Positions 1 to 64,000 of a stretch of 64,000 nt of DNA are shown here, in pieces (positions within the stretch are counted from its first letter, which is position 1; every line of letters begins with the position of its first letter). This stretch comes from Solirubrobacteraceae bacterium (GTDB taxonomy: Bacteria > Actinomycetota > Thermoleophilia > Solirubrobacterales > Solirubrobacteraceae), in contig JAUXSD010000151.1 in assembly GCA_030681525.1 (NCBI GenBank), forward strand, positions 1 to 64,000. Reading direction: 5' to 3'. The notes under the pieces are model-generated. The model had not been told where the DNA came from, searched no databases, and saw only the letters and a program-made list of their open reading frames with translations. Position numbers and translations under genes: made by a program.

Positions 1-141
1 TCAATGCCGGGTGGCGAAGAAGCCGCCGAGATCGGCGAATGCAAGACCGAACCCGAAGGCATGGTCCTCATGGCCACCGCCTTCGGAGGCAAGCGGGTGA
101 TGGACCAGCTCGTGGGCGATCCATTGCCACGCATCTGTTAG
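1..141 (+). CDS. hypE: HypE, C-terminal fragment (left edge)
   Basis: Only the last 46 codons are present; the gene starts outside the window. The reading frame ends in PRIC and is preceded by a short segment with GKRVMDQL. HypE proteins end in this PRIC tetrapeptide, and its terminal cysteine is carbamoylated by HypF and dehydrated to the thiocyanate that supplies the CN ligands of the NiFe(CN)2CO site. The stop codon lies 19 nt before the hydrogenase small-subunit start, so hypE is the promoter-side neighbour of the structural genes in one operon. hypC and hypD are not visible and may lie further upstream. Confidence 0.85.
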   Translation, partial: SMPGGEEAAEIGECKTEPEGMVLMATAFGGKRVMDQLVGDPLPRIC

Positions 142-160
142 TCGAGAGGGAGGAGCTCAC

Positions 161-1225
161 GTGGCATCAATCGAGTTCGCACCAAGGCAGCATGAGACGG
201 AGCAGATCACTGCTCACGTCATCTGGCTGACGTCAGGACTGAGCTGCGACGGCGACTCGGTCGCCATGACGTCGGCGGTCGATCCCAGCCTCGAGGACAT
301 CATCACGGGCGCGATCCCGGGCATGCCGAAGGTCGTTGCGCATACCCCGGTGCTCGCGTACGAGAACGGCGCCGAGTTCCTGCAGGCCTGGTATGACGCA
401 GAGGCCGGCAAGCTCGATCCGTTCGTCCTCATCGTCGAGGGTTCGATTCCGAACGAGAAGATCAACGGCGAGGGTCACTTCGCCGGGATGGGCGTCAATC
501 CGTCCAACGGCCAGCCGATCACCACGAACGAGTGGATCGATCGCCTCGCTCCGAAGTCCGCCGCAACGGTTGCCCTGGGCACCTGCGCGACGTACGGCGG
601 GATCCCGGCGATGAAGAACAACCCGACGGGCGCGATGGGCCTGTGTGACTACCTCGGCTGGGGCTGGACCTCCGCTGCGGGCATTCCCGTCGTCAACATT
701 CCCGGTTGCCCCGCGCAGCCGGACAACACCACCGAGTCGCTGACGGTTCTCGTCATGGCGCTGGCCGGCATCACGCCGATCCCGGAGCTCGACGAGCAGC
801 ACCGTCTGACGATGCATTTCGGCCGCACCGTGCACGAGGGCTGCAACCGCGCTGCCTTCTACGAGCACGGCAACTTCGCCACGGAGTACGGCTCCGACCA
901 CCGGTGCTTGGTCAAGCTCGGGTGCAAGGGTCCCGTCGTGAAGTGCAACGTTCCGATCCGCGGTTGGCAGAGCGGCGTAGGCGGTTGCCCGAACGTGGGT
1001 GGCATCTGCATGGCTTGCACGATGCCGGGCTTCCCCGACAAGTTCATGCCGTTCATGGACGAGGACCCCAAGGCGAAGCTGTCGTCGAATGGCGCCAAGT
1101 TCACCTATGGCCCGCTGCTGCGCTACTTCCGCAACCAGTCGATCAACAGGATCGGCGACAAGGAGCCCGAGTGGCGCCACCCGCGGAACGAGATCACCAC
1201 CGGCTACACGCCGCACTGGCAGTAA
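161..1225 (+). CDS. hhyS: [NiFe] hydrogenase small subunit, group 1h (HhyS)
   Basis: 354 aa electron-transfer subunit of a high-affinity, oxygen-tolerant uptake hydrogenase. The GTG start has a good ribosome site (GAGGGAGGAG) just upstream. The proximal cluster ligands are visible: C29 in the motif CDGD, then C142 (GTCATYGG) and C183 (GCPAQP). The position normally occupied by a fourth cysteine is D32, the hallmark of the actinobacterial/Ralstonia group 1h enzymes with a 4Fe-4S cluster held by three Cys and one Asp. Further Cys and His residues in the C-terminal half fit the medial and distal clusters. There is no Tat signal and no C-terminal membrane helix, as in other group 1h enzymes, so the subunit is probably cytoplasmic-side. 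It is followed after 21 nt by the large subunit. Confidence 0.95.
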   Translation: MASIEFAPRQHETEQITAHVIWLTSGLSCDGDSVAMTSAVDPSLEDIITGAIPGMPKVVAHTPVLAYENGAEFLQAWYDAEAGKLDPFVLIVEGSIPNEKINGEGHFAGMGVNPSNGQPITTNEWIDRLAPKSAATVALGTCATYGGIPAMKNNPTGAMGLCDYLGWGWTSAAGIPVVNIPGCPAQPDNTTESLTVLVMALAGITPIPELDEQHRLTMHFGRTVHEGCNRAAFYEHGNFATEYGSDHRCLVKLGCKGPVVKCNVPIRGWQSGVGGCPNVGGICMACTMPGFPDKFMPFMDEDPKAKLSSNGAKFTYGPLLRYFRNQSINRIGDKEPEWRHPRNEITTGYTPHWQ

Positions 1226-1246
1226 AGAGGAGGAGAGAACTCACAC

Positions 1247-3028
1247 ATGGCCACACTTCAGACACCGTCGACAACCTCCGGGGTTGTCGTCAAGGAGATG
1301 GCGTGGGATCCGATCACCCGTATCGTCGGGTCGCTCGGCATCCACACGGAGATCGACTTCACGAACCGCAAGGTCAACAAGTGCTACAGCACGTCGATGA
1401 TCTTCCGTGGATTCGACATCTTCATGAAGGGCATCGATCCGCGTGATACGCACTTCATCACGAGTCGTATCTGCGGCATCTGCGGCGACAACCACTGTAC
1501 GGTGTCGTGCCTGAACCAGAACATGGCCTATGGGGTCAAGCCGCCGAAGCTCGGCGACTATGCCTTCAACCTGGCCGAGACCGCGGACTACATGTTCGAC
1601 CATGCGATCTTCAACGACTGCATGTGCAACGTGGACTTCTGCGAGCAGATGGTCAAGGAGACCAACCCGTCCGTCCTGGCGAAGGCTGAGAACACCTCGG
1701 CCCCGCACTCGGACATCCACGGGTACAAGACCATCGCCGACATCATGCGCGCGCTGAACCCGTTCACGGGTTCGTTCTACCTGGAGACGCTCGGCGTCGC
1801 CCGGTACACGCGTGAGATGTACTGCCTCTTCGGAGGCCGGCACACGCATCCGTCGACGATCATGCCCGGCGGCTGCAGCGCGGACATCACGCATCAGACG
1901 ATGACCGATTACTACGTGCGGCTCATGCGCTACATGGACTACATCAAGCGCACGGTCCCGATGCACGACGACCTGTATGACTTCTTCTACGAGGCCATGC
2001 CCGGTTACGAGCGCGTCGGATACCGCGACACGGACATCATCTGCTGGGGCGCCTTCGACGACCCGGAGCACGTGACGTACGAGTACAAGTCCATGACGGA
2101 TTGGGGCCGCAAGCGTTTCATCACGCCGGGCCTCGTGTTCAAGGGCGAGCTGATCACGACCGACCTGGTCGAGATCAACCTGGCCATGCGCATCCTCCTG
2201 GGCCACTCGTACTTCGACGACTGGGATCAGGAAGAGACGTTCGTCACGCACGATCCGCTTGGGAACCCGGTGGACAAGCGCCACCCGTGGAACAAGCAGA
2301 CCCTGCCGCGTCCGCAGAAGCGCGATTTCAACGACAAGTACTCGTGGGTCGCTGCCCCGCGCATGTACGACAAGCGCAACGACATCTACGTTGCGACTGA
2401 CACCGGTGGCGGCCCGTTCGCGCGCAACTGGTGCACGGCGAAGGCCGGGCTCGTCGATCTCGGGTACCTCAAGGCAACGGGTCACAGCATCCAGATGGTG
2501 CTGCCGAAGTCGCTGAACATGCCGGAGATGGAGCTCGAGTGGAAGATCCCGCCGTGGTCCAACGCCATCGAGCGTGACCGTGCCCGTACCTACCATCAGC
2601 CGATCTCCGCGCTGATCGGTCTGTACAACCTCGAGAAGGCACTCGTCGAGGTCCGCGCCGGCCGCACGAAGTCGTGGAACAGCTTCACGGTTCCGGAGGA
2701 GGCAATCTCCTGCGGCTTCCATGAGGCCGCTCGCGGCGTCATCAGCCACCACATGGTGATTCGCAAGGGCAAGGTCGCGAACTACCAGCCGTATCCCCCG
2801 ACCCCGTGGAACGGGAACCCGCGCGACAAGTTCGGGACCCCGGGACCCTACGAGGACGCTGTCCAGAACACCCCGATCTTCGAGGAGAACGGGCCGGACA
2901 ACTTCAAGGGGATCGACATCATGCGCGCTGTGCGCTCCTTCGACCCGTGCCTGCCGTGTGGCGTGCACATGTACAACGGCAAGGGCCGTGTCACGAAGGT
3001 TCAGCACACGCCGACGGGGATGTGCTAG
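1247..3028 (+). CDS. hhyL: [NiFe] hydrogenase large subunit, group 1h (HhyL)
   Basis: 593 aa catalytic subunit that carries the Ni-Fe site and splits H2. The N-terminal L1 motif reads TSRICGICGDNHCT with Ni ligands C76 and C79. The C-terminal L2 motif reads SFDPCLPCGVHMY with C568 and C571. Both are close to the published group 1h signature; the L1 segment carries CT where many relatives have AT. A 19-residue tail follows His574 and is presumably removed by the M52 protease encoded at 6138. The ATG is preceded by AAAGAGGAGGAG. Enzymes of this group let dormant aerobic actinobacteria oxidise trace H2 from air, passing electrons to the respiratory chain. Confidence 0.96.
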   Translation: MATLQTPSTTSGVVVKEMAWDPITRIVGSLGIHTEIDFTNRKVNKCYSTSMIFRGFDIFMKGIDPRDTHFITSRICGICGDNHCTVSCLNQNMAYGVKPPKLGDYAFNLAETADYMFDHAIFNDCMCNVDFCEQMVKETNPSVLAKAENTSAPHSDIHGYKTIADIMRALNPFTGSFYLETLGVARYTREMYCLFGGRHTHPSTIMPGGCSADITHQTMTDYYVRLMRYMDYIKRTVPMHDDLYDFFYEAMPGYERVGYRDTDIICWGAFDDPEHVTYEYKSMTDWGRKRFITPGLVFKGELITTDLVEINLAMRILLGHSYFDDWDQEETFVTHDPLGNPVDKRHPWNKQTLPRPQKRDFNDKYSWVAAPRMYDKRNDIYVATDTGGGPFARNWCTAKAGLVDLGYLKATGHSIQMVLPKSLNMPEMELEWKIPPWSNAIERDRARTYHQPISALIGLYNLEKALVEVRAGRTKSWNSFTVPEEAISCGFHEAARGVISHHMVIRKGKVANYQPYPPTPWNGNPRDKFGTPGPYEDAVQNTPIFEENGPDNFKGIDIMRAVRSFDPCLPCGVHMYNGKGRVTKVQHTPTGMC

Positions 3029-3036
3029 GGGCCTAA

Positions 3037-3651
3037 GTGGCTACTGACGCCCAAGCTCCGGAAGAGCTGGTCGAGCGGGTCCAGGATCTCCTGGGCTCGC
3101 TCGACGACATCGCCGATCCGTTCGCGCAGCAGCGCGTTCAGGAGCTCATCGGCGCGGTTCTCGAGTTGTACGGAGCTGGTCTGGACCGGATCCTCGGCGT
3201 CGTAGCTGACGCCGGGGAGGCCGGCCTCCCGATCCGCGACGCGCTGCTCGACGACGGCATCGTCGCCAGCCTGCTGCTGATCCACGGCCTGTTTCCGGTG
3301 CCGCTCGAAGAGCGTGTCATCGAGGCGCTGGACAGCGTGCGGCCGTTTCTGGCGTCGCACGGCGGAAACGTCGAGCTGATCAGCGTCGAAGAGGGCATCG
3401 CGCGCCTGCAGCTGCAGGGCAGCTGCAACGGGTGCCCCTCGTCGGCCGCGACGCTCGAGCATGCGCTGCGCGAGGCGATCGACGCTGCCGCTCCCGACCT
3501 GCTCGGCCTCGAAGTCGAGGGCGCGGTCGGCCTTGAAGACTTGACGGACGACAAGGCCCCCGGCCTGTCGCTGCCGATGGTCCAAGTCGGTGCCACGCTG
3601 CCGATGGCGGACTCGCCGTACACGGAATGTCCCTCGGGCGTGGGTAAGTGA
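3037..3651 (+). CDS. NifU-domain protein of the hydrogenase operon
   Basis: 204 aa, GTG start 9 nt after hhyL. Residues about 90-160 form a NifU C-terminal domain (VRPFLASHGGNVELI, then CNGCPSS with C130 and C133), the type that binds one Fe-S cluster between subunits. The flanking N-terminal region is helical and the C-terminal 40 residues are of unknown nature. In mycobacterial group 1h operons a NifU-type protein in the same place (HhyE, as I recall) is proposed to relay electrons or to help cluster assembly. Which of the two applies here cannot be told from sequence. The stop overlaps the next start (GTGA). Confidence 0.8.
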   Translation: MATDAQAPEELVERVQDLLGSLDDIADPFAQQRVQELIGAVLELYGAGLDRILGVVADAGEAGLPIRDALLDDGIVASLLLIHGLFPVPLEERVIEALDSVRPFLASHGGNVELISVEEGIARLQLQGSCNGCPSSAATLEHALREAIDAAAPDLLGLEVEGAVGLEDLTDDKAPGLSLPMVQVGATLPMADSPYTECPSGVGK

Positions 3652-4271
3652 CTGCCGGCGGTCGCCTGCCGTCCACACTCGTGGCTGGCCTGGGTCGCCT
3701 TGCGCGGCCCGCGCCAGTTGAGGAGACGGAGATCTGCGAGCTGTGCCAGCGGCCGGTCTCAGACGACCACCGCCACCTGCTCGAGCTCGACGAGCGGCGC
3801 ATCCTGTGCGCCTGCGAGCCGTGCATGGCGATCAAGTCGGGTCTGGCGAACTACGCCCCGGTCGGCGTGCGCACGCTGTGGCTCGACGACTTCGTGTTTC
3901 CCGACCAGCTGTGGGCGTCCTTCCAGCTGCCGATCGGTCTGGCGTTCTTCATGCGCTCGACCGGCACGAACACCGTCGTGGCGCTGTACCCGAGCCCGGC
4001 CGGCGCCACCGAGTGCGAGCTGCATCTCGAGAGCTGGGACAAGCTCGTCGAGCTCAATCCGATCCTGCTCGATCTCGAGGCCGACGCCGAGGCGCTCGTC
4101 GTCAACCGCATGGGCGGCGAGCACCAGCACGCGATCGTGCCGATCGACGAGTGCTACCGCCTCGTCGGGCTGATCAAGTCCACCTGGCAGGGCATCTCCG
4201 GCGGCAGCGCCATCGAGGAAGCCGTGCCGAAGTTCTTCGACTACGTACGCCACAAGGCTGGAGTGACATGA
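3648..4271 (+). CDS. Hydrogenase-operon protein of unknown function (DUF5947-like)
   Basis: 207 aa, GTG start overlapping the stop of the NifU-like gene. Four cysteines are arranged as CELC near residue 28 and CACEPC near residue 50, which looks like a small metal-binding knuckle. The rest is a soluble alpha/beta protein with no signal peptide or membrane helix. Size, cysteine pattern and position match what I remember as family DUF5947, which sits beside group 1h hydrogenase genes in actinobacteria; this name is recalled, not searched. Tight coupling to hydrogenase genes suggests a maturation or electron-transfer accessory role, but no reaction can be assigned. Confidence 0.7.
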   Translation: MTAGGRLPSTLVAGLGRLARPAPVEETEICELCQRPVSDDHRHLLELDERRILCACEPCMAIKSGLANYAPVGVRTLWLDDFVFPDQLWASFQLPIGLAFFMRSTGTNTVVALYPSPAGATECELHLESWDKLVELNPILLDLEADAEALVVNRMGGEHQHAIVPIDECYRLVGLIKSTWQGISGGSAIEEAVPKFFDYVRHKAGVT

Positions 4272-4981
4272 CCCCCGAACCCGATCCGGCGGAGGAACGC
4301 TCGAAGGGCAATCGCGATTTCGGCCCCGAGATCACCATCGAGATCCTCGGCGCCGCCCACGAGCCGTTCGCCGCGCAGCCGACGCTGCGCTTCGAGCTCA
4401 GCGTCTTCGAGCCGACCGATCGCCCGATCTACGCGATCGCGCTCAAGGCGCAGATCATGTTCGACCCGGCGCGGCGCGACTACGACGCCGAGACGCGCGA
4501 GAAGCTCTTCGAGATCTTCGGCGCGCCCGAGCGCTGGCCGTCGACGACCCGCAGCTTCCTGTGGTGCCACTCGACCGCGATGGTCAACTCGTTCACGGGC
4601 GCCACGACCTTCGGCCTCGAGGTCCCGTGCACCTCGGATCTGGAGGTTGTCGCCGCGCGGTACGTCTCGGCGCTGCCCGACGGCGACGTCCCGCTCACGA
4701 TGCACTTCACCGGCCGCATCCTGTATCAGGGCCCGGAGCGCAAGGTCCAGGTCGTCCACCTGCCGTGGAGCCTGTCGGCGCAGTATCGGATGCCGGTCAC
4801 CGTCTGGAAGAACATGATCAAGCACCACCACGGCAACTCCGGCTTCGTGCTGCTGCACGACGACACGATCGCGGAGCTTGGCAAGCTCAAGCGCCAACGC
4901 GGCCTGCACAGCTACGACGCGGTCGTGCTGGACCTGCTCGAGCACGCGCCCGCCGGCGATGCGCAAGGAGCCCTGGGATGA
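4268..4981 (+). CDS. Hydrogenase-operon protein of unknown function (DUF6084-like)
   Basis: 237 aa, ATG overlapping the previous stop (ATGA). The sequence is rich in predicted beta strands and aromatic residues (for example FLWCHSTAMVNSF and LPWSLSAQYRMP), with no metal-binding cysteine cluster, no signal peptide and no membrane helix. Order and size fit the family I recall as DUF6084, which follows the DUF5947 gene in actinobacterial hydrogenase clusters. Its beta-rich character would suit a binding or scaffold protein for hydrogenase assembly; that is inference. It is translationally coupled on both sides. Confidence 0.68.
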   Translation: MTPEPDPAEERSKGNRDFGPEITIEILGAAHEPFAAQPTLRFELSVFEPTDRPIYAIALKAQIMFDPARRDYDAETREKLFEIFGAPERWPSTTRSFLWCHSTAMVNSFTGATTFGLEVPCTSDLEVVAARYVSALPDGDVPLTMHFTGRILYQGPERKVQVVHLPWSLSAQYRMPVTVWKNMIKHHHGNSGFVLLHDDTIAELGKLKRQRGLHSYDAVVLDLLEHAPAGDAQGALG

Positions 4982-6141
4982 CGACGAGCAACAAGATCGA
5001 GCCGATCACGCCGGAGACCCCCTCGAACGTCGGCATCACGTCATCGAAGACCCATCTCGAGCGGCTCGTGGACTCCCTGCTGTTCGAGGGCTACGCGCTG
5101 TACCCGTACACGCCGGAGTCGCGCAAGAACGCGACGCCGACCCCGTTCGGGATCGTCTATCCGGCCGACTACGCGCGCAACGAGACGCACGCCTTCGACC
5201 GCATGCAGATGCAGGGCGTCGTGACCGACGCCGACGCGCTCGTCACCGGCGAGGTCCGCTTCCTGCAGGCCGCCGGCGAGAAGCACAAGGCCACCGAGCG
5301 GCGCGTGCAGCTCGGCGCCGCACCCTCGCGCGTGGCGTTCGAGTTCGACGGCGTCGAGGGCTCTGCCGAGCTGCTCCTCGAGCGGCTGCCCAGCGGCATG
5401 GCGCGGGTGACGCTCCAGGTCGAGAACACGACGCCGCTGACCGAGGAGCAGGCCAACGCCGACCGCTACGACGTGCTGCCGCTGGCGATGCTCAACACGC
5501 ACCTGCTCGCCCGTGTCGAGGGCGGCCATAAGTTCCTCTCGCCGCTGGAGCGCGGCGACGACGGCGTCGCCGGCTGCTGCCAGGTCAACACCTGGCCGGT
5601 CCTCGCGACCCGCCAGGACGACGCACTGCTGGCGCCGACGATCATGCTGCCCGACCATCCCGAGATCGCGCCGGAAAGCGTCAACGACTTCTTCGACGGC
5701 ACGGAGATCGAGGAGGCGCTGGTACTGCACATCCAGGCGCTGTCCGACCAGGAGCGCGAGGAGATCGCGGCGCAGGACCCGAAGGTGCGCGAGATGCTCG
5801 CGCGGGCCGATGCCACGACGCCGCAGCAGCTCATGGACCTCCACGGGCGCGTCCGGATCCAGGACCCGCCCGGCGAGCGCGAGTTCACCATCGACGGCGT
5901 CACGTACCGGCGCGGCCAGAAGGTCATCCTGCACCCGCCCGAGAGCGCTGACGTCTACGACAAGATGCTCGACGGCCGCAAGGCGACGATCCATCGCCTG
6001 TTCATCCGCCTCGACGACAACGACGAAGGTGAGCGCCTGCACCTCGGCGTCACGGTCGACGACGATCCGATGCAGGAGATCCTCGGCGAGAGCGGGCGCT
6101 TCCTGTTCTTCTTCTCCGACGAGGTCGAGGTGGTCTCATGA
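4978..6141 (+). CDS. Conserved-looking hydrogenase-operon protein, unknown function
   Basis: 387 aa. The start is the ATG that overlaps the preceding stop (ATGA); the open frame extends further upstream but only as a shadow of the neighbour. The N-terminal part contains LLFEGYALYPYTPESRKN and the body alternates beta strands with charged loops. A CC pair occurs near residue 199 (GCCQVN). An acidic region around residues 235-285 is followed by a compact segment RGQKVILHPP and a last segment ending FLFFFSDEVEVV. I recognise no catalytic motif. It lies between structural and maturation genes, is coupled to both, and is the largest unknown of the operon. Confidence 0.7.
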   Translation: MTTSNKIEPITPETPSNVGITSSKTHLERLVDSLLFEGYALYPYTPESRKNATPTPFGIVYPADYARNETHAFDRMQMQGVVTDADALVTGEVRFLQAAGEKHKATERRVQLGAAPSRVAFEFDGVEGSAELLLERLPSGMARVTLQVENTTPLTEEQANADRYDVLPLAMLNTHLLARVEGGHKFLSPLERGDDGVAGCCQVNTWPVLATRQDDALLAPTIMLPDHPEIAPESVNDFFDGTEIEEALVLHIQALSDQEREEIAAQDPKVREMLARADATTPQQLMDLHGRVRIQDPPGEREFTIDGVTYRRGQKVILHPPESADVYDKMLDGRKATIHRLFIRLDDNDEGERLHLGVTVDDDPMQEILGESGRFLFFFSDEVEVVS

Positions 6142-6767
6142 CCGAGAGCGACGAGGATCGCCAGGCCGAGACCCTGAAGCCGCCGACGGACACCTGGCGG
6201 CCACCCGCGCCCGACGCGCCGCTGGAGCTGCACGAGCCCGACGTCACGAGCCGCCCCAAGCGGGTCCTGATCGCCGGCATCGGCAACTCCTGGCAGCGCG
6301 ACGACGGCTTCGGCAGCGAGGTCGCGCGCCGCATCGAGGCGCGCGAGCTGCCCGATGGCGTCGCCGTCATCGACTTCGGCACCGGCGGGCTGGACCTCGC
6401 CTACCAGGTCATGTACGGCTACGACGGCCTGCTGATGATCGACGTCAGCCGTCAGGGCGGGTCGCCCGGCACCCTGTACGTCATGGAGGTCGACGAGGAC
6501 GAGGTCGCCGGCGGCTCGGTCGAGGATGGCGAGGTCCTCAACCCGCACGGCATGGATCCCGAGACCGTCCTGCGCTTCATCAAGCTCACGGGCGGCTGGC
6601 CCGGCAAGGTCGTCATCGTCGCCTGCGAGCCGCAGACCGTCGAGGAGATGGGCGTCGGCCTGAGCCCGGTCGTCGAGGAGGCCGTCGACCGCGCGGTCGA
6701 CCTCGTGATCGAGACCGCCAAGGAGCTCTTGACGGACGAGGCGTACGCCGTCGACGAGTCCACGTAG
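6138..6767 (+). CDS. Hydrogenase maturation protease (M52 family)
   Basis: 209 aa endopeptidase that should trim the C-terminal tail of HhyL after Ni insertion. The M52 signature GIGNSWQRDDGFG lies near residue 40, and the other nickel-sensing ligands are present as an Asp in LMIDVSRQ and a His in NPHGMDPE. The first 35 residues are a Pro-rich extension not needed for the fold. The ATG overlaps the upstream stop (ATGA). A 16-nt gap separates it from hypA. Confidence 0.92.
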   Translation: MTESDEDRQAETLKPPTDTWRPPAPDAPLELHEPDVTSRPKRVLIAGIGNSWQRDDGFGSEVARRIEARELPDGVAVIDFGTGGLDLAYQVMYGYDGLLMIDVSRQGGSPGTLYVMEVDEDEVAGGSVEDGEVLNPHGMDPETVLRFIKLTGGWPGKVVIVACEPQTVEEMGVGLSPVVEEAVDRAVDLVIETAKELLTDEAYAVDEST

Positions 6768-6783
6768 CGCAGGATCGAGCCGC

Positions 6784-7149
6784 ATGCACGAGTTCGACCT
6801 CTCCAGCGCGATCGTCCAGACGGTCAACAAGCACGCGGCCGGGCGCAGGGTCACGCACATCACGCTGCGCGTCGGCCGGCTGCGTCAGGTCGTCAAGGAC
6901 ACGCTGCTGTTCTACCTCGCGATCGTGGGCAAGGACACCCCGTGCGAGGGCGCTACATTGGAGATCATCGACGTGCCCGCCGTCCTGCGCTGCAAGAGCT
7001 GCAAGAACGAGTGGGAGATCGAGATCCCGGCCTTCATCTGCGGCACGTGCGGACCGGGTGGCGTCGAGGTCGCGACGGGCGAAGAGTTCATGGTCGAGTC
7101 GATCGAAGTCGAAGACGAGGAGGAGGCGGCATGCACCGCACCAAGGTGA
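6784..7149 (+). CDS. hypA: Nickel-insertion zinc protein HypA
   Basis: 121 aa. It starts MHEFDLSS, where His2 and the N-terminal amine bind nickel in this family. A structural zinc site is formed by C70, C73, C86 and C89 (CKSC and CGTC). HypA works with HypB to deliver Ni to the hydrogenase large subunit. The reading frame overlaps the start of hypB by 19 nt. Confidence 0.95.
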   Translation: MHEFDLSSAIVQTVNKHAAGRRVTHITLRVGRLRQVVKDTLLFYLAIVGKDTPCEGATLEIIDVPAVLRCKSCKNEWEIEIPAFICGTCGPGGVEVATGEEFMVESIEVEDEEEAACTAPR

Positions 7150-7895
7150 GGGTCGTCGAGGACGCGCTCGACGCCAACAACACGATTGCGGGCGCCAACG
7201 CCAGCGACTTCGAGCGGTCCAACGTGACCGTCGTCAACCTCATGAGCGCCCCCGGCGCCGGCAAGACGACGCTGCTCGAGCGCTCGCTGGAGGGCATCGC
7301 CGAGGAAGGTCTGCGCGTCGGCGTCCTGGAGGGCGACGTCCAGGGCAGCTTCGACGCCGACCGCCTGTCGGTGCTGCACATCCCGGTCGTCCAGCTCAAC
7401 ACCGACAACGGCTTCGGCGGCGAGTGCCACCTCGACGCGAACATGGTCCGTTCGGCGCTGCCGGCCGTGCCGCTCGACGACATCGACGTGCTCATCGTCG
7501 AGAACGTCGGCAACCTCGTCTGCCCGGCCGAGTTTCGCATCGGCGAGGACTCGCGGATCATGGTCTGCTCGGTCACGGAGGGCGAGGACAAGCCGCTGAA
7601 GTACCCGCTCATGTTCCGCGCGTGCGAGCTCGTCGTAATCAACAAGGTCGACCTGCTGCAGTATCTCGACTTCGACGTCGACCGCCTCGAGGCGAACATC
7701 AAGCAGGTCAACCACGACGCCACGGTCATGCGCGTCAGCGCGAAGACCGGCGAGGGCGTCGACGAGTTCCGTGCATGGCTGAAGGCGCTTCCCGCCCGGA
7801 TCGCCACCGAAGCGGCCCACGATCACGATCACGATCGCGGCGATCACGACCACGATCACCACGACCACGCCGAGCAGCAGCCCGCGACGGCGTGA
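7131..7895 (+). CDS. hypB: Nickel-insertion GTPase HypB
   Basis: 254 aa SIMIBI-class GTPase. The P-loop is SAPGAGKTT near residue 40, followed by LEGDVQ, and the guanine-specificity motif is NKVD. The ATG at 7131 lies inside the end of hypA and restores the usual HypB N-terminus. A His/Asp-rich stretch (HDHDHDRGDHDHDHHDH) stands at the C-terminus; many HypB proteins carry their His-rich nickel store at the N-terminus instead. Coupled by a GTGA overlap to the next gene. Confidence 0.95.
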   Translation: MHRTKVRVVEDALDANNTIAGANASDFERSNVTVVNLMSAPGAGKTTLLERSLEGIAEEGLRVGVLEGDVQGSFDADRLSVLHIPVVQLNTDNGFGGECHLDANMVRSALPAVPLDDIDVLIVENVGNLVCPAEFRIGEDSRIMVCSVTEGEDKPLKYPLMFRACELVVINKVDLLQYLDFDVDRLEANIKQVNHDATVMRVSAKTGEGVDEFRAWLKALPARIATEAAHDHDHDRGDHDHDHHDHAEQQPATA

Positions 7896-9130
7896 CGCAG
7901 GCGCCCGGTGGTGTGAGACCGACCACCAGCAGCACCGGCGCCGTGCGGGTCGAGGCCCGGCTGCGCGAGCGCAGCGAGGCCAACGGGCGCTTCTTCACCG
8001 CTGAGGCCGAGCGCCTCGCCCGGCTGTGCCACAAGATGGCCGAGCGCTTCGCCCGCGCCGGCCGTCTCGTCGCGTTCGGCGCGACGCCGGCCGACCGCTC
8101 CGACGCGCGCCACGTCGCCGTCGAGTTCGTCCATCCGGTGATCGTCGGCAAGAGCGCGCTCCCCGCGCTGGCGCTGGCCGGCGAGGGCGGCCGGGTGGCC
8201 GACCAGGTCGCGCTGGAGGCCGAGGGCGACGACATCGCGATGGCCTTCGGGGGCCATCCCGACACGCTCGCGGCGCTCGCCGCGGCGCGCGAGCGCGGCT
8301 GCCTGACCGTGGCGTTCGTGCCGGACTCCGGCGCCGAATGGGAGTTCGACCTCTCCGACGTGGCGGACCCGCTCATCCGCCAGGAGGTCGTCGAGACGCT
8401 CTACCACCTGCTGTGGGAGCTCGTCCACATCTTCCTCGACCACCGCGGGCTGCTGGAGGGCCGCGCGGCCAAGCCCGTGCACGACTCCGGCGCGTCGAGC
8501 TTCCTGTATCCGTTCCTCGGCCAGCAGGAGCACAACCTCGACGACATCCTCGACGACGTGCGCAAGTCGATGCTGCTCAAGGCCGACGAGATCACGGCGC
8601 TGCGCACGCAGACGCTGCACGACGGCTGCGACACGCTGCTGGCCGCCGCGGCGGTTCTGCGCGACCGCCTCGACGCCGGCGGCCGGCTCATCGCGTTGGG
8701 CAACGGCGGCTCGGCGACCGACGCGATGGATGTCGTCGCCGACTTCCACACGCCGATGTTCGGCGGCCCCGCCCGCCGCGCGCTGGACCTCACCGAGGAC
8801 ACCGGGATCATCACGGCGGTCGCCAACGACATCGGCACCGAGGAGATCTTCCAGCGCCAGGTCATCGCCTACGGGCGCGAGGGCGACGTCCTGCTGGCGA
8901 TGTCGACGAGCGGCAACTCGCTGAGCGTCCTGCTCGCGCTCGAGGAGGCGCGCAAGCGCAAGCTCGTGACGGTCGCGTTCGTCGGCTACGACGGCGGCAA
9001 GGTCCTGGCCAACAACCTGGCCGACTACGTCGTCGTCAGCGGCTCGCAGAACATCCCACGCATCCAGGAGGCGCACGCCAGCGCCTACCACGTGCTGCGC
9101 GAGCTCGTCGAGCTTGCGCCGCCGTCGTGA
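7892..9130 (+). CDS. Tandem SIS-domain protein (phosphoheptose-isomerase-like)
   Basis: 412 aa, GTG start overlapping the hypB stop. Two SIS sugar-isomerase folds are joined in one chain. The N-terminal copy (about 30-190) is divergent and lacks a clear phosphosugar loop. The C-terminal copy (about 215-410) has the GmhA-like motif GNGGSATDAMDVVADF and the serine-rich loop MSTSGNS. GmhA makes D-glycero-D-manno-heptose 7-phosphate, but there are no other heptose genes here; instead the gene is wedged between hypB and hypF with overlaps on both sides. A role in hydrogenase maturation is therefore likely but its substrate is unknown. Confidence 0.85.
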   Translation: MTQAPGGVRPTTSSTGAVRVEARLRERSEANGRFFTAEAERLARLCHKMAERFARAGRLVAFGATPADRSDARHVAVEFVHPVIVGKSALPALALAGEGGRVADQVALEAEGDDIAMAFGGHPDTLAALAAARERGCLTVAFVPDSGAEWEFDLSDVADPLIRQEVVETLYHLLWELVHIFLDHRGLLEGRAAKPVHDSGASSFLYPFLGQQEHNLDDILDDVRKSMLLKADEITALRTQTLHDGCDTLLAAAAVLRDRLDAGGRLIALGNGGSATDAMDVVADFHTPMFGGPARRALDLTEDTGIITAVANDIGTEEIFQRQVIAYGREGDVLLAMSTSGNSLSVLLALEEARKRKLVTVAFVGYDGGKVLANNLADYVVVSGSQNIPRIQEAHASAYHVLRELVELAPPS

Positions 9131-11418
9131 GCACACGCCCCGAGGAGACGCTGCGGCGCATCCGCGCCCGCGTCGACGGGACCGTCCAGGGCGTCGGCTA
9201 CCGCCCCTTCGTCTACCGCCTGGCCGACGAGCTCGGCATCGCCGGCTGGGTGCTCAACGACGAGCGCGGCGTGCTCGTCGAGGCCGAGGGCCCGCCCGAT
9301 GCCGTGGCGGCGTTCGTCGCGCGGCTGAGCGCCGACGCGCCGCCGCTGGCCGAGGTCCGCGCGGTGCAGGCCGAGGCCGTCGACGTGGTCGGCGCGCCCG
9401 GCTTCGAGATCGTCGCGTCCGCGCACGGTGGCGCCGCGACCGCGCCGGTCACGCCCGACTCGGCGACGTGCGCGGACTGCCTCGCCGAGCTCGCCGACCC
9501 CGCCGACCGCCGCTACCGCTATCCGTTCTTGAACTGCACGAACTGCGGGCCGCGCTTCACGATCGTCCAGGGGATCCCCTACGACCGCCCGCTGACGACG
9601 ATGTCGGGCTTTGCGATGTGCGAGGCCTGCCGCGCCGAGTACGAGGACCCGCTGGACCGGCGCTTCCACGCGCAGCCCAACGCCTGCCCCGTCTGCGGAC
9701 CGCAGGTGCAGCTGCTCGAACGCACCGGCGAGCCCGTCGAGGGCGCCGGCGACGATCCCCTGCGCGCCGCCGCGCAGGATCTGCTCGGCGGCGCGATCCT
9801 CGCGGTGAAGGGTCTGGGCGGCTACCACCTGGCCTGCCGCGCCGACAGCGAGCAGGCCGTCGCCGCGCTGCGCTCGCGCAAGCATCGCGAGGACCGGCCG
9901 TTCGCGCTGCTCGTCGCCGACGTCGCGGCGGCCCGCCGGCTCGTCGAGCTCGACGCGGTCGAGGAGGCGCTGCTGGCCTCGCGCGCGCGGCCGATCGTGC
10001 TCGCCCGCCGGCGCCCCGACGCCGACGTCGCCGCCTCGATCGCCCCCGGCGCCCCCGACCTCGGGCTCATGTTGCCCTACACGCCGATGCACCACCTGCT
10101 GGCGACCGACACCGGCGTGCCGCTCGTCTTCACGAGCGGCAACCTGTCCGACGAGCCGATCGCCTTCGACGACGACGACGCGCGCCAGCGCCTGCACCGC
10201 ATCGCCGACCGCTTCCTCGTCCACGACCGCCCGATCGCGACGCGCACCGACGACTCGGTCGTCCGCGTCGTGCGCGAGCGCCCGCTGCTGCTGCGCCGCT
10301 CGCGCGGCTACGTGCCGACGAGCCTCGACCTGCCGATCGCGGCGACGCAGCACCTGCTCGGCGTCGGCGCCGAGCAGAAGAACGCGTTCTGCGTGGCCAA
10401 GGGCGATCGCGCATGGCCGAGCCACCACATCGGCGACCTGAAGAACTACGAGACGCTGCAGTCGCTGGAGAAGGGCATCGAGCACTTCGAGACGCTGTTC
10501 GAGGTGACGCCCGAGATCGTCGTCTACGACCTGCACCCCGACTACCTCTCGACGCGCTACGCGCTCGGCCGCGACGGCGTCAAGCTCATCACGGTCCAGC
10601 ACCACCACGCGCACCTCGCCGCCACGCTGGCCGAGCACGGCGAGACCGGGCCGGCGGTCGGCGCGATCTTCGACGGCACCGGCTACGGCCACGACGGCAC
10701 CGTGTGGGGCGGCGAGATCCTCGTCGGCGGCTTGGACAAGGTCGCGCGGTCGGGCCGCCTGCGCCCGATCCGCCTGCCCGGCGGCGAGCGCGCGATCGCC
10801 GAGCCGTGGCGGATGGCCTGCGCCTGGCTGACCGACATGCAGGTGGCGCTGCCGCCGGCGTTCGACGACATCCCGCAGCCGCGCTGGAACATGGTCGCGC
10901 GGATGTCGCTGCAGGGCACCGGCTCGCCGTTCACGTCGAGCATGGGGCGCCTGTTCGACGCCGTCTCGGCGATCTGCGGCGTCCGCCTGGAGGCGACCTA
11001 CGAGGGGCAGGCGGCGGTCGAGTTCGAGGCGGTCGCCGACCGCGCCGCGGCGGATCCGTACCCCCTGGAGTTCGAGCACCGCGGCCAGACCGTCGCGCTC
11101 GATCCGCGCCCGATGATCCGCGCCGTGCTCGATGACATCGCCGCCGGCGTGCCCGTGCCGACGATCTCGGCGCGCTTCCACGCCGGGCTGGCGCGCGCGA
11201 CCGCCGACGTGCTCGTGATCGTCGCCGAGCGCGACGACCTGCAGCTCGCGGTGCTGTCCGGCGGCGTCTTCCAGAACCGCCTGCTGCTCGAGCTGACGCT
11301 GGACGCGCTGCGCGCCGCGGGCCTGCGCGTGCTCGTGCCCGAGCGGCTGTCGCCCAACGACGGGCAGATCGCGTTCGGGCAGGTCGCCGTCGCCGCGGCG
11401 CGGCTCGCGAACGCCTGA
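9127..11418 (+). CDS. hypF: Carbamoyltransferase HypF
   Basis: 763 aa, GTG start overlapping the SIS gene stop. Domains in order: acylphosphatase (VDGTVQGVGYRPFVY, residues 14-95), two CxxC zinc fingers (CADCLAEL, CTNC, CEAC, CPVC; about 110-185), a YrdC-like domain (KGLGGYHLACRA) and a Kae1-like carbamoyltransferase domain with metal-binding HHHAH (QHHHAHLAA). HypF uses carbamoyl phosphate and ATP to carbamoylate the terminal Cys of HypE. It is the last recognisable gene of the hydrogenase operon. Confidence 0.96.
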   Translation: MSTRPEETLRRIRARVDGTVQGVGYRPFVYRLADELGIAGWVLNDERGVLVEAEGPPDAVAAFVARLSADAPPLAEVRAVQAEAVDVVGAPGFEIVASAHGGAATAPVTPDSATCADCLAELADPADRRYRYPFLNCTNCGPRFTIVQGIPYDRPLTTMSGFAMCEACRAEYEDPLDRRFHAQPNACPVCGPQVQLLERTGEPVEGAGDDPLRAAAQDLLGGAILAVKGLGGYHLACRADSEQAVAALRSRKHREDRPFALLVADVAAARRLVELDAVEEALLASRARPIVLARRRPDADVAASIAPGAPDLGLMLPYTPMHHLLATDTGVPLVFTSGNLSDEPIAFDDDDARQRLHRIADRFLVHDRPIATRTDDSVVRVVRERPLLLRRSRGYVPTSLDLPIAATQHLLGVGAEQKNAFCVAKGDRAWPSHHIGDLKNYETLQSLEKGIEHFETLFEVTPEIVVYDLHPDYLSTRYALGRDGVKLITVQHHHAHLAATLAEHGETGPAVGAIFDGTGYGHDGTVWGGEILVGGLDKVARSGRLRPIRLPGGERAIAEPWRMACAWLTDMQVALPPAFDDIPQPRWNMVARMSLQGTGSPFTSSMGRLFDAVSAICGVRLEATYEGQAAVEFEAVADRAAADPYPLEFEHRGQTVALDPRPMIRAVLDDIAAGVPVPTISARFHAGLARATADVLVIVAERDDLQLAVLSGGVFQNRLLLELTLDALRAAGLRVLVPERLSPNDGQIAFGQVAVAAARLANA

Positions 11419-11420
11419 CG

Positions 11421-11443
11421 GTCCCGCCGGCGGGACGTATGCT
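11421..11443 (+). promoter_or_regulatory. Palindrome and leaderless -10 before the 11,450 gene
   Basis: A perfect 16-bp palindrome (GTCCCGCC then GGCGGGAC, 11421-11436) starts 3 nt after the hypF stop. It could end hydrogenase transcription as a short hairpin or bind a regulator. Directly after it stands TATGCT (11438-11443), 6 nt before the ATG at 11450, with CTGACG as a possible -35 at 11415-11420. The next gene is probably transcribed without a leader. Confidence 0.5.
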
Positions 11444-11449
11444 CTGCGC

Positions 11450-11959
11450 ATGGACAGCTTCGCGCTGAGCGAGCGCTGGAACGGCTGGACGAACCTCGAC
11501 GTCATGGTGCAGGCGGCCCGCGCGGCCGCCGCGGCCGGGCCGCTGGATCCGCTCGTCTGCGACGTCACGCTCGAGTGGGACATGGACGAGGACACGACGC
11601 TGCACAGCCTCGAGGAGCTGCAGGCGCTGCTGCGCAGCGGAGCCGAGCCGATGACGCTGGAGATCATGGTGGCGCACGTCGTCGAGGAGGAGGCCAGCCT
11701 CGTCATCGACTTCAACGGGCGCTGGCTGCAGATCCGTGGGGCCGGAACCGACTGGAGCCGCGCCCGCCAGGCCTACGATGCCGCACAGGTCGAGTTCGCC
11801 CTGGAGTACGGCATCACGACGTTCCGGCTGCCCACGCCGCCGGTCGACACGGTCACGGAGGTCCGGCGGCGCCACGGCGTCAAGAACCAGGACCCGGGGC
11901 GCGCCGAGAAGGATGTCTTCAGGCCCGAGCCCGAGCCGGGCCCCGGGCCTCACGCCTGA
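11450..11959 (+). CDS. Hypothetical protein
   Basis: 169 aa acidic protein with no signal peptide or membrane helix. Central helices (residues 20-70 and 95-125) end in a Pro/Glu-rich tail. I recognise no family. The ATG is 6 nt after a TATGCT -10 box, so it is likely a separate, leaderless transcript rather than part of the hydrogenase operon. The 3' end overlaps the convergent gene by 10 nt. Confidence 0.7.
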   Translation: MDSFALSERWNGWTNLDVMVQAARAAAAAGPLDPLVCDVTLEWDMDEDTTLHSLEELQALLRSGAEPMTLEIMVAHVVEEEASLVIDFNGRWLQIRGAGTDWSRARQAYDAAQVEFALEYGITTFRLPTPPVDTVTEVRRRHGVKNQDPGRAEKDVFRPEPEPGPGPHA

Positions 11960-12348
11960 GGCGTACCGGGGTCCTCGGCGGGCGTCGTGCCGGGCGCATC
12001 GGCCCCCGGCACGAACCAGTCGGGGATCGTCAGCGGCGCGTCGGGGTCGGCCTCGAGGTGGTCCGGCGGCCAGCGCTGCGCGTAGGGCGGGCGCTTCCAG
12101 ACCCACTGCTCGCCGCAGTATGCGTAGTGAAAGCGGATCGTCTTGAGCAGCGTCTTGCGGTGGTCGGGACAGGCGTATCGCCGCGGCCCGAGCAGACCGC
12201 CGGCGTGCCATACGAGCCACTTGCCGGGCATCGCGTCGATGAGCTCGCCGAACAGGTCCTCCTGCGTCGATGCGCCGATCGCCGCGCGCGTGTCGGCATC
12301 CGGCAGGCAGCCGCAGATGTCGCAGCGAAACCAGTAGCTCACCGGCAC
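11950..12348 (-). CDS. Hypothetical protein with CxxC motif
   Basis: 132 aa. The GTG at 12348 is chosen because a TACGCT -10 box stands 7 nt upstream (plus-strand 12356-12361), fitting the leaderless pattern of this window; a longer TTG-initiated frame is less likely. The N-terminus has YWFRCDICGC, and CPDH occurs mid-protein, so a zinc knuckle is possible. The protein is rich in Trp and Tyr and ends in a Pro/Ala tail. No family recognised. Confidence 0.6.
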   Translation of the reverse strand: MPVSYWFRCDICGCLPDADTRAAIGASTQEDLFGELIDAMPGKWLVWHAGGLLGPRRYACPDHRKTLLKTIRFHYAYCGEQWVWKRPPYAQRWPPDHLEADPDAPLTIPDWFVPGADAPGTTPAEDPGTPQA

Positions 12349-12422
12349 GGTGAACAGCGTAGCCCCCGATCGCCGCAAACGCGATTCACCGCGGGCGTGC
12401 CTGACTGCCGGGCGGTTCGCTA

Positions 12423-12451
12423 TTGCGACCTAGTGGCAGTTTGGTTAGGGT
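12423..12451 (+). promoter_or_regulatory. Possible promoter of the metal ABC transporter
   Basis: TTGCGA (12423-12428) and TAGGGT (12446-12451) are spaced by 17 nt and lie about 60 nt before the substrate-binding gene. The match to a sigma-A promoter is partial. I see no convincing Fur-family box. Confidence 0.25.
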
Positions 12452-12511
12452 GCCGACACCAAGGCCAGCGCCGCTGGACGGCGCGCCGCGACCAGGGAAG
12501 CGAGATCGTCT

Positions 12512-13528
12512 TTGCGCAGCGTCCGCCGGTTCTGCGTGGCCGGGCTGACCATCGCCTCCGGCGCGTTCGCCGCCGCAGGGTGCGCAGACGACGGGGGGGC
12601 CGCCGCGCCGGGGGCGTCGTCGAAGCTCGAGGTCGCCACGACCGTGGCGCCGATCACGAGCATCGCGTCGAACATCGGCGGAGATCGGGTCAGCATCACC
12701 GGGATCGTCCCGGAGGGCACGAACTCGCACACGTTCGAGCCCAAGCCGAGCGTGGCCGAGCTGCTGTCGGGCCTCGACGTGCTGTTCGTCAACGGCCTCA
12801 AGCTCGAGGAGCCGACGAAGGAGCTCGCCCGGGAGAACCTGTCCGGCGACGGCGAGATCGTCGAGCTGGGCACGAGGTCGATCGCGCCGCGCGACTACGC
12901 CTACGACTTCTCGTTTCCCAGGTCGGGCGGCAAGCCCAACCCCCACCTGTGGACCGACCCGAAGTACGCGCTGAAGTACGCGGCGATCATCCGCGACACG
13001 CTGTCGGAGCGCGACCCGGTCAACGCGCGCTACTTCGCCGCCAACTACGACAGGTTCGAGGCGAAGGTCGGCGAGTTCGACACGGCGATGCGCGCGGCGT
13101 TCGCCACGATCCCGCGGGCCAGGCGCAAGCTGCTGACCTACCACGACGCGTACGCGTACTTCGCGCGCGACTACGGCTGGGACGTCATCGGCGCGATCCA
13201 GGTGTCGGACTTCGAGGACCCCACGCCGAAGGAGGTCGCGGCGCTCATCGACCAGGTGCGCGACACGAAGGTCCCGGCGATCTTCGGCTCGGAGGTGTTC
13301 CCCAGCCCGGTCCTCGAGCAGATCGGCAGGGAGGCCGGGGTGAAGTACGTCGACGTGCTGCGCGACGACGACCTGCCCGGCGCGCCGGGCGACCCGGAGC
13401 ACTCGTGGATGGGCCTCATGCACTTCGACTACGTGACGATGACCGAGGCAATGGGCGGCGACGGCGCCGCGCTGAAGGCCTTCACGCCGGGCGACGTCGC
13501 CCCCGACACGGCGACCTACCCGCAATGA
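12512..13528 (+). CDS. Metal ABC transporter substrate-binding lipoprotein (TroA/PsaA type)
   Basis: 338 aa. A TTG start preceded by AGGGAAG gives a lipoprotein signal with lipobox AAGC, so the protein is tethered outside the membrane. Metal ligands of the cluster A-I family are visible: His in SHTFEPKPS, His in NPHLWTDP and Glu in FGSEVF, with a later Asp in HFDYV. A His-His-Glu-Asp set and the absence of a His-rich loop favour manganese (or iron) over zinc, but this is inference. First gene of a three-gene importer operon; its stop overlaps the ATPase start (ATGA). Confidence 0.9.
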   Translation: MRSVRRFCVAGLTIASGAFAAAGCADDGGAAAPGASSKLEVATTVAPITSIASNIGGDRVSITGIVPEGTNSHTFEPKPSVAELLSGLDVLFVNGLKLEEPTKELARENLSGDGEIVELGTRSIAPRDYAYDFSFPRSGGKPNPHLWTDPKYALKYAAIIRDTLSERDPVNARYFAANYDRFEAKVGEFDTAMRAAFATIPRARRKLLTYHDAYAYFARDYGWDVIGAIQVSDFEDPTPKEVAALIDQVRDTKVPAIFGSEVFPSPVLEQIGREAGVKYVDVLRDDDLPGAPGDPEHSWMGLMHFDYVTMTEAMGGDGAALKAFTPGDVAPDTATYPQ

Positions 13529-14379
13529 GCCCGGCCGCCGACCGCCACGAGCTCCTCGGGCTGTCGGGCGTGACGTGCGGCTACGCGAGCGAGGCGGTCC
13601 TCGTCGACGTCGATCTCGCGATCCACCGCGGGGAGTTCGTCGGCATCGTCGGCCCGTCGGGCGCCGGCAAGACCACCGCGCTGCGCGTGCTGGCCGGCAG
13701 CATGCGCGTCGCCCACGGCACCGTGCGGCGCCACCCGGGGCTGCGGATGGCGTACGTGCCGCAGGTCGAGACGATCAACTGGAGCTTTCCCGTCACGGTC
13801 CGGGAGTGCGTCCTGATGGCGCGCGTCCACGGGCGGCGGCTGCCGTGGGCCAGCCGCGCCGAGCGCGCGCAGGTCGCGGCGGTGCTGGCCCAGCTGGACA
13901 TCGGCGATCTCGCCGACCGCCACATCCGCGAGCTGTCGGGCGGCCAGCAGCAGCGCGTGTTCATCGCCAGGGCGCTGCTCGGCGAGCCCGAGCTGCTGCT
14001 GATGGACGAGCCGACCTCGGGCGTCGACGTGCGCCTGCGCCACGAGATCCTGCACCTGCTCGACGACCTCAACGACCACGGTCTGGCGATCGTCCTCTCG
14101 ACGCACGACCTCAACGGGATCGCCGCGCACCTGCCGCGCGTCGTCTGCCTCAACCGCCGCGTGATCGGCGACGGCGTGCCGCACGACGTGCTGAGCACCG
14201 ACGTGCTCGAGCGCACGTACGGCGCGAGCATGGAGGTGCTCGTCCACGGCGGCATGCCGGTCGTCGTCGACAGCTTCCGCCGCCACGCGCCGCACCCGCA
14301 TCCCCATGCCCACCCGCACCCGCACGCCGACGCCGACCCCCACGCCGAGCCGCACGTCCACTCCGAGGCGCGCCCGTGA
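13525..14379 (+). CDS. Metal ABC transporter ATPase with His-rich tail
   Basis: 284 aa. Walker A GPSGAGKTT, ABC signature LSGGQQQR, Walker B LLLMDEP and switch His in LSTHDL are all intact. The last 35 residues are a His/Pro-rich tail (blocks such as HPHPHAHPHPH), unusual for the ATPase subunit and likely to bind Zn, Ni or Mn in the cytoplasm. The ATG overlaps the upstream stop, and the permease GTG overlaps its own stop. Confidence 0.93.
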   Translation: MSPAADRHELLGLSGVTCGYASEAVLVDVDLAIHRGEFVGIVGPSGAGKTTALRVLAGSMRVAHGTVRRHPGLRMAYVPQVETINWSFPVTVRECVLMARVHGRRLPWASRAERAQVAAVLAQLDIGDLADRHIRELSGGQQQRVFIARALLGEPELLLMDEPTSGVDVRLRHEILHLLDDLNDHGLAIVLSTHDLNGIAAHLPRVVCLNRRVIGDGVPHDVLSTDVLERTYGASMEVLVHGGMPVVVDSFRRHAPHPHPHAHPHPHADADPHAEPHVHSEARP

Positions 14380-15227
14380 TCGAGGAGCTGCTGCGCCCGT
14401 TCGAGTTCGAGTTCTTCCGCAACGGCCTGATCGTGGCGACGATGGCCGGCGCGCTGTGCGGCGCGATCGGCGTCTACGTCGTGCTCAAGGGCATGAGCTA
14501 CATCGGCCACGGCCTGTCGCACGCGATCTTCGGCGGCTTCGCGGCGAGCTCGCTGCTGGGCGTCAACTACCTGCTCGGCGCCGGCCTGTGGGGGGTCGTC
14601 TCGGCGCTCATGATCAACGCGGTGACGCGCCGGCGGGTGATCGGCTCGGACGCCGCGATCGGCGTCATCACGACGGCGTCGTTCGCCCTCGGTCTAGCGC
14701 TGTTCGCGCTGTTCGGAACGAGCGGGCGCAGCTTCGACGCGGCGCTGTTCGGCAGCATCCTCGGCGTCGGCCTGGACGACGTCGTGGCGATCTGCGTCGT
14801 CAGCCTCCTGGCCGGAGTGCTCATCTTCCTGCGCTACCGCGCGCTGCTGTTCACGACGTTCGACCCCGAGGTCGCCGACGTCGCGGGCGTCAACACGGCG
14901 CGCATGGACGCGCTGCTCATGGTCGTGCTGGCCGGCTCGATCCTCGCGACGATGCAGGTGCTCGGCGTCACGCTGATCGCGGCCGCGCTCGTGATCCCGG
15001 CGGCCGTCGCGCGGATGCTGACCAACTCGTTCGCCCGGATGCTGCAGCTCGCGACCGCGATCGGCGCGTTCTGCGGCTTTCTCGGGATGAACCTCAGCTA
15101 CCACCTGGACGTGCAGTCGGGGCCGACGATCGTGCTCGTCGCGGCGACGCTCTTCGCCGCGGTGTTCGTCGTGACCGGGGCGACGGGCCGGCGGCGGGCG
15201 GCGGCGATCGCGGCGCCCGCCCGGTAG
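14376..15227 (+). CDS. Metal ABC transporter permease (ABC-3 family)
   Basis: 283 aa with seven to eight hydrophobic helices. The segment LVIPAAVARMLTNSF is the characteristic ABC-3 region near the C-terminus. GTG start overlapping the ATPase stop (GTGA). With the two preceding genes it forms a complete Mn/Zn importer. It converges on a Fur-family regulator 7 nt away, which is a plausible controller. Confidence 0.93.
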   Translation: MIEELLRPFEFEFFRNGLIVATMAGALCGAIGVYVVLKGMSYIGHGLSHAIFGGFAASSLLGVNYLLGAGLWGVVSALMINAVTRRRVIGSDAAIGVITTASFALGLALFALFGTSGRSFDAALFGSILGVGLDDVVAICVVSLLAGVLIFLRYRALLFTTFDPEVADVAGVNTARMDALLMVVLAGSILATMQVLGVTLIAAALVIPAAVARMLTNSFARMLQLATAIGAFCGFLGMNLSYHLDVQSGPTIVLVAATLFAAVFVVTGATGRRRAAAIAAPAR

Positions 15228-15234
15228 CGCCCGC

Positions 15235-15711
15235 TCAGCGCGCGGCGCGCGCGCGCTTCTTCGCGCAGCGTGCGCACAGCCCGACGATCGGGAAGTGCGA
15301 AAAGCTCGCCTCGAAGCCGGACAGGTCGCGGACCGCGTCGCGCACGGTCTCCAGCGCGGCCGGCTCGACGGACTCGAGCAGGCCGCAGGACTCGCACGCG
15401 AGGTACTCGCGGTCGCCGAAGCCCTCCAGCACGTAGCGCCCCGGGCCGTGGCCGGCGTGGAAGTGGCGCACGAGGCCCAGCTCGCCCAGCGTCTCGAGGT
15501 TGCGGTAGACCGAGGCGATGTCCGACTGCGTCATCCTGCCGCCGAGGCCGTCGGCGATGTCCTCGGCCGAGATCGGCGCGCGGGCCGCCAGCAGCGCCTC
15601 GAGCACGAGCCGGCGCGCCGCGGTCAGGCGCAGGCCGGTGGCCCGCACCGCGGCGAACGCCTCGTCGAGATCGGTGACGACGACGGGCTTGCGGTCGGGC
15701 GAGACGGTCAC
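15235..15711 (-). CDS. Fur-family transcriptional regulator
   Basis: 158 aa. The winged helix is recognisable from AEDIADGLGGRMTQ and SVYRNLETLGELGLV. CESCG and CARC give the structural zinc site, and a His-rich hinge (HFHAGHGPG) could be the sensing site. The GTG at 15711 is preferred because TACGTT lies 7 nt upstream (plus-strand 15719-15724), a leaderless arrangement. The neighbouring ABC importer suggests a Zur- or Mn-sensing role, but the metal cannot be decided from sequence. Confidence 0.88.
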   Translation of the reverse strand: MTVSPDRKPVVVTDLDEAFAAVRATGLRLTAARRLVLEALLAARAPISAEDIADGLGGRMTQSDIASVYRNLETLGELGLVRHFHAGHGPGRYVLEGFGDREYLACESCGLLESVEPAALETVRDAVRDLSGFEASFSHFPIVGLCARCAKKRARAAR

Positions 15712-15760
15712 GTTCGGCAACGTAGCGCATCGCCCACCGGCGCAAGCGCGGCGGGCGCGG

Positions 15761-16537
15761 CTAGTAGACCGGGTACTTCGGCGGCGGTGAGTAGTCCTTC
15801 GTGCGGCTGGCGAACAGCTTGATCGCCAGCAGGCCGAAGACGAAGCCGCCGATGTGCGCGAAGTAGGCGACGCCACCTCCGCCGCCCGTCGGGTTGGCCA
15901 GGTCGAAGTAGCCGAACGCGACCTGCTGGAGAAACCAGAAGCCGAGGATCAGCATCGCCGGCAGCTCGATGATCGTGAAGAAGAAGACGATGAAGATGAG
16001 CGTCACGACCCTGGCTCGCGGATAGAGCAGGATGTAGCCGCCGAGCACGCCGGCCACGGCCCCCGACGCGCCGATCGTCGGGACCGCGGCATCCGGGTCG
16101 ATGATGATCTGCCCGAACAGCGCCACGAGGCCGCCCAGCAGGTAGAAGGCGACGAACTTCACGTGGCCCATGCTGTCCTCGACGTTGTTGCCGAAGATCC
16201 AGAGAAAGAGCATGTTGCCCCCGAGGTGCAGGATGCCGCCGTGCATGAACATCGAGGAAAACAGCGTGAGGATCGTGGGCGGCTGATCGGGCGCGGTGCC
16301 GCTGACGCCCGCCTGGCCCTCGCAGACGATCTGCTGGGCGTCGATCCCGCACTCCTTGCCGGGGTGCGTGACCTCGTAGGGGATCGCGCCGTAGTCCACC
16401 ACGCCGCTCTCGCTCGGCCCGCTGAAGATCGCGCCCTTGGACTGCAGGACGAAGTAGACGATCACGTTGATCGCGATGAAGGCGATCGTGACGAACGCCG
16501 TCCGGTCGGTCGGGATGTTGTCCTTGAGCGGGAACAC
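15761..16537 (-). CDS. Rhomboid-family intramembrane serine protease
   Basis: 258 aa with six hydrophobic helices. The catalytic Ser lies in TIGASGAVAG, and the partner His in YFAHIGGF on the last helix. HGGILHLGGNMLFLWIFG is the usual loop-helix-2 region. A periplasmic loop of about 45 residues follows helix 1 and contains two cysteines (KECGI and IVCEG). GTG start. Substrate unknown. It does not overlap its neighbours and may be transcribed alone. Confidence 0.92.
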   Translation of the reverse strand: MFPLKDNIPTDRTAFVTIAFIAINVIVYFVLQSKGAIFSGPSESGVVDYGAIPYEVTHPGKECGIDAQQIVCEGQAGVSGTAPDQPPTILTLFSSMFMHGGILHLGGNMLFLWIFGNNVEDSMGHVKFVAFYLLGGLVALFGQIIIDPDAAVPTIGASGAVAGVLGGYILLYPRARVVTLIFIVFFFTIIELPAMLILGFWFLQQVAFGYFDLANPTGGGGGVAYFAHIGGFVFGLLAIKLFASRTKDYSPPPKYPVY

Positions 16538-16574
16538 GGCGCGCCGCCCGGACCCTACCCGGCGCGCCTGCCGG

Positions 16575-17159
16575 TCAGCGTCTGGACTGCAGCAGCCGCG
16601 CCTGCACGTCGGCCATGAGGTCGCCCGGCACGCCGTCGGGGTCGATCAGCCGCTCGAGCGCGAAGCCGTTGGAGAGCGCCAGCGTGACGAGCGCCCAGCG
16701 CTCCGGCTCCAGCGTCGTCGCGGGCGGGGCCAGCTCCGCGAGGCTCGTGCGCAGCCGCCGGTAGCGCTCCGAGAACGCGGCCAGCAGCGCCGGCTCGCGC
16801 GCGGCGTGCACCCAGAACTCGATCGAGAGCAGCAGAAACCGTGCGTTGCGCGCCTCGACCGGCTGGTCGGCGAGCGCCTGCAGGCTGGCGTCGGAGCCGG
16901 TGTCCGCGTGATCGGTGATCGCGCGGGTCGCCGCCAGGCGCTGGTCGACGATGTCGTCGAACAGCGCGAGGAACATCGCGGCCTTGCTGCCGAACGTCGA
17001 GTACACGGCGCCCTTCGTGTAGCCCGCGTCGTCGGCGATGTCGTCGATCGTCGTCGCGTGGTAGCCGGCCTCGAAGAAGCGCCGCTGCGCCGCGTCGAGC
17101 AGCTCGCCGCGGGTCTGGGCGCTGCGCTCGGCGCGGGTCAGTCGGGCGGTCGCCGCCAT
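16575..17159 (-). CDS. TetR-family regulator
   Basis: 194 aa with an N-terminal helix-turn-helix (AGYTKGAVYSTFGSK, residues 45-60) and a helical ligand-binding domain. Its ATG is one base after the stop of the GST-like gene, so the two form one transcript. The tandem palindrome upstream of that gene is the likely operator for feedback control. Confidence 0.92.
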   Translation of the reverse strand: MAATARLTRAERSAQTRGELLDAAQRRFFEAGYHATTIDDIADDAGYTKGAVYSTFGSKAAMFLALFDDIVDQRLAATRAITDHADTGSDASLQALADQPVEARNARFLLLSIEFWVHAAREPALLAAFSERYRRLRTSLAELAPPATTLEPERWALVTLALSNGFALERLIDPDGVPGDLMADVQARLLQSRR

Positions 17160-17160
17160 G

Positions 17161-18021
17161 TCACAGGTTCGAGCGCATGATCGTGGCGAACCGGACGGCG
17201 TCGCTGCCGGGCGCCAGCGGCGGGGCGGCGCCCGTCGACGGCCGGTCGGCGAGGGGGCGGCCGGGCGATCCGGCGGCCGCGCGCAGTTCGGCCATCCACT
17301 CCGCCGGCACGACCGGGCCGATGTGGCCGCCGTACTCGGGCAGGACGCGGCGGGCCAGCGCGGCGGCCGGACGCCAGTCGATGTACGGGGCGAGGTCCTC
17401 CGACAGCATCAGCGCCGCGACGTTGACCGCGACCTGGAAGTCGGCGGCGTTGAGCTGCTCGCCGCCGAGGACGCCGTCGGCGATCCACGCGTCGATCTTG
17501 TCCATGCGCTCGGGCAGCAGCTCGACGTCCTCGCGGCCGGCCTCGTCGGACGCACGATGCAGCCCGGTGGCGAGCTTGATGACGACCGGTGCCAGCATGC
17601 GCATGCCGAGGCTCTTGACCGGCCCGCGCCCGGCGCCCAGAACGCTGAGAAACGCCTTGCGGTCGCGGCGCGCGGCGCAGTAGAAGATCCGGCGCACGGC
17701 GTTCTGCAGGTCCTCGCCCCAGCGCTCGGCGTCCTGGACCTCGCGCCGCCGCACGGGATCGGTCGGGAAGAGCAGCGGCTTGTCGGGGTACATCTCGTCC
17801 AGCGCGCGGGCGATCCAGCGGGTGCCCTGGACGCGGACGCCGCCGACCTTGATCGCCGGCACGCCCATCGTGGGGAAGCCGAGCATGAGCATCGTCGGCG
17901 CGTGCACCGCCGGCGGCAGCTTCACGAAGTCGTACTCGAGACCCTTGTGCTCGAGCATTAGCCGGCCGGTGTAGACCGAGTTGGAACCTGTGAAGCCGTA
18001 GAGCTTGAGCTTGCCTGACAC
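17161..18021 (-). CDS. Glutathione-S-transferase-fold protein
   Basis: 286 aa. The N-terminal thioredoxin-like domain (KLYGFTGSNSVYTGRLMLE, then GVPAIKVGG) is followed by a helical GST C-terminal domain. The position of the catalytic Ser/Tyr loop reads FTGSNS. Actinobacteria usually lack glutathione, so the true thiol may differ, or the protein may only bind ligands. GTG start with AAGGGGG ribosome site. Transcribed ahead of tetR from the operator region at 18045-18075. Confidence 0.85.
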   Translation of the reverse strand: MSGKLKLYGFTGSNSVYTGRLMLEHKGLEYDFVKLPPAVHAPTMLMLGFPTMGVPAIKVGGVRVQGTRWIARALDEMYPDKPLLFPTDPVRRREVQDAERWGEDLQNAVRRIFYCAARRDRKAFLSVLGAGRGPVKSLGMRMLAPVVIKLATGLHRASDEAGREDVELLPERMDKIDAWIADGVLGGEQLNAADFQVAVNVAALMLSEDLAPYIDWRPAAALARRVLPEYGGHIGPVVPAEWMAELRAAAGSPGRPLADRPSTGAAPPLAPGSDAVRFATIMRSNL

Positions 18022-18044
18022 GCTGCCCCCTTGACGTTTTCCCC

Positions 18045-18075
18045 GTACCGGCGGTACTTCGATACCGACGGTATC
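18045..18075 (-). promoter_or_regulatory. Tandem palindromic operator of the GST-tetR operon
   Basis: Two palindromes share the core TACCGnCGGTA: GTACCG-G-CGGTAC at 18045-18057 and GATACCG-A-CGGTATC at 18061-18075, with centres 17 bp apart. They lie 24-54 bp before the GST-like gene start, and the second overlaps the lipA stop codon. Spacing and symmetry fit cooperative binding of two TetR dimers. This is inferred from sequence only. Confidence 0.7.
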
Positions 18076-19057
18076 AGGAGTGCGCCGCGAGCGGGCCGCT
18101 GCCGGGCTCCTCCTGCGGGATGTGCTGGTCGGCGTGATAGCTCGAGCGCACGAGCGGGCCGGCGGCGATGTGGTCGAAGCCGAGCGCGTAGGCCGCGGTC
18201 TCGAGTGCCTTGAACTCGTCGGGGTGCCAGTAGCGCACGACCGGCAGGTGGCGCTCGGTGGGGCGCAGGTACTGCCCGACCGTGAGGACCTGGACGCCGT
18301 GCTCGCGCAGCACGCCGAAGGTCTGGACCATCTCGTCGTGCGTCTCGCCGAGGCCGACCATCAGCCCCGACTTCGTCGTGACCGCGTCGCCGCCCATCTC
18401 CTTGGCGTTGCGCAGCACGCGGCAGGAACGCTCGAAGCGCGACCCGCGGCGGGCGACCGGATACAGCCGTGGCACGACCTCGACGTTGTGGTTGAAGACG
18501 TCGGGCCGCTCGGCGATGACCTTCGCCAGCGGCATCTCCTGGCCGCGGAAGTCGGGCGTCAGCACCTCGACCTTGCAGCGCGGGGCCTGGCGGCGGATCT
18601 GGCGGATGACGCCGACGAACGCGCCCGCGCCGTAGTCGGGCAGGTCGTCGCGGTCGACGGAGGTGATCACCGCGTGGCGCAGTCCCATCTTCGCGATCGA
18701 GCGCGCGACGCGGGCGGGCTCGAGCGGATCGTTCCAGGTCGGCTTGCCGGTGCGCACGTTGCAAAAGCCGCAGCGCCGGGTGCACGTGTCCCCGAGGATC
18801 ATGAACGTCGCGGTGCCGCGCTCCCAGCACTCGCCGACGTTCGGGCAGGCGGCCTCCTGGCAGACCGTGTGCAGGTTCTCGTCCTTGATGAGCTTCGTCA
18901 GCTCGCGGTAGCGCTCGCCACCGGGCGCCTGGACCTTGAACCACGGCGGCTTGCGCTCGCGCATCGGCCGCACGTCGGGCCCGAGAACCTTGCGCACGTC
19001 CATCCCGCCGGGGTTGGCGCGGGAGCGCGTGGAGAGCCTGCGTTCGTCGGTGGCCAT
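18074..19057 (-). CDS. lipA: Lipoyl synthase LipA
   Basis: 327 aa radical-SAM enzyme that inserts two sulfurs into protein-bound octanoyl groups. The auxiliary cluster cysteines lie in CQEAACPNVGEC, the radical-SAM motif is CTRRCGFC, and the C-terminal ligand serine is in RSSYHADQ. The ATG at 19057 gives the usual N-terminal length; an open extension upstream is ignored. It serves the two E2 subunits encoded nearby. Its stop lies within the operator of the downstream GST-tetR operon. Confidence 0.96.
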   Translation of the reverse strand: MATDERRLSTRSRANPGGMDVRKVLGPDVRPMRERKPPWFKVQAPGGERYRELTKLIKDENLHTVCQEAACPNVGECWERGTATFMILGDTCTRRCGFCNVRTGKPTWNDPLEPARVARSIAKMGLRHAVITSVDRDDLPDYGAGAFVGVIRQIRRQAPRCKVEVLTPDFRGQEMPLAKVIAERPDVFNHNVEVVPRLYPVARRGSRFERSCRVLRNAKEMGGDAVTTKSGLMVGLGETHDEMVQTFGVLREHGVQVLTVGQYLRPTERHLPVVRYWHPDEFKALETAAYALGFDHIAAGPLVRSSYHADQHIPQEEPGSGPLAAHS

Positions 19058-19154
19058 GAGGCTTCTTCGAGGGTAGAGGGTCAGGCCGGGCGGCGCAGGA
19101 TCTCCCATGCGGCGCATGGTCGCGTGCGCCGCGCGCACTCCGCCCTCAGGGGCC

Positions 19155-19199
19155 GTCGTGACGCGCCCGTTCCTATATCCGGACTCGGCGCGTCACGAC
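19155..19199 (-). promoter_or_regulatory. 13-bp inverted repeat around a TATA-like box before lipA
   Basis: GTCGTGACGCGCC (19155-19167) and its exact reverse complement (19187-19199) flank a 19-nt AT-richer spacer containing TATAGG on the minus strand. It sits 98 bp before the lipA start in a 290-bp gap. It could be an operator around a lipA promoter or an RNA hairpin in the leader. There is no U-tract, so a simple terminator is less likely. The rest of 19058-19347 shows nothing else I can name. Confidence 0.45.
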
Positions 19200-19347
19200 C
19201 TGGACCTCTCGCCCCAGCCGCACGACTCACACACCTTCAGAAATGCCGTTCGGCGACGCGATCGCCACCACCCCGCGACGCGAACCACACCCTGATTCAG
19301 GCTTGCATGCACGTGGCGTCGATGCTCGGGCGTCGCCGTGACAGCGG

Positions 19348-20067
19348 CTACGCCGGCCGGCACAGAAAGATGAGATCCGACGCCAGCAGCCCGTGACGGG
19401 CGGCGCCGTCCGCGCCCAGCTCGCGGGTCAGATCGACGACCTCGACGTCCAATCCCGCCGCGCGCAGCCGGTCAGCGATGTCGGGCGCGTAGAGGCGGAC
19501 GTGGTCGTGCTGGAGGAACTCGCGCCGGCGGTCCTCGGGCGCGGTGATCGTCGGGTCCTCGTAGGTCGTCGCCCGGTCCAGCGCGAGCGGAACCATCACG
19601 AGACACCATCCGTCGAGCGCCGTGATCCGGCGCAGCTCGCGCATCGCCGCGGCGTCGTCGGGGACGTGCTCGAGCACGTGTGAGCAGATCACCGCATCGA
19701 ACGCGTCGTCGGGCAGGCCGGTGGCCGTGACGTCGAGGCGCAGCTCGACATCCTGCGCCGGGTCCAGGTCGGTAGTGACGTAGCGCAGGTGCGAAAGCGA
19801 CTCCAGCTGATCACGCAGGCACCACTCGGGCGAGAAATGCAGCAGGGCGCGCGCGTCTTCGAGCAGCTCGGGGCGGTGCCGGTGCAGCAGCAGCCATTGC
19901 GCGCGGTGACGCTCGTGCGAGCCGCAGCGCCAGCACAGCGCGTTCGGCCGATTCCATTCGTCCTTGAAGCGGTCAAAGCCGTGCTCGCACAACGGGCACT
20001 GCACCGCGCCGCCGCGGTGGCGGGCCGTGGCGGCGCGGACGCGAACCGCGTCGACCAGGCGGCTCAC
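19348..20067 (-). CDS. Class I SAM methyltransferase with N-terminal zinc ribbon
   Basis: 239 aa. GTG start overlaps the lipB stop (GTGA), which sets the start and couples the two. N-terminal CPLC and CWRCGSHERHR form a zinc ribbon. A Rossmann methyltransferase core follows (DVTATGLPDDAFDAVICSHV, then LEHVPDD and LRRITALDGW). The family resembles methyltransferases acting on cell-envelope sugars or small molecules; the substrate is unknown. Position between lipB and lipA is unusual. Confidence 0.82.
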   Translation of the reverse strand: MSRLVDAVRVRAATARHRGGAVQCPLCEHGFDRFKDEWNRPNALCWRCGSHERHRAQWLLLHRHRPELLEDARALLHFSPEWCLRDQLESLSHLRYVTTDLDPAQDVELRLDVTATGLPDDAFDAVICSHVLEHVPDDAAAMRELRRITALDGWCLVMVPLALDRATTYEDPTITAPEDRRREFLQHDHVRLYAPDIADRLRAAGLDVEVVDLTRELGADGAARHGLLASDLIFLCRPA

Positions 20068-20768
20068 GCGGCCGGCGCGGCGGCGTCGACGCGGTCGAGG
20101 TCGACCTCGACGGCGCGCCGGTCGAACGCCTCGGCGAAGCGGGCGGCCATGTCCTCGCGCGTCCTCGTCAGAAGCGGCACGTCGCCGTCGGTGAGCGCGC
20201 CGGTCTCCTCGCGCACCGAGGTCATCTGCACGCCGGTCAGCCCGCAGGGCACGACCCAGCCGAATGGCGCGAGGTCGTTGTCGACGTTGATCGCGAAGCC
20301 GTGGGTCGTCACGCCGCGCGAGACGTGAACGCCGATCGACGCGATCTTGCGCTCGCCCGCCCAGACGCCGGTGAAGTCCGGTCCCTCGTCGGGCCGTGCG
20401 CGGGCGCTGATGCCGGCGTCGGCCAGCGCCGTGACGATCGCGCGCTCCATCGTGCGCAGGTAGGCGATGACGTCGTCGATGCGCATGATCGGATAGCCGA
20501 CGAGCTGGCCGGGCCCGTGGTAGGTCACGCGCCCGCCGCGGTTCGTGTCGACGATGTCGATGCCCTGCTCGCGGTACCAGGCCTCGCCCATCGTCAGCTC
20601 GCTGGGATCCGAGCGCCGCCCGCGGGTGTAGACCGGCGGATGTTCGAGCAGCAGCAGCGTGTCGGGGATGCGCTCGTCCTGGCGCGCGGCGCGGACGCGC
20701 TCCTGCAGGTCGCTGGCGGCGCGGTACTCGATCGCCGGCAGATGGCAGACCCAGAGCTCGTCGGTCAT
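20064..20768 (-). CDS. lipB: Octanoyltransferase LipB
   Basis: 234 aa. It moves octanoyl from acyl carrier protein to E2 or GcvH lysines. The family motif GGRVTYHGPGQLVGYP is intact, the catalytic Lys lies in ERKIASIGVHV and the catalytic Cys in VVPCGL. The ATG overlaps the lysR stop by 4 nt, and its end overlaps the methyltransferase start, giving a lysR-lipB-methyltransferase run. Confidence 0.95.
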   Translation of the reverse strand: MTDELWVCHLPAIEYRAASDLQERVRAARQDERIPDTLLLLEHPPVYTRGRRSDPSELTMGEAWYREQGIDIVDTNRGGRVTYHGPGQLVGYPIMRIDDVIAYLRTMERAIVTALADAGISARARPDEGPDFTGVWAGERKIASIGVHVSRGVTTHGFAINVDNDLAPFGWVVPCGLTGVQMTSVREETGALTDGDVPLLTRTREDMAARFAEAFDRRAVEVDLDRVDAAAPAA

Positions 20769-21679
20769 GGCTCGATGATGGCAGGCGCGTCACGCTGCTC
20801 GTACACGCGCAGCGTGAGCGCGAGAAAGGCGGTGGCCGCCGGCGAGTGGCGCCGGCCCGCGCGCGAGGCGAGCGAGACGTCGCGCCGCATCTCCGGCTCG
20901 ACGAGCCGCGCGATCGACACCGGCGAGCCCGGGCCGCCGGCGTCCGAGCGCGGCAGGATCGCGACCCCGAGGCCGCCGGTGACGAGGCTGCGGATGCGCC
21001 GGCTCTCGTTGGACTCCAGGGCGATGCGGGGTTCGAAGCCGGCGGCCGCCGCGCCGGAGTCCAGCAGCTCGCGCAGGCGCGAGCCGGTGCGAAAGGCGAT
21101 GAACGGTTCGCCGGCGAGCTCGTCGAGGCGGACCACGTCGCGGCCGGCGAGCCGGTGCGGCGTCGGCAGGACGACGACGAGCTCCTCGCTGACGAGCGGG
21201 TGCAGCTCCAGGCCGCGGCGCTGGATGCGCTCGGTGACCGAGAGGAACGCCAGGTCCACGACGTCCTCGCGCAGCATCTCGGCGAGCTCCTCGCTGGACT
21301 GCTCGCGCACGGTCAGCTCGACGGCGGGATGGTTGCGGTGAAAGGACGCCAGCAGCAGCGACAGGTCGACCGGGCCCATCGTGTGCAGCGCGCCGACCGA
21401 CAGTCGGCCGCCCTGCACGCCCGCCAGCGTCTGCAGCTCCGCCTGCGCGGCGTCCATCTCGGAGAGGATGTGGCGCGCCCGAGCGACGAGCATCTCGCCG
21501 GCGCCGGTGAGCGCGACCTTGCGCGTGGTGCGCTCGACGAGCGCCAGGCCCACCTCGGCCTCCAGCCGGCGGATCTGCTGCGACAGCGCGGGTTGGGCGA
21601 TGTGCTCGCGCGCAGCCGCACGCGTGAAGTGACATTCGTCGGCGAGCGCCACGAGGTAGCGCAGCTGGCGTAGTTCCAT
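20765..21679 (-). CDS. LysR-family regulator
   Basis: 304 aa. N-terminal winged helix (LRQLRYLVALADECHFTRAA, then IAQPALSQQIRRLE) and a periplasmic-binding-like effector domain. The ATG has TAAGCT 6 nt upstream (plus-strand 21686-21691), indicating a leaderless transcript. It is coupled to lipB, so it may be co-transcribed with lipoate genes. Its effector is unknown. Confidence 0.92.
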   Translation of the reverse strand: MELRQLRYLVALADECHFTRAAAREHIAQPALSQQIRRLEAEVGLALVERTTRKVALTGAGEMLVARARHILSEMDAAQAELQTLAGVQGGRLSVGALHTMGPVDLSLLLASFHRNHPAVELTVREQSSEELAEMLREDVVDLAFLSVTERIQRRGLELHPLVSEELVVVLPTPHRLAGRDVVRLDELAGEPFIAFRTGSRLRELLDSGAAAAGFEPRIALESNESRRIRSLVTGGLGVAILPRSDAGGPGSPVSIARLVEPEMRRDVSLASRAGRRHSPAATAFLALTLRVYEQRDAPAIIEP

Positions 21680-21912
21680 ACGCGTAGCTTATGAGTTGGG
21701 ACGACTACTGGTATTGGACTTCTGGATCGTCTTGTTGCACCATGGTCGAGCCGCTCAACACACCGCGCATCGCCGGGCCGGCTTGTCTCTCTCCTCCCGC
21801 CGCCACCCGGCGAATGCTCGGGTCCCACGCAGCTCCCGCGGGGGGCGCGCCGATCTCTCCTCCCCGGCGCGCCCCTCGCAGCTGCTTGCCCGAGGCCATT
21901 AGGCTCCGCCCC

Positions 21913-22281
21913 ATGAGGTATGCCGACCCGTTTCGCGACGCCGGCCGTCCCGAGACGACCGACCACGACTTCCTGTTGACGTGCACCTGCGGCACCGAGC
22001 AGCGCCTCGACGAGATGACGCTCGACGAGAGCGGGATCGTCACGCTCTACGACTGCAAGAACTGCACGCGCAGCGTCGTCGGCGTCCTCACCGACGACCC
22101 CGACCTCGCGATGACGGCGCCCCAGGCCCTGACCCGCTGGCAGGAGAAGGCCGGCCACCACCTGCGCGGCTACATCATCGGCGCGCGCGTCGACGTCGCG
22201 CTGCGCCCGGACGGATCGGACCACGACATGCTGATGATCCCGGCGACGCGGTACTTCTTCGAGCAGTACGCCAACCTGTAG
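21913..22281 (+). CDS. Hypothetical protein with Cys pairs
   Basis: 122 aa soluble protein. CTCGTEQ near residue 26 and CKNC near residue 51 could form a zinc ribbon. The C-terminal half contains RWQEKAGHHLRGYIIG. The ATG stands 7 nt after TAGGCT (21900-21905), so it is probably leaderless. No family recognised. It ends 9 bp from the convergent E2 gene. Confidence 0.72.
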   Translation: MRYADPFRDAGRPETTDHDFLLTCTCGTEQRLDEMTLDESGIVTLYDCKNCTRSVVGVLTDDPDLAMTAPQALTRWQEKAGHHLRGYIIGARVDVALRPDGSDHDMLMIPATRYFFEQYANL

Positions 22282-22290
22282 CGACCCGGC

Positions 22291-23595
22291 TCAGAGCTCG
22301 TAGCTCTCCACGCGCTGCTTCACGCTGGCCAGGAAGCGGGCGGCGAGCGCGCCGTCGAGCGCGCGGTGATCCCAGGAGAGGCCGAGGATGACCATCGGCC
22401 GGATCGCGATCGCGTCGTCGCCGAACTGATCGGTGACGACGACCGGGCGCTTGACGATCGCCTCGACGTCGAGGATCGCGACCTGCGGCTGGGCGATGAC
22501 GGGCGTGGCCATCATCGAGCCGAACTGGCCGGGGTTCGTGATCGTGAACGTCGCGCCGTGGACGTCGTCGGGGCTGAGCTCGCGCGAGCGGGCGCGGCGC
22601 GCGAGGTCGCGGATGCGCCGCGACAGGCCCTCGGGCGACAGGTCCTGCGCCCCGCGCACGACCGGCACGATGAGGCCGTCCTCGCCGAGCGCGACCGCGA
22701 TGCCGAGGTTGACCTGCTCGTGGACGGTGTGGACGTCGTCCTCCAGCCAGGCGTTGAGCAGCGGAAACTCGACGAGCGCGCCGATCGTGCAGCGCGCGAT
22801 CAGTGGCAGCGCCGTGATTGCGAGCTTCTTGCGGGCGACCTCGACGCGCGAGACGTCGACCTCGATCCAGGTCGTGCACGTCGCCGCGGTCATCTGCGAC
22901 TGCTTCATGTGCACGCCGATCGCCTGGCGCATGCGCGACAGCGGGCGTCCCTCGGGCGGCGTGTAGGGCCCGTCCGCGGAGGCGCCCGCGCCGGGGCGGT
23001 ACGGGCTCTCGATGTGCAGCATCGGCTCAGGCGCCTCGCCGTCGGTCGAAGCGGGCGCTGCGCCGGCGCCGGCCGCGTCCGCGCGGGCGGCGACAACGGC
23101 CATGACGTCCTTCTTCTGCACGCGCCCGTCGCGGCCGGTGCCCTGTACCTCGTCGAGGTCGACGCCGTGCTCGTCGGCGATCCGCTGCACGACGGGGCTG
23201 TAGCGCTTCGCCGCCGAGCCGCCGGCCCCGCGCGCCGGTGCGGGCGCGGGCAGGGTCGCGGGCGCAACGGCGGCGGTGGGTCGGACGGGGGGTGGCGGCG
23301 GGCCGGCGGCGGCCGGGGCCACGGGGCGCTCGTTCTCGGAGCTGTGCGGCTCACCCGGGCGGGCGTCGGTGGCGATCCGCGCCAGCGTCACGCCGACGTC
23401 GACCGTCGTACCGACCGCCACGAGCACCTCGACCAGGCGCCCGCCGGCCGGCGCCGGCACCTCGGTGTCGATCTTGTCGGTCGAGATCTCACAGATCGTC
23501 TCGTCGGCCTGCACCCAGTCGCCGGGCTGCTTGCGCCACTCGACGACGGTGCCCTCCGCGACGGAGACGCCCATCTGCGGCATCGTGACGTCCAC
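22291..23595 (-). CDS. 2-oxoacid dehydrogenase E2 acyltransferase (branched-chain type)
   Basis: 434 aa. The lipoyl domain (residues 3-78) carries the modified Lys in STDKIDTE. A Pro/Ala linker, a peripheral-subunit-binding domain (YSPVVQRIADEHGVDLDEV) and the acyltransferase core follow. The catalytic motif is SWDHRALDG, intact. The GTG at 23595 is used because it follows the E1beta stop by 13 nt and starts the lipoyl domain directly. It transfers acyl groups from E1 to CoA and needs LipA/LipB for its cofactor. Confidence 0.93.
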   Translation of the reverse strand: MDVTMPQMGVSVAEGTVVEWRKQPGDWVQADETICEISTDKIDTEVPAPAGGRLVEVLVAVGTTVDVGVTLARIATDARPGEPHSSENERPVAPAAAGPPPPPVRPTAAVAPATLPAPAPARGAGGSAAKRYSPVVQRIADEHGVDLDEVQGTGRDGRVQKKDVMAVVAARADAAGAGAAPASTDGEAPEPMLHIESPYRPGAGASADGPYTPPEGRPLSRMRQAIGVHMKQSQMTAATCTTWIEVDVSRVEVARKKLAITALPLIARCTIGALVEFPLLNAWLEDDVHTVHEQVNLGIAVALGEDGLIVPVVRGAQDLSPEGLSRRIRDLARRARSRELSPDDVHGATFTITNPGQFGSMMATPVIAQPQVAILDVEAIVKRPVVVTDQFGDDAIAIRPMVILGLSWDHRALDGALAARFLASVKQRVESYEL

Positions 23596-23608
23596 GAGGG
23601 TCGCCGGG

Positions 23609-24574
23609 TCAATACTCGAGGAGCTGACGGCAGGCCTCCCTGATGCGATCGGCGGACGGCAGAACGGCCGCCTCGAGCGGCGGCGAGAACGGGATCGGGA
23701 CGTCCGGCGAGGCGACGCGCACGACCGGGCCATCGAGGTCCTCGAAGCCGTGCTCGGCGATGAGCGCGGCGACCTGGGCGCCGGCGGCGCAGGTCTGGTT
23801 GGCCTCGTCGACGATGACGACCTTGGAGCACTCGTGGACCGCGGCCAGGATCGCGGCCTCGTCGAGCGGGACGAGCGAGCGCAGGTCGAGCACCATGATC
23901 GACGCGTCGTCGAGGTCCTCGGTCGCCTCGAGCGCGGTGTGCACCATCTGGCCGTAGGTGATCACGACGAGGTCGCTGCCCTCGCGGGCGACGCGGGCCT
24001 GAAACGGCGTCTCGTAGGACCCCTCGGGAACCTCGCCCTTGACGTGGCGGTAGAGGTTCTTGTGCTCCATGTAGATGACCGGGTTGGGGTCGCGGATGGC
24101 CGCGATGATCAGGCCCTTGGCGTCCTCGGCGGTGCTCGGCGCGACGACCTTGAGCCCGGGCGAGTGCATGAACCAGGCCTCCGGGTTCTGGGAATGGAAC
24201 GGGCCGCCCGAGAAGCCGCCGCCGCTGGGCAGGCGCACGGTGATGTTCACCGGCAGCCCCTGGCGGTAGTACATCTTGCCGGCGACGTTGATGATCTGGT
24301 CGAAGCCGCAGGAGACGAAGTCGGCGAACTGCATCTCGCAGACGGGGCGCAGCCCGACGGTTGCGGCGCCGACGGCGGTGCCGACGATTCCCGATTCGGC
24401 CAGCGGCGTGTCCATGACGCGCTCGGCGCCGAACTCCTCGATGAAGCCGTCGGTCACCTTGAACGCACCGCCGTAGACGCCGATGTCCTCGCCCATCAGC
24501 AGGACGCGCTCGTCGTCGCGCATCTCGGTGCGCAGACCGTCGGAGATGGCGCGCAGGTAGGTCATCTCGCTCAT
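23609..24574 (-). CDS. 2-oxoacid dehydrogenase E1 beta (branched-chain type)
   Basis: 321 aa. Starts MSEMTYLRAISDGL and has the transketolase-type core with LMGEDIGVYGGAFKVT and DTPLAESGIVG. FHSQNPEAWFMHSPGLKVV is typical of branched-chain E1 beta. The ATG overlaps the E1 alpha stop (ATGA). Together with E1 alpha it decarboxylates 2-oxoacids, probably from Val, Leu and Ile, feeding branched fatty acid synthesis. Confidence 0.93.
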   Translation of the reverse strand: MSEMTYLRAISDGLRTEMRDDERVLLMGEDIGVYGGAFKVTDGFIEEFGAERVMDTPLAESGIVGTAVGAATVGLRPVCEMQFADFVSCGFDQIINVAGKMYYRQGLPVNITVRLPSGGGFSGGPFHSQNPEAWFMHSPGLKVVAPSTAEDAKGLIIAAIRDPNPVIYMEHKNLYRHVKGEVPEGSYETPFQARVAREGSDLVVITYGQMVHTALEATEDLDDASIMVLDLRSLVPLDEAAILAAVHECSKVVIVDEANQTCAAGAQVAALIAEHGFEDLDGPVVRVASPDVPIPFSPPLEAAVLPSADRIREACRQLLEY

Positions 24575-25656
24575 GACGCGTCACCGGTCCGGGCGAAGCC
24601 GCTCCAGGGGGCCTCGCCGTCCTCGAGCAGGATCTCCTCGGCGTCGCGCGGTGCAAAGAGGCGGTCGGTCGCCGTCGCCGGATCGGGCATCGGTCCGGCC
24701 AGCGCCTTCGCGGCGGCCGCGTCGACCTCCGCTCGCACCTCCGCGCGCAGCGCCTCGACGTCGACCCCGAGCGCCGCCACGCGGGCGCTCTGGCGATCGA
24801 TCGGGTCCTTCTGGCGCCACTCCTCGACGAGCGCCTTGGGCACGTACTTCATGTCGTCGTGGGCGCCGTGGCCGTGCATGCGCATCGTGACCGCCTCGAT
24901 GAGCGACGGACCGCGGCCGGAGATCGCGCGCGCGCGCGCCACCCGCGTCGCCTCGAACATCGCCTCGACGTCGTTGCCGTCGACCGAGACGCCGGGAAAG
25001 CCGTAGCCCGCCGCGCGCTCGACGGGGTTGACGGCGAACTGCTGCTTGATCGGCGTCGAGTAGGCGAACTGGTTGTTCTCGAGGATGAAGATCACCGGCA
25101 GGTGCTGGACGCCGGCCCAGTTCATCGCCTCGTGGAAGTCGCCGCGGGAGGTCGACCCGTCGCCGAACCACGTCAGCGCGCAGCGCGCCTCACGGCGCAG
25201 CTTGAAGGCCATCGCCATGCCGGCGGCGACGAGCATCATGTCGGGCAGCATCGAGACCATGCCGACGCAGCCCGTCCGGTAGTCGCCGAAGTGCACGTTG
25301 CCGTCGCGGCCGCGCGTGATACCGGCCTCGCGGCCCATGTACTGCGCGAGGATGTTCGCCGGCTGCACGCCGCGCACGAGGTGCGCGCCGAGATCGCGGT
25401 GCAGGATGCAGAGGCGGTCGGCCGCCGCCATCGCCCACGTCGGGCCGACGGACACGGCCTCCTGGCCGAACCCGTCGTAGAACGACCCGGGCACCTTGCC
25501 CTGCCGGTAGAGGTTCATCGCGCGCTCCTCGATCGCGCGCATGAGGAGCATCGCGCGCAGCAGGCCGACGCGGTCGTCGGGGTTCAGATGCGCGGACGGG
25601 CTCTCGGGGGCGTGTGTACTGGGACCGATGTGAACGTCGGTGCTGCTGGTCGCCAT
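24571..25656 (-). CDS. 2-oxoacid dehydrogenase E1 alpha (branched-chain type)
   Basis: 361 aa. The thiamine diphosphate motif runs from GDGSTSRGDFHEAMNWA to ENNQFAYS. The phosphorylation-loop-like region reads MRMHGHGAHDD. YDGFGQEAVSVG is typical of branched-chain or acetoin-type E1 alpha. The ATG has a ribosome site AAAGGCGAAG, so this operon is not leaderless. First gene of the E1alpha-E1beta-E2 set. No E3 follows; lpd at 37.8 kb probably serves both complexes. Confidence 0.92.
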   Translation of the reverse strand: MATSSTDVHIGPSTHAPESPSAHLNPDDRVGLLRAMLLMRAIEERAMNLYRQGKVPGSFYDGFGQEAVSVGPTWAMAAADRLCILHRDLGAHLVRGVQPANILAQYMGREAGITRGRDGNVHFGDYRTGCVGMVSMLPDMMLVAAGMAMAFKLRREARCALTWFGDGSTSRGDFHEAMNWAGVQHLPVIFILENNQFAYSTPIKQQFAVNPVERAAGYGFPGVSVDGNDVEAMFEATRVARARAISGRGPSLIEAVTMRMHGHGAHDDMKYVPKALVEEWRQKDPIDRQSARVAALGVDVEALRAEVRAEVDAAAAKALAGPMPDPATATDRLFAPRDAEEILLEDGEAPWSGFARTGDAS

Positions 25657-25781
25657 CTTCGCCTTTCGTTCTCGGCGGTCGAGGACGGGATCTCCGCCTC
25701 ACCATTTCGACGTCTCGTCGGGATCTCCGCGCGAGACGCCAACCGTCTTCTGCGAGGGTATCGGGTACGTACGCTGGTCAC

Positions 25782-26405
25782 ATGGAGGAGTCGGCAGATG
25801 GACCATCCCGGGCTCGCCTGCGGCGCCTGCGCTGGCGCCTGAGCGGGGCGTGGCTGTGGCCGACGTTCGTCGTCGTGACGCTCCTGGAGATGGCGTTGCT
25901 GCACTGGCTGCCGATCCAGGGCGACGGCAGCGGCTGGATCGCGTCGCTGCTGCTGGCCGGATCGTTGAACGTCATCGCGGTCGCGGTGCTCGGCAAGCTC
26001 GGCGGGGTCCTGCTGCGCCGCCGCCGGCGCGATCTGCCCAAGGTCGTCGCCGACGACTACGCCGGTCTGGCGGCGCTCGGCGTCGTCGCGGCCGCGTTCC
26101 TCGTCGCGGGGCTCGTGCACCGCCCGGAGCTGGCGGCCGACGAGGAGGCGTTTGCCCGCCAGTCGCTCGCCGTGCGGCTGTGGGTACAGGCCAACGGCGA
26201 CGACTTCACGCGCGCGCATGTCGACGCGGCCGACACCGTGCAGGTCGACCGCGACCTGTACCGCACCTGCGTACCGGGGCCCGACCCCGAGCGGCGGCGC
26301 TGGCTGTGCCTGATCGTCGACACGTCGCACCAGCCGCCGCGCGTCAAGCGCGACAGAAGCCGCGAGTCCAACGCCTCGCAATATCCCCGCGGGGGGTTCA
26401 GGTAG
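25782..26405 (+). CDS. Membrane protein of unknown function
   Basis: 207 aa. Three hydrophobic helices: about 23-43, 55-75 and 97-115. A basic cytoplasmic segment RRRRRDLPK lies between helices 2 and 3, and the C-terminal half is a soluble domain with two Cys (RTCVPGPDP and RWLCLIVD). The ATG is 6 nt after TACGCT (25770-25775), a leaderless promoter. It diverges from the E1 alpha operon. No family recognised. Confidence 0.72.
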   Translation: MEESADGPSRARLRRLRWRLSGAWLWPTFVVVTLLEMALLHWLPIQGDGSGWIASLLLAGSLNVIAVAVLGKLGGVLLRRRRRDLPKVVADDYAGLAALGVVAAAFLVAGLVHRPELAADEEAFARQSLAVRLWVQANGDDFTRAHVDAADTVQVDRDLYRTCVPGPDPERRRWLCLIVDTSHQPPRVKRDRSRESNASQYPRGGFR

Positions 26406-26434
26406 AGCGCCGACCTGCCGATAACGCTCCTGGG

Positions 26435-27052
26435 ATGTCAGGGACCCGTGCACTCTTCGCCTCGATCGGCGCCAGCGTCTCGCTCGTCGCCGCGGCCGCC
26501 CTCTCCCTGCTCGCCGTCAGCGCCGTGTTCGCCTTCGGCGGCTGGTCGGACCCCGTCGCCCAGTCCGCGCCCCAGACCGCGCTGATCCTCGCCGCCGGCC
26601 AGAGCGACGCGACGCGCACCACCCGGCGCGATCCGATCGTGCTGCCCGCGCGCGCGCCGGCCCAGGGCACGCGGCAGGCCGCCCGCGCGACCGCCCGGCC
26701 GCAGACCGGCCCCGCAGTCGGGGCTCAGGCGGTCATCACCCGGTCCGGCGAGAGCCGGCCGCCCAAGGCCTCGTTCACGCCTGCGCCGGCCGGCGACCCG
26801 CCGGCGACCGTCACGCCGCCCGCCGCCTCCGCCCCGCCGAAGAAGAGCGCCGGCGACGGCGTGCGCACCGCCGGCGAGGACCTCAGCGGCAAGGTGCAGG
26901 GCACCGCCGACGCGCTCGCGCAGGTCACCGATCCGCTGCTGCCGCCGGTCGCGGCCGCCACGCAGAAGGTGCTCAACGTCGTCGCCGAGCTGCTGCGCCG
27001 CACGACCGACGGTCTCGGCAGCACCGTCGACGGCCTGCTCGCGCCGCGGTAG
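26435..27052 (+). CDS. Ala/Pro-rich secreted or membrane-anchored protein
   Basis: 205 aa. An N-terminal hydrophobic segment (residues 8-35) acts as signal peptide or anchor. A low-complexity Pro/Ala/Thr-rich stalk follows, then a helical segment (LSGKVQGTADALAQVTDPLL and onward). Similar stalk proteins are common in actinobacterial envelopes. It lies 29 nt after the membrane-protein gene and may share its transcript. Confidence 0.6.
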   Translation: MSGTRALFASIGASVSLVAAAALSLLAVSAVFAFGGWSDPVAQSAPQTALILAAGQSDATRTTRRDPIVLPARAPAQGTRQAARATARPQTGPAVGAQAVITRSGESRPPKASFTPAPAGDPPATVTPPAASAPPKKSAGDGVRTAGEDLSGKVQGTADALAQVTDPLLPPVAAATQKVLNVVAELLRRTTDGLGSTVDGLLAPR

Positions 27053-27060
27053 GACCGGGC

Positions 27061-28374
27061 TCAGGCGAAGGCGAGCGCCAGCGGGCGCTCGAGCAGCGCG
27101 CGGATGCGCGCCAGGAACTGCGCCGCGTCGGCGCCGTACAGAATGCGGTGATCGCAGGCCAGCGTGACGTTCATCGTGTGGCGCGCGACGAGTTCGCCGT
27201 CGCGGACGACCGCGCGCGGCGCGAGCGCGCCGACGGCGAGGATGGCGGCCTGCGGCGGGTTGATCACGGCGGTGAAGTCCGTCACGCCGTACATGCCGAG
27301 GTTCGACACCGTGAAGGTGGCGCCGCTGAGCTCGGGAGGGGTGATCGCGCTCGACCGCACGCGCTCGGCCAGCGCGCGCGTCTCGCGGGCGATCTCGCGC
27401 AGCGACTTGCGGTCGGCGTCGAACACCGTCGGGACGATGAGCGCATCCTGCGTCGCGACCGCGATGCCGATGTTGACGCGGCTGTGCAGCTCGAAGCGCG
27501 CGTCGCGGTAGCTGCCGTTGGCGCGCGGGAAGTCGCGCAGCGCCACCCCGCACGCCTTGACCACCATGTCGTTGTAGGACGGGACGTCGTCGCCCAGCGC
27601 CTTGAGCTCGGCGCGCAGCGCGACGCACGCCTCCATGTCGATCTCGGTGCGCAGCTCGAAGGTGGGGATCGTGGCGCGCGACTCGGCCATCCGGCGGGCG
27701 ATGAGGCCCTGGGTGCGGGTGAGCTCCTGGGTGGTGACGTCGCCCTTCGCGGTGCCGGTCGGCGCGACGGTCGCCGGCGGAGGCGGAGCGGCCGCCGGAG
27801 CGGGCGCGGCCGGTGCGACCGCGGCAGCGGGTGGAGGGGCGGCGGCGGGCGCCGGGGTCGCGGCGGGCACGGGACGCGGCGCGCTCGCCGCGCGCTCGAC
27901 GTCGTCCTTGACGATCCGGCCGCCCGGCCCCGTGCCGGTGATCGCATGCAGGTCGATGCCCTGCTCGCGGGCGAGGCGGCGGGCCAGGGGCGAGGCCTTC
28001 ACGCGACCCTCGGCGCGGGGAGCCGCGGCGAGAACCTCGGGCGCGGCGGCCGGCGGGGACTCCGGCGCGGCCGCGGGTTGCGGCGCGGCGGCCGGCGGCT
28101 CGTCGGGCGCGGCGGGGGCGCTCGCGCCGGAGCGACCGTTGTCAGCGCCGTCCAGCGTGGCGATGACGCTGCCGATCGGCAACGTCTCGCCGGCGTCGGC
28201 GACGATCTTCAGCACGCCCGCCGCATCGGACTCGTAGGTCAGCGTCGCCTTGTCGGTCTCGATCTCCGCCAGCGGCTCGCCGCGCGCGACCGCATCGCCG
28301 TCGGCCTTCAGCCACTTGAGGATCGTGCCCTCCTCCATGGAGTCCGACAGGCGCGGCATGACGATCTCGGTCAT
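27061..28374 (-). CDS. pdhC: Pyruvate dehydrogenase E2, plastid-type active site
   Basis: 437 aa. Lipoyl domain with ETDKATLT, a Pro/Ala linker, a subunit-binding domain (ASPLARRLAREQGIDL), a second long linker and the acetyltransferase core. The catalytic motif reads ACDHRILYGADAAQFL: the usual Asp of HxxxDG is Tyr. The same HxxxYGAD form occurs in plastid-type pyruvate dehydrogenase E2, as I recall, so this is a subclass and not decay. The ATG overlaps the E1 beta stop (ATGA). Confidence 0.93.
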   Translation of the reverse strand: MTEIVMPRLSDSMEEGTILKWLKADGDAVARGEPLAEIETDKATLTYESDAAGVLKIVADAGETLPIGSVIATLDGADNGRSGASAPAAPDEPPAAAPQPAAAPESPPAAAPEVLAAAPRAEGRVKASPLARRLAREQGIDLHAITGTGPGGRIVKDDVERAASAPRPVPAATPAPAAAPPPAAAVAPAAPAPAAAPPPPATVAPTGTAKGDVTTQELTRTQGLIARRMAESRATIPTFELRTEIDMEACVALRAELKALGDDVPSYNDMVVKACGVALRDFPRANGSYRDARFELHSRVNIGIAVATQDALIVPTVFDADRKSLREIARETRALAERVRSSAITPPELSGATFTVSNLGMYGVTDFTAVINPPQAAILAVGALAPRAVVRDGELVARHTMNVTLACDHRILYGADAAQFLARIRALLERPLALAFA

Positions 28375-29366
28375 GGCCGGACGCGGTCCCCGAACGTCGC
28401 GAGCACCGCGTCGACGATCTGCGGCTCGTGCGGGAAGGCGAGCTGCTCGAGCGCCTTGGAGTACGGCATCGGCACGTCCGCCCCGGTGACCCGCTGGACC
28501 GGCGCGTCGAGGTCGTCGAAGGCCTGCTCCTGGATGAGCGCGGCGAGGTTCGCGCCGACGCCGCCGTGCGGCCAGCCCTCCTCGACGATCACGCAGCGGT
28601 TGGTCTTGCGCACCGAGGCGAGGATCGTGTCGAGGTCCAGCGGGCGCAGCGTGCGCGGGTCGATGACCTCGGCCTCGACGCCGTGCTCCTCGCTCAGCGT
28701 CTTCGCCGCGCGGGCGGCGGTCAGCGCCATGCGCGAGATGCCGACGACCGTGACGTCGGAGCCCTCGCGGCGGATCGCCGCCACGCCGAAGCGCACCGTG
28801 AAGTCGTCGTCGTCGGGCACCTCGCCGCGCTGGCCGTAGAGGTACTCGTGCTCGATGAAGACGACCGGGTTGTCGTCGCGGATGGCGGACTTCAGCAGCC
28901 CCTTCGCGTCGGCGGCGGTCGTCGGGACGGCCACGAGCAGGCCGGGGACGTGCAGGTACAGCGCCTCCCAGGAGTGCGAGTGCGTCGGGCCGAGCTGGTG
29001 GCCGGCGCCCTGCGGCATCCGCACGACCAGCGGCACCTTGACCTGGCCGCCGAACATGTAGCGGATCGTCGCGGCGTGGTTGACGATCTGGTCCATCGCC
29101 AGCAGCGAGAAGTTGATCGTCATGAGCTCGACGACCGGGCGCAGGCCGGTCATCGCGGCGCCCACGCCCATGCCGACGATCGTGTTCTCGGAGATCGGCG
29201 TGTCGCGCACGCGCTTCTCGCCGAACTCCTCGAGCAGGCCCGCCGTCACCTTGAAGGCGCCGTTGAAGACCCCGATGTCCTCGCCCATGAGCATGACGTT
29301 CTCGTCGCGCGCCATCTCCTCGCGCAGCGCGGCGTTGAGCGCCTCCCGATACCGCATGACGGTCAT
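28371..29366 (-). CDS. pdhB: Pyruvate dehydrogenase E1 beta
   Basis: 331 aa. MRYREALNAALREEM, LMGEDIGVFNGAFKVT and DTPISENTIVGMGVGAA are typical of pyruvate dehydrogenase E1 beta. QGAGHQLGPTHSHSWEAL is the substrate-channel region. It starts 11 nt after E1 alpha and overlaps the E2 start, so the three subunits are made from one message. Confidence 0.94.
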   Translation of the reverse strand: MTVMRYREALNAALREEMARDENVMLMGEDIGVFNGAFKVTAGLLEEFGEKRVRDTPISENTIVGMGVGAAMTGLRPVVELMTINFSLLAMDQIVNHAATIRYMFGGQVKVPLVVRMPQGAGHQLGPTHSHSWEALYLHVPGLLVAVPTTAADAKGLLKSAIRDDNPVVFIEHEYLYGQRGEVPDDDDFTVRFGVAAIRREGSDVTVVGISRMALTAARAAKTLSEEHGVEAEVIDPRTLRPLDLDTILASVRKTNRCVIVEEGWPHGGVGANLAALIQEQAFDDLDAPVQRVTGADVPMPYSKALEQLAFPHEPQIVDAVLATFGDRVRP

Positions 29367-29377
29367 CCGAGCACTCC

Positions 29378-30559
29378 CTAGTCCTGATCTCGCTGGGCGT
29401 CGTCGGCTGGCTTGACCTCGCTGGCGTTGGGCGCGTGCGCGCCCTCGTGGCCGTGCTCGGCCGAGCGCGGCAGGTCGGCGCGGTCCATGCCGCGCTCGTC
29501 CTCGCCGCGGTGCGGGGTCGGCGTGCGCTCGTCGACGGAGTACCAGCCGCGGACCTGGTCGCCGAGCACGTAGATGTCGTCGTAGAGGTCGTTGGGCGAC
29601 GGGTAGGGCGAGGCGTCGGCGAACGCGACCGACGCGTCGACGCGCTCGATCGCCTCGGTGTCCATCCGCGCGCGCTCGTCGGCGTCCAGGACGCCCGCGG
29701 CGACGAGCTGGTCACCGAAGACCGCGATCGGGTCGCGGCGGCGCCACTGGTCGACCTGCTCCTTGGTGCGGTACTCCTCGGGATCGGCCATCGAGTGGCC
29801 GCGGAAGCGGTAGGTGACGGCCTCGACGAGCACCGGCCGGCGCTCATCGCGCGCGATCCGCAGCGCCTCGGTCGTCACGGTGTAGGTGTCCATGACGTCC
29901 ATCCCGTCGCAGCGCATCCCGGGCACGCCGAAGCCCTCGCCCTTGCGCATGAGGTCGGTCACCGCCGAGTGACGCTCCAGCGACGTGCCCATCCCGAACT
30001 GGTTGTTCGTGACCATGAAGACCACCGGCAGGCTCCATAGCGCGGCGAGGTTCATCGTCTCGCCGAATGTGCCCTGGTTGGAGGCGCCGTCGCCGAACTG
30101 GCACAGCGTCGCGTCGTCGGTGCCGAGGTAGTCCGAGGCCAGGCCGAAGCCCGCCGCCAGCGGCAGGTTGCCGCCGACGATGCCGTAGCCGCCCATGAAC
30201 CGCCGCGCGAGGTCGAACATGTGCATCGACCCGCCGCGGCCCCGGCACAGGCCGTCGACGCGGCCGAAGAGCTCGGCCATGACCTTGTTCGGATCGCTGC
30301 CGCGGGCCAGCGTGTGGCCGTGCGAGCGGTACGTCGAGATGAGGTAGTCGCGATCGCGCAGCGCGCGGGTCGAGCCGACGATCGTCGCCTCCTCGCCGAT
30401 CGCGAGGTGCAGGAAGCCGCCGACCTTGGCCTTGGCGTACATCTCGCCCGCGCGCTCCTCGAAGCGGCGGATGAGCAGCATCGTCGCGAACCACTCGATC
30501 GCGACCGCGGGCTCGGGGAGCTCGGCCGGCTCGGTGGATGGCGCGGTGCGCTCGGTCAT
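29378..30559 (-). CDS. pdhA: Pyruvate dehydrogenase E1 alpha
   Basis: 393 aa. Thiamine diphosphate motif GDGASNQGTFGETMNLA to TNNQFGMG; GGSMHMFD and YRFRGHSMADPEEYR mark the pyruvate-specific E1 alpha. A charged C-terminal tail of about 40 residues (Arg/Glu/Asp/His-rich) extends past the conserved end. The ATG at 30559 is chosen because the upstream frame lacks homologous character. A TACCCT box 10 nt upstream may be its -10. Confidence 0.94.
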   Translation of the reverse strand: MTERTAPSTEPAELPEPAVAIEWFATMLLIRRFEERAGEMYAKAKVGGFLHLAIGEEATIVGSTRALRDRDYLISTYRSHGHTLARGSDPNKVMAELFGRVDGLCRGRGGSMHMFDLARRFMGGYGIVGGNLPLAAGFGLASDYLGTDDATLCQFGDGASNQGTFGETMNLAALWSLPVVFMVTNNQFGMGTSLERHSAVTDLMRKGEGFGVPGMRCDGMDVMDTYTVTTEALRIARDERRPVLVEAVTYRFRGHSMADPEEYRTKEQVDQWRRRDPIAVFGDQLVAAGVLDADERARMDTEAIERVDASVAFADASPYPSPNDLYDDIYVLGDQVRGWYSVDERTPTPHRGEDERGMDRADLPRSAEHGHEGAHAPNASEVKPADDAQRDQD

Positions 30560-30668
30560 CGAGAGCTCCAGGGTACCGGCCGCGAACGGGCGCCCAGGCG
30601 GCAATCCGGATGCGCTGCGCTGAACGCCGCCGTTTGACAGGCGCGGGTGCGGCGGCGATCGTGCAGGC

Positions 30669-32192
30669 GTGAGCGACCACGGACGCGTCAGCCGCCGCCG
30701 CTTCGTCGCAGGTGCCGCGGCTGCCGCTGCCGCCGCGGCCGCGGGAGGTGGGGTCGGGCCGTCCGCGGCGGCCGGCCAATCCGTCCCGCGCCGTGCCCCG
30801 CGGCGCCGCATCCGCCGGCGGCAGGACGTCGTCGTCGTGGGCGCCGGGCTCTCCGGGCTGGTCGCCGCGCGCGAGATCGCCCGCGCCGGGCACTCCGTCG
30901 CGGTGCTGGAGGCGCGCAGCCGCGTCGGCGGCCGGATGCTCGACCAGCCGATCGCCGGCGGCGAGGTCGTCGACCTCGGCGCGGAGTTCATCGGGCCCAC
31001 GCAGAACCACATCCGCGCGCTCGTCGACGAGCTCGGGATCGCGACGTTCCCGAGCCCGAACGAGGGCCAGAACGTCTACCTCGCGGGCGGCCGGCGCATG
31101 GCGTACTCCGACACCGGTCCGACCGGCACCGCGCCACCCGACCTCGCGCTGCTCACCGACCTGCTGCTCGCCATCCCGCAGCTCAACTCGCTGTCGCTGA
31201 GGGTCGGCGCCGAGGCGCCGTGGGACGCCCCCGGCGCGGCGCAGCTCGACAGCCAGTCGCTGGAGACATGGCTGCGGCGCAACTCGCCGGCCGGGCAGCG
31301 CTTCATGGACGTCGCGCGCGCCGCGACGCGGCCGATCTTCGGCGCCGAGCCGCGCGAGCTGTCGCTGCTGTTCGTGCTGTTCTTCATCGCCGCGTCCGGC
31401 GACGAGCGGACGGTCGGCACGTTCGAGCGCAACTTCAACACGCGCAACGGCGCGCAGCAGGACCGCATCGACGGCGGCACCCAGCAGATCGCGACGAAGC
31501 TCGCGGAGGGGCTCGGGCGCCGCGTGATCCGCCGTTCGCCGGTGCGCCGGATCGTCACGGGCCGGGGCTACGTCGACGTGATCTCCGACCGCTACGTCAA
31601 CCGCGCCCGGCGGGTCATCGTGGCGCTGCCGCCGGTGCTCGCCGGCCGGATCCGGTACGAGCCTGCGTTGCCGTCGCTGCGCGACGGGTTGACCGCGCGG
31701 ATGCCGCAGGGTCACCTCATCAAGATCCAGGCGATCTACGAGCGCCCGTTCTGGCGCGGCGACGGGCTCAACGGCTCGTCGATCTCCGACGCCGGCCCGA
31801 TCAACGTGACGTACGACAGCTCGCCGCGCTCGGGTGCGCCGGGCGCGCTGCTGGGCTTCGTCGGCGGCGACGAGGCGCGGGCGTTCACCCGGCTGTCGCG
31901 GGACGCGCGGCGGCGAGCGGCGCTCGAGAGCCTCGCGCGGGGCTTCGGCGCGCGCGCGCGGGACCCGATCGCCTACTTCGAAACCGATTGGGCGGCGGAG
32001 CCGTACACGCGCGGCTGCCCGGTGGCGATCGCTCCGCCAGGCGTGCTGAGCACCTACGGCCGCGCGCTGCGCGAGCCGATCGGGCGGCTGTACTGGGCCG
32101 GGACGGAGACCTCCACGTACTGGAACGGCTACATGGACGGCGCGGTGCGCGCGGGCCGGCGCGCGGCGCGCGAGGTGCTCGAGCGGCTGTGA
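30669..32192 (+). CDS. Tat-exported flavin monoamine oxidase family protein
   Basis: 507 aa, GTG start. The N-terminus SRRRFVAG plus an Ala-rich stretch is a twin-arginine signal, so the enzyme is exported folded with its FAD. FAD-binding motif VVVVGAGLSGLVAAREI and the following ARSRVGGRM are canonical, and the C-terminal YWAGTETSTYWNGYMDGAV closes the FAD site. It oxidises amines or related compounds; the substrate is unknown. It stands alone. Confidence 0.9.
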   Translation: MSDHGRVSRRRFVAGAAAAAAAAAAGGGVGPSAAAGQSVPRRAPRRRIRRRQDVVVVGAGLSGLVAAREIARAGHSVAVLEARSRVGGRMLDQPIAGGEVVDLGAEFIGPTQNHIRALVDELGIATFPSPNEGQNVYLAGGRRMAYSDTGPTGTAPPDLALLTDLLLAIPQLNSLSLRVGAEAPWDAPGAAQLDSQSLETWLRRNSPAGQRFMDVARAATRPIFGAEPRELSLLFVLFFIAASGDERTVGTFERNFNTRNGAQQDRIDGGTQQIATKLAEGLGRRVIRRSPVRRIVTGRGYVDVISDRYVNRARRVIVALPPVLAGRIRYEPALPSLRDGLTARMPQGHLIKIQAIYERPFWRGDGLNGSSISDAGPINVTYDSSPRSGAPGALLGFVGGDEARAFTRLSRDARRRAALESLARGFGARARDPIAYFETDWAAEPYTRGCPVAIAPPGVLSTYGRALREPIGRLYWAGTETSTYWNGYMDGAVRAGRRAAREVLERL

Positions 32193-32214
32193 GGCCCGTC
32201 GACGGCGTGCCCGC

Positions 32215-32315
32215 GGTCCCGTAGAGCGCCGCGCCCGATGCGAGACCAGCGACGGGTGCGGCGTTCGCCCCAGGGAGGACGGGGGGCTGCTCTACGGGAC
32301 CAGCGCGTCGGGCGC
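32215..32315 (+). repeat. Interlocking inverted repeats between convergent genes
   Basis: GGTCCCGTAGAGC (32215-32227) is exactly complementary to 32289-32301. GCGCCCGATGCG (32231-32242) pairs with 32304-32315 with a single U-G wobble. The order A, B, A', B' is crossed, as in a pseudoknot. A third helix (32228-32237 with 32253-32262, one wobble) competes with the B pairing. The region lies 23 nt after the amine oxidase stop and before the end of the diguanylate cyclase gene. It may be a structured 3' RNA, a small RNA or a bidirectional terminator; there is no U-tract. Confidence 0.55.
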
Positions 32316-32371
32316 CATGCCGTATCCCCCGATGCGCGATCGCGGTAACCGCCAGTCGCCGGCGCGGTGGC

Positions 32372-33262
32372 TCAGCCGACGGGCTCGGAGGCAGTGATCT
32401 CGCTGCCCGCGTGGCAGTTGCCGCCGCGGCGCTTGGCGGCGTAGAGCGCGAGATCGGCCTGTCGCAGGACCTCGGCGGCGGAGCGTGCGCCGTCGATCGG
32501 CGCGCTCCCGGCGCTCACCGTGGTGCGAGGCGCGATCCCGGCCGTGCTCCCCGGCTCGGCGGCGGTGGCGATGATGCGCGCGGCGGCCGCCGCGGCCTCG
32601 GCCTCACCGGCTTCGAGCAGGATGATCGCGAACTCGTCGCCGCCGATCCGCGCGGCGAGGTCGGTCTGCCGGGTCTCGTGATGGATCGCCGCTGCGATGT
32701 GCCGCAGTGTCCGGTCGCCGGCCTGGTGGCCCAGCGTGTCGTTGATGCGCTTGAGGCCGTCGACGTCGACGAGCAGCAGGGTCGCGGGCGTTCCGTGACG
32801 CCCGGCGAGCGCGACCTGGCGGTCGAGCGCCTCGTCGAAGCGCCAGCGGCGCGCGAGGCCGGTCAGCTCGTCCTCGCTGGCGCGCCGCACGGCCCGATCG
32901 GCGAGCCGCCGCTGCTCCTCGACCGCCGCCTTGAGCGCGGAGTGCTGCGGGGAGGGCACGATGTGCAGCTCGAGGCGCATGATCGAGCCGGCGATGAACA
33001 GCCAGGCGCCGATCGCCTGCATGGAATGAAAGACGATCTCGTGCGTCTCGACCGGCTGCGGGTTGGTCTCCAGGGCGTGGACGAGGATGTGAATGTGCGT
33101 CGCACCGCAGCCGATGAAGAACGCCACCGCGGCGCCGCGGATCGCGAACACGAGGCCGGCCGAGACGCTCGGCATCTTGATCCGCGGGGCGACCAGGATC
33201 GCGATGACGAAGTACCCCAGCGCGACCGACGCGGCGAGGGCAGCCATGACAGACGTGGCCAT
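32372..33262 (-). CDS. Membrane diguanylate cyclase (GGDEF)
   Basis: 296 aa. Three hydrophobic helices in residues 1-100, a short coiled region, then a GGDEF domain. The active site RIGGDEF is intact, and RQTD five residues upstream matches the RxxD inhibitory site, so the protein should make c-di-GMP under product inhibition. Helices 2-3 carry several His (THIHILVHAL) that could bind heme or metal; this is speculative. No c-di-GMP effector is visible nearby. Confidence 0.9.
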   Translation of the reverse strand: MATSVMAALAASVALGYFVIAILVAPRIKMPSVSAGLVFAIRGAAVAFFIGCGATHIHILVHALETNPQPVETHEIVFHSMQAIGAWLFIAGSIMRLELHIVPSPQHSALKAAVEEQRRLADRAVRRASEDELTGLARRWRFDEALDRQVALAGRHGTPATLLLVDVDGLKRINDTLGHQAGDRTLRHIAAAIHHETRQTDLAARIGGDEFAIILLEAGEAEAAAAAARIIATAAEPGSTAGIAPRTTVSAGSAPIDGARSAAEVLRQADLALYAAKRRGGNCHAGSEITASEPVG

Positions 33263-33316
33263 AGCGGTGATATCGCCATTCGCCCGCTGGAACTTGAGCC
33301 CCCCTGCGCCGGCGTC

Positions 33317-34525
33317 CTAGGGACCGCTGCGCCGCGGACCGCCGCAGCACCACTGCACCGACCGCGGAGACGACGGGTTCGCGGCGCCCGGCATGAACTG
33401 GCGCGCGATGTTCGCGACGGCGGTGAGCCGTCCGCTCCCGTGCGGGCGCAGGAACAGCCACTGGTCGGCCTCGCGCCAGCCGATGAGCAGCCGGTCCCCG
33501 GCGGGCGACCACGCCAGGCTGTCGAAGCGCCCCGGGCCGGTGAACAGCACGCGCCCGCGCAGCTCGCGGGCCGCGTCGAGGAGCACCACCTCGCTGCGGC
33601 CGGCCGCCGGGAAGCGCTGAACGACCGCGACCTCCGTGCCGCGCGGCGCCCATTCGGCGTGCTGCAGCACCGCGGCGGCCGGCATCGGGCGCGAGAACAG
33701 CAGCCGGCCGGCGCCGTCGAACACCAGCAGGCTGCGCGCCGTCCGGGCCAGCAGGAGGCGCCCGTCGGGCGACCACGACAAGCCCGTCAGGCCGCGCACC
33801 GCAGCGCTGCGCCACAGGCGCCGGCCCGAGTCGACGGCGACGACGTTCACCCGCTCGCCGGGGTCGACGTATGCGAGCACGTGGGCGTCGTCGGGTCGCC
33901 AGGCCGCAGCGACGCCGCGCCGCGCCGCGCCATGACGGCGATCGCCGGTCCCGTCGCCGTTGACCACCCGCAGCTCGCCGCCCGCGAGGTAGGCGATCCG
34001 AAATCCGTCGACCGGAGCCCAGCGGGCCAGCGCCACGCGCTCGGGGCGGGCGAGCGACCACCGCACCTGCCCGCCCGGGTCGAGCGCGGTGAGCTCACCG
34101 CTGCGCCACGCGATGACGAAGAGCCCGTTCGGAGACCAGCCGGCGCCGGCGTAGGCGCCCAGGCGGCGCTTGGCGCCGTCGCCGGACACCACCCACACGC
34201 CGTCGCCGCCCTGGACGAGCAGCCGGCCGCCGCCCGGCACGCGGACGAGCGCCGGCTGAGCGTTGCGCTCCCCGATGCCCAGCACGCCCCGTACCCACTG
34301 CCCGACCGCGGTGTCCGGCGCGCTCGCGGCGGCCCCCCCGGCGGCCGCGATCGGCACGAGCCCGGCGGCCACGGCCAGCCCCACCAGCCGCCGGCGGCGC
34401 GGGCGCCGCCGGCGCGGCTCGTGCTCGGCGTACGCCGCCTGCACCACGCGCCACGCCCGCTGCCGGGCGTCACCGTCGTCGGGCGCGGCCTCGCGCAGCG
34501 CGTCGCGCAACTCGCGCTCGTTCAT
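33317..34525 (-). CDS. Beta-propeller membrane protein paired with an ECF sigma factor
   Basis: 402 aa. The first 45 residues are charged and helical (MNERELRDALREAAPD), then one membrane helix (about 47-68), then an extracytoplasmic TolB/PD40-like propeller with repeats such as GWSPNGL, SWSPDGRLL and AWSPAGDRLL. The ATG overlaps the sigma-factor stop (ATGA). The position and topology (cytoplasmic helix, single membrane span, outer sensor) fit an anti-sigma factor, though there is no HxxxCxxC zinc motif. Confidence 0.8.
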   Translation of the reverse strand: MNERELRDALREAAPDDGDARQRAWRVVQAAYAEHEPRRRRPRRRRLVGLAVAAGLVPIAAAGGAAASAPDTAVGQWVRGVLGIGERNAQPALVRVPGGGRLLVQGGDGVWVVSGDGAKRRLGAYAGAGWSPNGLFVIAWRSGELTALDPGGQVRWSLARPERVALARWAPVDGFRIAYLAGGELRVVNGDGTGDRRHGAARRGVAAAWRPDDAHVLAYVDPGERVNVVAVDSGRRLWRSAAVRGLTGLSWSPDGRLLLARTARSLLVFDGAGRLLFSRPMPAAAVLQHAEWAPRGTEVAVVQRFPAAGRSEVVLLDAARELRGRVLFTGPGRFDSLAWSPAGDRLLIGWREADQWLFLRPHGSGRLTAVANIARQFMPGAANPSSPRSVQWCCGGPRRSGP

Positions 34526-35130
34526 CGGGGCTCGACCTCCATCGCGTCGCTCAGCGCATCGAGGCCGCGCCGCAGGCGCGAATTGACGGTTCCGCGCGGC
34601 AGGTCCAGGATCGCCCCGATCTCGCCCGGCGTGAACTCCAGCAGGTACCGCAGCACCACCACCGCGCGCTGCTCGGGTCCCAGCCTCAGCAGGGCGGCGG
34701 CCACGTCGTCGCCGAGCGGCCGCGGGGCGGCGTCAGGCGGCGCCGTGGCGCCGGCGGCCGCATCCGCGCCGACCTCGTTGCGCAGCGCGCGCGCCCGCGC
34801 GAAGTCGATCGCGCGGTTGACGACGATGCGGTGAAGCCACGGTCGCAGGGGCCGCCGAGCGTCGAAGCGCGGCAGGGCCCGGATCGCGGCGAGAAACGCC
34901 TCCTGCGCGATGTCCTCGGCCGCGGCGGCGTCCCCCGTGACGAGGAACGCCGCGCGATACGCCGCGCTCCAGTGACGCGCGAAGAGCTCGGCGATCGCGG
35001 CCTGCGAGCCGTCCTGCGCCGCGCGCACGAGCGCCCCCTCGCCGGCCCGGGCCGGGCGGCTCAGGGGGCGCCTCCGGCCCGCGAGCGGCCAGGCGGCGAC
35101 CGCCGCTGCGCTGATGGCCTCATCGCCCAC
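34522..35130 (-). CDS. ECF-type RNA polymerase sigma factor
   Basis: 202 aa. Sigma region 2 (AAEDIAQEAFLAAIRALPRFD and RPWLHRIVVNRAID in sequence) and region 4 (LGPEQRAVVVLRYLLEF and LPRGTVNSRLRRGLD) are clear. A linker of about 25 Ala/Pro residues separates them. The first 30 residues are probably disordered and the true start could be later. It is translated together with the propeller protein that follows. Confidence 0.93.
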   Translation of the reverse strand: MGDEAISAAAVAAWPLAGRRRPLSRPARAGEGALVRAAQDGSQAAIAELFARHWSAAYRAAFLVTGDAAAAEDIAQEAFLAAIRALPRFDARRPLRPWLHRIVVNRAIDFARARALRNEVGADAAAGATAPPDAAPRPLGDDVAAALLRLGPEQRAVVVLRYLLEFTPGEIGAILDLPRGTVNSRLRRGLDALSDAMEVEPR

Positions 35131-35189
35131 ACCAGGTCATACGAACGGCGCGGCGTCAGAGGTCCCGGCGGCGTCGGGCACGCTGCGCG

Positions 35190-35687
35190 TCAGTCGCTTG
35201 CCAGCCGCGCGAGCAGCTCGTCGAGCCGCGCGTACGTCTCGTTGACGCCGTACTCCATGCCCGAGCCGAGCATCCCGTCGCGTTCCTCGGTCGTGTAGAA
35301 CAGGGACGTCGTGACGAGCTTCGTGCGCTCGCCGAGGTCCTCGAAGGTGGCCGTCTCGAGCGCGACGTAGCCCGGCATGCCCTCCCACTCGAAGGTCTGC
35401 ACGACGCGCTCGGGCGGGCTGATCTCGCGGTAGCTGCCACGGAAGGCGGTCTCGCTGCCGTCGCTGCCACGGCTGATGAAGCGCCAGTCGCCGCCGGCGC
35501 GGACGTCCATCTTGTCGACGATCGTCGTCGAGTCGCGCAGCCCCCACCACTCCGGGATGAGCTCGGGGTCCGTGAAGACCGCGAACACGCGGTCGCGGGG
35601 CGCCTCGAAGATGCGCTCGATGCGGATCTCGCGCTCGGTCGGGGTCGTGATCGTGGCCGTCGCCGCCTGCTGCTGGTGGCTGGTCAT
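35190..35687 (-). CDS. SRPBCC/AHSA1-family protein
   Basis: 165 aa with the START-like fold typical of AHSA1 relatives: RIERIFEAPRDRVFAVFTDP near the N-terminus and GWDF-like GGDWRFISRG in the middle. The ATG at 35687 overlaps the arsR stop (ATGA). The ArsR/AHSA1 pair is a common bacterial two-gene unit in which the SRPBCC protein may bind a small hydrophobic ligand. The ligand is unknown. Confidence 0.88.
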   Translation of the reverse strand: MTSHQQQAATATITTPTEREIRIERIFEAPRDRVFAVFTDPELIPEWWGLRDSTTIVDKMDVRAGGDWRFISRGSDGSETAFRGSYREISPPERVVQTFEWEGMPGYVALETATFEDLGERTKLVTTSLFYTTEERDGMLGSGMEYGVNETYARLDELLARLASD

Positions 35688-36019
35688 CGTGGGTCTCCTT
35701 TCGTTCGTTCGAGCAGCTCCCCGAACCGGTCGAGGCGCTGGTCCAGCAGCCGGCCGTACATCTCGATCCACGCCTGGACGTCGTCCAGGCGCCGGGGACC
35801 GAGGCTGCAGCGCCGCGCCCGTCCCACCTTCTCGGTGCTGACGAGCTCGGCCTCCTCGAGGACGCGCACGTGCTTCTTGATGCCCGTCAGCGATATCCCG
35901 AACGGCTCGGCGAGCTCGCTGATCGTCGCGCTGCCGCAGCCGAGGCGCTCGAGGATGCCCCGTCGAGTGGGGTCCGCCAGCGCCGCGAGGGTCCGGTCGA
36001 TCGGGGGATACTGAACCAT
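35684..36019 (-). CDS. ArsR-family repressor
   Basis: 111 aa winged helix protein (LADPTRRGILERLG, SELAEPFGISLTGIKKHV). It lacks the metal-binding ELCVCDL motif, as in the SdpR-like group. The ATG at 36017-36019 lies exactly at the centre of a 24-bp palindrome, so the protein probably represses its own transcript by binding over the start codon. First gene of a two-gene operon with the SRPBCC protein. Confidence 0.9.
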   Translation of the reverse strand: MVQYPPIDRTLAALADPTRRGILERLGCGSATISELAEPFGISLTGIKKHVRVLEEAELVSTEKVGRARRCSLGPRRLDDVQAWIEMYGRLLDQRLDRFGELLERTKGDPR

Positions 36020-36031
36020 ATGGTTCAGTAT
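36008..36031 (-). promoter_or_regulatory. 24-bp perfect palindrome over the arsR start codon
   Basis: ATACTGAACCAT followed by its exact reverse complement ATGGTTCAGTAT. The minus-strand arsR ATG occupies 36017-36019. On the minus strand AATACT stands 7 nt before the ATG and could be the -10 of a leaderless promoter, so a repressor bound here would block transcription directly. Confidence 0.75.
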
Positions 36032-36112
36032 TCCGCGGCGGGCCGGACGTGTCAAGTCCACGGTTCGAATCCCTGGCGACCGGCCCGGCGCGGCCGGTAC
36101 GCTCGCGCCCGG

Positions 36113-36751
36113 ATGCCGCCGACCGACCACCTCCTCGCGTTCGTCCTCATCGCGTTCGTGCTCATCCTCGTCCCGGGGCCGAGCGTGCTGTTCGTCGTGA
36201 CGCGCTCGCTGACGCTCGGCCGCGGGGCCGGCGTCGCGACCGTCGTGGGCAACACCGCGGGCGTCTACGTGCAGGTGGTCGCGGTCGCGTTGGGGCTCGG
36301 CGCGCTCGTGCAGGAGTCGATCGTCGTCTTTGCGATCGTCAAGTGGTGCGGCGCGGCGTACCTCGTGCTCCTCGGCGTGCAGACCTTCCGCCGCCGCGGC
36401 TCGCTGGCCGCCGCGCTCCAGGCGCCGGTCGAGCGCAAGGTGCTGCGCCGGATCCTCGCCGACGGCTTCGTCGTCGGGCTGCTGAACCCGAAGGTGATCG
36501 TCTTCTTCATGGCGGTCCTGCCGCAGTTCGTCGACGGCTCCGGCTCGGTCACGCGGCAGCTGCTCATGCTCGGCGCGATCTTCTGTGCGATCGCGCTGCT
36601 GTGCGACAACATGTGGGTGCTGCTGGCGGGCGCGGCGCGTCGCTGGCTCGTCGCGTCGCCGCGGCGGCTGTCGGCGGTCGGCGGGAGCGGCGGGCTCGTG
36701 CTCGTCGGCCTCGGGGCGGGCCTGGCGGTGAGCGGCCGCCCGAAGAGCTAG
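36113..36751 (+). CDS. LysE/RhtB-family amino acid exporter
   Basis: 212 aa with six hydrophobic helices. The family signature VPGPSVLFVVTRSL follows helix 1, and GLLNPKVIVFFMAVLPQFV is the second conserved block. It exports amino acids or analogues; the substrate is unknown. TACGCT (36098-36103) lies 9 nt before the ATG. It diverges from arsR. Confidence 0.92.
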   Translation: MPPTDHLLAFVLIAFVLILVPGPSVLFVVTRSLTLGRGAGVATVVGNTAGVYVQVVAVALGLGALVQESIVVFAIVKWCGAAYLVLLGVQTFRRRGSLAAALQAPVERKVLRRILADGFVVGLLNPKVIVFFMAVLPQFVDGSGSVTRQLLMLGAIFCAIALLCDNMWVLLAGAARRWLVASPRRLSAVGGSGGLVLVGLGAGLAVSGRPKS

Positions 36752-36760
36752 CCGGCTCTG

Positions 36761-36923
36761 GGAGCCTGTCGAATAAGTCCTCGGGGCCGGAGCGGCTCAT
36801 CCGCGGGCTGTGGATCGCCACACAATTCCTCGCCGATGCAACCAGCATCGCCTTCGAAATTGCGCGGCGCCCACAACCACGGCTGAACCACCCCGACCTC
36901 CGACGACGTTCCCGACAGGCTCC
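36761..36923. mobile_element. MITE-like relic with terminal inverted repeats
   Basis: GGAGCCTGTCG (36761-36771) and its exact complement (36913-36923) bound 163 bp; allowing mismatches the repeats extend to about 26 bp with roughly 21 matches. The minus strand near the left end reads GGACTTATTCGACAGGCTCC, a style common at insertion-sequence ends. An internal minus-strand frame is too short for a transposase and may be a scrap of its C-terminus. No clear target duplication is visible. The stop codon of the 37,165 gene lies on its right border. Confidence 0.55.
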
Positions 36924-37165
36924 TAGGCCTCCTGCTCGGTCCCGGCCCAGCGGTCGATGAACTCCTCGACGTCGAGGCTGGCGAGCTCCTCGCGCAGCCG
37001 GCGTGCGCGCCGGGCGGCCTCGGGCGCGGGCAGATCCCAGAACAGGACGACCTCGCCGGACGCGACGTCGACGACCTCGAGGTGGTCGATCCGCGCGGGA
37101 TCCAGCGCCGCCGGACGGCGGCTGGACTTCGTGTGCAGCAGGCGATAGCTGCGGTTGGCGCGCAT
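36923..37165 (-). CDS. Small hypothetical protein
   Basis: 80 aa, rich in Arg and Glu, with a beta-strand segment IDHLEVVDVASGEVVLFWDL followed by helices. TAGCGT stands 9 nt before the ATG (plus-strand 37175-37180). The stop codon coincides with the border of the MITE-like element, so the original C-terminus may have been altered by insertion. No family recognised. Confidence 0.6.
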   Translation of the reverse strand: MRANRSYRLLHTKSSRRPAALDPARIDHLEVVDVASGEVVLFWDLPAPEAARRARRLREELASLDVEEFIDRWAGTEQEA

Positions 37166-37177
37166 CGTGAGGCGACG

Positions 37178-37765
37178 CTACGCGATCAGCGCACCACACG
37201 CGTCATCAAGCGCGGCGTCGCCGTGGAAGACGCGCCCGTCGGGCAGCCACACCGCCGGCACGTCGCGCACGCCGCGCTGCGCCGCGAGCGCGGTGGCCTC
37301 GTCGAGCCCGCGCGCGACCGACGCCATCGCCGCGCCCTTCGCGACGGCCTTGGGATGCAGCTCGCAGGCCGCCGCGGCGATCAGCACGGTGTCGGACTCG
37401 CCGAGATCGCGGCCGGCGGCGAACGCCTGGCGAAACGCCGCGAGCGAGAACGCGACCGCCCGACCGATCTGGCGCGCGTACGTCGCCACCCGCATCGCGT
37501 GGGCGGTGTCGGACGGAAACGGGTCGGGCCAGCGCAGCGGCTGCAGCCCGCGCCGCGCGGCGACGCGCTCGATGCGGTCGCGGAAGGCCTCGACGTCGGT
37601 CTGGCAGCGAAAGCCCTCGAGCGTGTCGGCGCCCGGCAGGTCCGGCGCGCGCACCGGGACCCACTCGGCGCCCGGCAGCAGCTCGAGGACGCGCTCGGCG
37701 GCGAGGTAGGCCTCCGGGCTGAAGAGGTCGTAGTAGAAGGCCGCGCGGGAGGCGCCGGGCTGCAT
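37178..37765 (-). CDS. DsbA-fold protein (2-hydroxychromene-2-carboxylate isomerase-like)
   Basis: 195 aa. The thioredoxin-fold active-site loop reads FYYDLFSPEAYLA, with FSPE where a disulfide oxidase would have CxxC, so it belongs with HCCA isomerases and kappa-class GST relatives. RGVRDVPAVWLPDGRVFHGD is the cis-Pro region. The gene follows lpd directly, with starts and stops abutting. The substrate is unknown. Confidence 0.85.
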   Translation of the reverse strand: MQPGASRAAFYYDLFSPEAYLAAERVLELLPGAEWVPVRAPDLPGADTLEGFRCQTDVEAFRDRIERVAARRGLQPLRWPDPFPSDTAHAMRVATYARQIGRAVAFSLAAFRQAFAAGRDLGESDTVLIAAAACELHPKAVAKGAAMASVARGLDEATALAAQRGVRDVPAVWLPDGRVFHGDAALDDACGALIA

Positions 37766-39148
37766 CTAACCGTGGATGAGCCAGCCGTCGGCGTCGCGGG
37801 CGGCCTCCATGACCGCCTCCGACAGCGTCGGATGACCGTGAATGATGCGGGCGACCTCGACGAAACCGCCCTCGAGCGCGCGCACGTTGACGAGCTCCTG
37901 GATGAGGTCGGTGGCCTTCGTGCCGACGATGTGCCCGCCGAGCAGCTCGCCGTAGCGGCGGTCGCCGACGATCTTCACCATCCCGGTGCGATCGCCGTAC
38001 ACCGTGCCCGCACCGACCGCGCCGAAGCCCATCTTGCCGACGACGACGTCGTGACCGGCATCGCGCGCCTGCTGCTCGGTGAGCCCGAAGCTCGCGACGT
38101 TGGGTAGGCAGAACGTCGCGCGCGGGATGTCGACGTGGGCGAGCGGGTGGGTCTCCAGGCCGGCGGCGTCCTCGGCGGCGATGATCCCCTCGTCGGAGGC
38201 CTTGTGGGCGAGCGCCGGGCCGGCGACGAGGTCGCCGATGGCGTAGACGCCCGCCAGCGACGTGCGCATCGCGCCGTCGACGACGACCAGCCCCGTCTCG
38301 GATTGCTGGATGCCCGCGTCCTCGAGGCCGAGGTTCTCGACGTCCGGTGCGCGGCCGGCGGCGATGACGAGCCAGTCCGCCTCGGCGGCGTCGCCGGCGA
38401 CGGTGAACCGCACGCCGTCGGGACCCGACACGACGTTCTCGACGAACACGCCGGTGCGCACGACGATGCCCTGCTTCTTGAAGCCGCGCTCGGCGATCTT
38501 CGAGACGTCGGCGTCCTCGGTCGGTAGCACGCGGTCGAGGCCCTCGTAGAGCGTCACGTTGCTGCCCAGGCGCGCGTAGGCCGAGGCGATCTCGGTGCCC
38601 GAGGCGCCGGCGCCGACGACGGCGAGCGTCCTGGGCAGCTTCTGAAGCGCCCACGCCTCCTCGGTGCCGATCACGCGGCCGCCGAAGCGCGTGCCGGGCA
38701 GCGGCCGCTTCACCGATCCGGTGGCGAGGATCACGGTCTTGGCGGCGATCTCGGTCCCGTCGAAGTTGCTGCCGACCTTGACGTTGCCCTCGTCGGTCAC
38801 CACGCCGTGGCCCTCGATGACGTCGATGGCGTTCTTCTTCATGAGCCCGGCGACGCCGCCGGTCAGCGTCTTGACAACCTTCTGGCGGCGCTCGCTCACG
38901 GCGGCGAAGTCGACGGTCGGCTCGGCCACGGTGATCCCGAAGGCGCCGGCCTCGCGGATCTCGCCCAGGACGTCGGCCACGCGCAGGACCGCCTTCGCCG
39001 GGATGCAGGCGTAGTTCAGGCAGCGCCCGCCGATCTGGTCGGCCTCGATCACCGCGGTCTTCATCCCGAGCTGTGCGGCGCGGATGGCGCCGACGTAGCC
39101 GCCGGGACCCGAGCCGATGACGATGCAGTCGTAGGAGCTTTCCGCCAT
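37766..39148 (-). CDS. lpd: Dihydrolipoyl dehydrogenase (E3)
   Basis: 460 aa flavoprotein that reoxidises lipoyl groups of the E2 subunits. FAD motif VIGSGPGGYVGAIRAA, redox disulfide GGRCLNYACIPAKA and the C-terminal base in HGHPTLSE are all present. The ATG at 39148 is preferred to one two codons upstream because TAGGCT (plus-strand 39157-39162) then lies 8 nt before it, the leaderless spacing seen elsewhere here. It probably serves both the branched-chain and pyruvate complexes, whose clusters lack an E3. Confidence 0.94.
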   Translation of the reverse strand: MAESSYDCIVIGSGPGGYVGAIRAAQLGMKTAVIEADQIGGRCLNYACIPAKAVLRVADVLGEIREAGAFGITVAEPTVDFAAVSERRQKVVKTLTGGVAGLMKKNAIDVIEGHGVVTDEGNVKVGSNFDGTEIAAKTVILATGSVKRPLPGTRFGGRVIGTEEAWALQKLPRTLAVVGAGASGTEIASAYARLGSNVTLYEGLDRVLPTEDADVSKIAERGFKKQGIVVRTGVFVENVVSGPDGVRFTVAGDAAEADWLVIAAGRAPDVENLGLEDAGIQQSETGLVVVDGAMRTSLAGVYAIGDLVAGPALAHKASDEGIIAAEDAAGLETHPLAHVDIPRATFCLPNVASFGLTEQQARDAGHDVVVGKMGFGAVGAGTVYGDRTGMVKIVGDRRYGELLGGHIVGTKATDLIQELVNVRALEGGFVEVARIIHGHPTLSEAVMEAARDADGWLIHG

Positions 39149-39180
39149 GGCCATCGAGCCTATCGAGCGGCCGTTGTCGC

Positions 39181-39750
39181 CTAGGCCTCGTCGGCCGGAC
39201 GCTTGGGCATCTGCAGCCGCGCCATCGCGCTGACGAGCTTCCAGAACAGCCAGCCGAGCAGGCCGATGGCGACGAGCGGGACGATCGCGTGCCACCACTT
39301 CTGCACGCCGATGAGATACAGCGAGAAGAACACGATCTGCAGGCCGAGGATCGTCTCGAAGCCGAGCACCGCCCAGTACTGGCGGGCGAGCATGCCGAAG
39401 CCCGCGACGAGCAGCAGCGCGGTGGTGACCGCGGTGGCGACCGACGGGTCGCCGGTGGCCGAGGAGATGTCGTTGCCGGTCAGCGCGGTGGCGACGTTGG
39501 CGATCGCGAAGACGAAGGCGACGACCGCCGCGAACGTCACGACGCCCGGGCGCTCGCCCGGCGCGAGCGGGACGAGGTTGGCCCGGATCTCGTCGTCGCG
39601 GGCGCGGCTGCGGGCGTAGCCGCGCGACAGCTTGTCATCGGCGGCGGGCGGTGGAGCGCTCGCCGGCGGGGCCGCGGGCGCCCGCGACTTCGCCGCGGCG
39701 TCGGTCGCGCGGGCGCCCGAGCGCTTGCGCTTGCGGCTACGCGCGCCCAT
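39181..39750 (-). CDS. Membrane protein with charged N-terminus
   Basis: 189 aa. Residues 1-65 are highly basic and Pro/Ala-rich, followed by four hydrophobic helices (about 70-90, 105-120, 125-145 and 150-170). No motif recognised. Its start overlaps the 3' end of thiE by 14 nt on the same strand, so it is likely co-transcribed with thiE. Confidence 0.75.
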   Translation of the reverse strand: MGARSRKRKRSGARATDAAAKSRAPAAPPASAPPPAADDKLSRGYARSRARDDEIRANLVPLAPGERPGVVTFAAVVAFVFAIANVATALTGNDISSATGDPSVATAVTTALLLVAGFGMLARQYWAVLGFETILGLQIVFFSLYLIGVQKWWHAIVPLVAIGLLGWLFWKLVSAMARLQMPKRPADEA

Positions 39751-40405
39751 CGAGCGCCTCGAGCTCGACCGCCGCGCGCAGCTGCGCGGCCGCGGATCGC
39801 GGGTCGGCGGCCTCGGTGATCGCCCGCACGACGGCGATCCGCCGCGCGCCGGCGGCGACGACGTCTCGCACGTTGGCCGTGTCGATGCCGCCGATCGCGA
39901 AGAACGGGACGGGGGCGTGGAACGCCGCGAAGCGCACGAGCTCGACGCCCACCGGGTGGCGGCCCGGCTTCGTCGGCGTCGCGTGGACCGGGCCCACGCC
40001 GATGTAGTCGGCGTTGCCGGCGCCGGCGACCTCGTCGGGGAAGTGCGTCGACTGCCCGACGAGCGCGTCCGCTCCCGCCCGCTCGCGCGCCGCCGGCACC
40101 TCCATGTCGTCCTGGCCGACGTGGCAGCCGTCGGCGCCGGCCTCCGGCACGAGCTCGGGATGGTCGTTGAGGATCAGCAGCGCCCCGGCGTCGTCGCACA
40201 GCTCGCGGGCGATCGCGGCGGCGGCGAGCAGCTCGTCGCGGCCGGCCTGCTTGTCGCGCAGCTGCACGATGTCGACGCCGCCGGCGAGCGCCGCGGCCAG
40301 CACGTCGGCCAGCGGTCGCCCGCCCGGGCGCAGGTCGCACACGAGGTACAGGCGGGCGGTGCGCAGCCGCGCGCGGCGGTCGTCGAGGACGGGCATCTCG
40401 GCCAT
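39737..40405 (-). CDS. thiE: Thiamine-phosphate synthase
   Basis: 222 aa TIM barrel that joins the hydroxymethylpyrimidine and thiazole halves of thiamine. IVQLRDKQAGRDEL, ILNDHPELVPEAGADGCHVG and IGVGPVHATPTKPG are the conserved phosphate- and pyrimidine-binding segments. The ATG at 40405 is used. It diverges from thiOSG, but the riboswitch lies only on the plus-strand side, so thiE may be regulated differently. Confidence 0.94.
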   Translation of the reverse strand: MAEMPVLDDRRARLRTARLYLVCDLRPGGRPLADVLAAALAGGVDIVQLRDKQAGRDELLAAAAIARELCDDAGALLILNDHPELVPEAGADGCHVGQDDMEVPAARERAGADALVGQSTHFPDEVAGAGNADYIGVGPVHATPTKPGRHPVGVELVRFAAFHAPVPFFAIGGIDTANVRDVVAAGARRIAVVRAITEAADPRSAAAQLRAAVELEALDGRA

Positions 40406-40450
40406 TGTGGCGATCCGGCGACATCGCGATGGCCGGGCCCCTCGGCCATC

Positions 40451-40456
40451 TACACT
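40451..40456 (+). promoter_or_regulatory. Probable -10 box of the thi operon
   Basis: TACACT ends 7 nt before the first base of the TPP riboswitch, the spacing expected for a -10 element followed by the transcription start. No good -35 is visible. Confidence 0.45.
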
Positions 40457-40463
40457 GAAGGCC

Positions 40464-40546
40464 ATACGGGAGCCCGCGCACGCGGGCTGAGAGGGCGTCG
40501 ACGCCGACCGTCAACAGCTGATCCGGATCATGCCGGCGAAGCGAGG
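40464..40546 (+). ncRNA. TPP riboswitch (THI element)
   Basis: The conserved blocks are in order: ACGGGAGCCCG, GCTGAGAGG, GACCG, CTGATCCGGATCATGCCGGC and GAAGCGAGG. The P3 arm is GCCCGC/GCGGGC. The final GCGAGG doubles as the ribosome site for thiO six bases later, so binding of thiamine diphosphate likely hides it and blocks translation. No terminator hairpin is seen between aptamer and gene. Confidence 0.92.
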
Positions 40547-40551
40547 TGCCA

Positions 40552-43171
<2,620 letters not shown>

Positions 43172-43182
<11 letters not shown>

Positions 43183-43603
43183 CGGTCAGCCGGCCCGTCT
43201 GGCCGGGATGGATCGTGCAGACATAGTCGATCGTGCCGGCCTTCGTCGGCGTGTACTCGAACGTGTCGCCCTTGTTCATCGTCTCGGACTTGAAGTCGGC
43301 GCCCTGCTCGGCCGTGACGTTGTGCGGGACGGCGTCGTCGTTGGTCCAGGTGACCTTCTGATCGACCTTGACCGCGGCCTCCTCCGGGACGAACTTGATG
43401 TCCTTCATCGAGATCGTGACGAGGTCGTTGGCCTCGGCGGACTCGCTCTGCGTGCTGGTCCCCGCCTCGGGGGTCGGGTTCGTCGTGACGGTGGAGCCGT
43501 CGCCTCCGGCGTCCCGGCCGGACTGGCTCTCGTCGTCCTTGCCGCAGGCGGCGAGGGCCAGCGCGAGCGCGGTGCACGCCACGGCGATCGTGAAACGGGG
43601 CAT
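43172..43603 (-). CDS. Cupredoxin lipoprotein (plastocyanin-like)
   Basis: 143 aa. Lipoprotein signal ending LAAC, a Ser/Thr/Gly-rich linker, then a type-1 copper domain. Ligands: His in AVPHNVTA, Cys and His in YVCTIHPGQTG. The axial position, usually Met (HPGM), is Gln here, a change seen in stellacyanin-like copper proteins that lowers the redox potential. The ATG has ribosome site GGAGAACG. Likely an electron carrier on the outer face of the membrane. Confidence 0.88.
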
Positions 43604-43647
43604 TCAGCGTTCTCCTGAGATTCGGGGCCGGGGGAGGAAGCGTAGGA

Positions 43648-44328
43648 CTACCCACCGTCGCCCTGTGTCACGACGACGATGACCGGCGCGTGATCCGACA
43701 GCGGGCCGCGCTCCGGGCGCTCGGGCGTCCCGAGGACGCGAAAGCCGTGGCCGAGGACGTGGTCGACCTTGTGGCCGCCGAGCCGCCGAAATCCGTCCGC
43801 GCTGGGCTGGCGCACGTTGAAGTCGCCGCCCAGCAGCGCCGGCCCGCCGCCCGCCCAGGCGAGCGTCGCCGCCGCCGCGCGGGCGATGTCGGCGCCCGCG
43901 CGCTCGGGCGAGTGCACCTGGGCGTGGAGGTTCGCGCACCACGGGCCGCCGGCGAGCCCGACGCCGTGGCAGACGCGCCGCTCCGGCCAGCGGCGCAGCA
44001 CCACCCTGCGGTGCTCGGAGATCGCGGTGCCCGCCGCGCGGCGCACGAGGATGACGTTCGCGCCGCCGCCGTTTGACTTGATGAGGTCAGGCCAGCGCCG
44101 GGCGATGAAGCGGCGCAGGAGCAGCAGCGAGTTGCGTGAGGTCAGCGCGGTGCGCTCGTCGGCGTCACAGGCGTCCGCGAGCACCGGCCCCCACCACGGC
44201 GGAACCTCCTGCAGCAGCGCGACGTCCCATGCCCAGCCGGCGAGCGCGGCCGCGAACTGCGCCTGCAGATCGCGCCCGGCGGGCGGCTGCGAGCGGCCGT
44301 GAAAGAGGTTCCAGGTCAGCACACGCAT
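43648..44328 (-). CDS. Endonuclease/exonuclease/phosphatase-fold protein
   Basis: 226 aa. The metal site residues are present: Asn in LTWNLFHG, Glu in LLQEVPP, Asp/Asn in GGDFNVRQ and Asp-His in SDHAPVIV. The ATG at 44328 starts the conserved strand MRVLTWN; another ATG lies six codons earlier. Substrate could be a phosphodiester, DNA or a phosphoinositide-like molecule. It diverges from argF. Confidence 0.85.
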   Translation of the reverse strand: MRVLTWNLFHGRSQPPAGRDLQAQFAAALAGWAWDVALLQEVPPWWGPVLADACDADERTALTSRNSLLLLRRFIARRWPDLIKSNGGGANVILVRRAAGTAISEHRRVVLRRWPERRVCHGVGLAGGPWCANLHAQVHSPERAGADIARAAAATLAWAGGGPALLGGDFNVRQPSADGFRRLGGHKVDHVLGHGFRVLGTPERPERGPLSDHAPVIVVVTQGDGG

Positions 44329-44358
44329 TCGCGCTGCAGCCACCATAGACTGCCCGCC

Positions 44359-45231
44359 TTGACGCGCCATCTGCTCACCGGGGAGGAACTCGGCCACGAC
44401 GAGCTGGTCGCGCTGCTCGACCGCGCCGACGCGCTGAAGGCCGCGCCGCTGTCGTCGCGCGCGCTCGAGGGGGCCAGCGTCGCGCTCATCTTCGAGAAGC
44501 ACTCGACGCGCACCCGGCTGTCGTTCGAGGCCGGGATCTTCGAGCTCGGCGGCCAGCCCGTCGTGCTGCGCCGCGACGAGCTGCACCTCTCGCGCGGCGA
44601 GTCGGTCGGCGACACCGCGCGCGTGCTGTCGCGCCACATGGCGGCGATCGGCCTGCGCACCGGCGCCGATGCGCTCATCGAGGAGCTCGCCGAGTTCGCG
44701 ACCGTGCCCGTCTTCAACATGCTCACCGCCGGCCACCACCCCTGCCAGGCGCTGGCCGACCTCATGACGCTGCGCGAGCGCTTCGGCCGCCTGGAGGGCC
44801 TGAAGCTCGCCTACGTCGGCGACGGCAACAACGTCGCGCGCTCGCTGGCGCTGCTCGGCGCGATCGCCGGCGTCGAGGTCGCGATCGCCTCGCCGCCGCA
44901 GTACACGCTGTGCGACGCCCGCGGGGCGACGCTCACGACGGACCCCGGTGAGGCCGTCGCCGGCGCGCACGCCGTCTACGCCGACGTCTGGGTGAGCATG
45001 GGCGACGAGGACACCGCCGACGAGCGCCGCGCGGCCCTGGCGCCCTACCGCATCGACGACGCGCTGCTCGACCGCGCCGCCCCGGATGCGATCGCGCTGC
45101 ACTGCCTGCCGGCCCACCCGGGCGAGGAGATCACCGCGGAGGTGCTCTACGGCCCGCGCCAGCGGATCTGGGATCAGGCCGAGAACCGCCGCCACGCGCA
45201 AAAGGCCCTGCTCGAACTCCTCGTCCGGTAG
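44359..45231 (+). CDS. argF: Ornithine carbamoyltransferase
   Basis: 290 aa. Carbamoyl-phosphate loop KHSTRTRLSFE, the HHPCQALAD block and the ornithine-binding LHCLPAHPGEE are all present. The TTG start is chosen because TAGACT (44346-44351) lies 7 nt upstream and because it begins the conserved TRHLLTGEEL. It converts ornithine and carbamoyl phosphate to citrulline. No other arginine genes are adjacent. Confidence 0.93.
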   Translation: MTRHLLTGEELGHDELVALLDRADALKAAPLSSRALEGASVALIFEKHSTRTRLSFEAGIFELGGQPVVLRRDELHLSRGESVGDTARVLSRHMAAIGLRTGADALIEELAEFATVPVFNMLTAGHHPCQALADLMTLRERFGRLEGLKLAYVGDGNNVARSLALLGAIAGVEVAIASPPQYTLCDARGATLTTDPGEAVAGAHAVYADVWVSMGDEDTADERRAALAPYRIDDALLDRAAPDAIALHCLPAHPGEEITAEVLYGPRQRIWDQAENRRHAQKALLELLVR

Positions 45232-45267
45232 CGTCCCCGGGGAGATCGACCTGGGGAGAGACGTCCG

Positions 45268-45960
45268 ATGGCGCAGCCCAAGAAGCCGGCGTCGTCCGGC
45301 CGCAAGCCGGCGGCCCGCAAGCCCGCAGCGCGCAAGGCGGCGGCGTCCGGCACCGGGGGCAAGCCCGCGTCGGCCGGTCAGGGCGCGCGCGCCAAAAAGC
45401 CCGCCCCGAAGGCGCCGGCGAGCCCGCCGGGCGGCCCGGCCGACGAGCAGCGTGAGGACCAGCTGCTGGCGGCGATCGCGTCCCTGCGCGAGGTGCTCTC
45501 CAAGGGCGTCGTGATCACCGGTGAGCGGCTGCAGGAGACACTCGACGAGACCGTCCGGCGCGGCCGCATGACGCGCCAGGACGCCGAGGAGCTCGTCGGC
45601 AACCTCGTCGAGATCGGCCGGCGCCAGACGCAGGACGCGCTGGCCGAGGTCGAGGGCCTCATCGGCCGCTCGGCGACGCAGACGCGCCGCATGACGCGCT
45701 CGCGCGCGAAGAGCGTCGGCGCGGTGGCCCGCCGCGCGCCGGGCACCGATCGCGCGCTGCGCACCGTCGACCGCGTGCGCCGCGCCGCGGGACTCGGGCA
45801 GTCGTTTCCGGTCATCGGCTACGAGGACCTGACCACCGCGCAGGTCAAGGAGCGACTGGCCGACCTCAGCGACGCCGAGCTGCGCAAGGTGCGCGACCAC
45901 GAACGCCGCAATGCCAACCGCAAGTCGGTGCTGGCGGCGATCGAGAAGCGGCTGGCGTAG
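45268..45960 (+). CDS. Basic Ala/Lys-rich protein, phasin-like
   Basis: 230 aa. Residues 1-55 are Lys/Ala/Pro-rich like histone-like or PhaF tails. A helical middle with heptads (LQETLDETVRRGRMTRQDAE) resembles phasin-type coiled coils, and a C-terminal helical domain begins FPVIGYEDLTTAQVKERL. It may bind DNA or polymer granules; no polyhydroxyalkanoate genes are nearby, so function is open. ATG with GGGGAGAG upstream. Confidence 0.7.
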   Translation: MAQPKKPASSGRKPAARKPAARKAAASGTGGKPASAGQGARAKKPAPKAPASPPGGPADEQREDQLLAAIASLREVLSKGVVITGERLQETLDETVRRGRMTRQDAEELVGNLVEIGRRQTQDALAEVEGLIGRSATQTRRMTRSRAKSVGAVARRAPGTDRALRTVDRVRRAAGLGQSFPVIGYEDLTTAQVKERLADLSDAELRKVRDHERRNANRKSVLAAIEKRLA

Positions 45961-45994
45961 CCGGCCGGAGGGCGCCACCTATCCTGGGTGGCCC

Positions 45995-47347
45995 ATGGAA
46001 GCCTCCACCTTCACCCGCCCCGAGAAGGGCGCGCAGATCGACCTGCGCATCGACGCGCTCGCCTACGGCGGCAACGGCATCGCCCGGATGGAGGGCTACG
46101 TGGTCTTCGTCTCCGGCGCCATCCCCGGCGACCTCGTGCGCGCGGTCGTCACGAAGCGCAAGCGGGCCTACGCGGAGGCGCGCACGATCGAGGTGCTCCA
46201 GGCCGGCCCGGAGCGGATCGCGCCGCGCGCCGACCATCCCGGCGCGCCGTGGCAGGTGCTGCCCTACGAGCGCCAGCTCGCCGTCAAGCAGGAACAGGTC
46301 GCCGACGCGCTGACGCGGATCGGCCGGCTGGAGGGCTTCCAGCTCGACGACATCGTTCCCGCCGTCGAGCAGTGGCGCTATCGCAACAAGCTCGAGTACT
46401 CGTTCGGCACGGCCGACGACGGCACGCTGATCTGCGGCTTCCACGCGCCCGGCTCCTGGCACGACATCGTGCCGGTCGCCGACTGCCTGCTGGCGTCGGA
46501 GCGCTCCAACCTCGCCCGCGAGCAGGTCCTCGCGTGGTGTCGCGACCACGGCCTGCCGGCGTTCGACCGGCGCACGCACACGGGCCTGCTGCGCAACCTC
46601 GTCGTGCGCGAGGGCCGGCGCACCGGTCAGCTGCAGGTGCGCCTCGTCACCGGTCCCGGCGACATCGACGGGCCGAGCCTCGCGGCGGCGGTCGACTGCG
46701 ACGGCCTGTCGTGGACGACGACCGACGCGCTCGCCGAGACGACGGTCGGCGGCGAGACGATCAAGCTCGCCGGCAACCGCACGCTCGAGGAGGAGCTATG
46801 CGGGCTGAGCTTCTCGATCGCGCCCAACGCGTTCTTTCAGACGAACACCGAGATGGCCGAGCAGCTCTACGGGATCGCCGGCGATCTGGCCGACCTGAAG
46901 GGCTGGGAGCGCGTGTACGACCTGTACTGCGGGATCGGCACGGTCGGCCTGAGCCTGGCGGCGCGGGCCGGGGAGGTGTGGGGCCTGGAGATCGTCGAGC
47001 AGGCGGTCGCCAACGCGATCTCCAACGCCAAGCGCAACGGGATCAACAACGCGAAGTTCTTCGCCGGCGACGTGCGCCTGGCGCTGCGCGAGCTCGTCGA
47101 CGAGGCCAGCCGCCCCGACGTCTGCGTCATCGACCCGCCGCGCGCCGGGCTGTCGCAGAAGGTCGTGCGGCGCGTCATCGAGGCCGCCCCGCGGCGGATC
47201 GTCTACATCTCGTGCAACCCGACGACGCTCGCGCCCAACGCGGCGCAACTCGTCGAGGCCGGCTACGCGCTGCGGCGCGTCGTGCCGGTCGACATGTTCC
47301 CGCAGACGCCGCACATCGAGTGCGTGGCGCTGCTCGATAGGGCCTGA
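45995..47347 (+). CDS. TRAM-domain RNA uracil-C5 methyltransferase, Fe-S cysteines absent
   Basis: 450 aa. N-terminal TRAM domain (IDALAYGGNGIARMEGYVVF), then a SAM methyltransferase with YDLYCGIGTVGLSLA, VCVIDPPRAGL and catalytic Cys in VYISCNPTTLA. RlmD-type enzymes carry four cysteines for a 4Fe-4S cluster after the TRAM domain; here that stretch reads PRADHPGAPWQVLPYERQL with none. TATCCT (45980-45985) lies 9 nt before the ATG. Probably modifies rRNA or tRNA. Confidence 0.9.
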   Translation: MEASTFTRPEKGAQIDLRIDALAYGGNGIARMEGYVVFVSGAIPGDLVRAVVTKRKRAYAEARTIEVLQAGPERIAPRADHPGAPWQVLPYERQLAVKQEQVADALTRIGRLEGFQLDDIVPAVEQWRYRNKLEYSFGTADDGTLICGFHAPGSWHDIVPVADCLLASERSNLAREQVLAWCRDHGLPAFDRRTHTGLLRNLVVREGRRTGQLQVRLVTGPGDIDGPSLAAAVDCDGLSWTTTDALAETTVGGETIKLAGNRTLEEELCGLSFSIAPNAFFQTNTEMAEQLYGIAGDLADLKGWERVYDLYCGIGTVGLSLAARAGEVWGLEIVEQAVANAISNAKRNGINNAKFFAGDVRLALRELVDEASRPDVCVIDPPRAGLSQKVVRRVIEAAPRRIVYISCNPTTLAPNAAQLVEAGYALRRVVPVDMFPQTPHIECVALLDRA

Positions 47348-47356
47348 GGTTTCGAG

Positions 47357-47387
47357 GCGCGGGTACCAAAGAGGTACCAACCCGCGC
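47357..47387. terminator. Probable terminator hairpin after the RNA methyltransferase
   Basis: GCGCGGGT (47357-47364) pairs with ACCCGCGC (47380-47387), enclosing two GGTACC palindromes (47362 and 47373). It starts 9 nt after the stop codon and is followed by TATT on the plus strand. It could serve both strands. Confidence 0.55.
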
Positions 47388-47581
47388 TATTCGGGCAGAG
47401 CCGGGCCACCCTCGAGTTCCAACGCATCCGCGAGATCCTCAAGTGCCTTGTCACTGAGCGGGAAGGCGTCGAGCACCAGTTGTTCTCCGTCGGGAGCTGC
47501 TCGGAGCGCGGCAGCGAGCGAGTCATCCTTCTCCCACGGCCAGGTGGGGCGGCCGTACCGCCGGTAGTCATGTATCCCAGC
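47387..47581 (-). pseudogene. Start-less protein-coding remnant
   Basis: A 64-codon open frame with protein-like composition (for example RRYGRPTWPWEKDDSLAAAL and LSDKALEDLADALELEGG) ends at a TAG in the terminator. An in-frame stop lies immediately upstream and no start codon precedes the conserved-looking part, so it looks like the 3' remnant of a disrupted gene. The neighbouring frame upstream (AQRDAIAQASLSRLGY) also looks protein-like, suggesting a frameshift. I do not recognise the family. Confidence 0.4.
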
Positions 47582-47666
47582 CTAGAAAGGCTCGCCTGCG
47601 CGATGGCATCCCGTTGAGCCGCCGTGCCTCGCAACGCCACCAAGCGTGGTACCCGTCGAGTCAGAA

Positions 47667-47701
47667 CCGCGCGGGTACCGCTTTGGGTACCGACCGCGCG
47701 G
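47667..47701. repeat. GGTACC hairpin, second copy
   Basis: CCGCGCGG, GGTACC, a six-base loop, GGTACC and CCGCGCGG form a hairpin much like the one at 47357-47387, in inverse orientation (the loop reads AAAG on one strand, CTTT on the other). A further GGTACC is at 47648. The pair brackets the remnant ORF. The remaining intergenic bases up to 47783 show nothing else I can name. Confidence 0.45.
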
Positions 47702-47783
47702 ATCAGACGGAAGCGAGCGACCGCAAGGCGCGGCGTTGGGCGTCCCTCCAGAGGTCCATCGACTGCGTGGCGCTGCTGAGGCT

Positions 47784-48275
47784 TCAGCCCTCCTCGCGGG
47801 CCGTGAGGACGGCGATGTCGCGCAGATCCGCCGGACGTCCGCTTGCCCGCTTCATCGCGATGACGTCGTCGAGGCCGGCGATCGCGAGCGCGATGCCGTT
47901 GAGCTCGACGACCAGCGCGCGCGATCGCAGCTCGGCGTAGGCCGGAGCTCCCAGCACGTCGCGCAGGACGTGCAGCTCGCCGTGCCGGGTTGTCAGCGGC
48001 GGCACGATCGCTGCCGTGGCGAGCTGCTCGACGGTCGGCGTGGCAGCGCCCGGGATGTCCCGGGGACGGGCTTCGAGCTCGACGAGCGCGGCGTGCAGGC
48101 GGGTCAGGTTCTCGAAATCGGGCGCTGGGATCACGTCGAGATCCTTCGTGGTGCGGCGGTGGCCGTGAACCTGGACGGCCACACCGCCGACGATCGTGTA
48201 GTCGACGCCGTGCCGGTGCAGCGTCGCCAGCAGCTCGTTGAGGTCGAGCGCGGCGGAGGGTGGTCCCTCGCTCAT
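47784..48275 (-). CDS. Nucleotidyltransferase-fold protein (AbiEii/MNT-like) of an XRE pair
   Basis: 163 aa. The nucleotidyltransferase motif reads YTIVGGVAVQVHGHRRTTKD followed by LDVI, giving the GG and DxD elements. The ATG at 48275 overlaps the stop of the XRE gene (ATGA). Such proteins act as toxins that modify tRNA or as antitoxins that AMPylate partners; direction here is unknown. The C-terminal region (IAGLDDVIAMKRASGRPADL) fits the family. Confidence 0.8.
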   Translation of the reverse strand: MSEGPPSAALDLNELLATLHRHGVDYTIVGGVAVQVHGHRRTTKDLDVIPAPDFENLTRLHAALVELEARPRDIPGAATPTVEQLATAAIVPPLTTRHGELHVLRDVLGAPAYAELRSRALVVELNGIALAIAGLDDVIAMKRASGRPADLRDIAVLTAREEG

Positions 48276-48610
48276 CTCGACCGAGAAGCCTTCGCGTGGG
48301 CGGCGATCTCGAGCTGGGTGGCGAAGAGGTTCCACGAAGCCGATTCGGCGAGGCGCTGCTCCGGCGTCAGCCGTCGCGCGTACGCCAGGTCCGCAGGATC
48401 GAGATCGTGTGGCAGCGGTGCTGTGTCGAGCGCCGGATGCTCCCCGAGCACGAGCAGCAGCTGCGTGAAGCGCTCGAAGCTCGGTGCCTCGAGCCCGGAC
48501 TCAATTCGGCTGATCGCCGCCTGGGTCGTGCCGGCACGGCGCGCGAGCGAGCGCTGGCTGACGCCATGGCGCTGGCGCACCCGTCGCACGTGCTCCCCGA
48601 CGACCGACAT
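48272..48610 (-). CDS. XRE-family HTH protein of a toxin-antitoxin-like pair
   Basis: 112 aa. Residues 5-60 form a lambda-repressor HTH (GVSQRSLARRAGTTQAAISR). The C-terminal half (ARRLTPEQRLAESASWNLF) is a helical extension that may contact the partner. TAGGCT lies 6 nt before the ATG (plus-strand 48617-48622), a leaderless promoter overlapped by an imperfect palindrome, fitting autoregulation. Confidence 0.85.
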   Translation of the reverse strand: MSVVGEHVRRVRQRHGVSQRSLARRAGTTQAAISRIESGLEAPSFERFTQLLLVLGEHPALDTAPLPHDLDPADLAYARRLTPEQRLAESASWNLFATQLEIAAHAKASRSR

Positions 48611-48616
48611 GAGGAA

Positions 48617-48637
48617 AGCCTATACCGCATCCGATAT
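48617..48637 (-). promoter_or_regulatory. Promoter/operator of the XRE pair
   Basis: The minus-strand -10 TAGGCT (plus 48617-48622) abuts an imperfect palindrome with half-sites ATACCG (48622-48627) and CGATAT (48632-48637). Likely binding site for the XRE protein. Confidence 0.4.
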
Positions 48638-48652
48638 GGCGCTGCCCGTCGG

Positions 48653-49339
48653 CTAACGCCCGCGCAACGCGCGCAGCTCCGCGCGTAGCTGGGTGACCTC
48701 GGCCTCCAGGCGCGCGACGCGCTCGGCCAGCGGCAGCTCCGGCGCCGCAGCGACCTCCGGCGCGGCGGGCATCGGCCGGCCGGGCGCCCGGACGACCGGC
48801 CCCGGCGCGGCCGCCGGCGGCGCGTACACCGGCGCGGCCGCGGGCTCGGGCGCATCGTCGTCGGACAGGCGGTGCGCGTAGCGCTCCTCCTTCTGCCCCG
48901 GCCGGCGCGGCAGCTGCTCGACGAGATCGCGCTCGATGAGGCGCTCGAGCGTCGTGTGGACGGCGGCGAGGTCGGCGAACGGGTGCAGCCGGTCGCAGCG
49001 CGCCTTCAGCTCACCCGGCGTCTGCGCGCCGCGCAGCATGAGGACGCAGAGCACGGCGAGCTCGTCGGGCGCCCGTGTGAGCGTCTCGTCGAGCAAATGG
49101 CGGTACTTCGACGTGCGGCTGCCGGCGCCGCTGGAGAGGCGAGCGAAGCGCCGGCGGTGCAGGCGGGTGACCGCCTCGCGGATCGTCGTCTCGTCGTAGG
49201 CGACGACCGGGTCGCGGTTCGTCGACTGGTTGCACGCCGCGCGCAGCGCGTTGAGCGTGAGGGGATACGTGTCGGGCGTCGTGCGCTGCTTCTCGATCAG
49301 GCAGCCCAGGACGCGGACCTCGGCCGCGGTGAGGTCCAC
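48653..49339 (-). CDS. YceH-family (DUF480) protein
   Basis: 228 aa. Two winged-helix-like halves: VRVLGCLIEKQRTTPDTYP and LNALRAACNQSTNRDPVV match the family start, and LRGAQTPGELKARCDRLH the second half. The Pro/Ala linker after residue 165 and a C-terminal coiled coil (AERVARLEAEVTQLRAEL) are typical. Function of the family is not established. The GTG at 49339 overlaps the M48 stop (TAGTG), so it is coupled to the peptidase gene. Confidence 0.9.
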   Translation of the reverse strand: MDLTAAEVRVLGCLIEKQRTTPDTYPLTLNALRAACNQSTNRDPVVAYDETTIREAVTRLHRRRFARLSSGAGSRTSKYRHLLDETLTRAPDELAVLCVLMLRGAQTPGELKARCDRLHPFADLAAVHTTLERLIERDLVEQLPRRPGQKEERYAHRLSDDDAPEPAAAPVYAPPAAAPGPVVRAPGRPMPAAPEVAAAPELPLAERVARLEAEVTQLRAELRALRGR

Positions 49340-50352
49340 TACTCGCCGGGAGATCCGCCCTTGGGCGGCTTGTCCTCGTCGCCGTACTTCCTCAGCCAGT
49401 CCGAGAACTGCTTGCCGGCCGTGTTGACGTGCTCGCCGGTCTCGCGGAAGAGGTCGCGGAAGCGCTCGGAGTAGTGCGCGGCGGCGGCGGAGGCCTCCTC
49501 GCGGGCGGGCCGCTCCTGGCCGCGCCGGACGTACTCGCCGCTGACGATGCGGTCGTACTCGCCGTCGCGCACCCAGGCGAGCAGCTCGTGGACGCGCTTG
49601 ACCGGCAGCGAGTGCGTCTGGCGCAGGTCGGTCAGCAGGCGCTGCAGGCGATCCAGGCCCTCGCCGGTCTCCGTGTACTCCATTGCCTGGCGCATGAACG
49701 CGTCGAGGTTGAGGTCGTCGGCCTTCGCGCCGCCGGTCATCGTCATGAGCATCTTGCACACGGCGCGCGGGTCGCGGGTGACGATCGCCGCCGCCCGGTC
49801 GCACGTCAGCTCCGTCGCGCGCGACCATTCCAGCAGCGCGTGCTGGACGGCCAGCAGCGGCATGCCGGCGACCAGCGGCAGGCGCTGGCTGCCGAGCTTG
49901 AGCAGGATCTGCAGCGCGGTGCGGTAGAGCACATGGTCGGACAGGATGTGGCCGACCTCGTGCGCGATGACCGCCTCGAGCTGCTCGGCGTCGAGCAGCT
50001 CGACGGTGCCGCTGTTGAGCACGAGGATCGGCTTGCCGGCCCCGACCGCCATCGCGTTGGCGATCGGCTCCGCGGTCAGGTAGAGGTCGTACTCCTCGGG
50101 CATGTCCAGGACGCTGAGCACATGCTGGTAGCGCGTCCAGATCTCCGGCAGCTGGTCGGTGCCGAGCCGCACGGAGGCGCCGAGGTAGGTCTGGCGCAGC
50201 GCCCGCTCGTAGCCGAACTCGATGAGCTTGCGCACGACGTAGTCGAGCATCGGGATCGACCCGAGCGCGGCCGTCGCGGCACGGTCGGCGGGATGCTCGT
50301 AGGCCTTCGGGGAGATGCCGGGCAGCCGGTAGGCCTCGGCGGGCGTCGACAC
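49339..50352 (-). CDS. M48-family metallopeptidase
   Basis: 337 aa. Zinc site AVIAHEVGHILSDH with third ligand Glu in SRATELTCDRAA. There is no obvious signal peptide, and hydrophobic segments are weak, so it may be cytoplasmic or peripherally membrane-bound. The GTG at 50352 is supported by TAAGCT 7 nt upstream (plus-strand 50360-50365). It is the first gene before YceH. Substrate unknown. Confidence 0.9.
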   Translation of the reverse strand: MSTPAEAYRLPGISPKAYEHPADRAATAALGSIPMLDYVVRKLIEFGYERALRQTYLGASVRLGTDQLPEIWTRYQHVLSVLDMPEEYDLYLTAEPIANAMAVGAGKPILVLNSGTVELLDAEQLEAVIAHEVGHILSDHVLYRTALQILLKLGSQRLPLVAGMPLLAVQHALLEWSRATELTCDRAAAIVTRDPRAVCKMLMTMTGGAKADDLNLDAFMRQAMEYTETGEGLDRLQRLLTDLRQTHSLPVKRVHELLAWVRDGEYDRIVSGEYVRRGQERPAREEASAAAAHYSERFRDLFRETGEHVNTAGKQFSDWLRKYGDEDKPPKGGSPGE

Positions 50353-50359
50353 GTCAGTG

Positions 50360-50400
50360 AGCTTAGCCTGAATCCACCCGAGGATCGGTGGATTCGGGCT
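50360..50400 (-). promoter_or_regulatory. Core promoter and 36-bp inverted repeat of the M48 gene
   Basis: Arms 50365-50378 and 50387-50400 (core GAATCCACC and GGTGGATTC) match over 14 bp with one mismatch and an 8-bp spacer. The first arm abuts the minus-strand -10 box TAAGCT at 50360-50365, so the repeat covers the -35 and spacer region. This is a strong candidate operator. Confidence 0.55.
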
Positions 50401-50795
50401 TAGTTGACGCCATGGCCCGACGGGACGAGTTGCGCGGCGGGGGTGCGTGAGCAGGCCGTGAGCGTGGGTGCGCTTCGCGCTGTGGCGTTGGTGCGACCGC
50501 GTGGTCGAACGGCAGCTCTGAGGGGGTGAGTCTGGGTGGCTGTCGGCCTTCGTGCCGGGGCCGGCGGTCGGTGGGGGTGGCGGATGAGCCTCGGCCCGCG
50601 AGGGTTGTTCGCCAAACCCCTGTTCGCGCGTCCGGCTCCGGCCCGACCGTGGCACCTTTGGGGCGCCATTCGCCCCAAACTCGCCAACCGCCGGCCCCGG
50701 CCCGTCCGCTGACCGACGTCGCCGACTCCGGCCTTGGCTGCCCGAGTCTTCGGCTCCCCGCTGGGCTGAGGGCCGCGTCACTAGACTCGGCGGCG
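50401..50795. other. Intergenic region between divergent genes
   Basis: About 395 bp with no gene I can support. Codon use in the open frames here is erratic. The only signal is TAGACT at 50782-50787, 8 nt before the oxidoreductase start, fitting a leaderless -10 box. Confidence 0.5.
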
Positions 50796-51737
<942 letters not shown>

Positions 51738-51761
51738 GATCCGGCGCGGCCGGAGGTGCAC

Positions 51762-52004
51762 GTGCGCAGTGGAGCGTGTCCGAAGTGCGGTCGGACGGAG
51801 ATCCTGGACGGCGTCCGCGTGAAGGTGCCCTCCGCGGGAAGTGTCGATGACGTGCGCGTCGTGGTCGCACCCACGAGCGGCATGCTGCGTCAGCAGACCG
51901 GCAGCGATCTGCGGGCATGGATCTGCGCAGGCTGCGGGTTCACCGAGTTGTACGCGAGCGACCCGGGCCTGCTCGCGGATCGCTGGCGGGCGGGAGAACG
52001 CTAG
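51762..52004 (+). CDS. Small zinc-ribbon protein
   Basis: 80 aa. CPKCGRTE near the N-terminus and CAGCGFTE near residue 55 make a two-knuckle zinc ribbon. The second GTG (51762) is chosen because GGAGG lies five bases upstream. It follows the oxidoreductase by 24 nt and may share its transcript. Function unknown. Confidence 0.72.
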   Translation: MRSGACPKCGRTEILDGVRVKVPSAGSVDDVRVVVAPTSGMLRQQTGSDLRAWICAGCGFTELYASDPGLLADRWRAGER

Positions 52005-52053
52005 GGGGCTTGACGGGATGGGCCGTCGTGGTTCACCCCCGCGGGCGTGGCCG

Positions 52054-52743
52054 TCAGCCGGAAGGCAGTGAGTCGTCGGTCCAGGCGATCTGCCCGGTCA
52101 CCAACGCGATCGCCACCGCATGTGCTCGCGTGTGGGCCCCGAGCTTGGCCATGGCGTTCTGGATGTGGCTCTTGATCGTCTCGGGGGACAGATACAGACT
52201 CTCGGCCATGTCGCCGCTCTGGCCGCCGGCCGCCGCCAGCGTCATGATCTCGCGCTCGCGCTTGCTGAGCGGCAACCGTCCATCGCGTGCGGCCATGAGC
52301 GCTCGCCACTCGCCCACGCGCGTCGAGGTGGCCGCCTGCTCGGCGGAGCCCTCGTCGGCCGGGATGAACAGCGCCAGGTGCCGCCGCGGAAGCACGTTGG
52401 CGATAGCGCCGAACTCGACCGGAAACGGCTCGTGACCCGGCACGTACAGCTCATAGCGCCCGCCCGCCTCCCCCCTGGCCAGGAACTCGACCCATTGCTG
52501 CTTGAGCCGAGGACGCTCGCTCAAGGGTGTGAAGTCATCCATCGTGTGCCACGACACCGCCTCCTGGGCGAGCCCCAACAGCTCGCAGGCAGCCTCGTTG
52601 CCCGCCACCCAGCGACGGTGGTCGTCGGCGATCAGCATGGGATGCCGTGACCGGGCGAACGCCGCCCGCAGGCGTGCCGCCACCTGCAGATCGAACTCTT
52701 CGTCGAACGGCTCGGCCTCTGGCGCGGCGTCGGGCCTGTCCAT
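52054..52743 (-). CDS. PAS-LuxR transcriptional regulator
   Basis: 229 aa. A PAS domain (residues 25-130; ADDHRRWVAGNEAACELLG) and a C-terminal LuxR HTH (LSKREREIMTLAAAGGQS, then LYLSPETIKSHIQNAMAKLG). The ATG at 52743 starts after a disordered stretch; a longer GTG-initiated form is possible. It is divergent from the LPFTG surface operon across 481 bp and may control it, which is inference from position. Confidence 0.88.
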   Translation of the reverse strand: MDRPDAAPEAEPFDEEFDLQVAARLRAAFARSRHPMLIADDHRRWVAGNEAACELLGLAQEAVSWHTMDDFTPLSERPRLKQQWVEFLARGEAGGRYELYVPGHEPFPVEFGAIANVLPRRHLALFIPADEGSAEQAATSTRVGEWRALMAARDGRLPLSKREREIMTLAAAGGQSGDMAESLYLSPETIKSHIQNAMAKLGAHTRAHAVAIALVTGQIAWTDDSLPSG

Positions 52744-53224
52744 CAGTTCGCCGGGCGGCCGCCGACGCGCTGCAAAGGCATGCCGTCTGCCGTAGGTGCT
52801 TGGGGGGGCATGGTGTTCTTGCCTCGTGTAGCTCGATGCGGCGTTCCCCGGCGCCGACCGATGATCCAGACTCGAAGTCACACACTACATCGCCGGCGGG
52901 CCCGGTGCTGACGGAGGCCGCTGCCGCGCCTCGGGTGTGTCCTGCACTCCTCACGCTGCCCGTTGCCTACCTGGTCCTGGGTAACCCATAAGAGGGAAGT
53001 TCGCACGGATCGTATGTTCGGGGGATGTCCAGCGCCCGGGGCAGCGTCGATAGTGAGCGCAGTCAGGACACTCCCCTGACAGCCAGACTCCGCACCACCC
53101 CGCTTGCAGGTGAAAGACCCTCCGGGAACCCGATGAGGGCCCCAGAACCCCGGCCAGACCAGCGAGGTCGTTCGGGTTTGCTCAAGCTTGACGATCAAGC
53201 CCCGTGGGGGGCTGAGAGGCATCG
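52744..53224. promoter_or_regulatory. Regulatory region upstream of the LPFTG operon
   Basis: 481 bp with no supported gene. Near the right end two hairpins share bases: GCTTGA/TCAAGC (53186-53191 and 53195-53200) and AGCCCC/GGGGCT (53198-53203 and 53208-53213). Only one can form at a time, directly before GAGAGG and the ATG at 53225. They might switch access to the ribosome site. No known riboswitch class is recognised. Confidence 0.4.
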
Positions 53225-55252
53225 ATGACGCACGCGTCCGTAGTCCGTAGTCCCGTAGCTCCGAAGCGCTGGCTGGCGTTCATCGCGCTGGTGGTTGGTG
53301 TCGGAGCCGTCGCCGTCCAGCCTTCCGCTGCGCGGGCTCAGGAGCCGGCTCCCGCTGCTGCACCGCAGGCCGCTTCGGCCCCTGCACTTCAGCCCGCCCC
53401 GGCTGCACCGCAGCCCGCGCCGGCCGCCGTCCCCGAGCCGGCTGGCGCCCCTGCACCGCAGGCGGCTCCGATTGCTGCACCGCAGCCTGCCTCGGCTGAT
53501 GCACCGCAGCCCGCTCCGGCGCCGGCTCCCGAGCCGGCTGGCGCTGTTGCACCGCAGCCGGCTTCGGCTGGTGCACCGCAGGCGGCTCCGGCTCCGGCTC
53601 CGGCTCCTGCACCGCAGGCCGCTGCGGTCCCGGCACCTGAGCCCGCTCCGGCTCCCGAGCGGAGCCCCGCGCCCGCCTCCGCGCTCGAACCCGCTCCGGA
53701 GGCTGTCAGCGCCGAGCCCGCTGCGATCGATGAGCCCGCACCGGCGGCCGGTGCCGACACCGCTCTGAGCGACGCCCCCGCCCCTGCGGCCGAGCCCGAA
53801 GCCGTGAGCGTCGCGGCGCTGGCCGCCGAGGCGCCGGTGGCGAGCGCTGCCGCGCCGGACAGCGGCGCTGTCGACCAATGCAACAACGCGGGATCTGCCG
53901 GCGGCGACACGATCACCTGCGCGGTCACCGTCACCAACGACTTCACGTACAACCCAGCCACGCCCGATCAGCCGACGGGCTTGGCCACGATCGTCACGTC
54001 AGTCGAGTGCACTGGGTCGGCGACCGGATCGCCGTCATGCCCCACAGGCGCCACCACGGTCTCCACGACGCCCGTCACGAACATCGATCAGTGCAACGGC
54101 AGCGGCCTGGGCGGCGCCAGCACCCTGACGTGCACGGTCACGGTCACCAACAACCTGACCGGGTACCCGGTCGGCTCGGCGAGCGACTCAACCGTCGCTC
54201 AGTGCCAGAGCCCCGGTGCGGTGAGCACCGAGACGTGCGTCGCAACGCCGCCGGGCAACGACCGCGCCGGTACCGCCGGCCCGGGCGGTCAGAGCGTCTC
54301 CCAATGCAACGACTCCGGTGGCGCGGGCGGCACGCTGACGTGCACCGTCACGGCTCCTCCCACCCAGAGCACGGGTCTGCCGACGACGATCACGCAATGC
54401 GAGGGGTCCGGCAAGACGGGCGCCAGCACGGTGACGTGCACCGCGACGATCACCAACAACTTCATGGAATCGACCGAACCGGCCGTCGTGCCGCCGGTCA
54501 TCCCGCCGACCGTGGTGCCGCCGATCGTCGTCGCACCGGTGGGCGAGCCGGTTGTGGTCCCGCCGGTTGTCGTGCCGCCGATCGTCGTGCCTCCGGTCAT
54601 CCCGCCGGTGGTCGTCGCGCCGGTGGTCCCGACGGTCGTGGTCCCGCCGGTGGTCCCGACGGTCGTGGTGCCGCCGGTGGTCGTCGCACCGGTCATCCCG
54701 CCGGTGGTCCCGCCGGTTGTGGTCCCGCCGCTCGAGGTCCCGCCGGCCGTTGTGACGATCGTCGTGGCGCCGGTGGCGCCGCTCGTCCCCGCGCCGGGCG
54801 TGGCCGTGCCGGCAACGCCGCCGCTGCCGGTTGCGGCGCCGATCGTCCCGCTCGCAGTCTCCCCACCGGTGCCGGCTGCGGTGGCGTCCCCGCCGATCGC
54901 CCCGGCCAGCGGATCTGCCGCGGGCCGCCCGGAGCCTGCTCAGACCGGCCCCGCCCCGGCCTTGGCGGCTGAGGTCGTCTCGGGCCCGAGGGGCACGGCG
55001 GACGTCGTCACCGCGCCGCCGGTTCCGACCGACAGCCTCGCCGCTCCGCCGGCCGCGACAGACGCCGACACGAGCCCCCCCGCAGCCCCGAACCAGGCGC
55101 TGCCCATCGCCCGCTCGAGCCAGAGCCTGCCGTTCACCGGTCTCGACCTCCGCATCCTGGGCCTGGGCGCCCTCCTGCTTCTCCTGGGGATCGCGCTCAG
55201 GAGACGGACGCCGAGCCCACGACCGCACGGAGAGCACGGGGTGGCGCAATGA
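53225..55252 (+). CDS. LPFTG-anchored Pro/Ala-rich Cys-repeat surface protein
   Basis: 675 aa. Signal peptide (residues 1-39, ending ARAQ), then a Pro/Ala-rich stalk with PAPxP repeats to about residue 215. Residues 217-415 hold at least four repeats of the form QCNxSGxxGAxTLTCTVTVTN, each with two cysteines (first Cys at 219), likely disulfide-closed beta modules. Residues about 418-535 repeat VVPPVV/VVAPV. Sortase motif LPFTG (635-639), a membrane helix and an Arg tail end the protein. It overlaps the next gene (ATGA). No sortase lies in the window. Confidence 0.88.
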   Translation: MTHASVVRSPVAPKRWLAFIALVVGVGAVAVQPSAARAQEPAPAAAPQAASAPALQPAPAAPQPAPAAVPEPAGAPAPQAAPIAAPQPASADAPQPAPAPAPEPAGAVAPQPASAGAPQAAPAPAPAPAPQAAAVPAPEPAPAPERSPAPASALEPAPEAVSAEPAAIDEPAPAAGADTALSDAPAPAAEPEAVSVAALAAEAPVASAAAPDSGAVDQCNNAGSAGGDTITCAVTVTNDFTYNPATPDQPTGLATIVTSVECTGSATGSPSCPTGATTVSTTPVTNIDQCNGSGLGGASTLTCTVTVTNNLTGYPVGSASDSTVAQCQSPGAVSTETCVATPPGNDRAGTAGPGGQSVSQCNDSGGAGGTLTCTVTAPPTQSTGLPTTITQCEGSGKTGASTVTCTATITNNFMESTEPAVVPPVIPPTVVPPIVVAPVGEPVVVPPVVVPPIVVPPVIPPVVVAPVVPTVVVPPVVPTVVVPPVVVAPVIPPVVPPVVVPPLEVPPAVVTIVVAPVAPLVPAPGVAVPATPPLPVAAPIVPLAVSPPVPAAVASPPIAPASGSAAGRPEPAQTGPAPALAAEVVSGPRGTADVVTAPPVPTDSLAAPPAATDADTSPPAAPNQALPIARSSQSLPFTGLDLRILGLGALLLLLGIALRRRTPSPRPHGEHGVAQ

Positions 55253-56466
55253 TCCGCCGCCTTGTATCGCGCCGCGCGGGTGTGCTGTGCATCGCGCTGC
55301 TCATGACGGTGCTCACGGCGACGGCGCAGGCCGCGACGCCGGCCGTGCCGCTCGGCAGCGCCGATGGCTTCGCCGTCCTCGCCGGCAGCACGATCACGAA
55401 CACCGGCGACTCGGTCATCAACGGCGACCTGGGCCTGCACCCGGGGACGGCCGTAACCGGGTTTCCGCCCGGAACCGTCAACGGGGCACAGCACCTGACC
55501 GATGCCGTCGCGGCGCGGGCCAAGGCCGACCTTGTCAGCGCCTACGACGACGCGGCCGGTCGCCCGCTCTCGGCGGCGTCGCCGCCGGACATCGGCGGCC
55601 AGACCCTCACCGCCGGCGTGTACAGGACCGGATCGGTGCCGGCGCTCGAGCTGACGGGCGACGTGACGCTGGACGCGCAGGGCGATCCGCGCGCGGTCTT
55701 CATCTTCCAGGCCGCGTCGTCGCTGATCACCGCGACCGACAGCAGCGTCACGCTCATCAACGGCGCCCAGGCCTGCAACGTGTTCTGGCAGGTCGGCAGC
55801 TCCGCGACGCTCGGCACGAGAACCGCGTTCAAGGGCACCGTGATGGCACTGACGTCGATATCGGTCAACGACGGCGTACGCGTCGATGGCAGGCTCCTGG
55901 CCCGCAACGGCGCCGTGACGTTGATCAACGACACGATCAGCCGCGCTCGGTGTGCGACCGGCTCGGACAGCGACAGCTCCGGTGGCGATGAGACCAGCGA
56001 CGCCACCTCGGGCGAGGACGGCCCGAGCGGCGGCACGGGGACCGACGGCACGGGCGGCTCCACGACGACCGCGACCGGCGCCACCGCAACCGGTACCACG
56101 GGTGGCGCCACGAGCCCCGGCGCGCAGCCATCAGGCGATACGGGCGGCGGCGGCAGCGTGGCGACCGCGGGTGGGGACACCGGGGACGGCGCCACCAGCG
56201 GCAGCACGGGCGGTGACGCCGACACGGGCGCCACGGGCGGTGGCGACACCACCGACGGCGGCGCCGGCGACGACACGGACCGTGAAGAGGCGACGGCCCG
56301 CCGCACCTCAGCCGGCGGGGACGACGACGACAGCGCTGGGTTCCTCGCGGACGGGGACCTTCCCTTCACCGGCCTCGACATCCGCTTCCTGGCCGTCGGG
56401 TTCGGCCTCGTCCTGCTGGGGATCGGCCTCAGGTTCCGCGCCCGTGACCACGGCGCGAAGCGCTGA
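55249..56466 (+). CDS. LPFTG-anchored DUF3494 (ice-binding-type) protein
   Basis: 405 aa. Signal peptide (1-28), DUF3494 beta-helix domain (about 35-230; GDSVINGDLGLHPGTAVTGF, AKADLVSAYDDAAGRPL, VFWQVGSSATLGTRTAFKGT), then a Gly/Thr/Asp-rich linker of about 130 residues, LPFTG at 371-375, a membrane helix and a basic tail. DUF3494 proteins bind ice or act as adhesins. The ATG overlaps the stalk-protein stop, and the two C-terminal anchors are near-identical in pattern (LPFTGLDxRxL), so they are likely co-displayed. Confidence 0.9.
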   Translation: MIRRLVSRRAGVLCIALLMTVLTATAQAATPAVPLGSADGFAVLAGSTITNTGDSVINGDLGLHPGTAVTGFPPGTVNGAQHLTDAVAARAKADLVSAYDDAAGRPLSAASPPDIGGQTLTAGVYRTGSVPALELTGDVTLDAQGDPRAVFIFQAASSLITATDSSVTLINGAQACNVFWQVGSSATLGTRTAFKGTVMALTSISVNDGVRVDGRLLARNGAVTLINDTISRARCATGSDSDSSGGDETSDATSGEDGPSGGTGTDGTGGSTTTATGATATGTTGGATSPGAQPSGDTGGGGSVATAGGDTGDGATSGSTGGDADTGATGGGDTTDGGAGDDTDREEATARRTSAGGDDDDSAGFLADGDLPFTGLDIRFLAVGFGLVLLGIGLRFRARDHGAKR

Positions 56467-56478
56467 TCGGCGCAGGCG

Positions 56479-56898
56479 ATGTCGCTGCACTCTGCGCCGG
56501 AGGTTCCCGCAGAGCTGTCGGCGCTGCTGAGTCGGCAGGCGTTGGGCGACTACTCGGTGGCCTGCGAGGCGGCGCAGGCCGCGGCTGAGCAGGCGGGCGC
56601 CGCCACGGGCCCAGGGCCCGACGCGGTCTCTCGCCTGCGCGACTGCCGCACGGATCTGATCGCCGCGGAGGAAGTGCTCGATCTCCTCGGCGACGAAACG
56701 GCCACACGGCGGTTCTGCGCTGCCTCGCTCGACGCTCGCCAGCGCCTGCTCGTCGCCGGGCTTGTCGGCATCACGCTCGAGCGGCTCTGTGCGGACCTCG
56801 AATCATCGGAGGAGGAGATCTGCGCTGCGGCCGCCAGGATCCAGGGCTTGCGCACGCTGTTTGAGCAGTTGGGCCCGGGTCTGCGCCACGCCGGTTGA
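56479..56898 (+). CDS. Small helical protein of the surface operon
   Basis: 139 aa, 12 nt after the DUF3494 gene. Almost entirely helical, with three cysteines and no signal peptide or membrane segment, so it is probably cytoplasmic. LRDCRTDLIAAEEVLDLLGD and LERLCADLESSEEEICAAAA suggest a helical bundle. I recognise no family. It could be a regulator or chaperone for the two exported neighbours. Confidence 0.65.
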   Translation: MSLHSAPEVPAELSALLSRQALGDYSVACEAAQAAAEQAGAATGPGPDAVSRLRDCRTDLIAAEEVLDLLGDETATRRFCAASLDARQRLLVAGLVGITLERLCADLESSEEEICAAAARIQGLRTLFEQLGPGLRHAG

Positions 56899-57000
56899 TG
56901 CGTCCGCGCGATCGCGGGCGGCCCCGGTTCTCGGGGCCGGACCTCAGCGCGCTGAGCCCGAACGGCCGATCGGCAGCGCCACCGTCAGATCAGGTGCCGG

Positions 57001-57759
57001 TCAGGCGGTACCGTCCGGCCGCCGCGTCAGCAGCCGCCACACCCGATCGAGGTTGGGCAGCAGGTAGCCGGCGGCCACGAGCGGCAGCGCGGGGATCCCG
57101 CGGTCGAGCCCGACGCTGAGGCCGAGCGCGGCGAGCAACCCCAGCAGCAGGCCCGCGATGGTCGCGCCGCGGCGAAAGCCGAAGCGCAACGCCCACGCGG
57201 CGAACAGCGCGACGAAGAACGCGTCGGAGAAGCCGAGGTGGCCGGCGCTGCCGGCGTCGCCCCACGCGGGCAGGTCGAAGCTCAGCGCGTCGACGCGCGG
57301 GGTGCCGGCGTCCAGCAGCCGCGACGTGGGGCCGAAGGCGACCGACAGCACGTCGATCGCCGCGACGAACAGCGGCACGGCGACGGCGATCGCGGGCGCC
57401 GCCAGCCAGCGCGCGAACAGCAGACCGGCGGCGCCGGCCAGCAGCGCCTCGGGTACGTTGGCCCCGGCGCCGACGCCGTCGGCGCCGTCGCTGTTGCACG
57501 CCGCCACGAGCAGCCCGGCCCCCAGCGCGATCAGCAGCGGCCCGATCAGCGCCTCGCGGGCGGGCAGCAGCGCCAGCGCGGACCCGGCGACGAGCAGCAG
57601 GCCGATCGACCCCGCGACGGCGATCGTCGCGTCGCCCGCGGGCAGCGCCGGCAGCAGCGGCGCGGCGAGGAAGTAGGCGAACGCCGCGAGCGGGACCGCG
57701 AACGCCAGAGGGGCGAGACCGCGGCGGAGGCTCAGTACGGCGGAAGGTCCGCGTACCAC
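57001..57759 (-). CDS. Integral membrane protein of the PHP/UDG-like operon
   Basis: 252 aa with about eight hydrophobic helices and few charged loops. A GTG at 57759 gives the earliest plausible start and overlaps the UDG-like gene by 28 nt; a later start cannot be excluded. A short polar loop (GPTSRLLDAGTPRVDALSFD) lies mid-protein. No family recognised. Co-transcription with the two upstream genes is implied by the overlap. Confidence 0.7.
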   Translation of the reverse strand: MVRGPSAVLSLRRGLAPLAFAVPLAAFAYFLAAPLLPALPAGDATIAVAGSIGLLLVAGSALALLPAREALIGPLLIALGAGLLVAACNSDGADGVGAGANVPEALLAGAAGLLFARWLAAPAIAVAVPLFVAAIDVLSVAFGPTSRLLDAGTPRVDALSFDLPAWGDAGSAGHLGFSDAFFVALFAAWALRFGFRRGATIAGLLLGLLAALGLSVGLDRGIPALPLVAAGYLLPNLDRVWRLLTRRPDGTA

Positions 57760-58385
57760 TCGCCGAGCACCCTGAACGCCGACCAGAAGGCGCGTTTGGC
57801 CGACTCCTCGTCGAGCGCCTCGTCGATGTTCGGCACGTAGAGCGCCTCGATCGAGGGCGTCAGCTCCTGCACCTCGCCGGGCTGCTCGGCAACCGGCCGT
57901 GCGAGCGGCAGCGCCAGGTCGTTGAGGACGGCCAGCGCGTCCTCGCCCATCACGACGATCATCTTCGGCTGCACGATCGCGATCTCCTCGGCCACGCGGG
58001 CGACGCAGGCCGGGTCGGCCAGCGACGTGTCGCTGACCGGGCACTTCACGCACAACGTGCCGTAGACGGCCAGCGGATCGATCGCCAGGCGCTTGAAGGC
58101 CTTCATGAGCGCGGCGCCGGCGCGGCCGTAGAACGCCACGCCCTCCTCGATCTCCGGCGGCATCGGCGCGTGCTTGAGCAGGAGGATGTCGGCCTGCGGA
58201 TGACCCGAGCCGAGGACCGGCATGAGGTGGCCGCGCGGGCACTCGTGGCAGTCCTGCAGCTCGCGCGTCAGCGCGTTGAGCTCACGGATCGCGCGCTCGA
58301 GGTACTTCTCGCGGATCTCGTCATCGGTCGTCGGCATGCTCGGCGGTGAGTTCGACGGTTGCGACGGCCGACCCTGCGCGTGCAT
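57732..58385 (-). CDS. Uracil-DNA-glycosylase-fold Fe-S protein with altered active site
   Basis: 217 aa. The ATG at 58385 overlaps the upstream stop (ATGA). Cysteines C46, C49, C112/C115 and C127 fit the 4Fe-4S pattern of family 4 UDGs, and AFYGRAGAALMKAFKRLAID and IVVMGEDALAVLND match the fold. The uracil-pocket motif, normally GEAPG or GEGPG, reads KHAPM, and the C-terminal HPS loop is missing. It may therefore bind nucleic acid without glycosylase activity, or act on something else. Confidence 0.8.
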   Translation of the reverse strand: MHAQGRPSQPSNSPPSMPTTDDEIREKYLERAIRELNALTRELQDCHECPRGHLMPVLGSGHPQADILLLKHAPMPPEIEEGVAFYGRAGAALMKAFKRLAIDPLAVYGTLCVKCPVSDTSLADPACVARVAEEIAIVQPKMIVVMGEDALAVLNDLALPLARPVAEQPGEVQELTPSIEALYVPNIDEALDEESAKRAFWSAFRVLGEWYADLPPY

Positions 58386-60307
58386 CACGACTTGCGCGTG
58401 GCCCGCCGCACCCGCCGCTCGCGCACGGCGCGTCGCGCGCTCTGCGGCGTCGCCTTCGTCTCGAGGAACTTCAGCGCCTGGACGTAGAGCAGCGACGAGG
58501 GCTTCGTCGTGATCTCGGCCGTGCGCAGGGACTCGAGGAACTCCTCCGGGCCGTCGAAATCGTGCATCCGCACGCGCACCGAGCCCAGCCCCGGCGCGAC
58601 GTGCGAGTCCGAGCCGGCGCCCGCGAGGATCCGGTACTTGGCCGCGAAGCGCGCCGCCTCCTCGTTGAAGGAGCCGATCGCCACGCGCGGGTTGTAGACC
58701 TCGATCGCGTCGATGTCCTCGATGATCGTCAGCAGGTGCTCGTAGTCGGGCACAGCATGCATCCGATCGAACGGATGCGGCACGTAGACGAGGCCGCCCT
58801 GGCGCTTGATCTCGGCGACGGTCTCGGCCAGCGTCAGCCCGCGCGGGATCTTCTCCTCGAGGAACAGGCCGATGACCTCGCCCTGGTTGGCGGTCTTGAC
58901 CTCCTCGGCGACGATGATCTTCACGCCGAACCGCGCGGCCTTCTCGCGCGCCTCCAGCGCCCCGGAGACCTCGTTGTGGTCGGTGACCGCGATTGCGCCG
59001 AGGCCCTGCTCGCGGGCGGTCGCCAGCAGCACCTCGACCGGCGTCGCGCAGTCGTGGGAGTGGTCGGTGTGCATGTGCAGGTCGACGTCGATGCGCGGCC
59101 GTGAGCTCAGCCGGGCGGCGAGCCGCTCGTTGCCCTTGATCGGATGGCGGCGGGCGACGACGCCCGCGTAGACGTCCTCGAGGTCGTCGGCCACGCGACC
59201 CCACGTGAGCTGCCCGCGGACCGGTCCGGCGGCCGCGTGCAGCCGCTCGCGCAGCTCGACGTCGGTCACGAGCCGCCCGAGCTGAGCGGCCAGCGTCTCG
59301 ACGTCACGGGGCTCGAACAGCAGGCCGTGCGCCCCCTCGCCGAGTGCCTCCTCGTAGACCGGCAGGCGCGACGCCAGCGGCACGGCCCCGGCGTTGATCG
59401 CCCGTAGCAGCAGTGCGGGCGCCGGCGCGGCGCCGTCCGAGGCGGCGACGAACACGTCGCTGCGGGCGAGCAGCTCGGCCTCGGAGAGCTCGTCCGGCGT
59501 CGCGTAGGTCACGCGCGCCTCGAGGTCGGCGCGCAGCGGCGCGCTGCTCGACGGGCCGCGGGCGGAGATGATCGTCGCCTCCCACGGCGCGGCCGGGTCC
59601 AGGCGGCGCAGCGCGCGCAGGAACAGCCGCAGCGCCGGCCGCTCCTCGTCGTCGACGAAGCCGAAGCGCACGCAGCCGCCGGCGGGGGCCCCGCGAGCGG
59701 CCGGCGCGTCGGCGCCGGGCAGCAGCACGCGGTACTCGGCGGGGAAGAAGCGCTGCATGAGGCAGCGCGTGGCGTCGAAGCTCGCGGTGCGCGCGTCGAG
59801 CCGGCCGAGCACGAGCGAGACGACCCTGCGCGCGACCTGCGTCGACAGCAGGCGCTCGGTCGGTGCGTGGAACGTGCCGACGTTCAGCGCGCGCGAATGG
59901 CGCAGGGCGGCGCTCGACGTCGATGGCGCGAACGGCTCGTGCACGTGGCAGACGTCCAGCGGCAGGATCGTCAACAGGTTCTCGATCGTGCGCGAGACAT
60001 CGACCGGCAGGGCGGGGGCGCGCCGGGCGCTGCCGGGCAGGTCGGGCAGCGCATCGCCGACCGCGAGCACGCGCGGTGGCGCGCCGGGCTCGGGCAGCAG
60101 CGCCGCGGGATCGTCGAGCGCCGCGCTGAGCGCCTGGCGCGTCTCGCGCACCGCCTCGCTGGAGCGCGACGGCGCCACGATCAGCACCTGGTGACCGCGG
60201 CCCGCCAGCTCGGCCGTCACGCGTTCGACGTAGCGCGTGATCTCGTGCTGGCCGGCGCCCCACGGATACGGCGTCACGTGGGCGATTGCGAGGCGGGCGT
60301 CGGGCAC
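58385..60307 (-). CDS. Glycosyltransferase-PHP phosphoesterase fusion
   Basis: 640 aa. Residues 1-395 form a GT4-type glycosyltransferase (HVTPYPWGAGQHEITRYVER, LLARSDVFVAASDG, LLFEPRDVETLAAQL). Residues 403-620 form a PHP domain with metal ligands in DLHMHTDHSHDC, AVTDHNE, VPHPFDRM and AGSDSH. The two domains occur separately in most bacteria. TATGCT lies 6 nt before the GTG start (plus-strand 60314-60319). The fusion suggests a sugar-phosphate or nucleotide-linked substrate made and trimmed by one chain; the substrate is unknown. Confidence 0.88.
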   Translation of the reverse strand: MPDARLAIAHVTPYPWGAGQHEITRYVERVTAELAGRGHQVLIVAPSRSSEAVRETRQALSAALDDPAALLPEPGAPPRVLAVGDALPDLPGSARRAPALPVDVSRTIENLLTILPLDVCHVHEPFAPSTSSAALRHSRALNVGTFHAPTERLLSTQVARRVVSLVLGRLDARTASFDATRCLMQRFFPAEYRVLLPGADAPAARGAPAGGCVRFGFVDDEERPALRLFLRALRRLDPAAPWEATIISARGPSSSAPLRADLEARVTYATPDELSEAELLARSDVFVAASDGAAPAPALLLRAINAGAVPLASRLPVYEEALGEGAHGLLFEPRDVETLAAQLGRLVTDVELRERLHAAAGPVRGQLTWGRVADDLEDVYAGVVARRHPIKGNERLAARLSSRPRIDVDLHMHTDHSHDCATPVEVLLATAREQGLGAIAVTDHNEVSGALEAREKAARFGVKIIVAEEVKTANQGEVIGLFLEEKIPRGLTLAETVAEIKRQGGLVYVPHPFDRMHAVPDYEHLLTIIEDIDAIEVYNPRVAIGSFNEEAARFAAKYRILAGAGSDSHVAPGLGSVRVRMHDFDGPEEFLESLRTAEITTKPSSLLYVQALKFLETKATPQSARRAVRERRVRRATRKS

Positions 60308-60380
60308 GCCTCCAGCATACGAACCGGACGAATCGGCTCGGCGCCAGGACGCCCGGGCGGGGCGCCCTGACGCACTCAGG

Positions 60381-62264
60381 TCAGGTCTTGTCCTTCGCCG
60401 GCGGGGCGCTCTTCGGCCGCTCGTCGCCGGCGTCGTACATGGCCTTGAACTCGCCCCGGTAGCTCTCGTAGACGACGTTGCGCTTGACCTTCAGGGTCGG
60501 CGTGAGCTCGTCGTTGTCCTGCGAGAGGTCGCGCTCGAGGATCTTGAACTTCTTGACCTGCTCGATGCGGGCGAACTTCCTGTTGGCGTCGTCGACGGCG
60601 CCCTGCAGCTCCTTGCGCACCGCCGGGTCCTTCGCGAGATCCGCGGGCTCCTTCGACGCGGCGCCCACCTTCTCGGCCAGCGCGCCGGCCTCGTCGGGAT
60701 CGATCGTCAGCAGCGCGGTGAGGTAGGGCCGGCGGTCGCCGAAGACCACCGCCTGGGAGATCCAGCGGCACAGCTTGAGCGCGTTCTCGACGTTCGACGG
60801 CGAGATGTTCTTGCCGCTCGACGTGATGATGAGGTCCTTCTTGCGGCCGGTGATCGAGAGGTAGCCGTCCTCGTCGAGCTCGCCGAGATCGCCCGAGTGC
60901 AGCCACCCGTCGGCGGTCAGCGTCTCGGCCGTCGCCTCGGCGTTGTTGTAGTAGCCCTGGAAGATGTTCGGCCCGCGCATGAGGATCTCGCCGTCCTCGG
61001 CGATCTTCACCTCGCAGACGCCCGGCAGCGGCTTGCCGACGGTGCCGAAGCGGTGCTCGTCGATCGTGTTGAGCGTCTCGACGGCGCACGTCTCGGTCAT
61101 GCCGTAGCCCTCGAGCACCCAGATGCCGGCCGCGCGAAAGAACTCGAGGATCTCGGTGTCGATCGGCGCCGCGCCCGACAGCGCGAGCTTCATGCGCCCG
61201 CCGAACAGGTCGCGGATCTTGTGCAGGACGAGCTTCTCGGCGAGCGCGTGCTGCGCCTTGAGCACGAGGCCCGGATGCCCGCCGTAGTCCTCGCGCCGGG
61301 CGACCTGTCGGCCGACGCCGATCGCCCAGTGGAAGATCTTCGCCTTGGCCCCGCCGGCCGCCTCGGCCTTGGCCGTCGCCGCGGCATGGATCTTCTCGAA
61401 GATACGCGGCACCGACGGCAGGTGCGTCGGCTTGATGAGCTGCACGTCCTCGACGATCTTCTTCGGGTCGCGGCGCCAGTAGGCCATCTCGGCGCCGGCG
61501 TCGACGGCGACGAGCTGCACGATCCGCGTGAGCACGTGGGCGAGCGGCAGGAAGACGTAGACGACGTCGTCGCCCGCGGCGAAGCCGACGCGCGGATGGA
61601 CGCCGTCGATGTCCGCGCGCAGGTTGCCGTGGGTGAGCATGCAGCCCTTCGGCGGGCCGGTGGTGCCGGACGTGTAGACGATCGTCGCGAGGTCCTCGAG
61701 GCCGATCCCGGCCACGCGGGCGTCGAGGTCGGCGTCCGAGACGTCGGCGCCGGCCGCGCGCAGGGCGTCGAGCGTCATCGCGTCCTCGCCGTCGCCGTCG
61801 AAGCGGAAGAGATGCTCGAGCTTGGGCAGGGCGTCGCGGATCTCGGCGATCTTCGCGAGCTGCTCGCCGTCCTCGCAGAAGAGCGCCATCGCGCCGCTGT
61901 GGTCGAGGACGTACTCGCACTCCTCCGGCGAGTTGGTCTGGTAGACCGGCACCACGACCGCGCCCGCGCACATCGCGCCGAAGTCGGCGAGGGTCCATTC
62001 GGCGCGCGTGTTGGAGAGGATCGCGACGCGGTCGCCGGGCTTGACGCCGAGCGCGATGAGGCCCTTGGCGATCACCCGCACGTCGGCGCCGAGCTGGGGA
62101 TAGGTGGTGCGGGTCCAGACGTCGCCCTCGGGCGAGCGCATGGCGACGCCGCTGAAGCGCTCGGCGGCGTCGAGGACGAGCGCCGCGATCGTCCGTGCGC
62201 GCGTCTCCGCGGGCGACGGCTCGGCGGCGGCCTTGCCGGTGGTCGTGACGTTTTCCGTGCTCAT
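60381..62264 (-). CDS. Long-chain acyl-CoA synthetase
   Basis: 627 aa AMP-forming ligase. P-loop TSGTTGPPKGCMLTHGN, ALSGAAPI, YGMTET and the hinge SITGRKKDLIITSSGKNISP are present. The C-terminal domain is of the long-chain (FadD15-like) type with LKVKRNVVYESYRGEF. The ATG follows TAGGAT by 6 nt (plus-strand 62271-62276), so it is probably leaderless. It activates fatty acids with CoA. Confidence 0.93.
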   Translation of the reverse strand: MSTENVTTTGKAAAEPSPAETRARTIAALVLDAAERFSGVAMRSPEGDVWTRTTYPQLGADVRVIAKGLIALGVKPGDRVAILSNTRAEWTLADFGAMCAGAVVVPVYQTNSPEECEYVLDHSGAMALFCEDGEQLAKIAEIRDALPKLEHLFRFDGDGEDAMTLDALRAAGADVSDADLDARVAGIGLEDLATIVYTSGTTGPPKGCMLTHGNLRADIDGVHPRVGFAAGDDVVYVFLPLAHVLTRIVQLVAVDAGAEMAYWRRDPKKIVEDVQLIKPTHLPSVPRIFEKIHAAATAKAEAAGGAKAKIFHWAIGVGRQVARREDYGGHPGLVLKAQHALAEKLVLHKIRDLFGGRMKLALSGAAPIDTEILEFFRAAGIWVLEGYGMTETCAVETLNTIDEHRFGTVGKPLPGVCEVKIAEDGEILMRGPNIFQGYYNNAEATAETLTADGWLHSGDLGELDEDGYLSITGRKKDLIITSSGKNISPSNVENALKLCRWISQAVVFGDRRPYLTALLTIDPDEAGALAEKVGAASKEPADLAKDPAVRKELQGAVDDANRKFARIEQVKKFKILERDLSQDNDELTPTLKVKRNVVYESYRGEFKAMYDAGDERPKSAPPAKDKT

Positions 62265-62350
62265 GGGGGGATCCTACGGCGCGCGCAGGGTCTGGAGGGC
62301 CGTTTGACCCGCCGGGCCCCGTCGCAAACGCCGGTCTGCGGCGCCGGAAC

Positions 62351-64000
62351 CTAGCGCGCGACGCGAAACGCCCGGCTGACCGGGCCGGCGCGGCCGCCGC
62401 CGGTGTCGAGCGCGCGCACCGACAGGCGGTAGCGGCCGAGCGCCAGCGTGCGCTTGGCGAACACCGGGGAGAGCGTGAACGAGCGCCGGCCGCTGCGCAG
62501 CGACACCGTGCGCGCGCCCTTCAGCGTGACGTAGCGGGTGCAGCGCCGCGCGGTGCGCGAGCGCCGGCGCGGTGGCGCGACGCACCTCGCGCCCCGCCGG
62601 ATCCCGCTGCGCGCGATCGCGACGCGCGCCGTCACCTTCGCGGGGCGCGAGAGCGTGACGCTCACCTTCGCGCGCGTGGCCCGGCGGGCACGGCGCCGCG
62701 GGCGCCGGGTGGCCTTCCGCGCGCGGTGCAGCGTCGCGGGCGTGATTTGCAGCTGGCCGAGCGTCACGCTCGCGGCCCGCAGGGGGCTCGCGGGCGTCGG
62801 CGGGGGCGACGGCGGCGCGACCGGCAGCGGTACGGCGGCGAACGAGGCGCCGACCGCCCGGTCGCCGGCCATCGCGATCGTGCAGCTCGGCCCGTCGCCG
62901 GCCCCGGCGCACGCGCCCGACCAGCCCGCGAAGCGCGATCCCGGCACCGGCGTCGCCGTGAGCGTGACCTCGCGGCCGGCGCCGAGCCGCTGCGTGCAGT
63001 CGGTCGCGCAGTCGATCCCCGCCGGCTGGCTGGAGATCGTCCCGCGGGCGATCTGGTCGACGGCCACCGCCAGGCGCGGCGTGGCGGGCGGACCGTGTCC
63101 GGCCGCATCGAAGCGCAGCACGCGGTTGTTGCCGCGGTCGGCGACCAGCAGCGTCCCGCCGTCAGGGCTCAGCGCCAGGCCGCCCGGCTCGATGACCTCG
63201 CCGGCGCCGGCGCCCTCGCCGGCGAGCGTGTCCCACGTGTAGCCGTCGCCGTCGGGGGTGCCGCGCACGACGCGGGCGCCGTTCGGCGTGGCCGGCCGCA
63301 GCTCCGAGACGTAGAGCGTCCCGCCGGCCGGATCGACGGCGACGCCGTCGGGGTGATCCCAGACGGTGGTCCCGTCGGGTCCGGCGACGTTGGCACCCGC
63401 GATGACGTCGCGCACGCGCGCGTCGTCCGTCGCGAAGACCTTGCCGGCCCCGTCCCAGGCGACCGCGGTCGGGTCCGACAGCCCGGTGCGCTGGCTCGCC
63501 ACGGTCCCGTCGGCGGCCAGCGTGACGATCCGGTCGTGGCCGGTGTCGGCCACGAAGACGCTGCCGGCGGGGCCCGCGACGACCGACTGCGGATCGGCCA
63601 CGACGCCGGGCGCCGTCGTCCGCAGGACGCTGCCGTCGGGCGCGAGGACGACGACGCGGTCGTTGCCGGTGTCGGCGACGACGGTGTTGCCCGCCGCGTC
63701 GAACGTCACCGCCGACGGCAGGCTGAACTGGCCCGCCGCGGCGCCCTCGCTGGGATAGCCGGTGAAGCCGCTCACGAGGCCGAGCTGGCCGGCGAACGTC
63801 CCGTCGGGGTCGGCGCGCGCGACGCGGTAGTTGAAGCTGTCGGCCACCGCGATCCCACCGTCGGGCGAGAACGCGACGCCGCGGGGGCGCGTGAAGTAGC
63901 CGGCGCTGCGGCCGGCGATGCCCCACGCGGCGGCGAGGCCGCCGTTCGGCGCGAGCACGTGGATGCGGTTGTTGGCGGTGTCCGCGACCGCGACGCCGCC
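62351..64000 (-). CDS. NHL-repeat surface/secreted protein, 3' part (right edge)
   Basis: At least 549 aa; the N-terminus lies beyond 64000. Six or more NHL-like propeller repeats are visible (GGVAVADTANNRIHVL, GIAVADSFNYRVARADPDG, NTVVADTGNDRVVVLAPDG, GSVFVADTGHDRIVTL, GTLLVADRGNNRVLRF). An InlB-type repeat domain follows (EVTLTATPVPGSRFAGWSG), then an Arg-rich beta domain ending VSRAFRVAR. Such C-terminal domains are frequent in Thermoleophilia, as I recall. Likely an extracellular binding protein. Confidence 0.85.
   Translation of the reverse strand, partial: GGVAVADTANNRIHVLAPNGGLAAAWGIAGRSAGYFTRPRGVAFSPDGGIAVADSFNYRVARADPDGTFAGQLGLVSGFTGYPSEGAAAGQFSLPSAVTFDAAGNTVVADTGNDRVVVLAPDGSVLRTTAPGVVADPQSVVAGPAGSVFVADTGHDRIVTLAADGTVASQRTGLSDPTAVAWDGAGKVFATDDARVRDVIAGANVAGPDGTTVWDHPDGVAVDPAGGTLYVSELRPATPNGARVVRGTPDGDGYTWDTLAGEGAGAGEVIEPGGLALSPDGGTLLVADRGNNRVLRFDAAGHGPPATPRLAVAVDQIARGTISSQPAGIDCATDCTQRLGAGREVTLTATPVPGSRFAGWSGACAGAGDGPSCTIAMAGDRAVGASFAAVPLPVAPPSPPPTPASPLRAASVTLGQLQITPATLHRARKATRRPRRRARRATRAKVSVTLSRPAKVTARVAIARSGIRRGARCVAPPRRRSRTARRCTRYVTLKGARTVSLRSGRRSFTLSPVFAKRTLALGRYRLSVRALDTGGGRAGPVSRAFRVAR

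Follow-up and report, generated by a model that had tools for sequence, protein, structure and literature searches.

Three gene families tied to group 1h [NiFe]-hydrogenase operons, and their division into two blocks

What do three conserved hypothetical genes do inside an operon for a group 1h [NiFe]-hydrogenase, given that the enzymes of this group are held to be a main biological sink for atmospheric H2? The question is raised by a stretch of 64,000 nucleotides from a Solirubrobacteraceae bacterium (assembly GCA_030681525.1, contig JAUXSD010000151.1), called here the window, where the trio lies between the gene of a NifU-like protein and that of a maturation protease. Of all that is uncharacterised in 1h operons, these three genes recur most consistently, and the full gene set matters for making O2-insensitive 1h hydrogenases in other hosts. 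Judged by its sequence, the hydrogenase of the window belongs to group 1h (formerly group 5). Its small subunit gene hhyS (161..1225; PF14720 and PF01058) and its large subunit gene hhyL (1247..3028; PF00374) lie on the forward strand, as do all the genes described below, and their closest solved chains are HofK (5aa5_A, E=1.5e-142) and HofG (5aa5_C, E=7.6e-278) of entry 5aa5, the only one matched at E<=1e-100 for the large subunit and E<=1e-60 for the small subunit. Both the L1 and L2 motifs of group 1h, as defined in PMC5364354, were found in hhyL (RICGICGDNH and SFDPCLPCGVH), the tree places the enzyme with those of C. necator, mycobacteria, and streptomycetes with a support of 100, and the N-terminus of HhyS as read, MASIEFAPRQHETEQITAHVIWLTSGLSCDGD, has no twin-arginine (RR) motif, as expected of this group.

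The operon continues after a short gap without overlap (hhyL ends at 3028) with the NifU-like gene (3037..3651; PF01106, E=2.8e-19), from which an unbroken chain of 4-nt stop/start overlaps runs through the trio to the protease, with the letters GTGA at 3648-3651 and ATGA at 4268-4271, 4978-4981, and 6138-6141, so the joining of the three genes to each other and to their neighbours claimed in an earlier note on this DNA is borne out at all four junctions. The first gene of the trio (3648..4271, GTG start, 207 aa) encodes a DUF5947 protein (PF19372, E=8.9e-60, 201.8 bits against a cut-off of 25) and the next one (4268..4981, 237 aa) a DUF6084 protein (PF19562, E=1.1e-67, 228.1 bits against a cut-off of 25), which are the two family names that the note had suggested, both of them rightly. 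The third, named here G3 (4978..6141, 387 aa), was described there as lacking any known motif, and it indeed has no Pfam match at E<=0.1 and no NCBIfam match, although a scan of genome contigs gathered 561 relatives of it. Downstream follow the maturation protease of the HycI/HyaD type (6138..6767; PF01750, E=1.8e-20, and TIGR00072 over its cut-off), hypA (6784..7149; PF01155, E=2.5e-28), and hypB (7131..7895; TIGR00073, E=5.3e-76, over its cut-off).

Wide occurrence of these families outside hydrogenase operons had been named by the earlier note as the observation that would speak against a dedicated role, and it was looked for in 396 Actinomycetota genomes, in 72,556 records of plasmids, and in Chloroflexota sampled by HhyL, where 18 of the 1h loci were informative. 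The claim stood in all three sets, with one exception coming from the literature, namely the DUF6084 protein of antibiotic clusters called KirHIII/AurHIII (PMC9361827). A full-length 1h large subunit is present in 39 of the 396 Actinomycetota genomes, and of these 39, 38 contain DUF5947, 35 DUF6084, 38 G3, and 34 all three; read in the opposite direction, an HhyL match of at least 60% accompanies 39 of the 41 genomes with DUF5947, 36 of the 38 with DUF6084, and 39 of the 41 with G3. Three genomes have trio matches and no HhyL match at that level, two because of contig ends (G169 and G194) and one because of a decayed operon (G339), a state also found in G104; another contig end is that of G028, where DUF5947 seems truly missing because only about 270 bp separates the NifU and DUF6084 matches. 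In the Chloroflexota, 16 of the 18 informative loci carry the three genes. The association of the trio with group 1h is nearly exclusive in the Actinomycetota sample, and it weighs heavily on the reading that these genes are operon passengers or general housekeeping genes merely co-inherited with hydrogenase islands. That reading could draw on the fact that such operons are carried by plasmids in several phyla, and on the DUF6084 of the antibiotic clusters; against it, nearly all trio matches of the 396 genomes fall in 1h operon context, the gene order is conserved across many phyla, and the trio does not accompany other NiFe groups present in the same genomes. In addition, none of ten loci belonging to other NiFe groups holds any of the three, while eight of the ten have a weak-to-clear NifU-like match. 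We regard it as already largely excluded and very improbable.

The steady and dedicated module proposed in the note survives as a group-1h-dedicated set, as the 34 of 39 genomes with all three genes indicate, but not as one module, given that the set divides into two sub-modules, a NifU-DUF5947-DUF6084 block and a G3-protease block. Same-strand adjacency is found in 77 of 77 loci for DUF5947-DUF6084, in 78 of 81 for DUF6084-G3, and in 82 of 85 for G3-protease, most of these loci having been picked by G3, and this adjacency is more than chance. The seam between the two blocks is visible in three Pseudonocardiaceae loci, where the structural genes with NifU-DUF5947-DUF6084 stand on the strand opposite to the G3-protease pair, and again in Nannocystis and one Planctomyces genome, where the operon reads hhyS-hhyL-G3-protease and neither DUF5947 nor DUF6084 was found anywhere in the genome. 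In the tree, the four loci that lack NifU-DUF5947-DUF6084 group together (UFBoot 100) inside a range of lineages with the full set, so the block was probably lost once and as a whole, while G3 and the protease were mostly kept. Since this clade retains intact L1 and L2 motifs, some 1h enzymes do without the NifU-containing block. A PAS-domain gene was seen only beside the operons of this clade (Nannocystis, Planctomycetota, and Chloroflexota). Strict co-occurrence, which the note had named as support for its claim, thus fails for DUF5947 and DUF6084 in that clade, and it fails once more for DUF6084 in a Streptomyces/Catenulispora clade, where G3 is located upstream of hhyS and apart from the protease. 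Together with one bare hydrogenase copy (L170) that has neither a G3 nor a protease match nearby, the latter arrangement makes the G3-protease link strong, though not absolute.

Within the NifU-containing block, DUF5947 has a candidate metal site (C30-x2-C33, H41-x-H43, and C54-x-C56-x2-C59; 3735..3824). The CxxC-CxxC cysteine set noticed earlier is real, and it is part of a fuller motif, CxxC-x7-HxH-x10-CxCxxC, present in 99 of the 99 loci with a DUF5947 match, with all seven Cys/His invariant in an alignment of 49 sequences. This is neither a Rieske motif nor a rubredoxin one with its CPxCG pair: the knuckles read CELC and CACEPC instead of the CPxCG of rubredoxin and HoxR, and there is no Pfam rubredoxin match. 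The AlphaFold model of DUF5947 (pLDDT 91.5) gave no Foldseek match at E<=0.001, the weak matches being ribosome chains over 37 residues of a small domain, with low confidence; single and profile searches of the PDB yielded no convincing sequence relative for any of the three proteins, and the match of DUF5947 to TA0938 (2fqh, E=0.53) is merely a lead. In contrast to this constancy, 36 of 79 HhyE proteins have lost the NifU CxxC. The protein of the window has retained it and, with its NifU-like domain and one CxxC, is an HhyE, in a short form of 204 aa without the C-terminal domain that carries two further CxxC; truncated forms of this kind have been described (PMC6883350). A reading of mycobacterial HhyE as a fusion of NifU with DUF5947 was considered and ruled out, given that M. 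intracellulare has a separate DUF5947 besides the two-CxxC C-terminal domain of its HhyE.

The partner of the protease, G3, has a beta-rich N-terminal part in its AlphaFold model (pLDDT 84) and a detachable, apparently SH3-like C-terminal domain (about residues 298-387; 5869..6138) that has its own gene in some lineages, at 17 other loci. In a Foldseek comparison, part of G3 comes closest to the beta chains of nitrile hydratase (E=4.6e-3 at best, prob 0.98), with a whole-chain TM of just 0.14-0.16, and hhalign gives a probability of 33-54% over 34-73 columns of the SH3-like part; there is no match to the corresponding Pfam family, PF02211, at E<=0.1. We have therefore set aside a homology of the C-terminus with nitrile hydratase beta and retain a probable likeness of fold. 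Likewise, DUF6084 is not a homologue of the beta-rich part of G3 (hhalign probability below 3%).

From these computed features, that is, co-occurrence, gene order, block loss, the invariant motif, and the fold class of the models, we tentatively favour, at somewhat less than an even chance, a role of the three proteins as accessory factors dedicated to the assembly of group 1h hydrogenases in two functional blocks. On the side of the small subunit, NifU-like HhyE, DUF5947, and DUF6084 would work as one unit, whose most likely task is to load or hold the iron-sulfur clusters of HhyS while the enzyme is being assembled, DUF5947 being the presumed metal-bearing partner. G3 and the C-terminal protease would act on the side of the large subunit, most likely in chaperoning that is specific to 1h enzymes while the active site is completed and the C-terminus clipped, and the SH3-like domain of G3 would serve for docking. 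The biochemical step of each block is inferred, and so, from gene linkage, is the subunit that it serves. The contrast between the constancy of the DUF5947 motif and the frequent loss of the HhyE CxxC counts for this assembly role; the reported co-localisation of HhyE with both hydrogenase subunits on native gels (PMC6883350, citing earlier work) counts against it, as it fits a stable subunit, and so does the existence of a 1h clade that manages without the NifU-containing block. HhyE is, furthermore, essential for H2 oxidation by Hhy (PMC6883350).

Two other readings would keep these proteins at work in the finished enzyme. DUF5947, with HhyE and DUF6084, might be the physiological electron outlet, drawing electrons from the distal HhyS cluster and passing them on towards the quinone pool, as its invariant cysteines and histidines, the lack of a cytochrome b subunit in 1h operons, and the reported co-migration of HhyE with HhyLS (PMC6883350) would allow; moreover, according to PMC6883350, Schafer et al. 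2013 proposed that PHG067, which is DUF5947 by the gene order of pHG1, accepts electrons, and MSMEG_2717 has been named as its homologue. We hold this to be rather unlikely, considering that an artificial electron acceptor could not bypass the loss of HhyE in M. smegmatis (PMC6883350), that the motif belongs to no rubredoxin or Rieske type and the small-domain fold matches are low-confidence ribosomal proteins, that DUF5947 matches no PDB chain, 5aa5 being found through HofK and HofG only, and that an entire 1h clade does without it. Alternatively, the trio might belong to the mature complex in the cell, either as stable structural subunits or as factors that dock it to the membrane or to quinone, and be lost on purification, in a role like that of HucM of group 2a, an example of such a docking subunit in Huc (PMC13098282). 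The linkage to structural genes throughout and the presence of the trio in both branches of the earliest division in the 1h tree, as drawn, agree with such subunits; we consider them improbable, since the solved Hof entry has no chain matching the trio, G3 mostly adjoins a maturation gene, the protease, and Pfam, NCBIfam, PDB, and Foldseek searches revealed no likeness to a known membrane or quinone-binding protein. It is that solved entry, along with the failed bypass of HhyE loss, that tips us towards assembly over a stable subunit. A broader proposal, to which we give a limited chance, is that group 1h has a private two-part assembly system, in which NifU-DUF5947-DUF6084 is the ancestral block, for iron-sulfur clusters and electron exit, and G3, from a new family, is the chaperone of the large subunit, and that the clade without the former has altered its affinity or the way its electrons leave, perhaps with the PAS-domain gene. 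The two-block split, with lineages naturally missing one block, makes the role of these conserved hypotheticals specifically testable.

Among known systems, the factors of the group 1d MBH of C. necator (HoxR and others) are alike in the way they work, as a cysteine-rich protein plus extra factors serving one O2-tolerant hydrogenase; no relation to them in sequence was found, DUF5947 lacks the rubredoxin motif, and 1h operons are not known to include the HoxLOQRTV set. The hhy operon of M. smegmatis (MSMEG_2720-2713) resembles the window in being group 1h, in having HhyE, and in the hypothetical genes that precede its M52 peptidase gene (PMC5445863), and differs in the two-CxxC C-terminal domain of its HhyE (PMC6883350), which the NifU-like protein of the window lacks. 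DUF5947 and DUF6084 are Pfam families without an assigned function, of which the window proteins are full members; the present analysis links both to 1h operons and groups them with NifU in one block. The nearest counterpart is the hof operon of C. necator H16 (pHG1 PHG064-070), with the same order hofK-hofG-NifU-DUF5947-DUF6084-unknown-protease and, in HofG and HofK, the closest solved chains; it differs in having lost the NifU CxxC and in the order of the hyp genes that follow. There, PHG066-069 were already named as ORFs of unknown function beside hofKG, and PHG066, PHG067, and PHG070 are in the top 50 genes with hofKG up (PMC4377017), which we count as co-expression support for an accessory role. 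The set itself is thus known from C. necator, and what is new is its strict association with group 1h and its split into two blocks.

A group 1h [NiFe]-hydrogenase operon opens the window on the plus strand, with hhyS (161-1225) and hhyL (1247-3028, with the 1h signature motifs present) followed by the NifU-like gene (3037-3651), DUF5947 (3648-4271), DUF6084 (4268-4981), the gene of a 387-aa protein called here G3 (4978-6141) and the maturation protease (6138-6767), and then by hypA, hypB, a SIS-domain reading frame and hypF. The earlier note had described the three genes before the protease, the trio, as chained to each other and to their neighbours by stop/start overlaps, and this is correct, with 4 nt at each of the four junctions that link the NifU-like gene, the trio and the protease; DUF5947 and DUF6084 were also rightly named (Pfam 8.9e-60 and 1.1e-67), and G3, noted as having no known motif, indeed has no Pfam or NCBIfam match. 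The only solved relative of HhyL at E<=1e-100 is HofG of Cupriavidus necator (5aa5). Between hypB and hypF, a coding stretch at 7900-9130, in the frame of an ORF listed as 5513-9130, resembles a double SIS domain of the phosphosugar isomerase type, named by reading alone, and, of 85 1h loci exceeding 15 kb, 55 were found to contain a SIS gene; an ORF of 169 aa after hypF (11450-11959) has no match in Pfam or NCBIfam.

The proposed dedication of the trio to group 1h proved right in Actinomycetota genomes, plasmid records and Chloroflexota loci. Among 396 Actinomycetota genomes, DUF5947 matches in 41, DUF6084 in 38 and G3 in 41, and the 39 genomes with full-length HhyL (at least 60%) contain them in 38, 35 and 38 cases, respectively, with all three in 34 (Fisher P ~1e-41 to 1e-47, uncorrected for relatedness); DUF6084 matches adjoin DUF5947 in 37/39. 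No trio gene occurs in those Actinomycetota genomes having only a large subunit (LSU) of another group (36-45% identity), with the sole exception of G194, where the contig bearing the trio is cut, and ten other-group NiFe loci read directly have a NifU-like match in eight cases and the trio in none. Loci L173-L182, of a different NiFe group (~41-45% LSU identity), are mostly arranged as small subunit (SSU), gap, LSU, protease-like gene, NifU and protease, sharing with 1h operons the NifU-like partner and not the trio. The window's own genome has one copy of each DUF despite its further NiFe hydrogenases, which are a tandem SSU-LSU-SSU-LSU pair (C120; L127) and an LSU (C199; L128), both without the trio. 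DUF5947 and G3 match the same 12 plasmid records and DUF6084 10 of these, all five annotated plasmid loci examined being 1h operons, while the 18 informative Chloroflexota loci, sampled by HhyL and not by the trio, hold all three genes in 16 cases, G3 alone in one and none in one. A literature exception is KirHIII/AurHIII, the DUF6084 protein of the kirromycin and aurodox clusters (PMC9361827). Two 1h operons are decayed (L131 in G339, L133 in G104): in one, part of the small subunit, NifU and DUF5947 remain and the large subunit is gone, and the other is reduced to fragments of the two subunits.

The idea of a single strict three-gene module was wrong, since there are two blocks, NifU-DUF5947-DUF6084 (block 1) and G3 with the protease (block 2), and one clade lacks block 1 and another DUF6084. 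A G3 scan gave 561 relatives, of which 80 from many phyla were kept, and HMM mapping found SSU-LSU-NifU-DUF5947-DUF6084-G3-protease as the order in most of these loci, a sample biased to G3. At the loci of Nannocystis (L041) and of a Planctomyces MAG (L095) the order is LSU-G3-protease, and neither DUF5947 nor DUF6084 occurs anywhere in these two genomes; in Chloroflexota one locus has G3 only and another neither G3 nor block 1. The tree places these four in a single clade (UFBoot support 100) that lies amid full-set lineages, which is consistent with block 1 having been lost once, as a block; a second nested clade, of Streptomyces/Catenulispora type, is without DUF6084, and three Pseudonocardiaceae loci carry G3 and the protease as a pair on the strand opposite to the hydrogenase-NifU-DUF5947-DUF6084 genes. 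In the 1h tree as drawn, whose root is uncertain because of long outgroup branches, both of the lineages that part at the deepest split contain the full set, and this suggests that the full set is ancestral to group 1h. Exactly four of the 1h loci examined, those without block 1 (L041; L095; L167, 11337-12989, plus strand; L170, 6660-8345, minus strand), contain a PAS-domain/sensor-kinase-like gene (motif IPAVTFxAxL), in each case near the hydrogenase operon. In the Chloroflexota genome G645, a full-set 1h operon coexists with a bare hhySL pair of the block-less clade (L166, L170).

DUF5947 carries CxxC-x7-HxH-x10-CxCxxC, with seven residues invariant in 49 diverse sequences and the motif present in 99/99 loci, whereas the NifU CxxC is missing from 36 of the 79 NifU-like partners and extra C-terminal CxxC are kept by only 32; judged from these sequences, the putative DUF5947 metal site is thus the one preserved wherever block 1 exists. 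The DUF5947 model, predicted with high confidence (pLDDT 91.5), found no convincing fold relative. Given this conserved metal-site chemistry, the NifU-type scaffold as companion and a loss that spares the LSU motifs, block 1 would serve the small-subunit side; the same loss indicates that it is not needed for the NiFe site in every lineage. A serious rival is that block 1 works as an electron relay, and for MSMEG_2717 of Mycobacterium smegmatis, a homologue of PHG067 and so by position DUF5947, a possible role as electron acceptor has been raised (PMC6883350). However, the solved 1h entry was found here only through HofK and HofG, no PDB chain matches the trio, and supplying an artificial acceptor fails to rescue the HhyE (NifU-like) mutant (PMC6883350); for these reasons assembly is preferred to a pure electron relay.

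G3 would act in large-subunit maturation, given that it accompanies the protease and mostly persists where block 1 is missing. In its model, with domains named from secondary structure, a helical linker joins a beta domain at the N-terminus to an SH3-like domain at the C-terminus; the 53 aligned relatives of G3 gave no consistent family, and the best Foldseek matches were nitrile hydratase beta chains (E ~5e-3), a kinship that profile comparison did not establish. In 17 loci, mostly of Chloroflexota and Bacteroidota (L153-L172, L032, L040, L083), a few of which may be frameshifts, the SH3-like part has its own reading frame beside that of G3, so that it behaves like an independent domain.

Conserved unknown genes at 1h operons are already known: in C. 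necator, PHG066-069 beside hofKG had been recorded as ORFs of unknown function (PMC4377017), M. smegmatis Hhy activity requires HhyE, NifU-like with two CxxC (PMC6883350), and a microarray listed MSMEG_2716, 2715 and 2714 as changed together with hhyL and hhyS (PMC5445863). The window operon is a normal member of this known kind, to which our analysis adds the block structure and the lineages serving as natural deletions.
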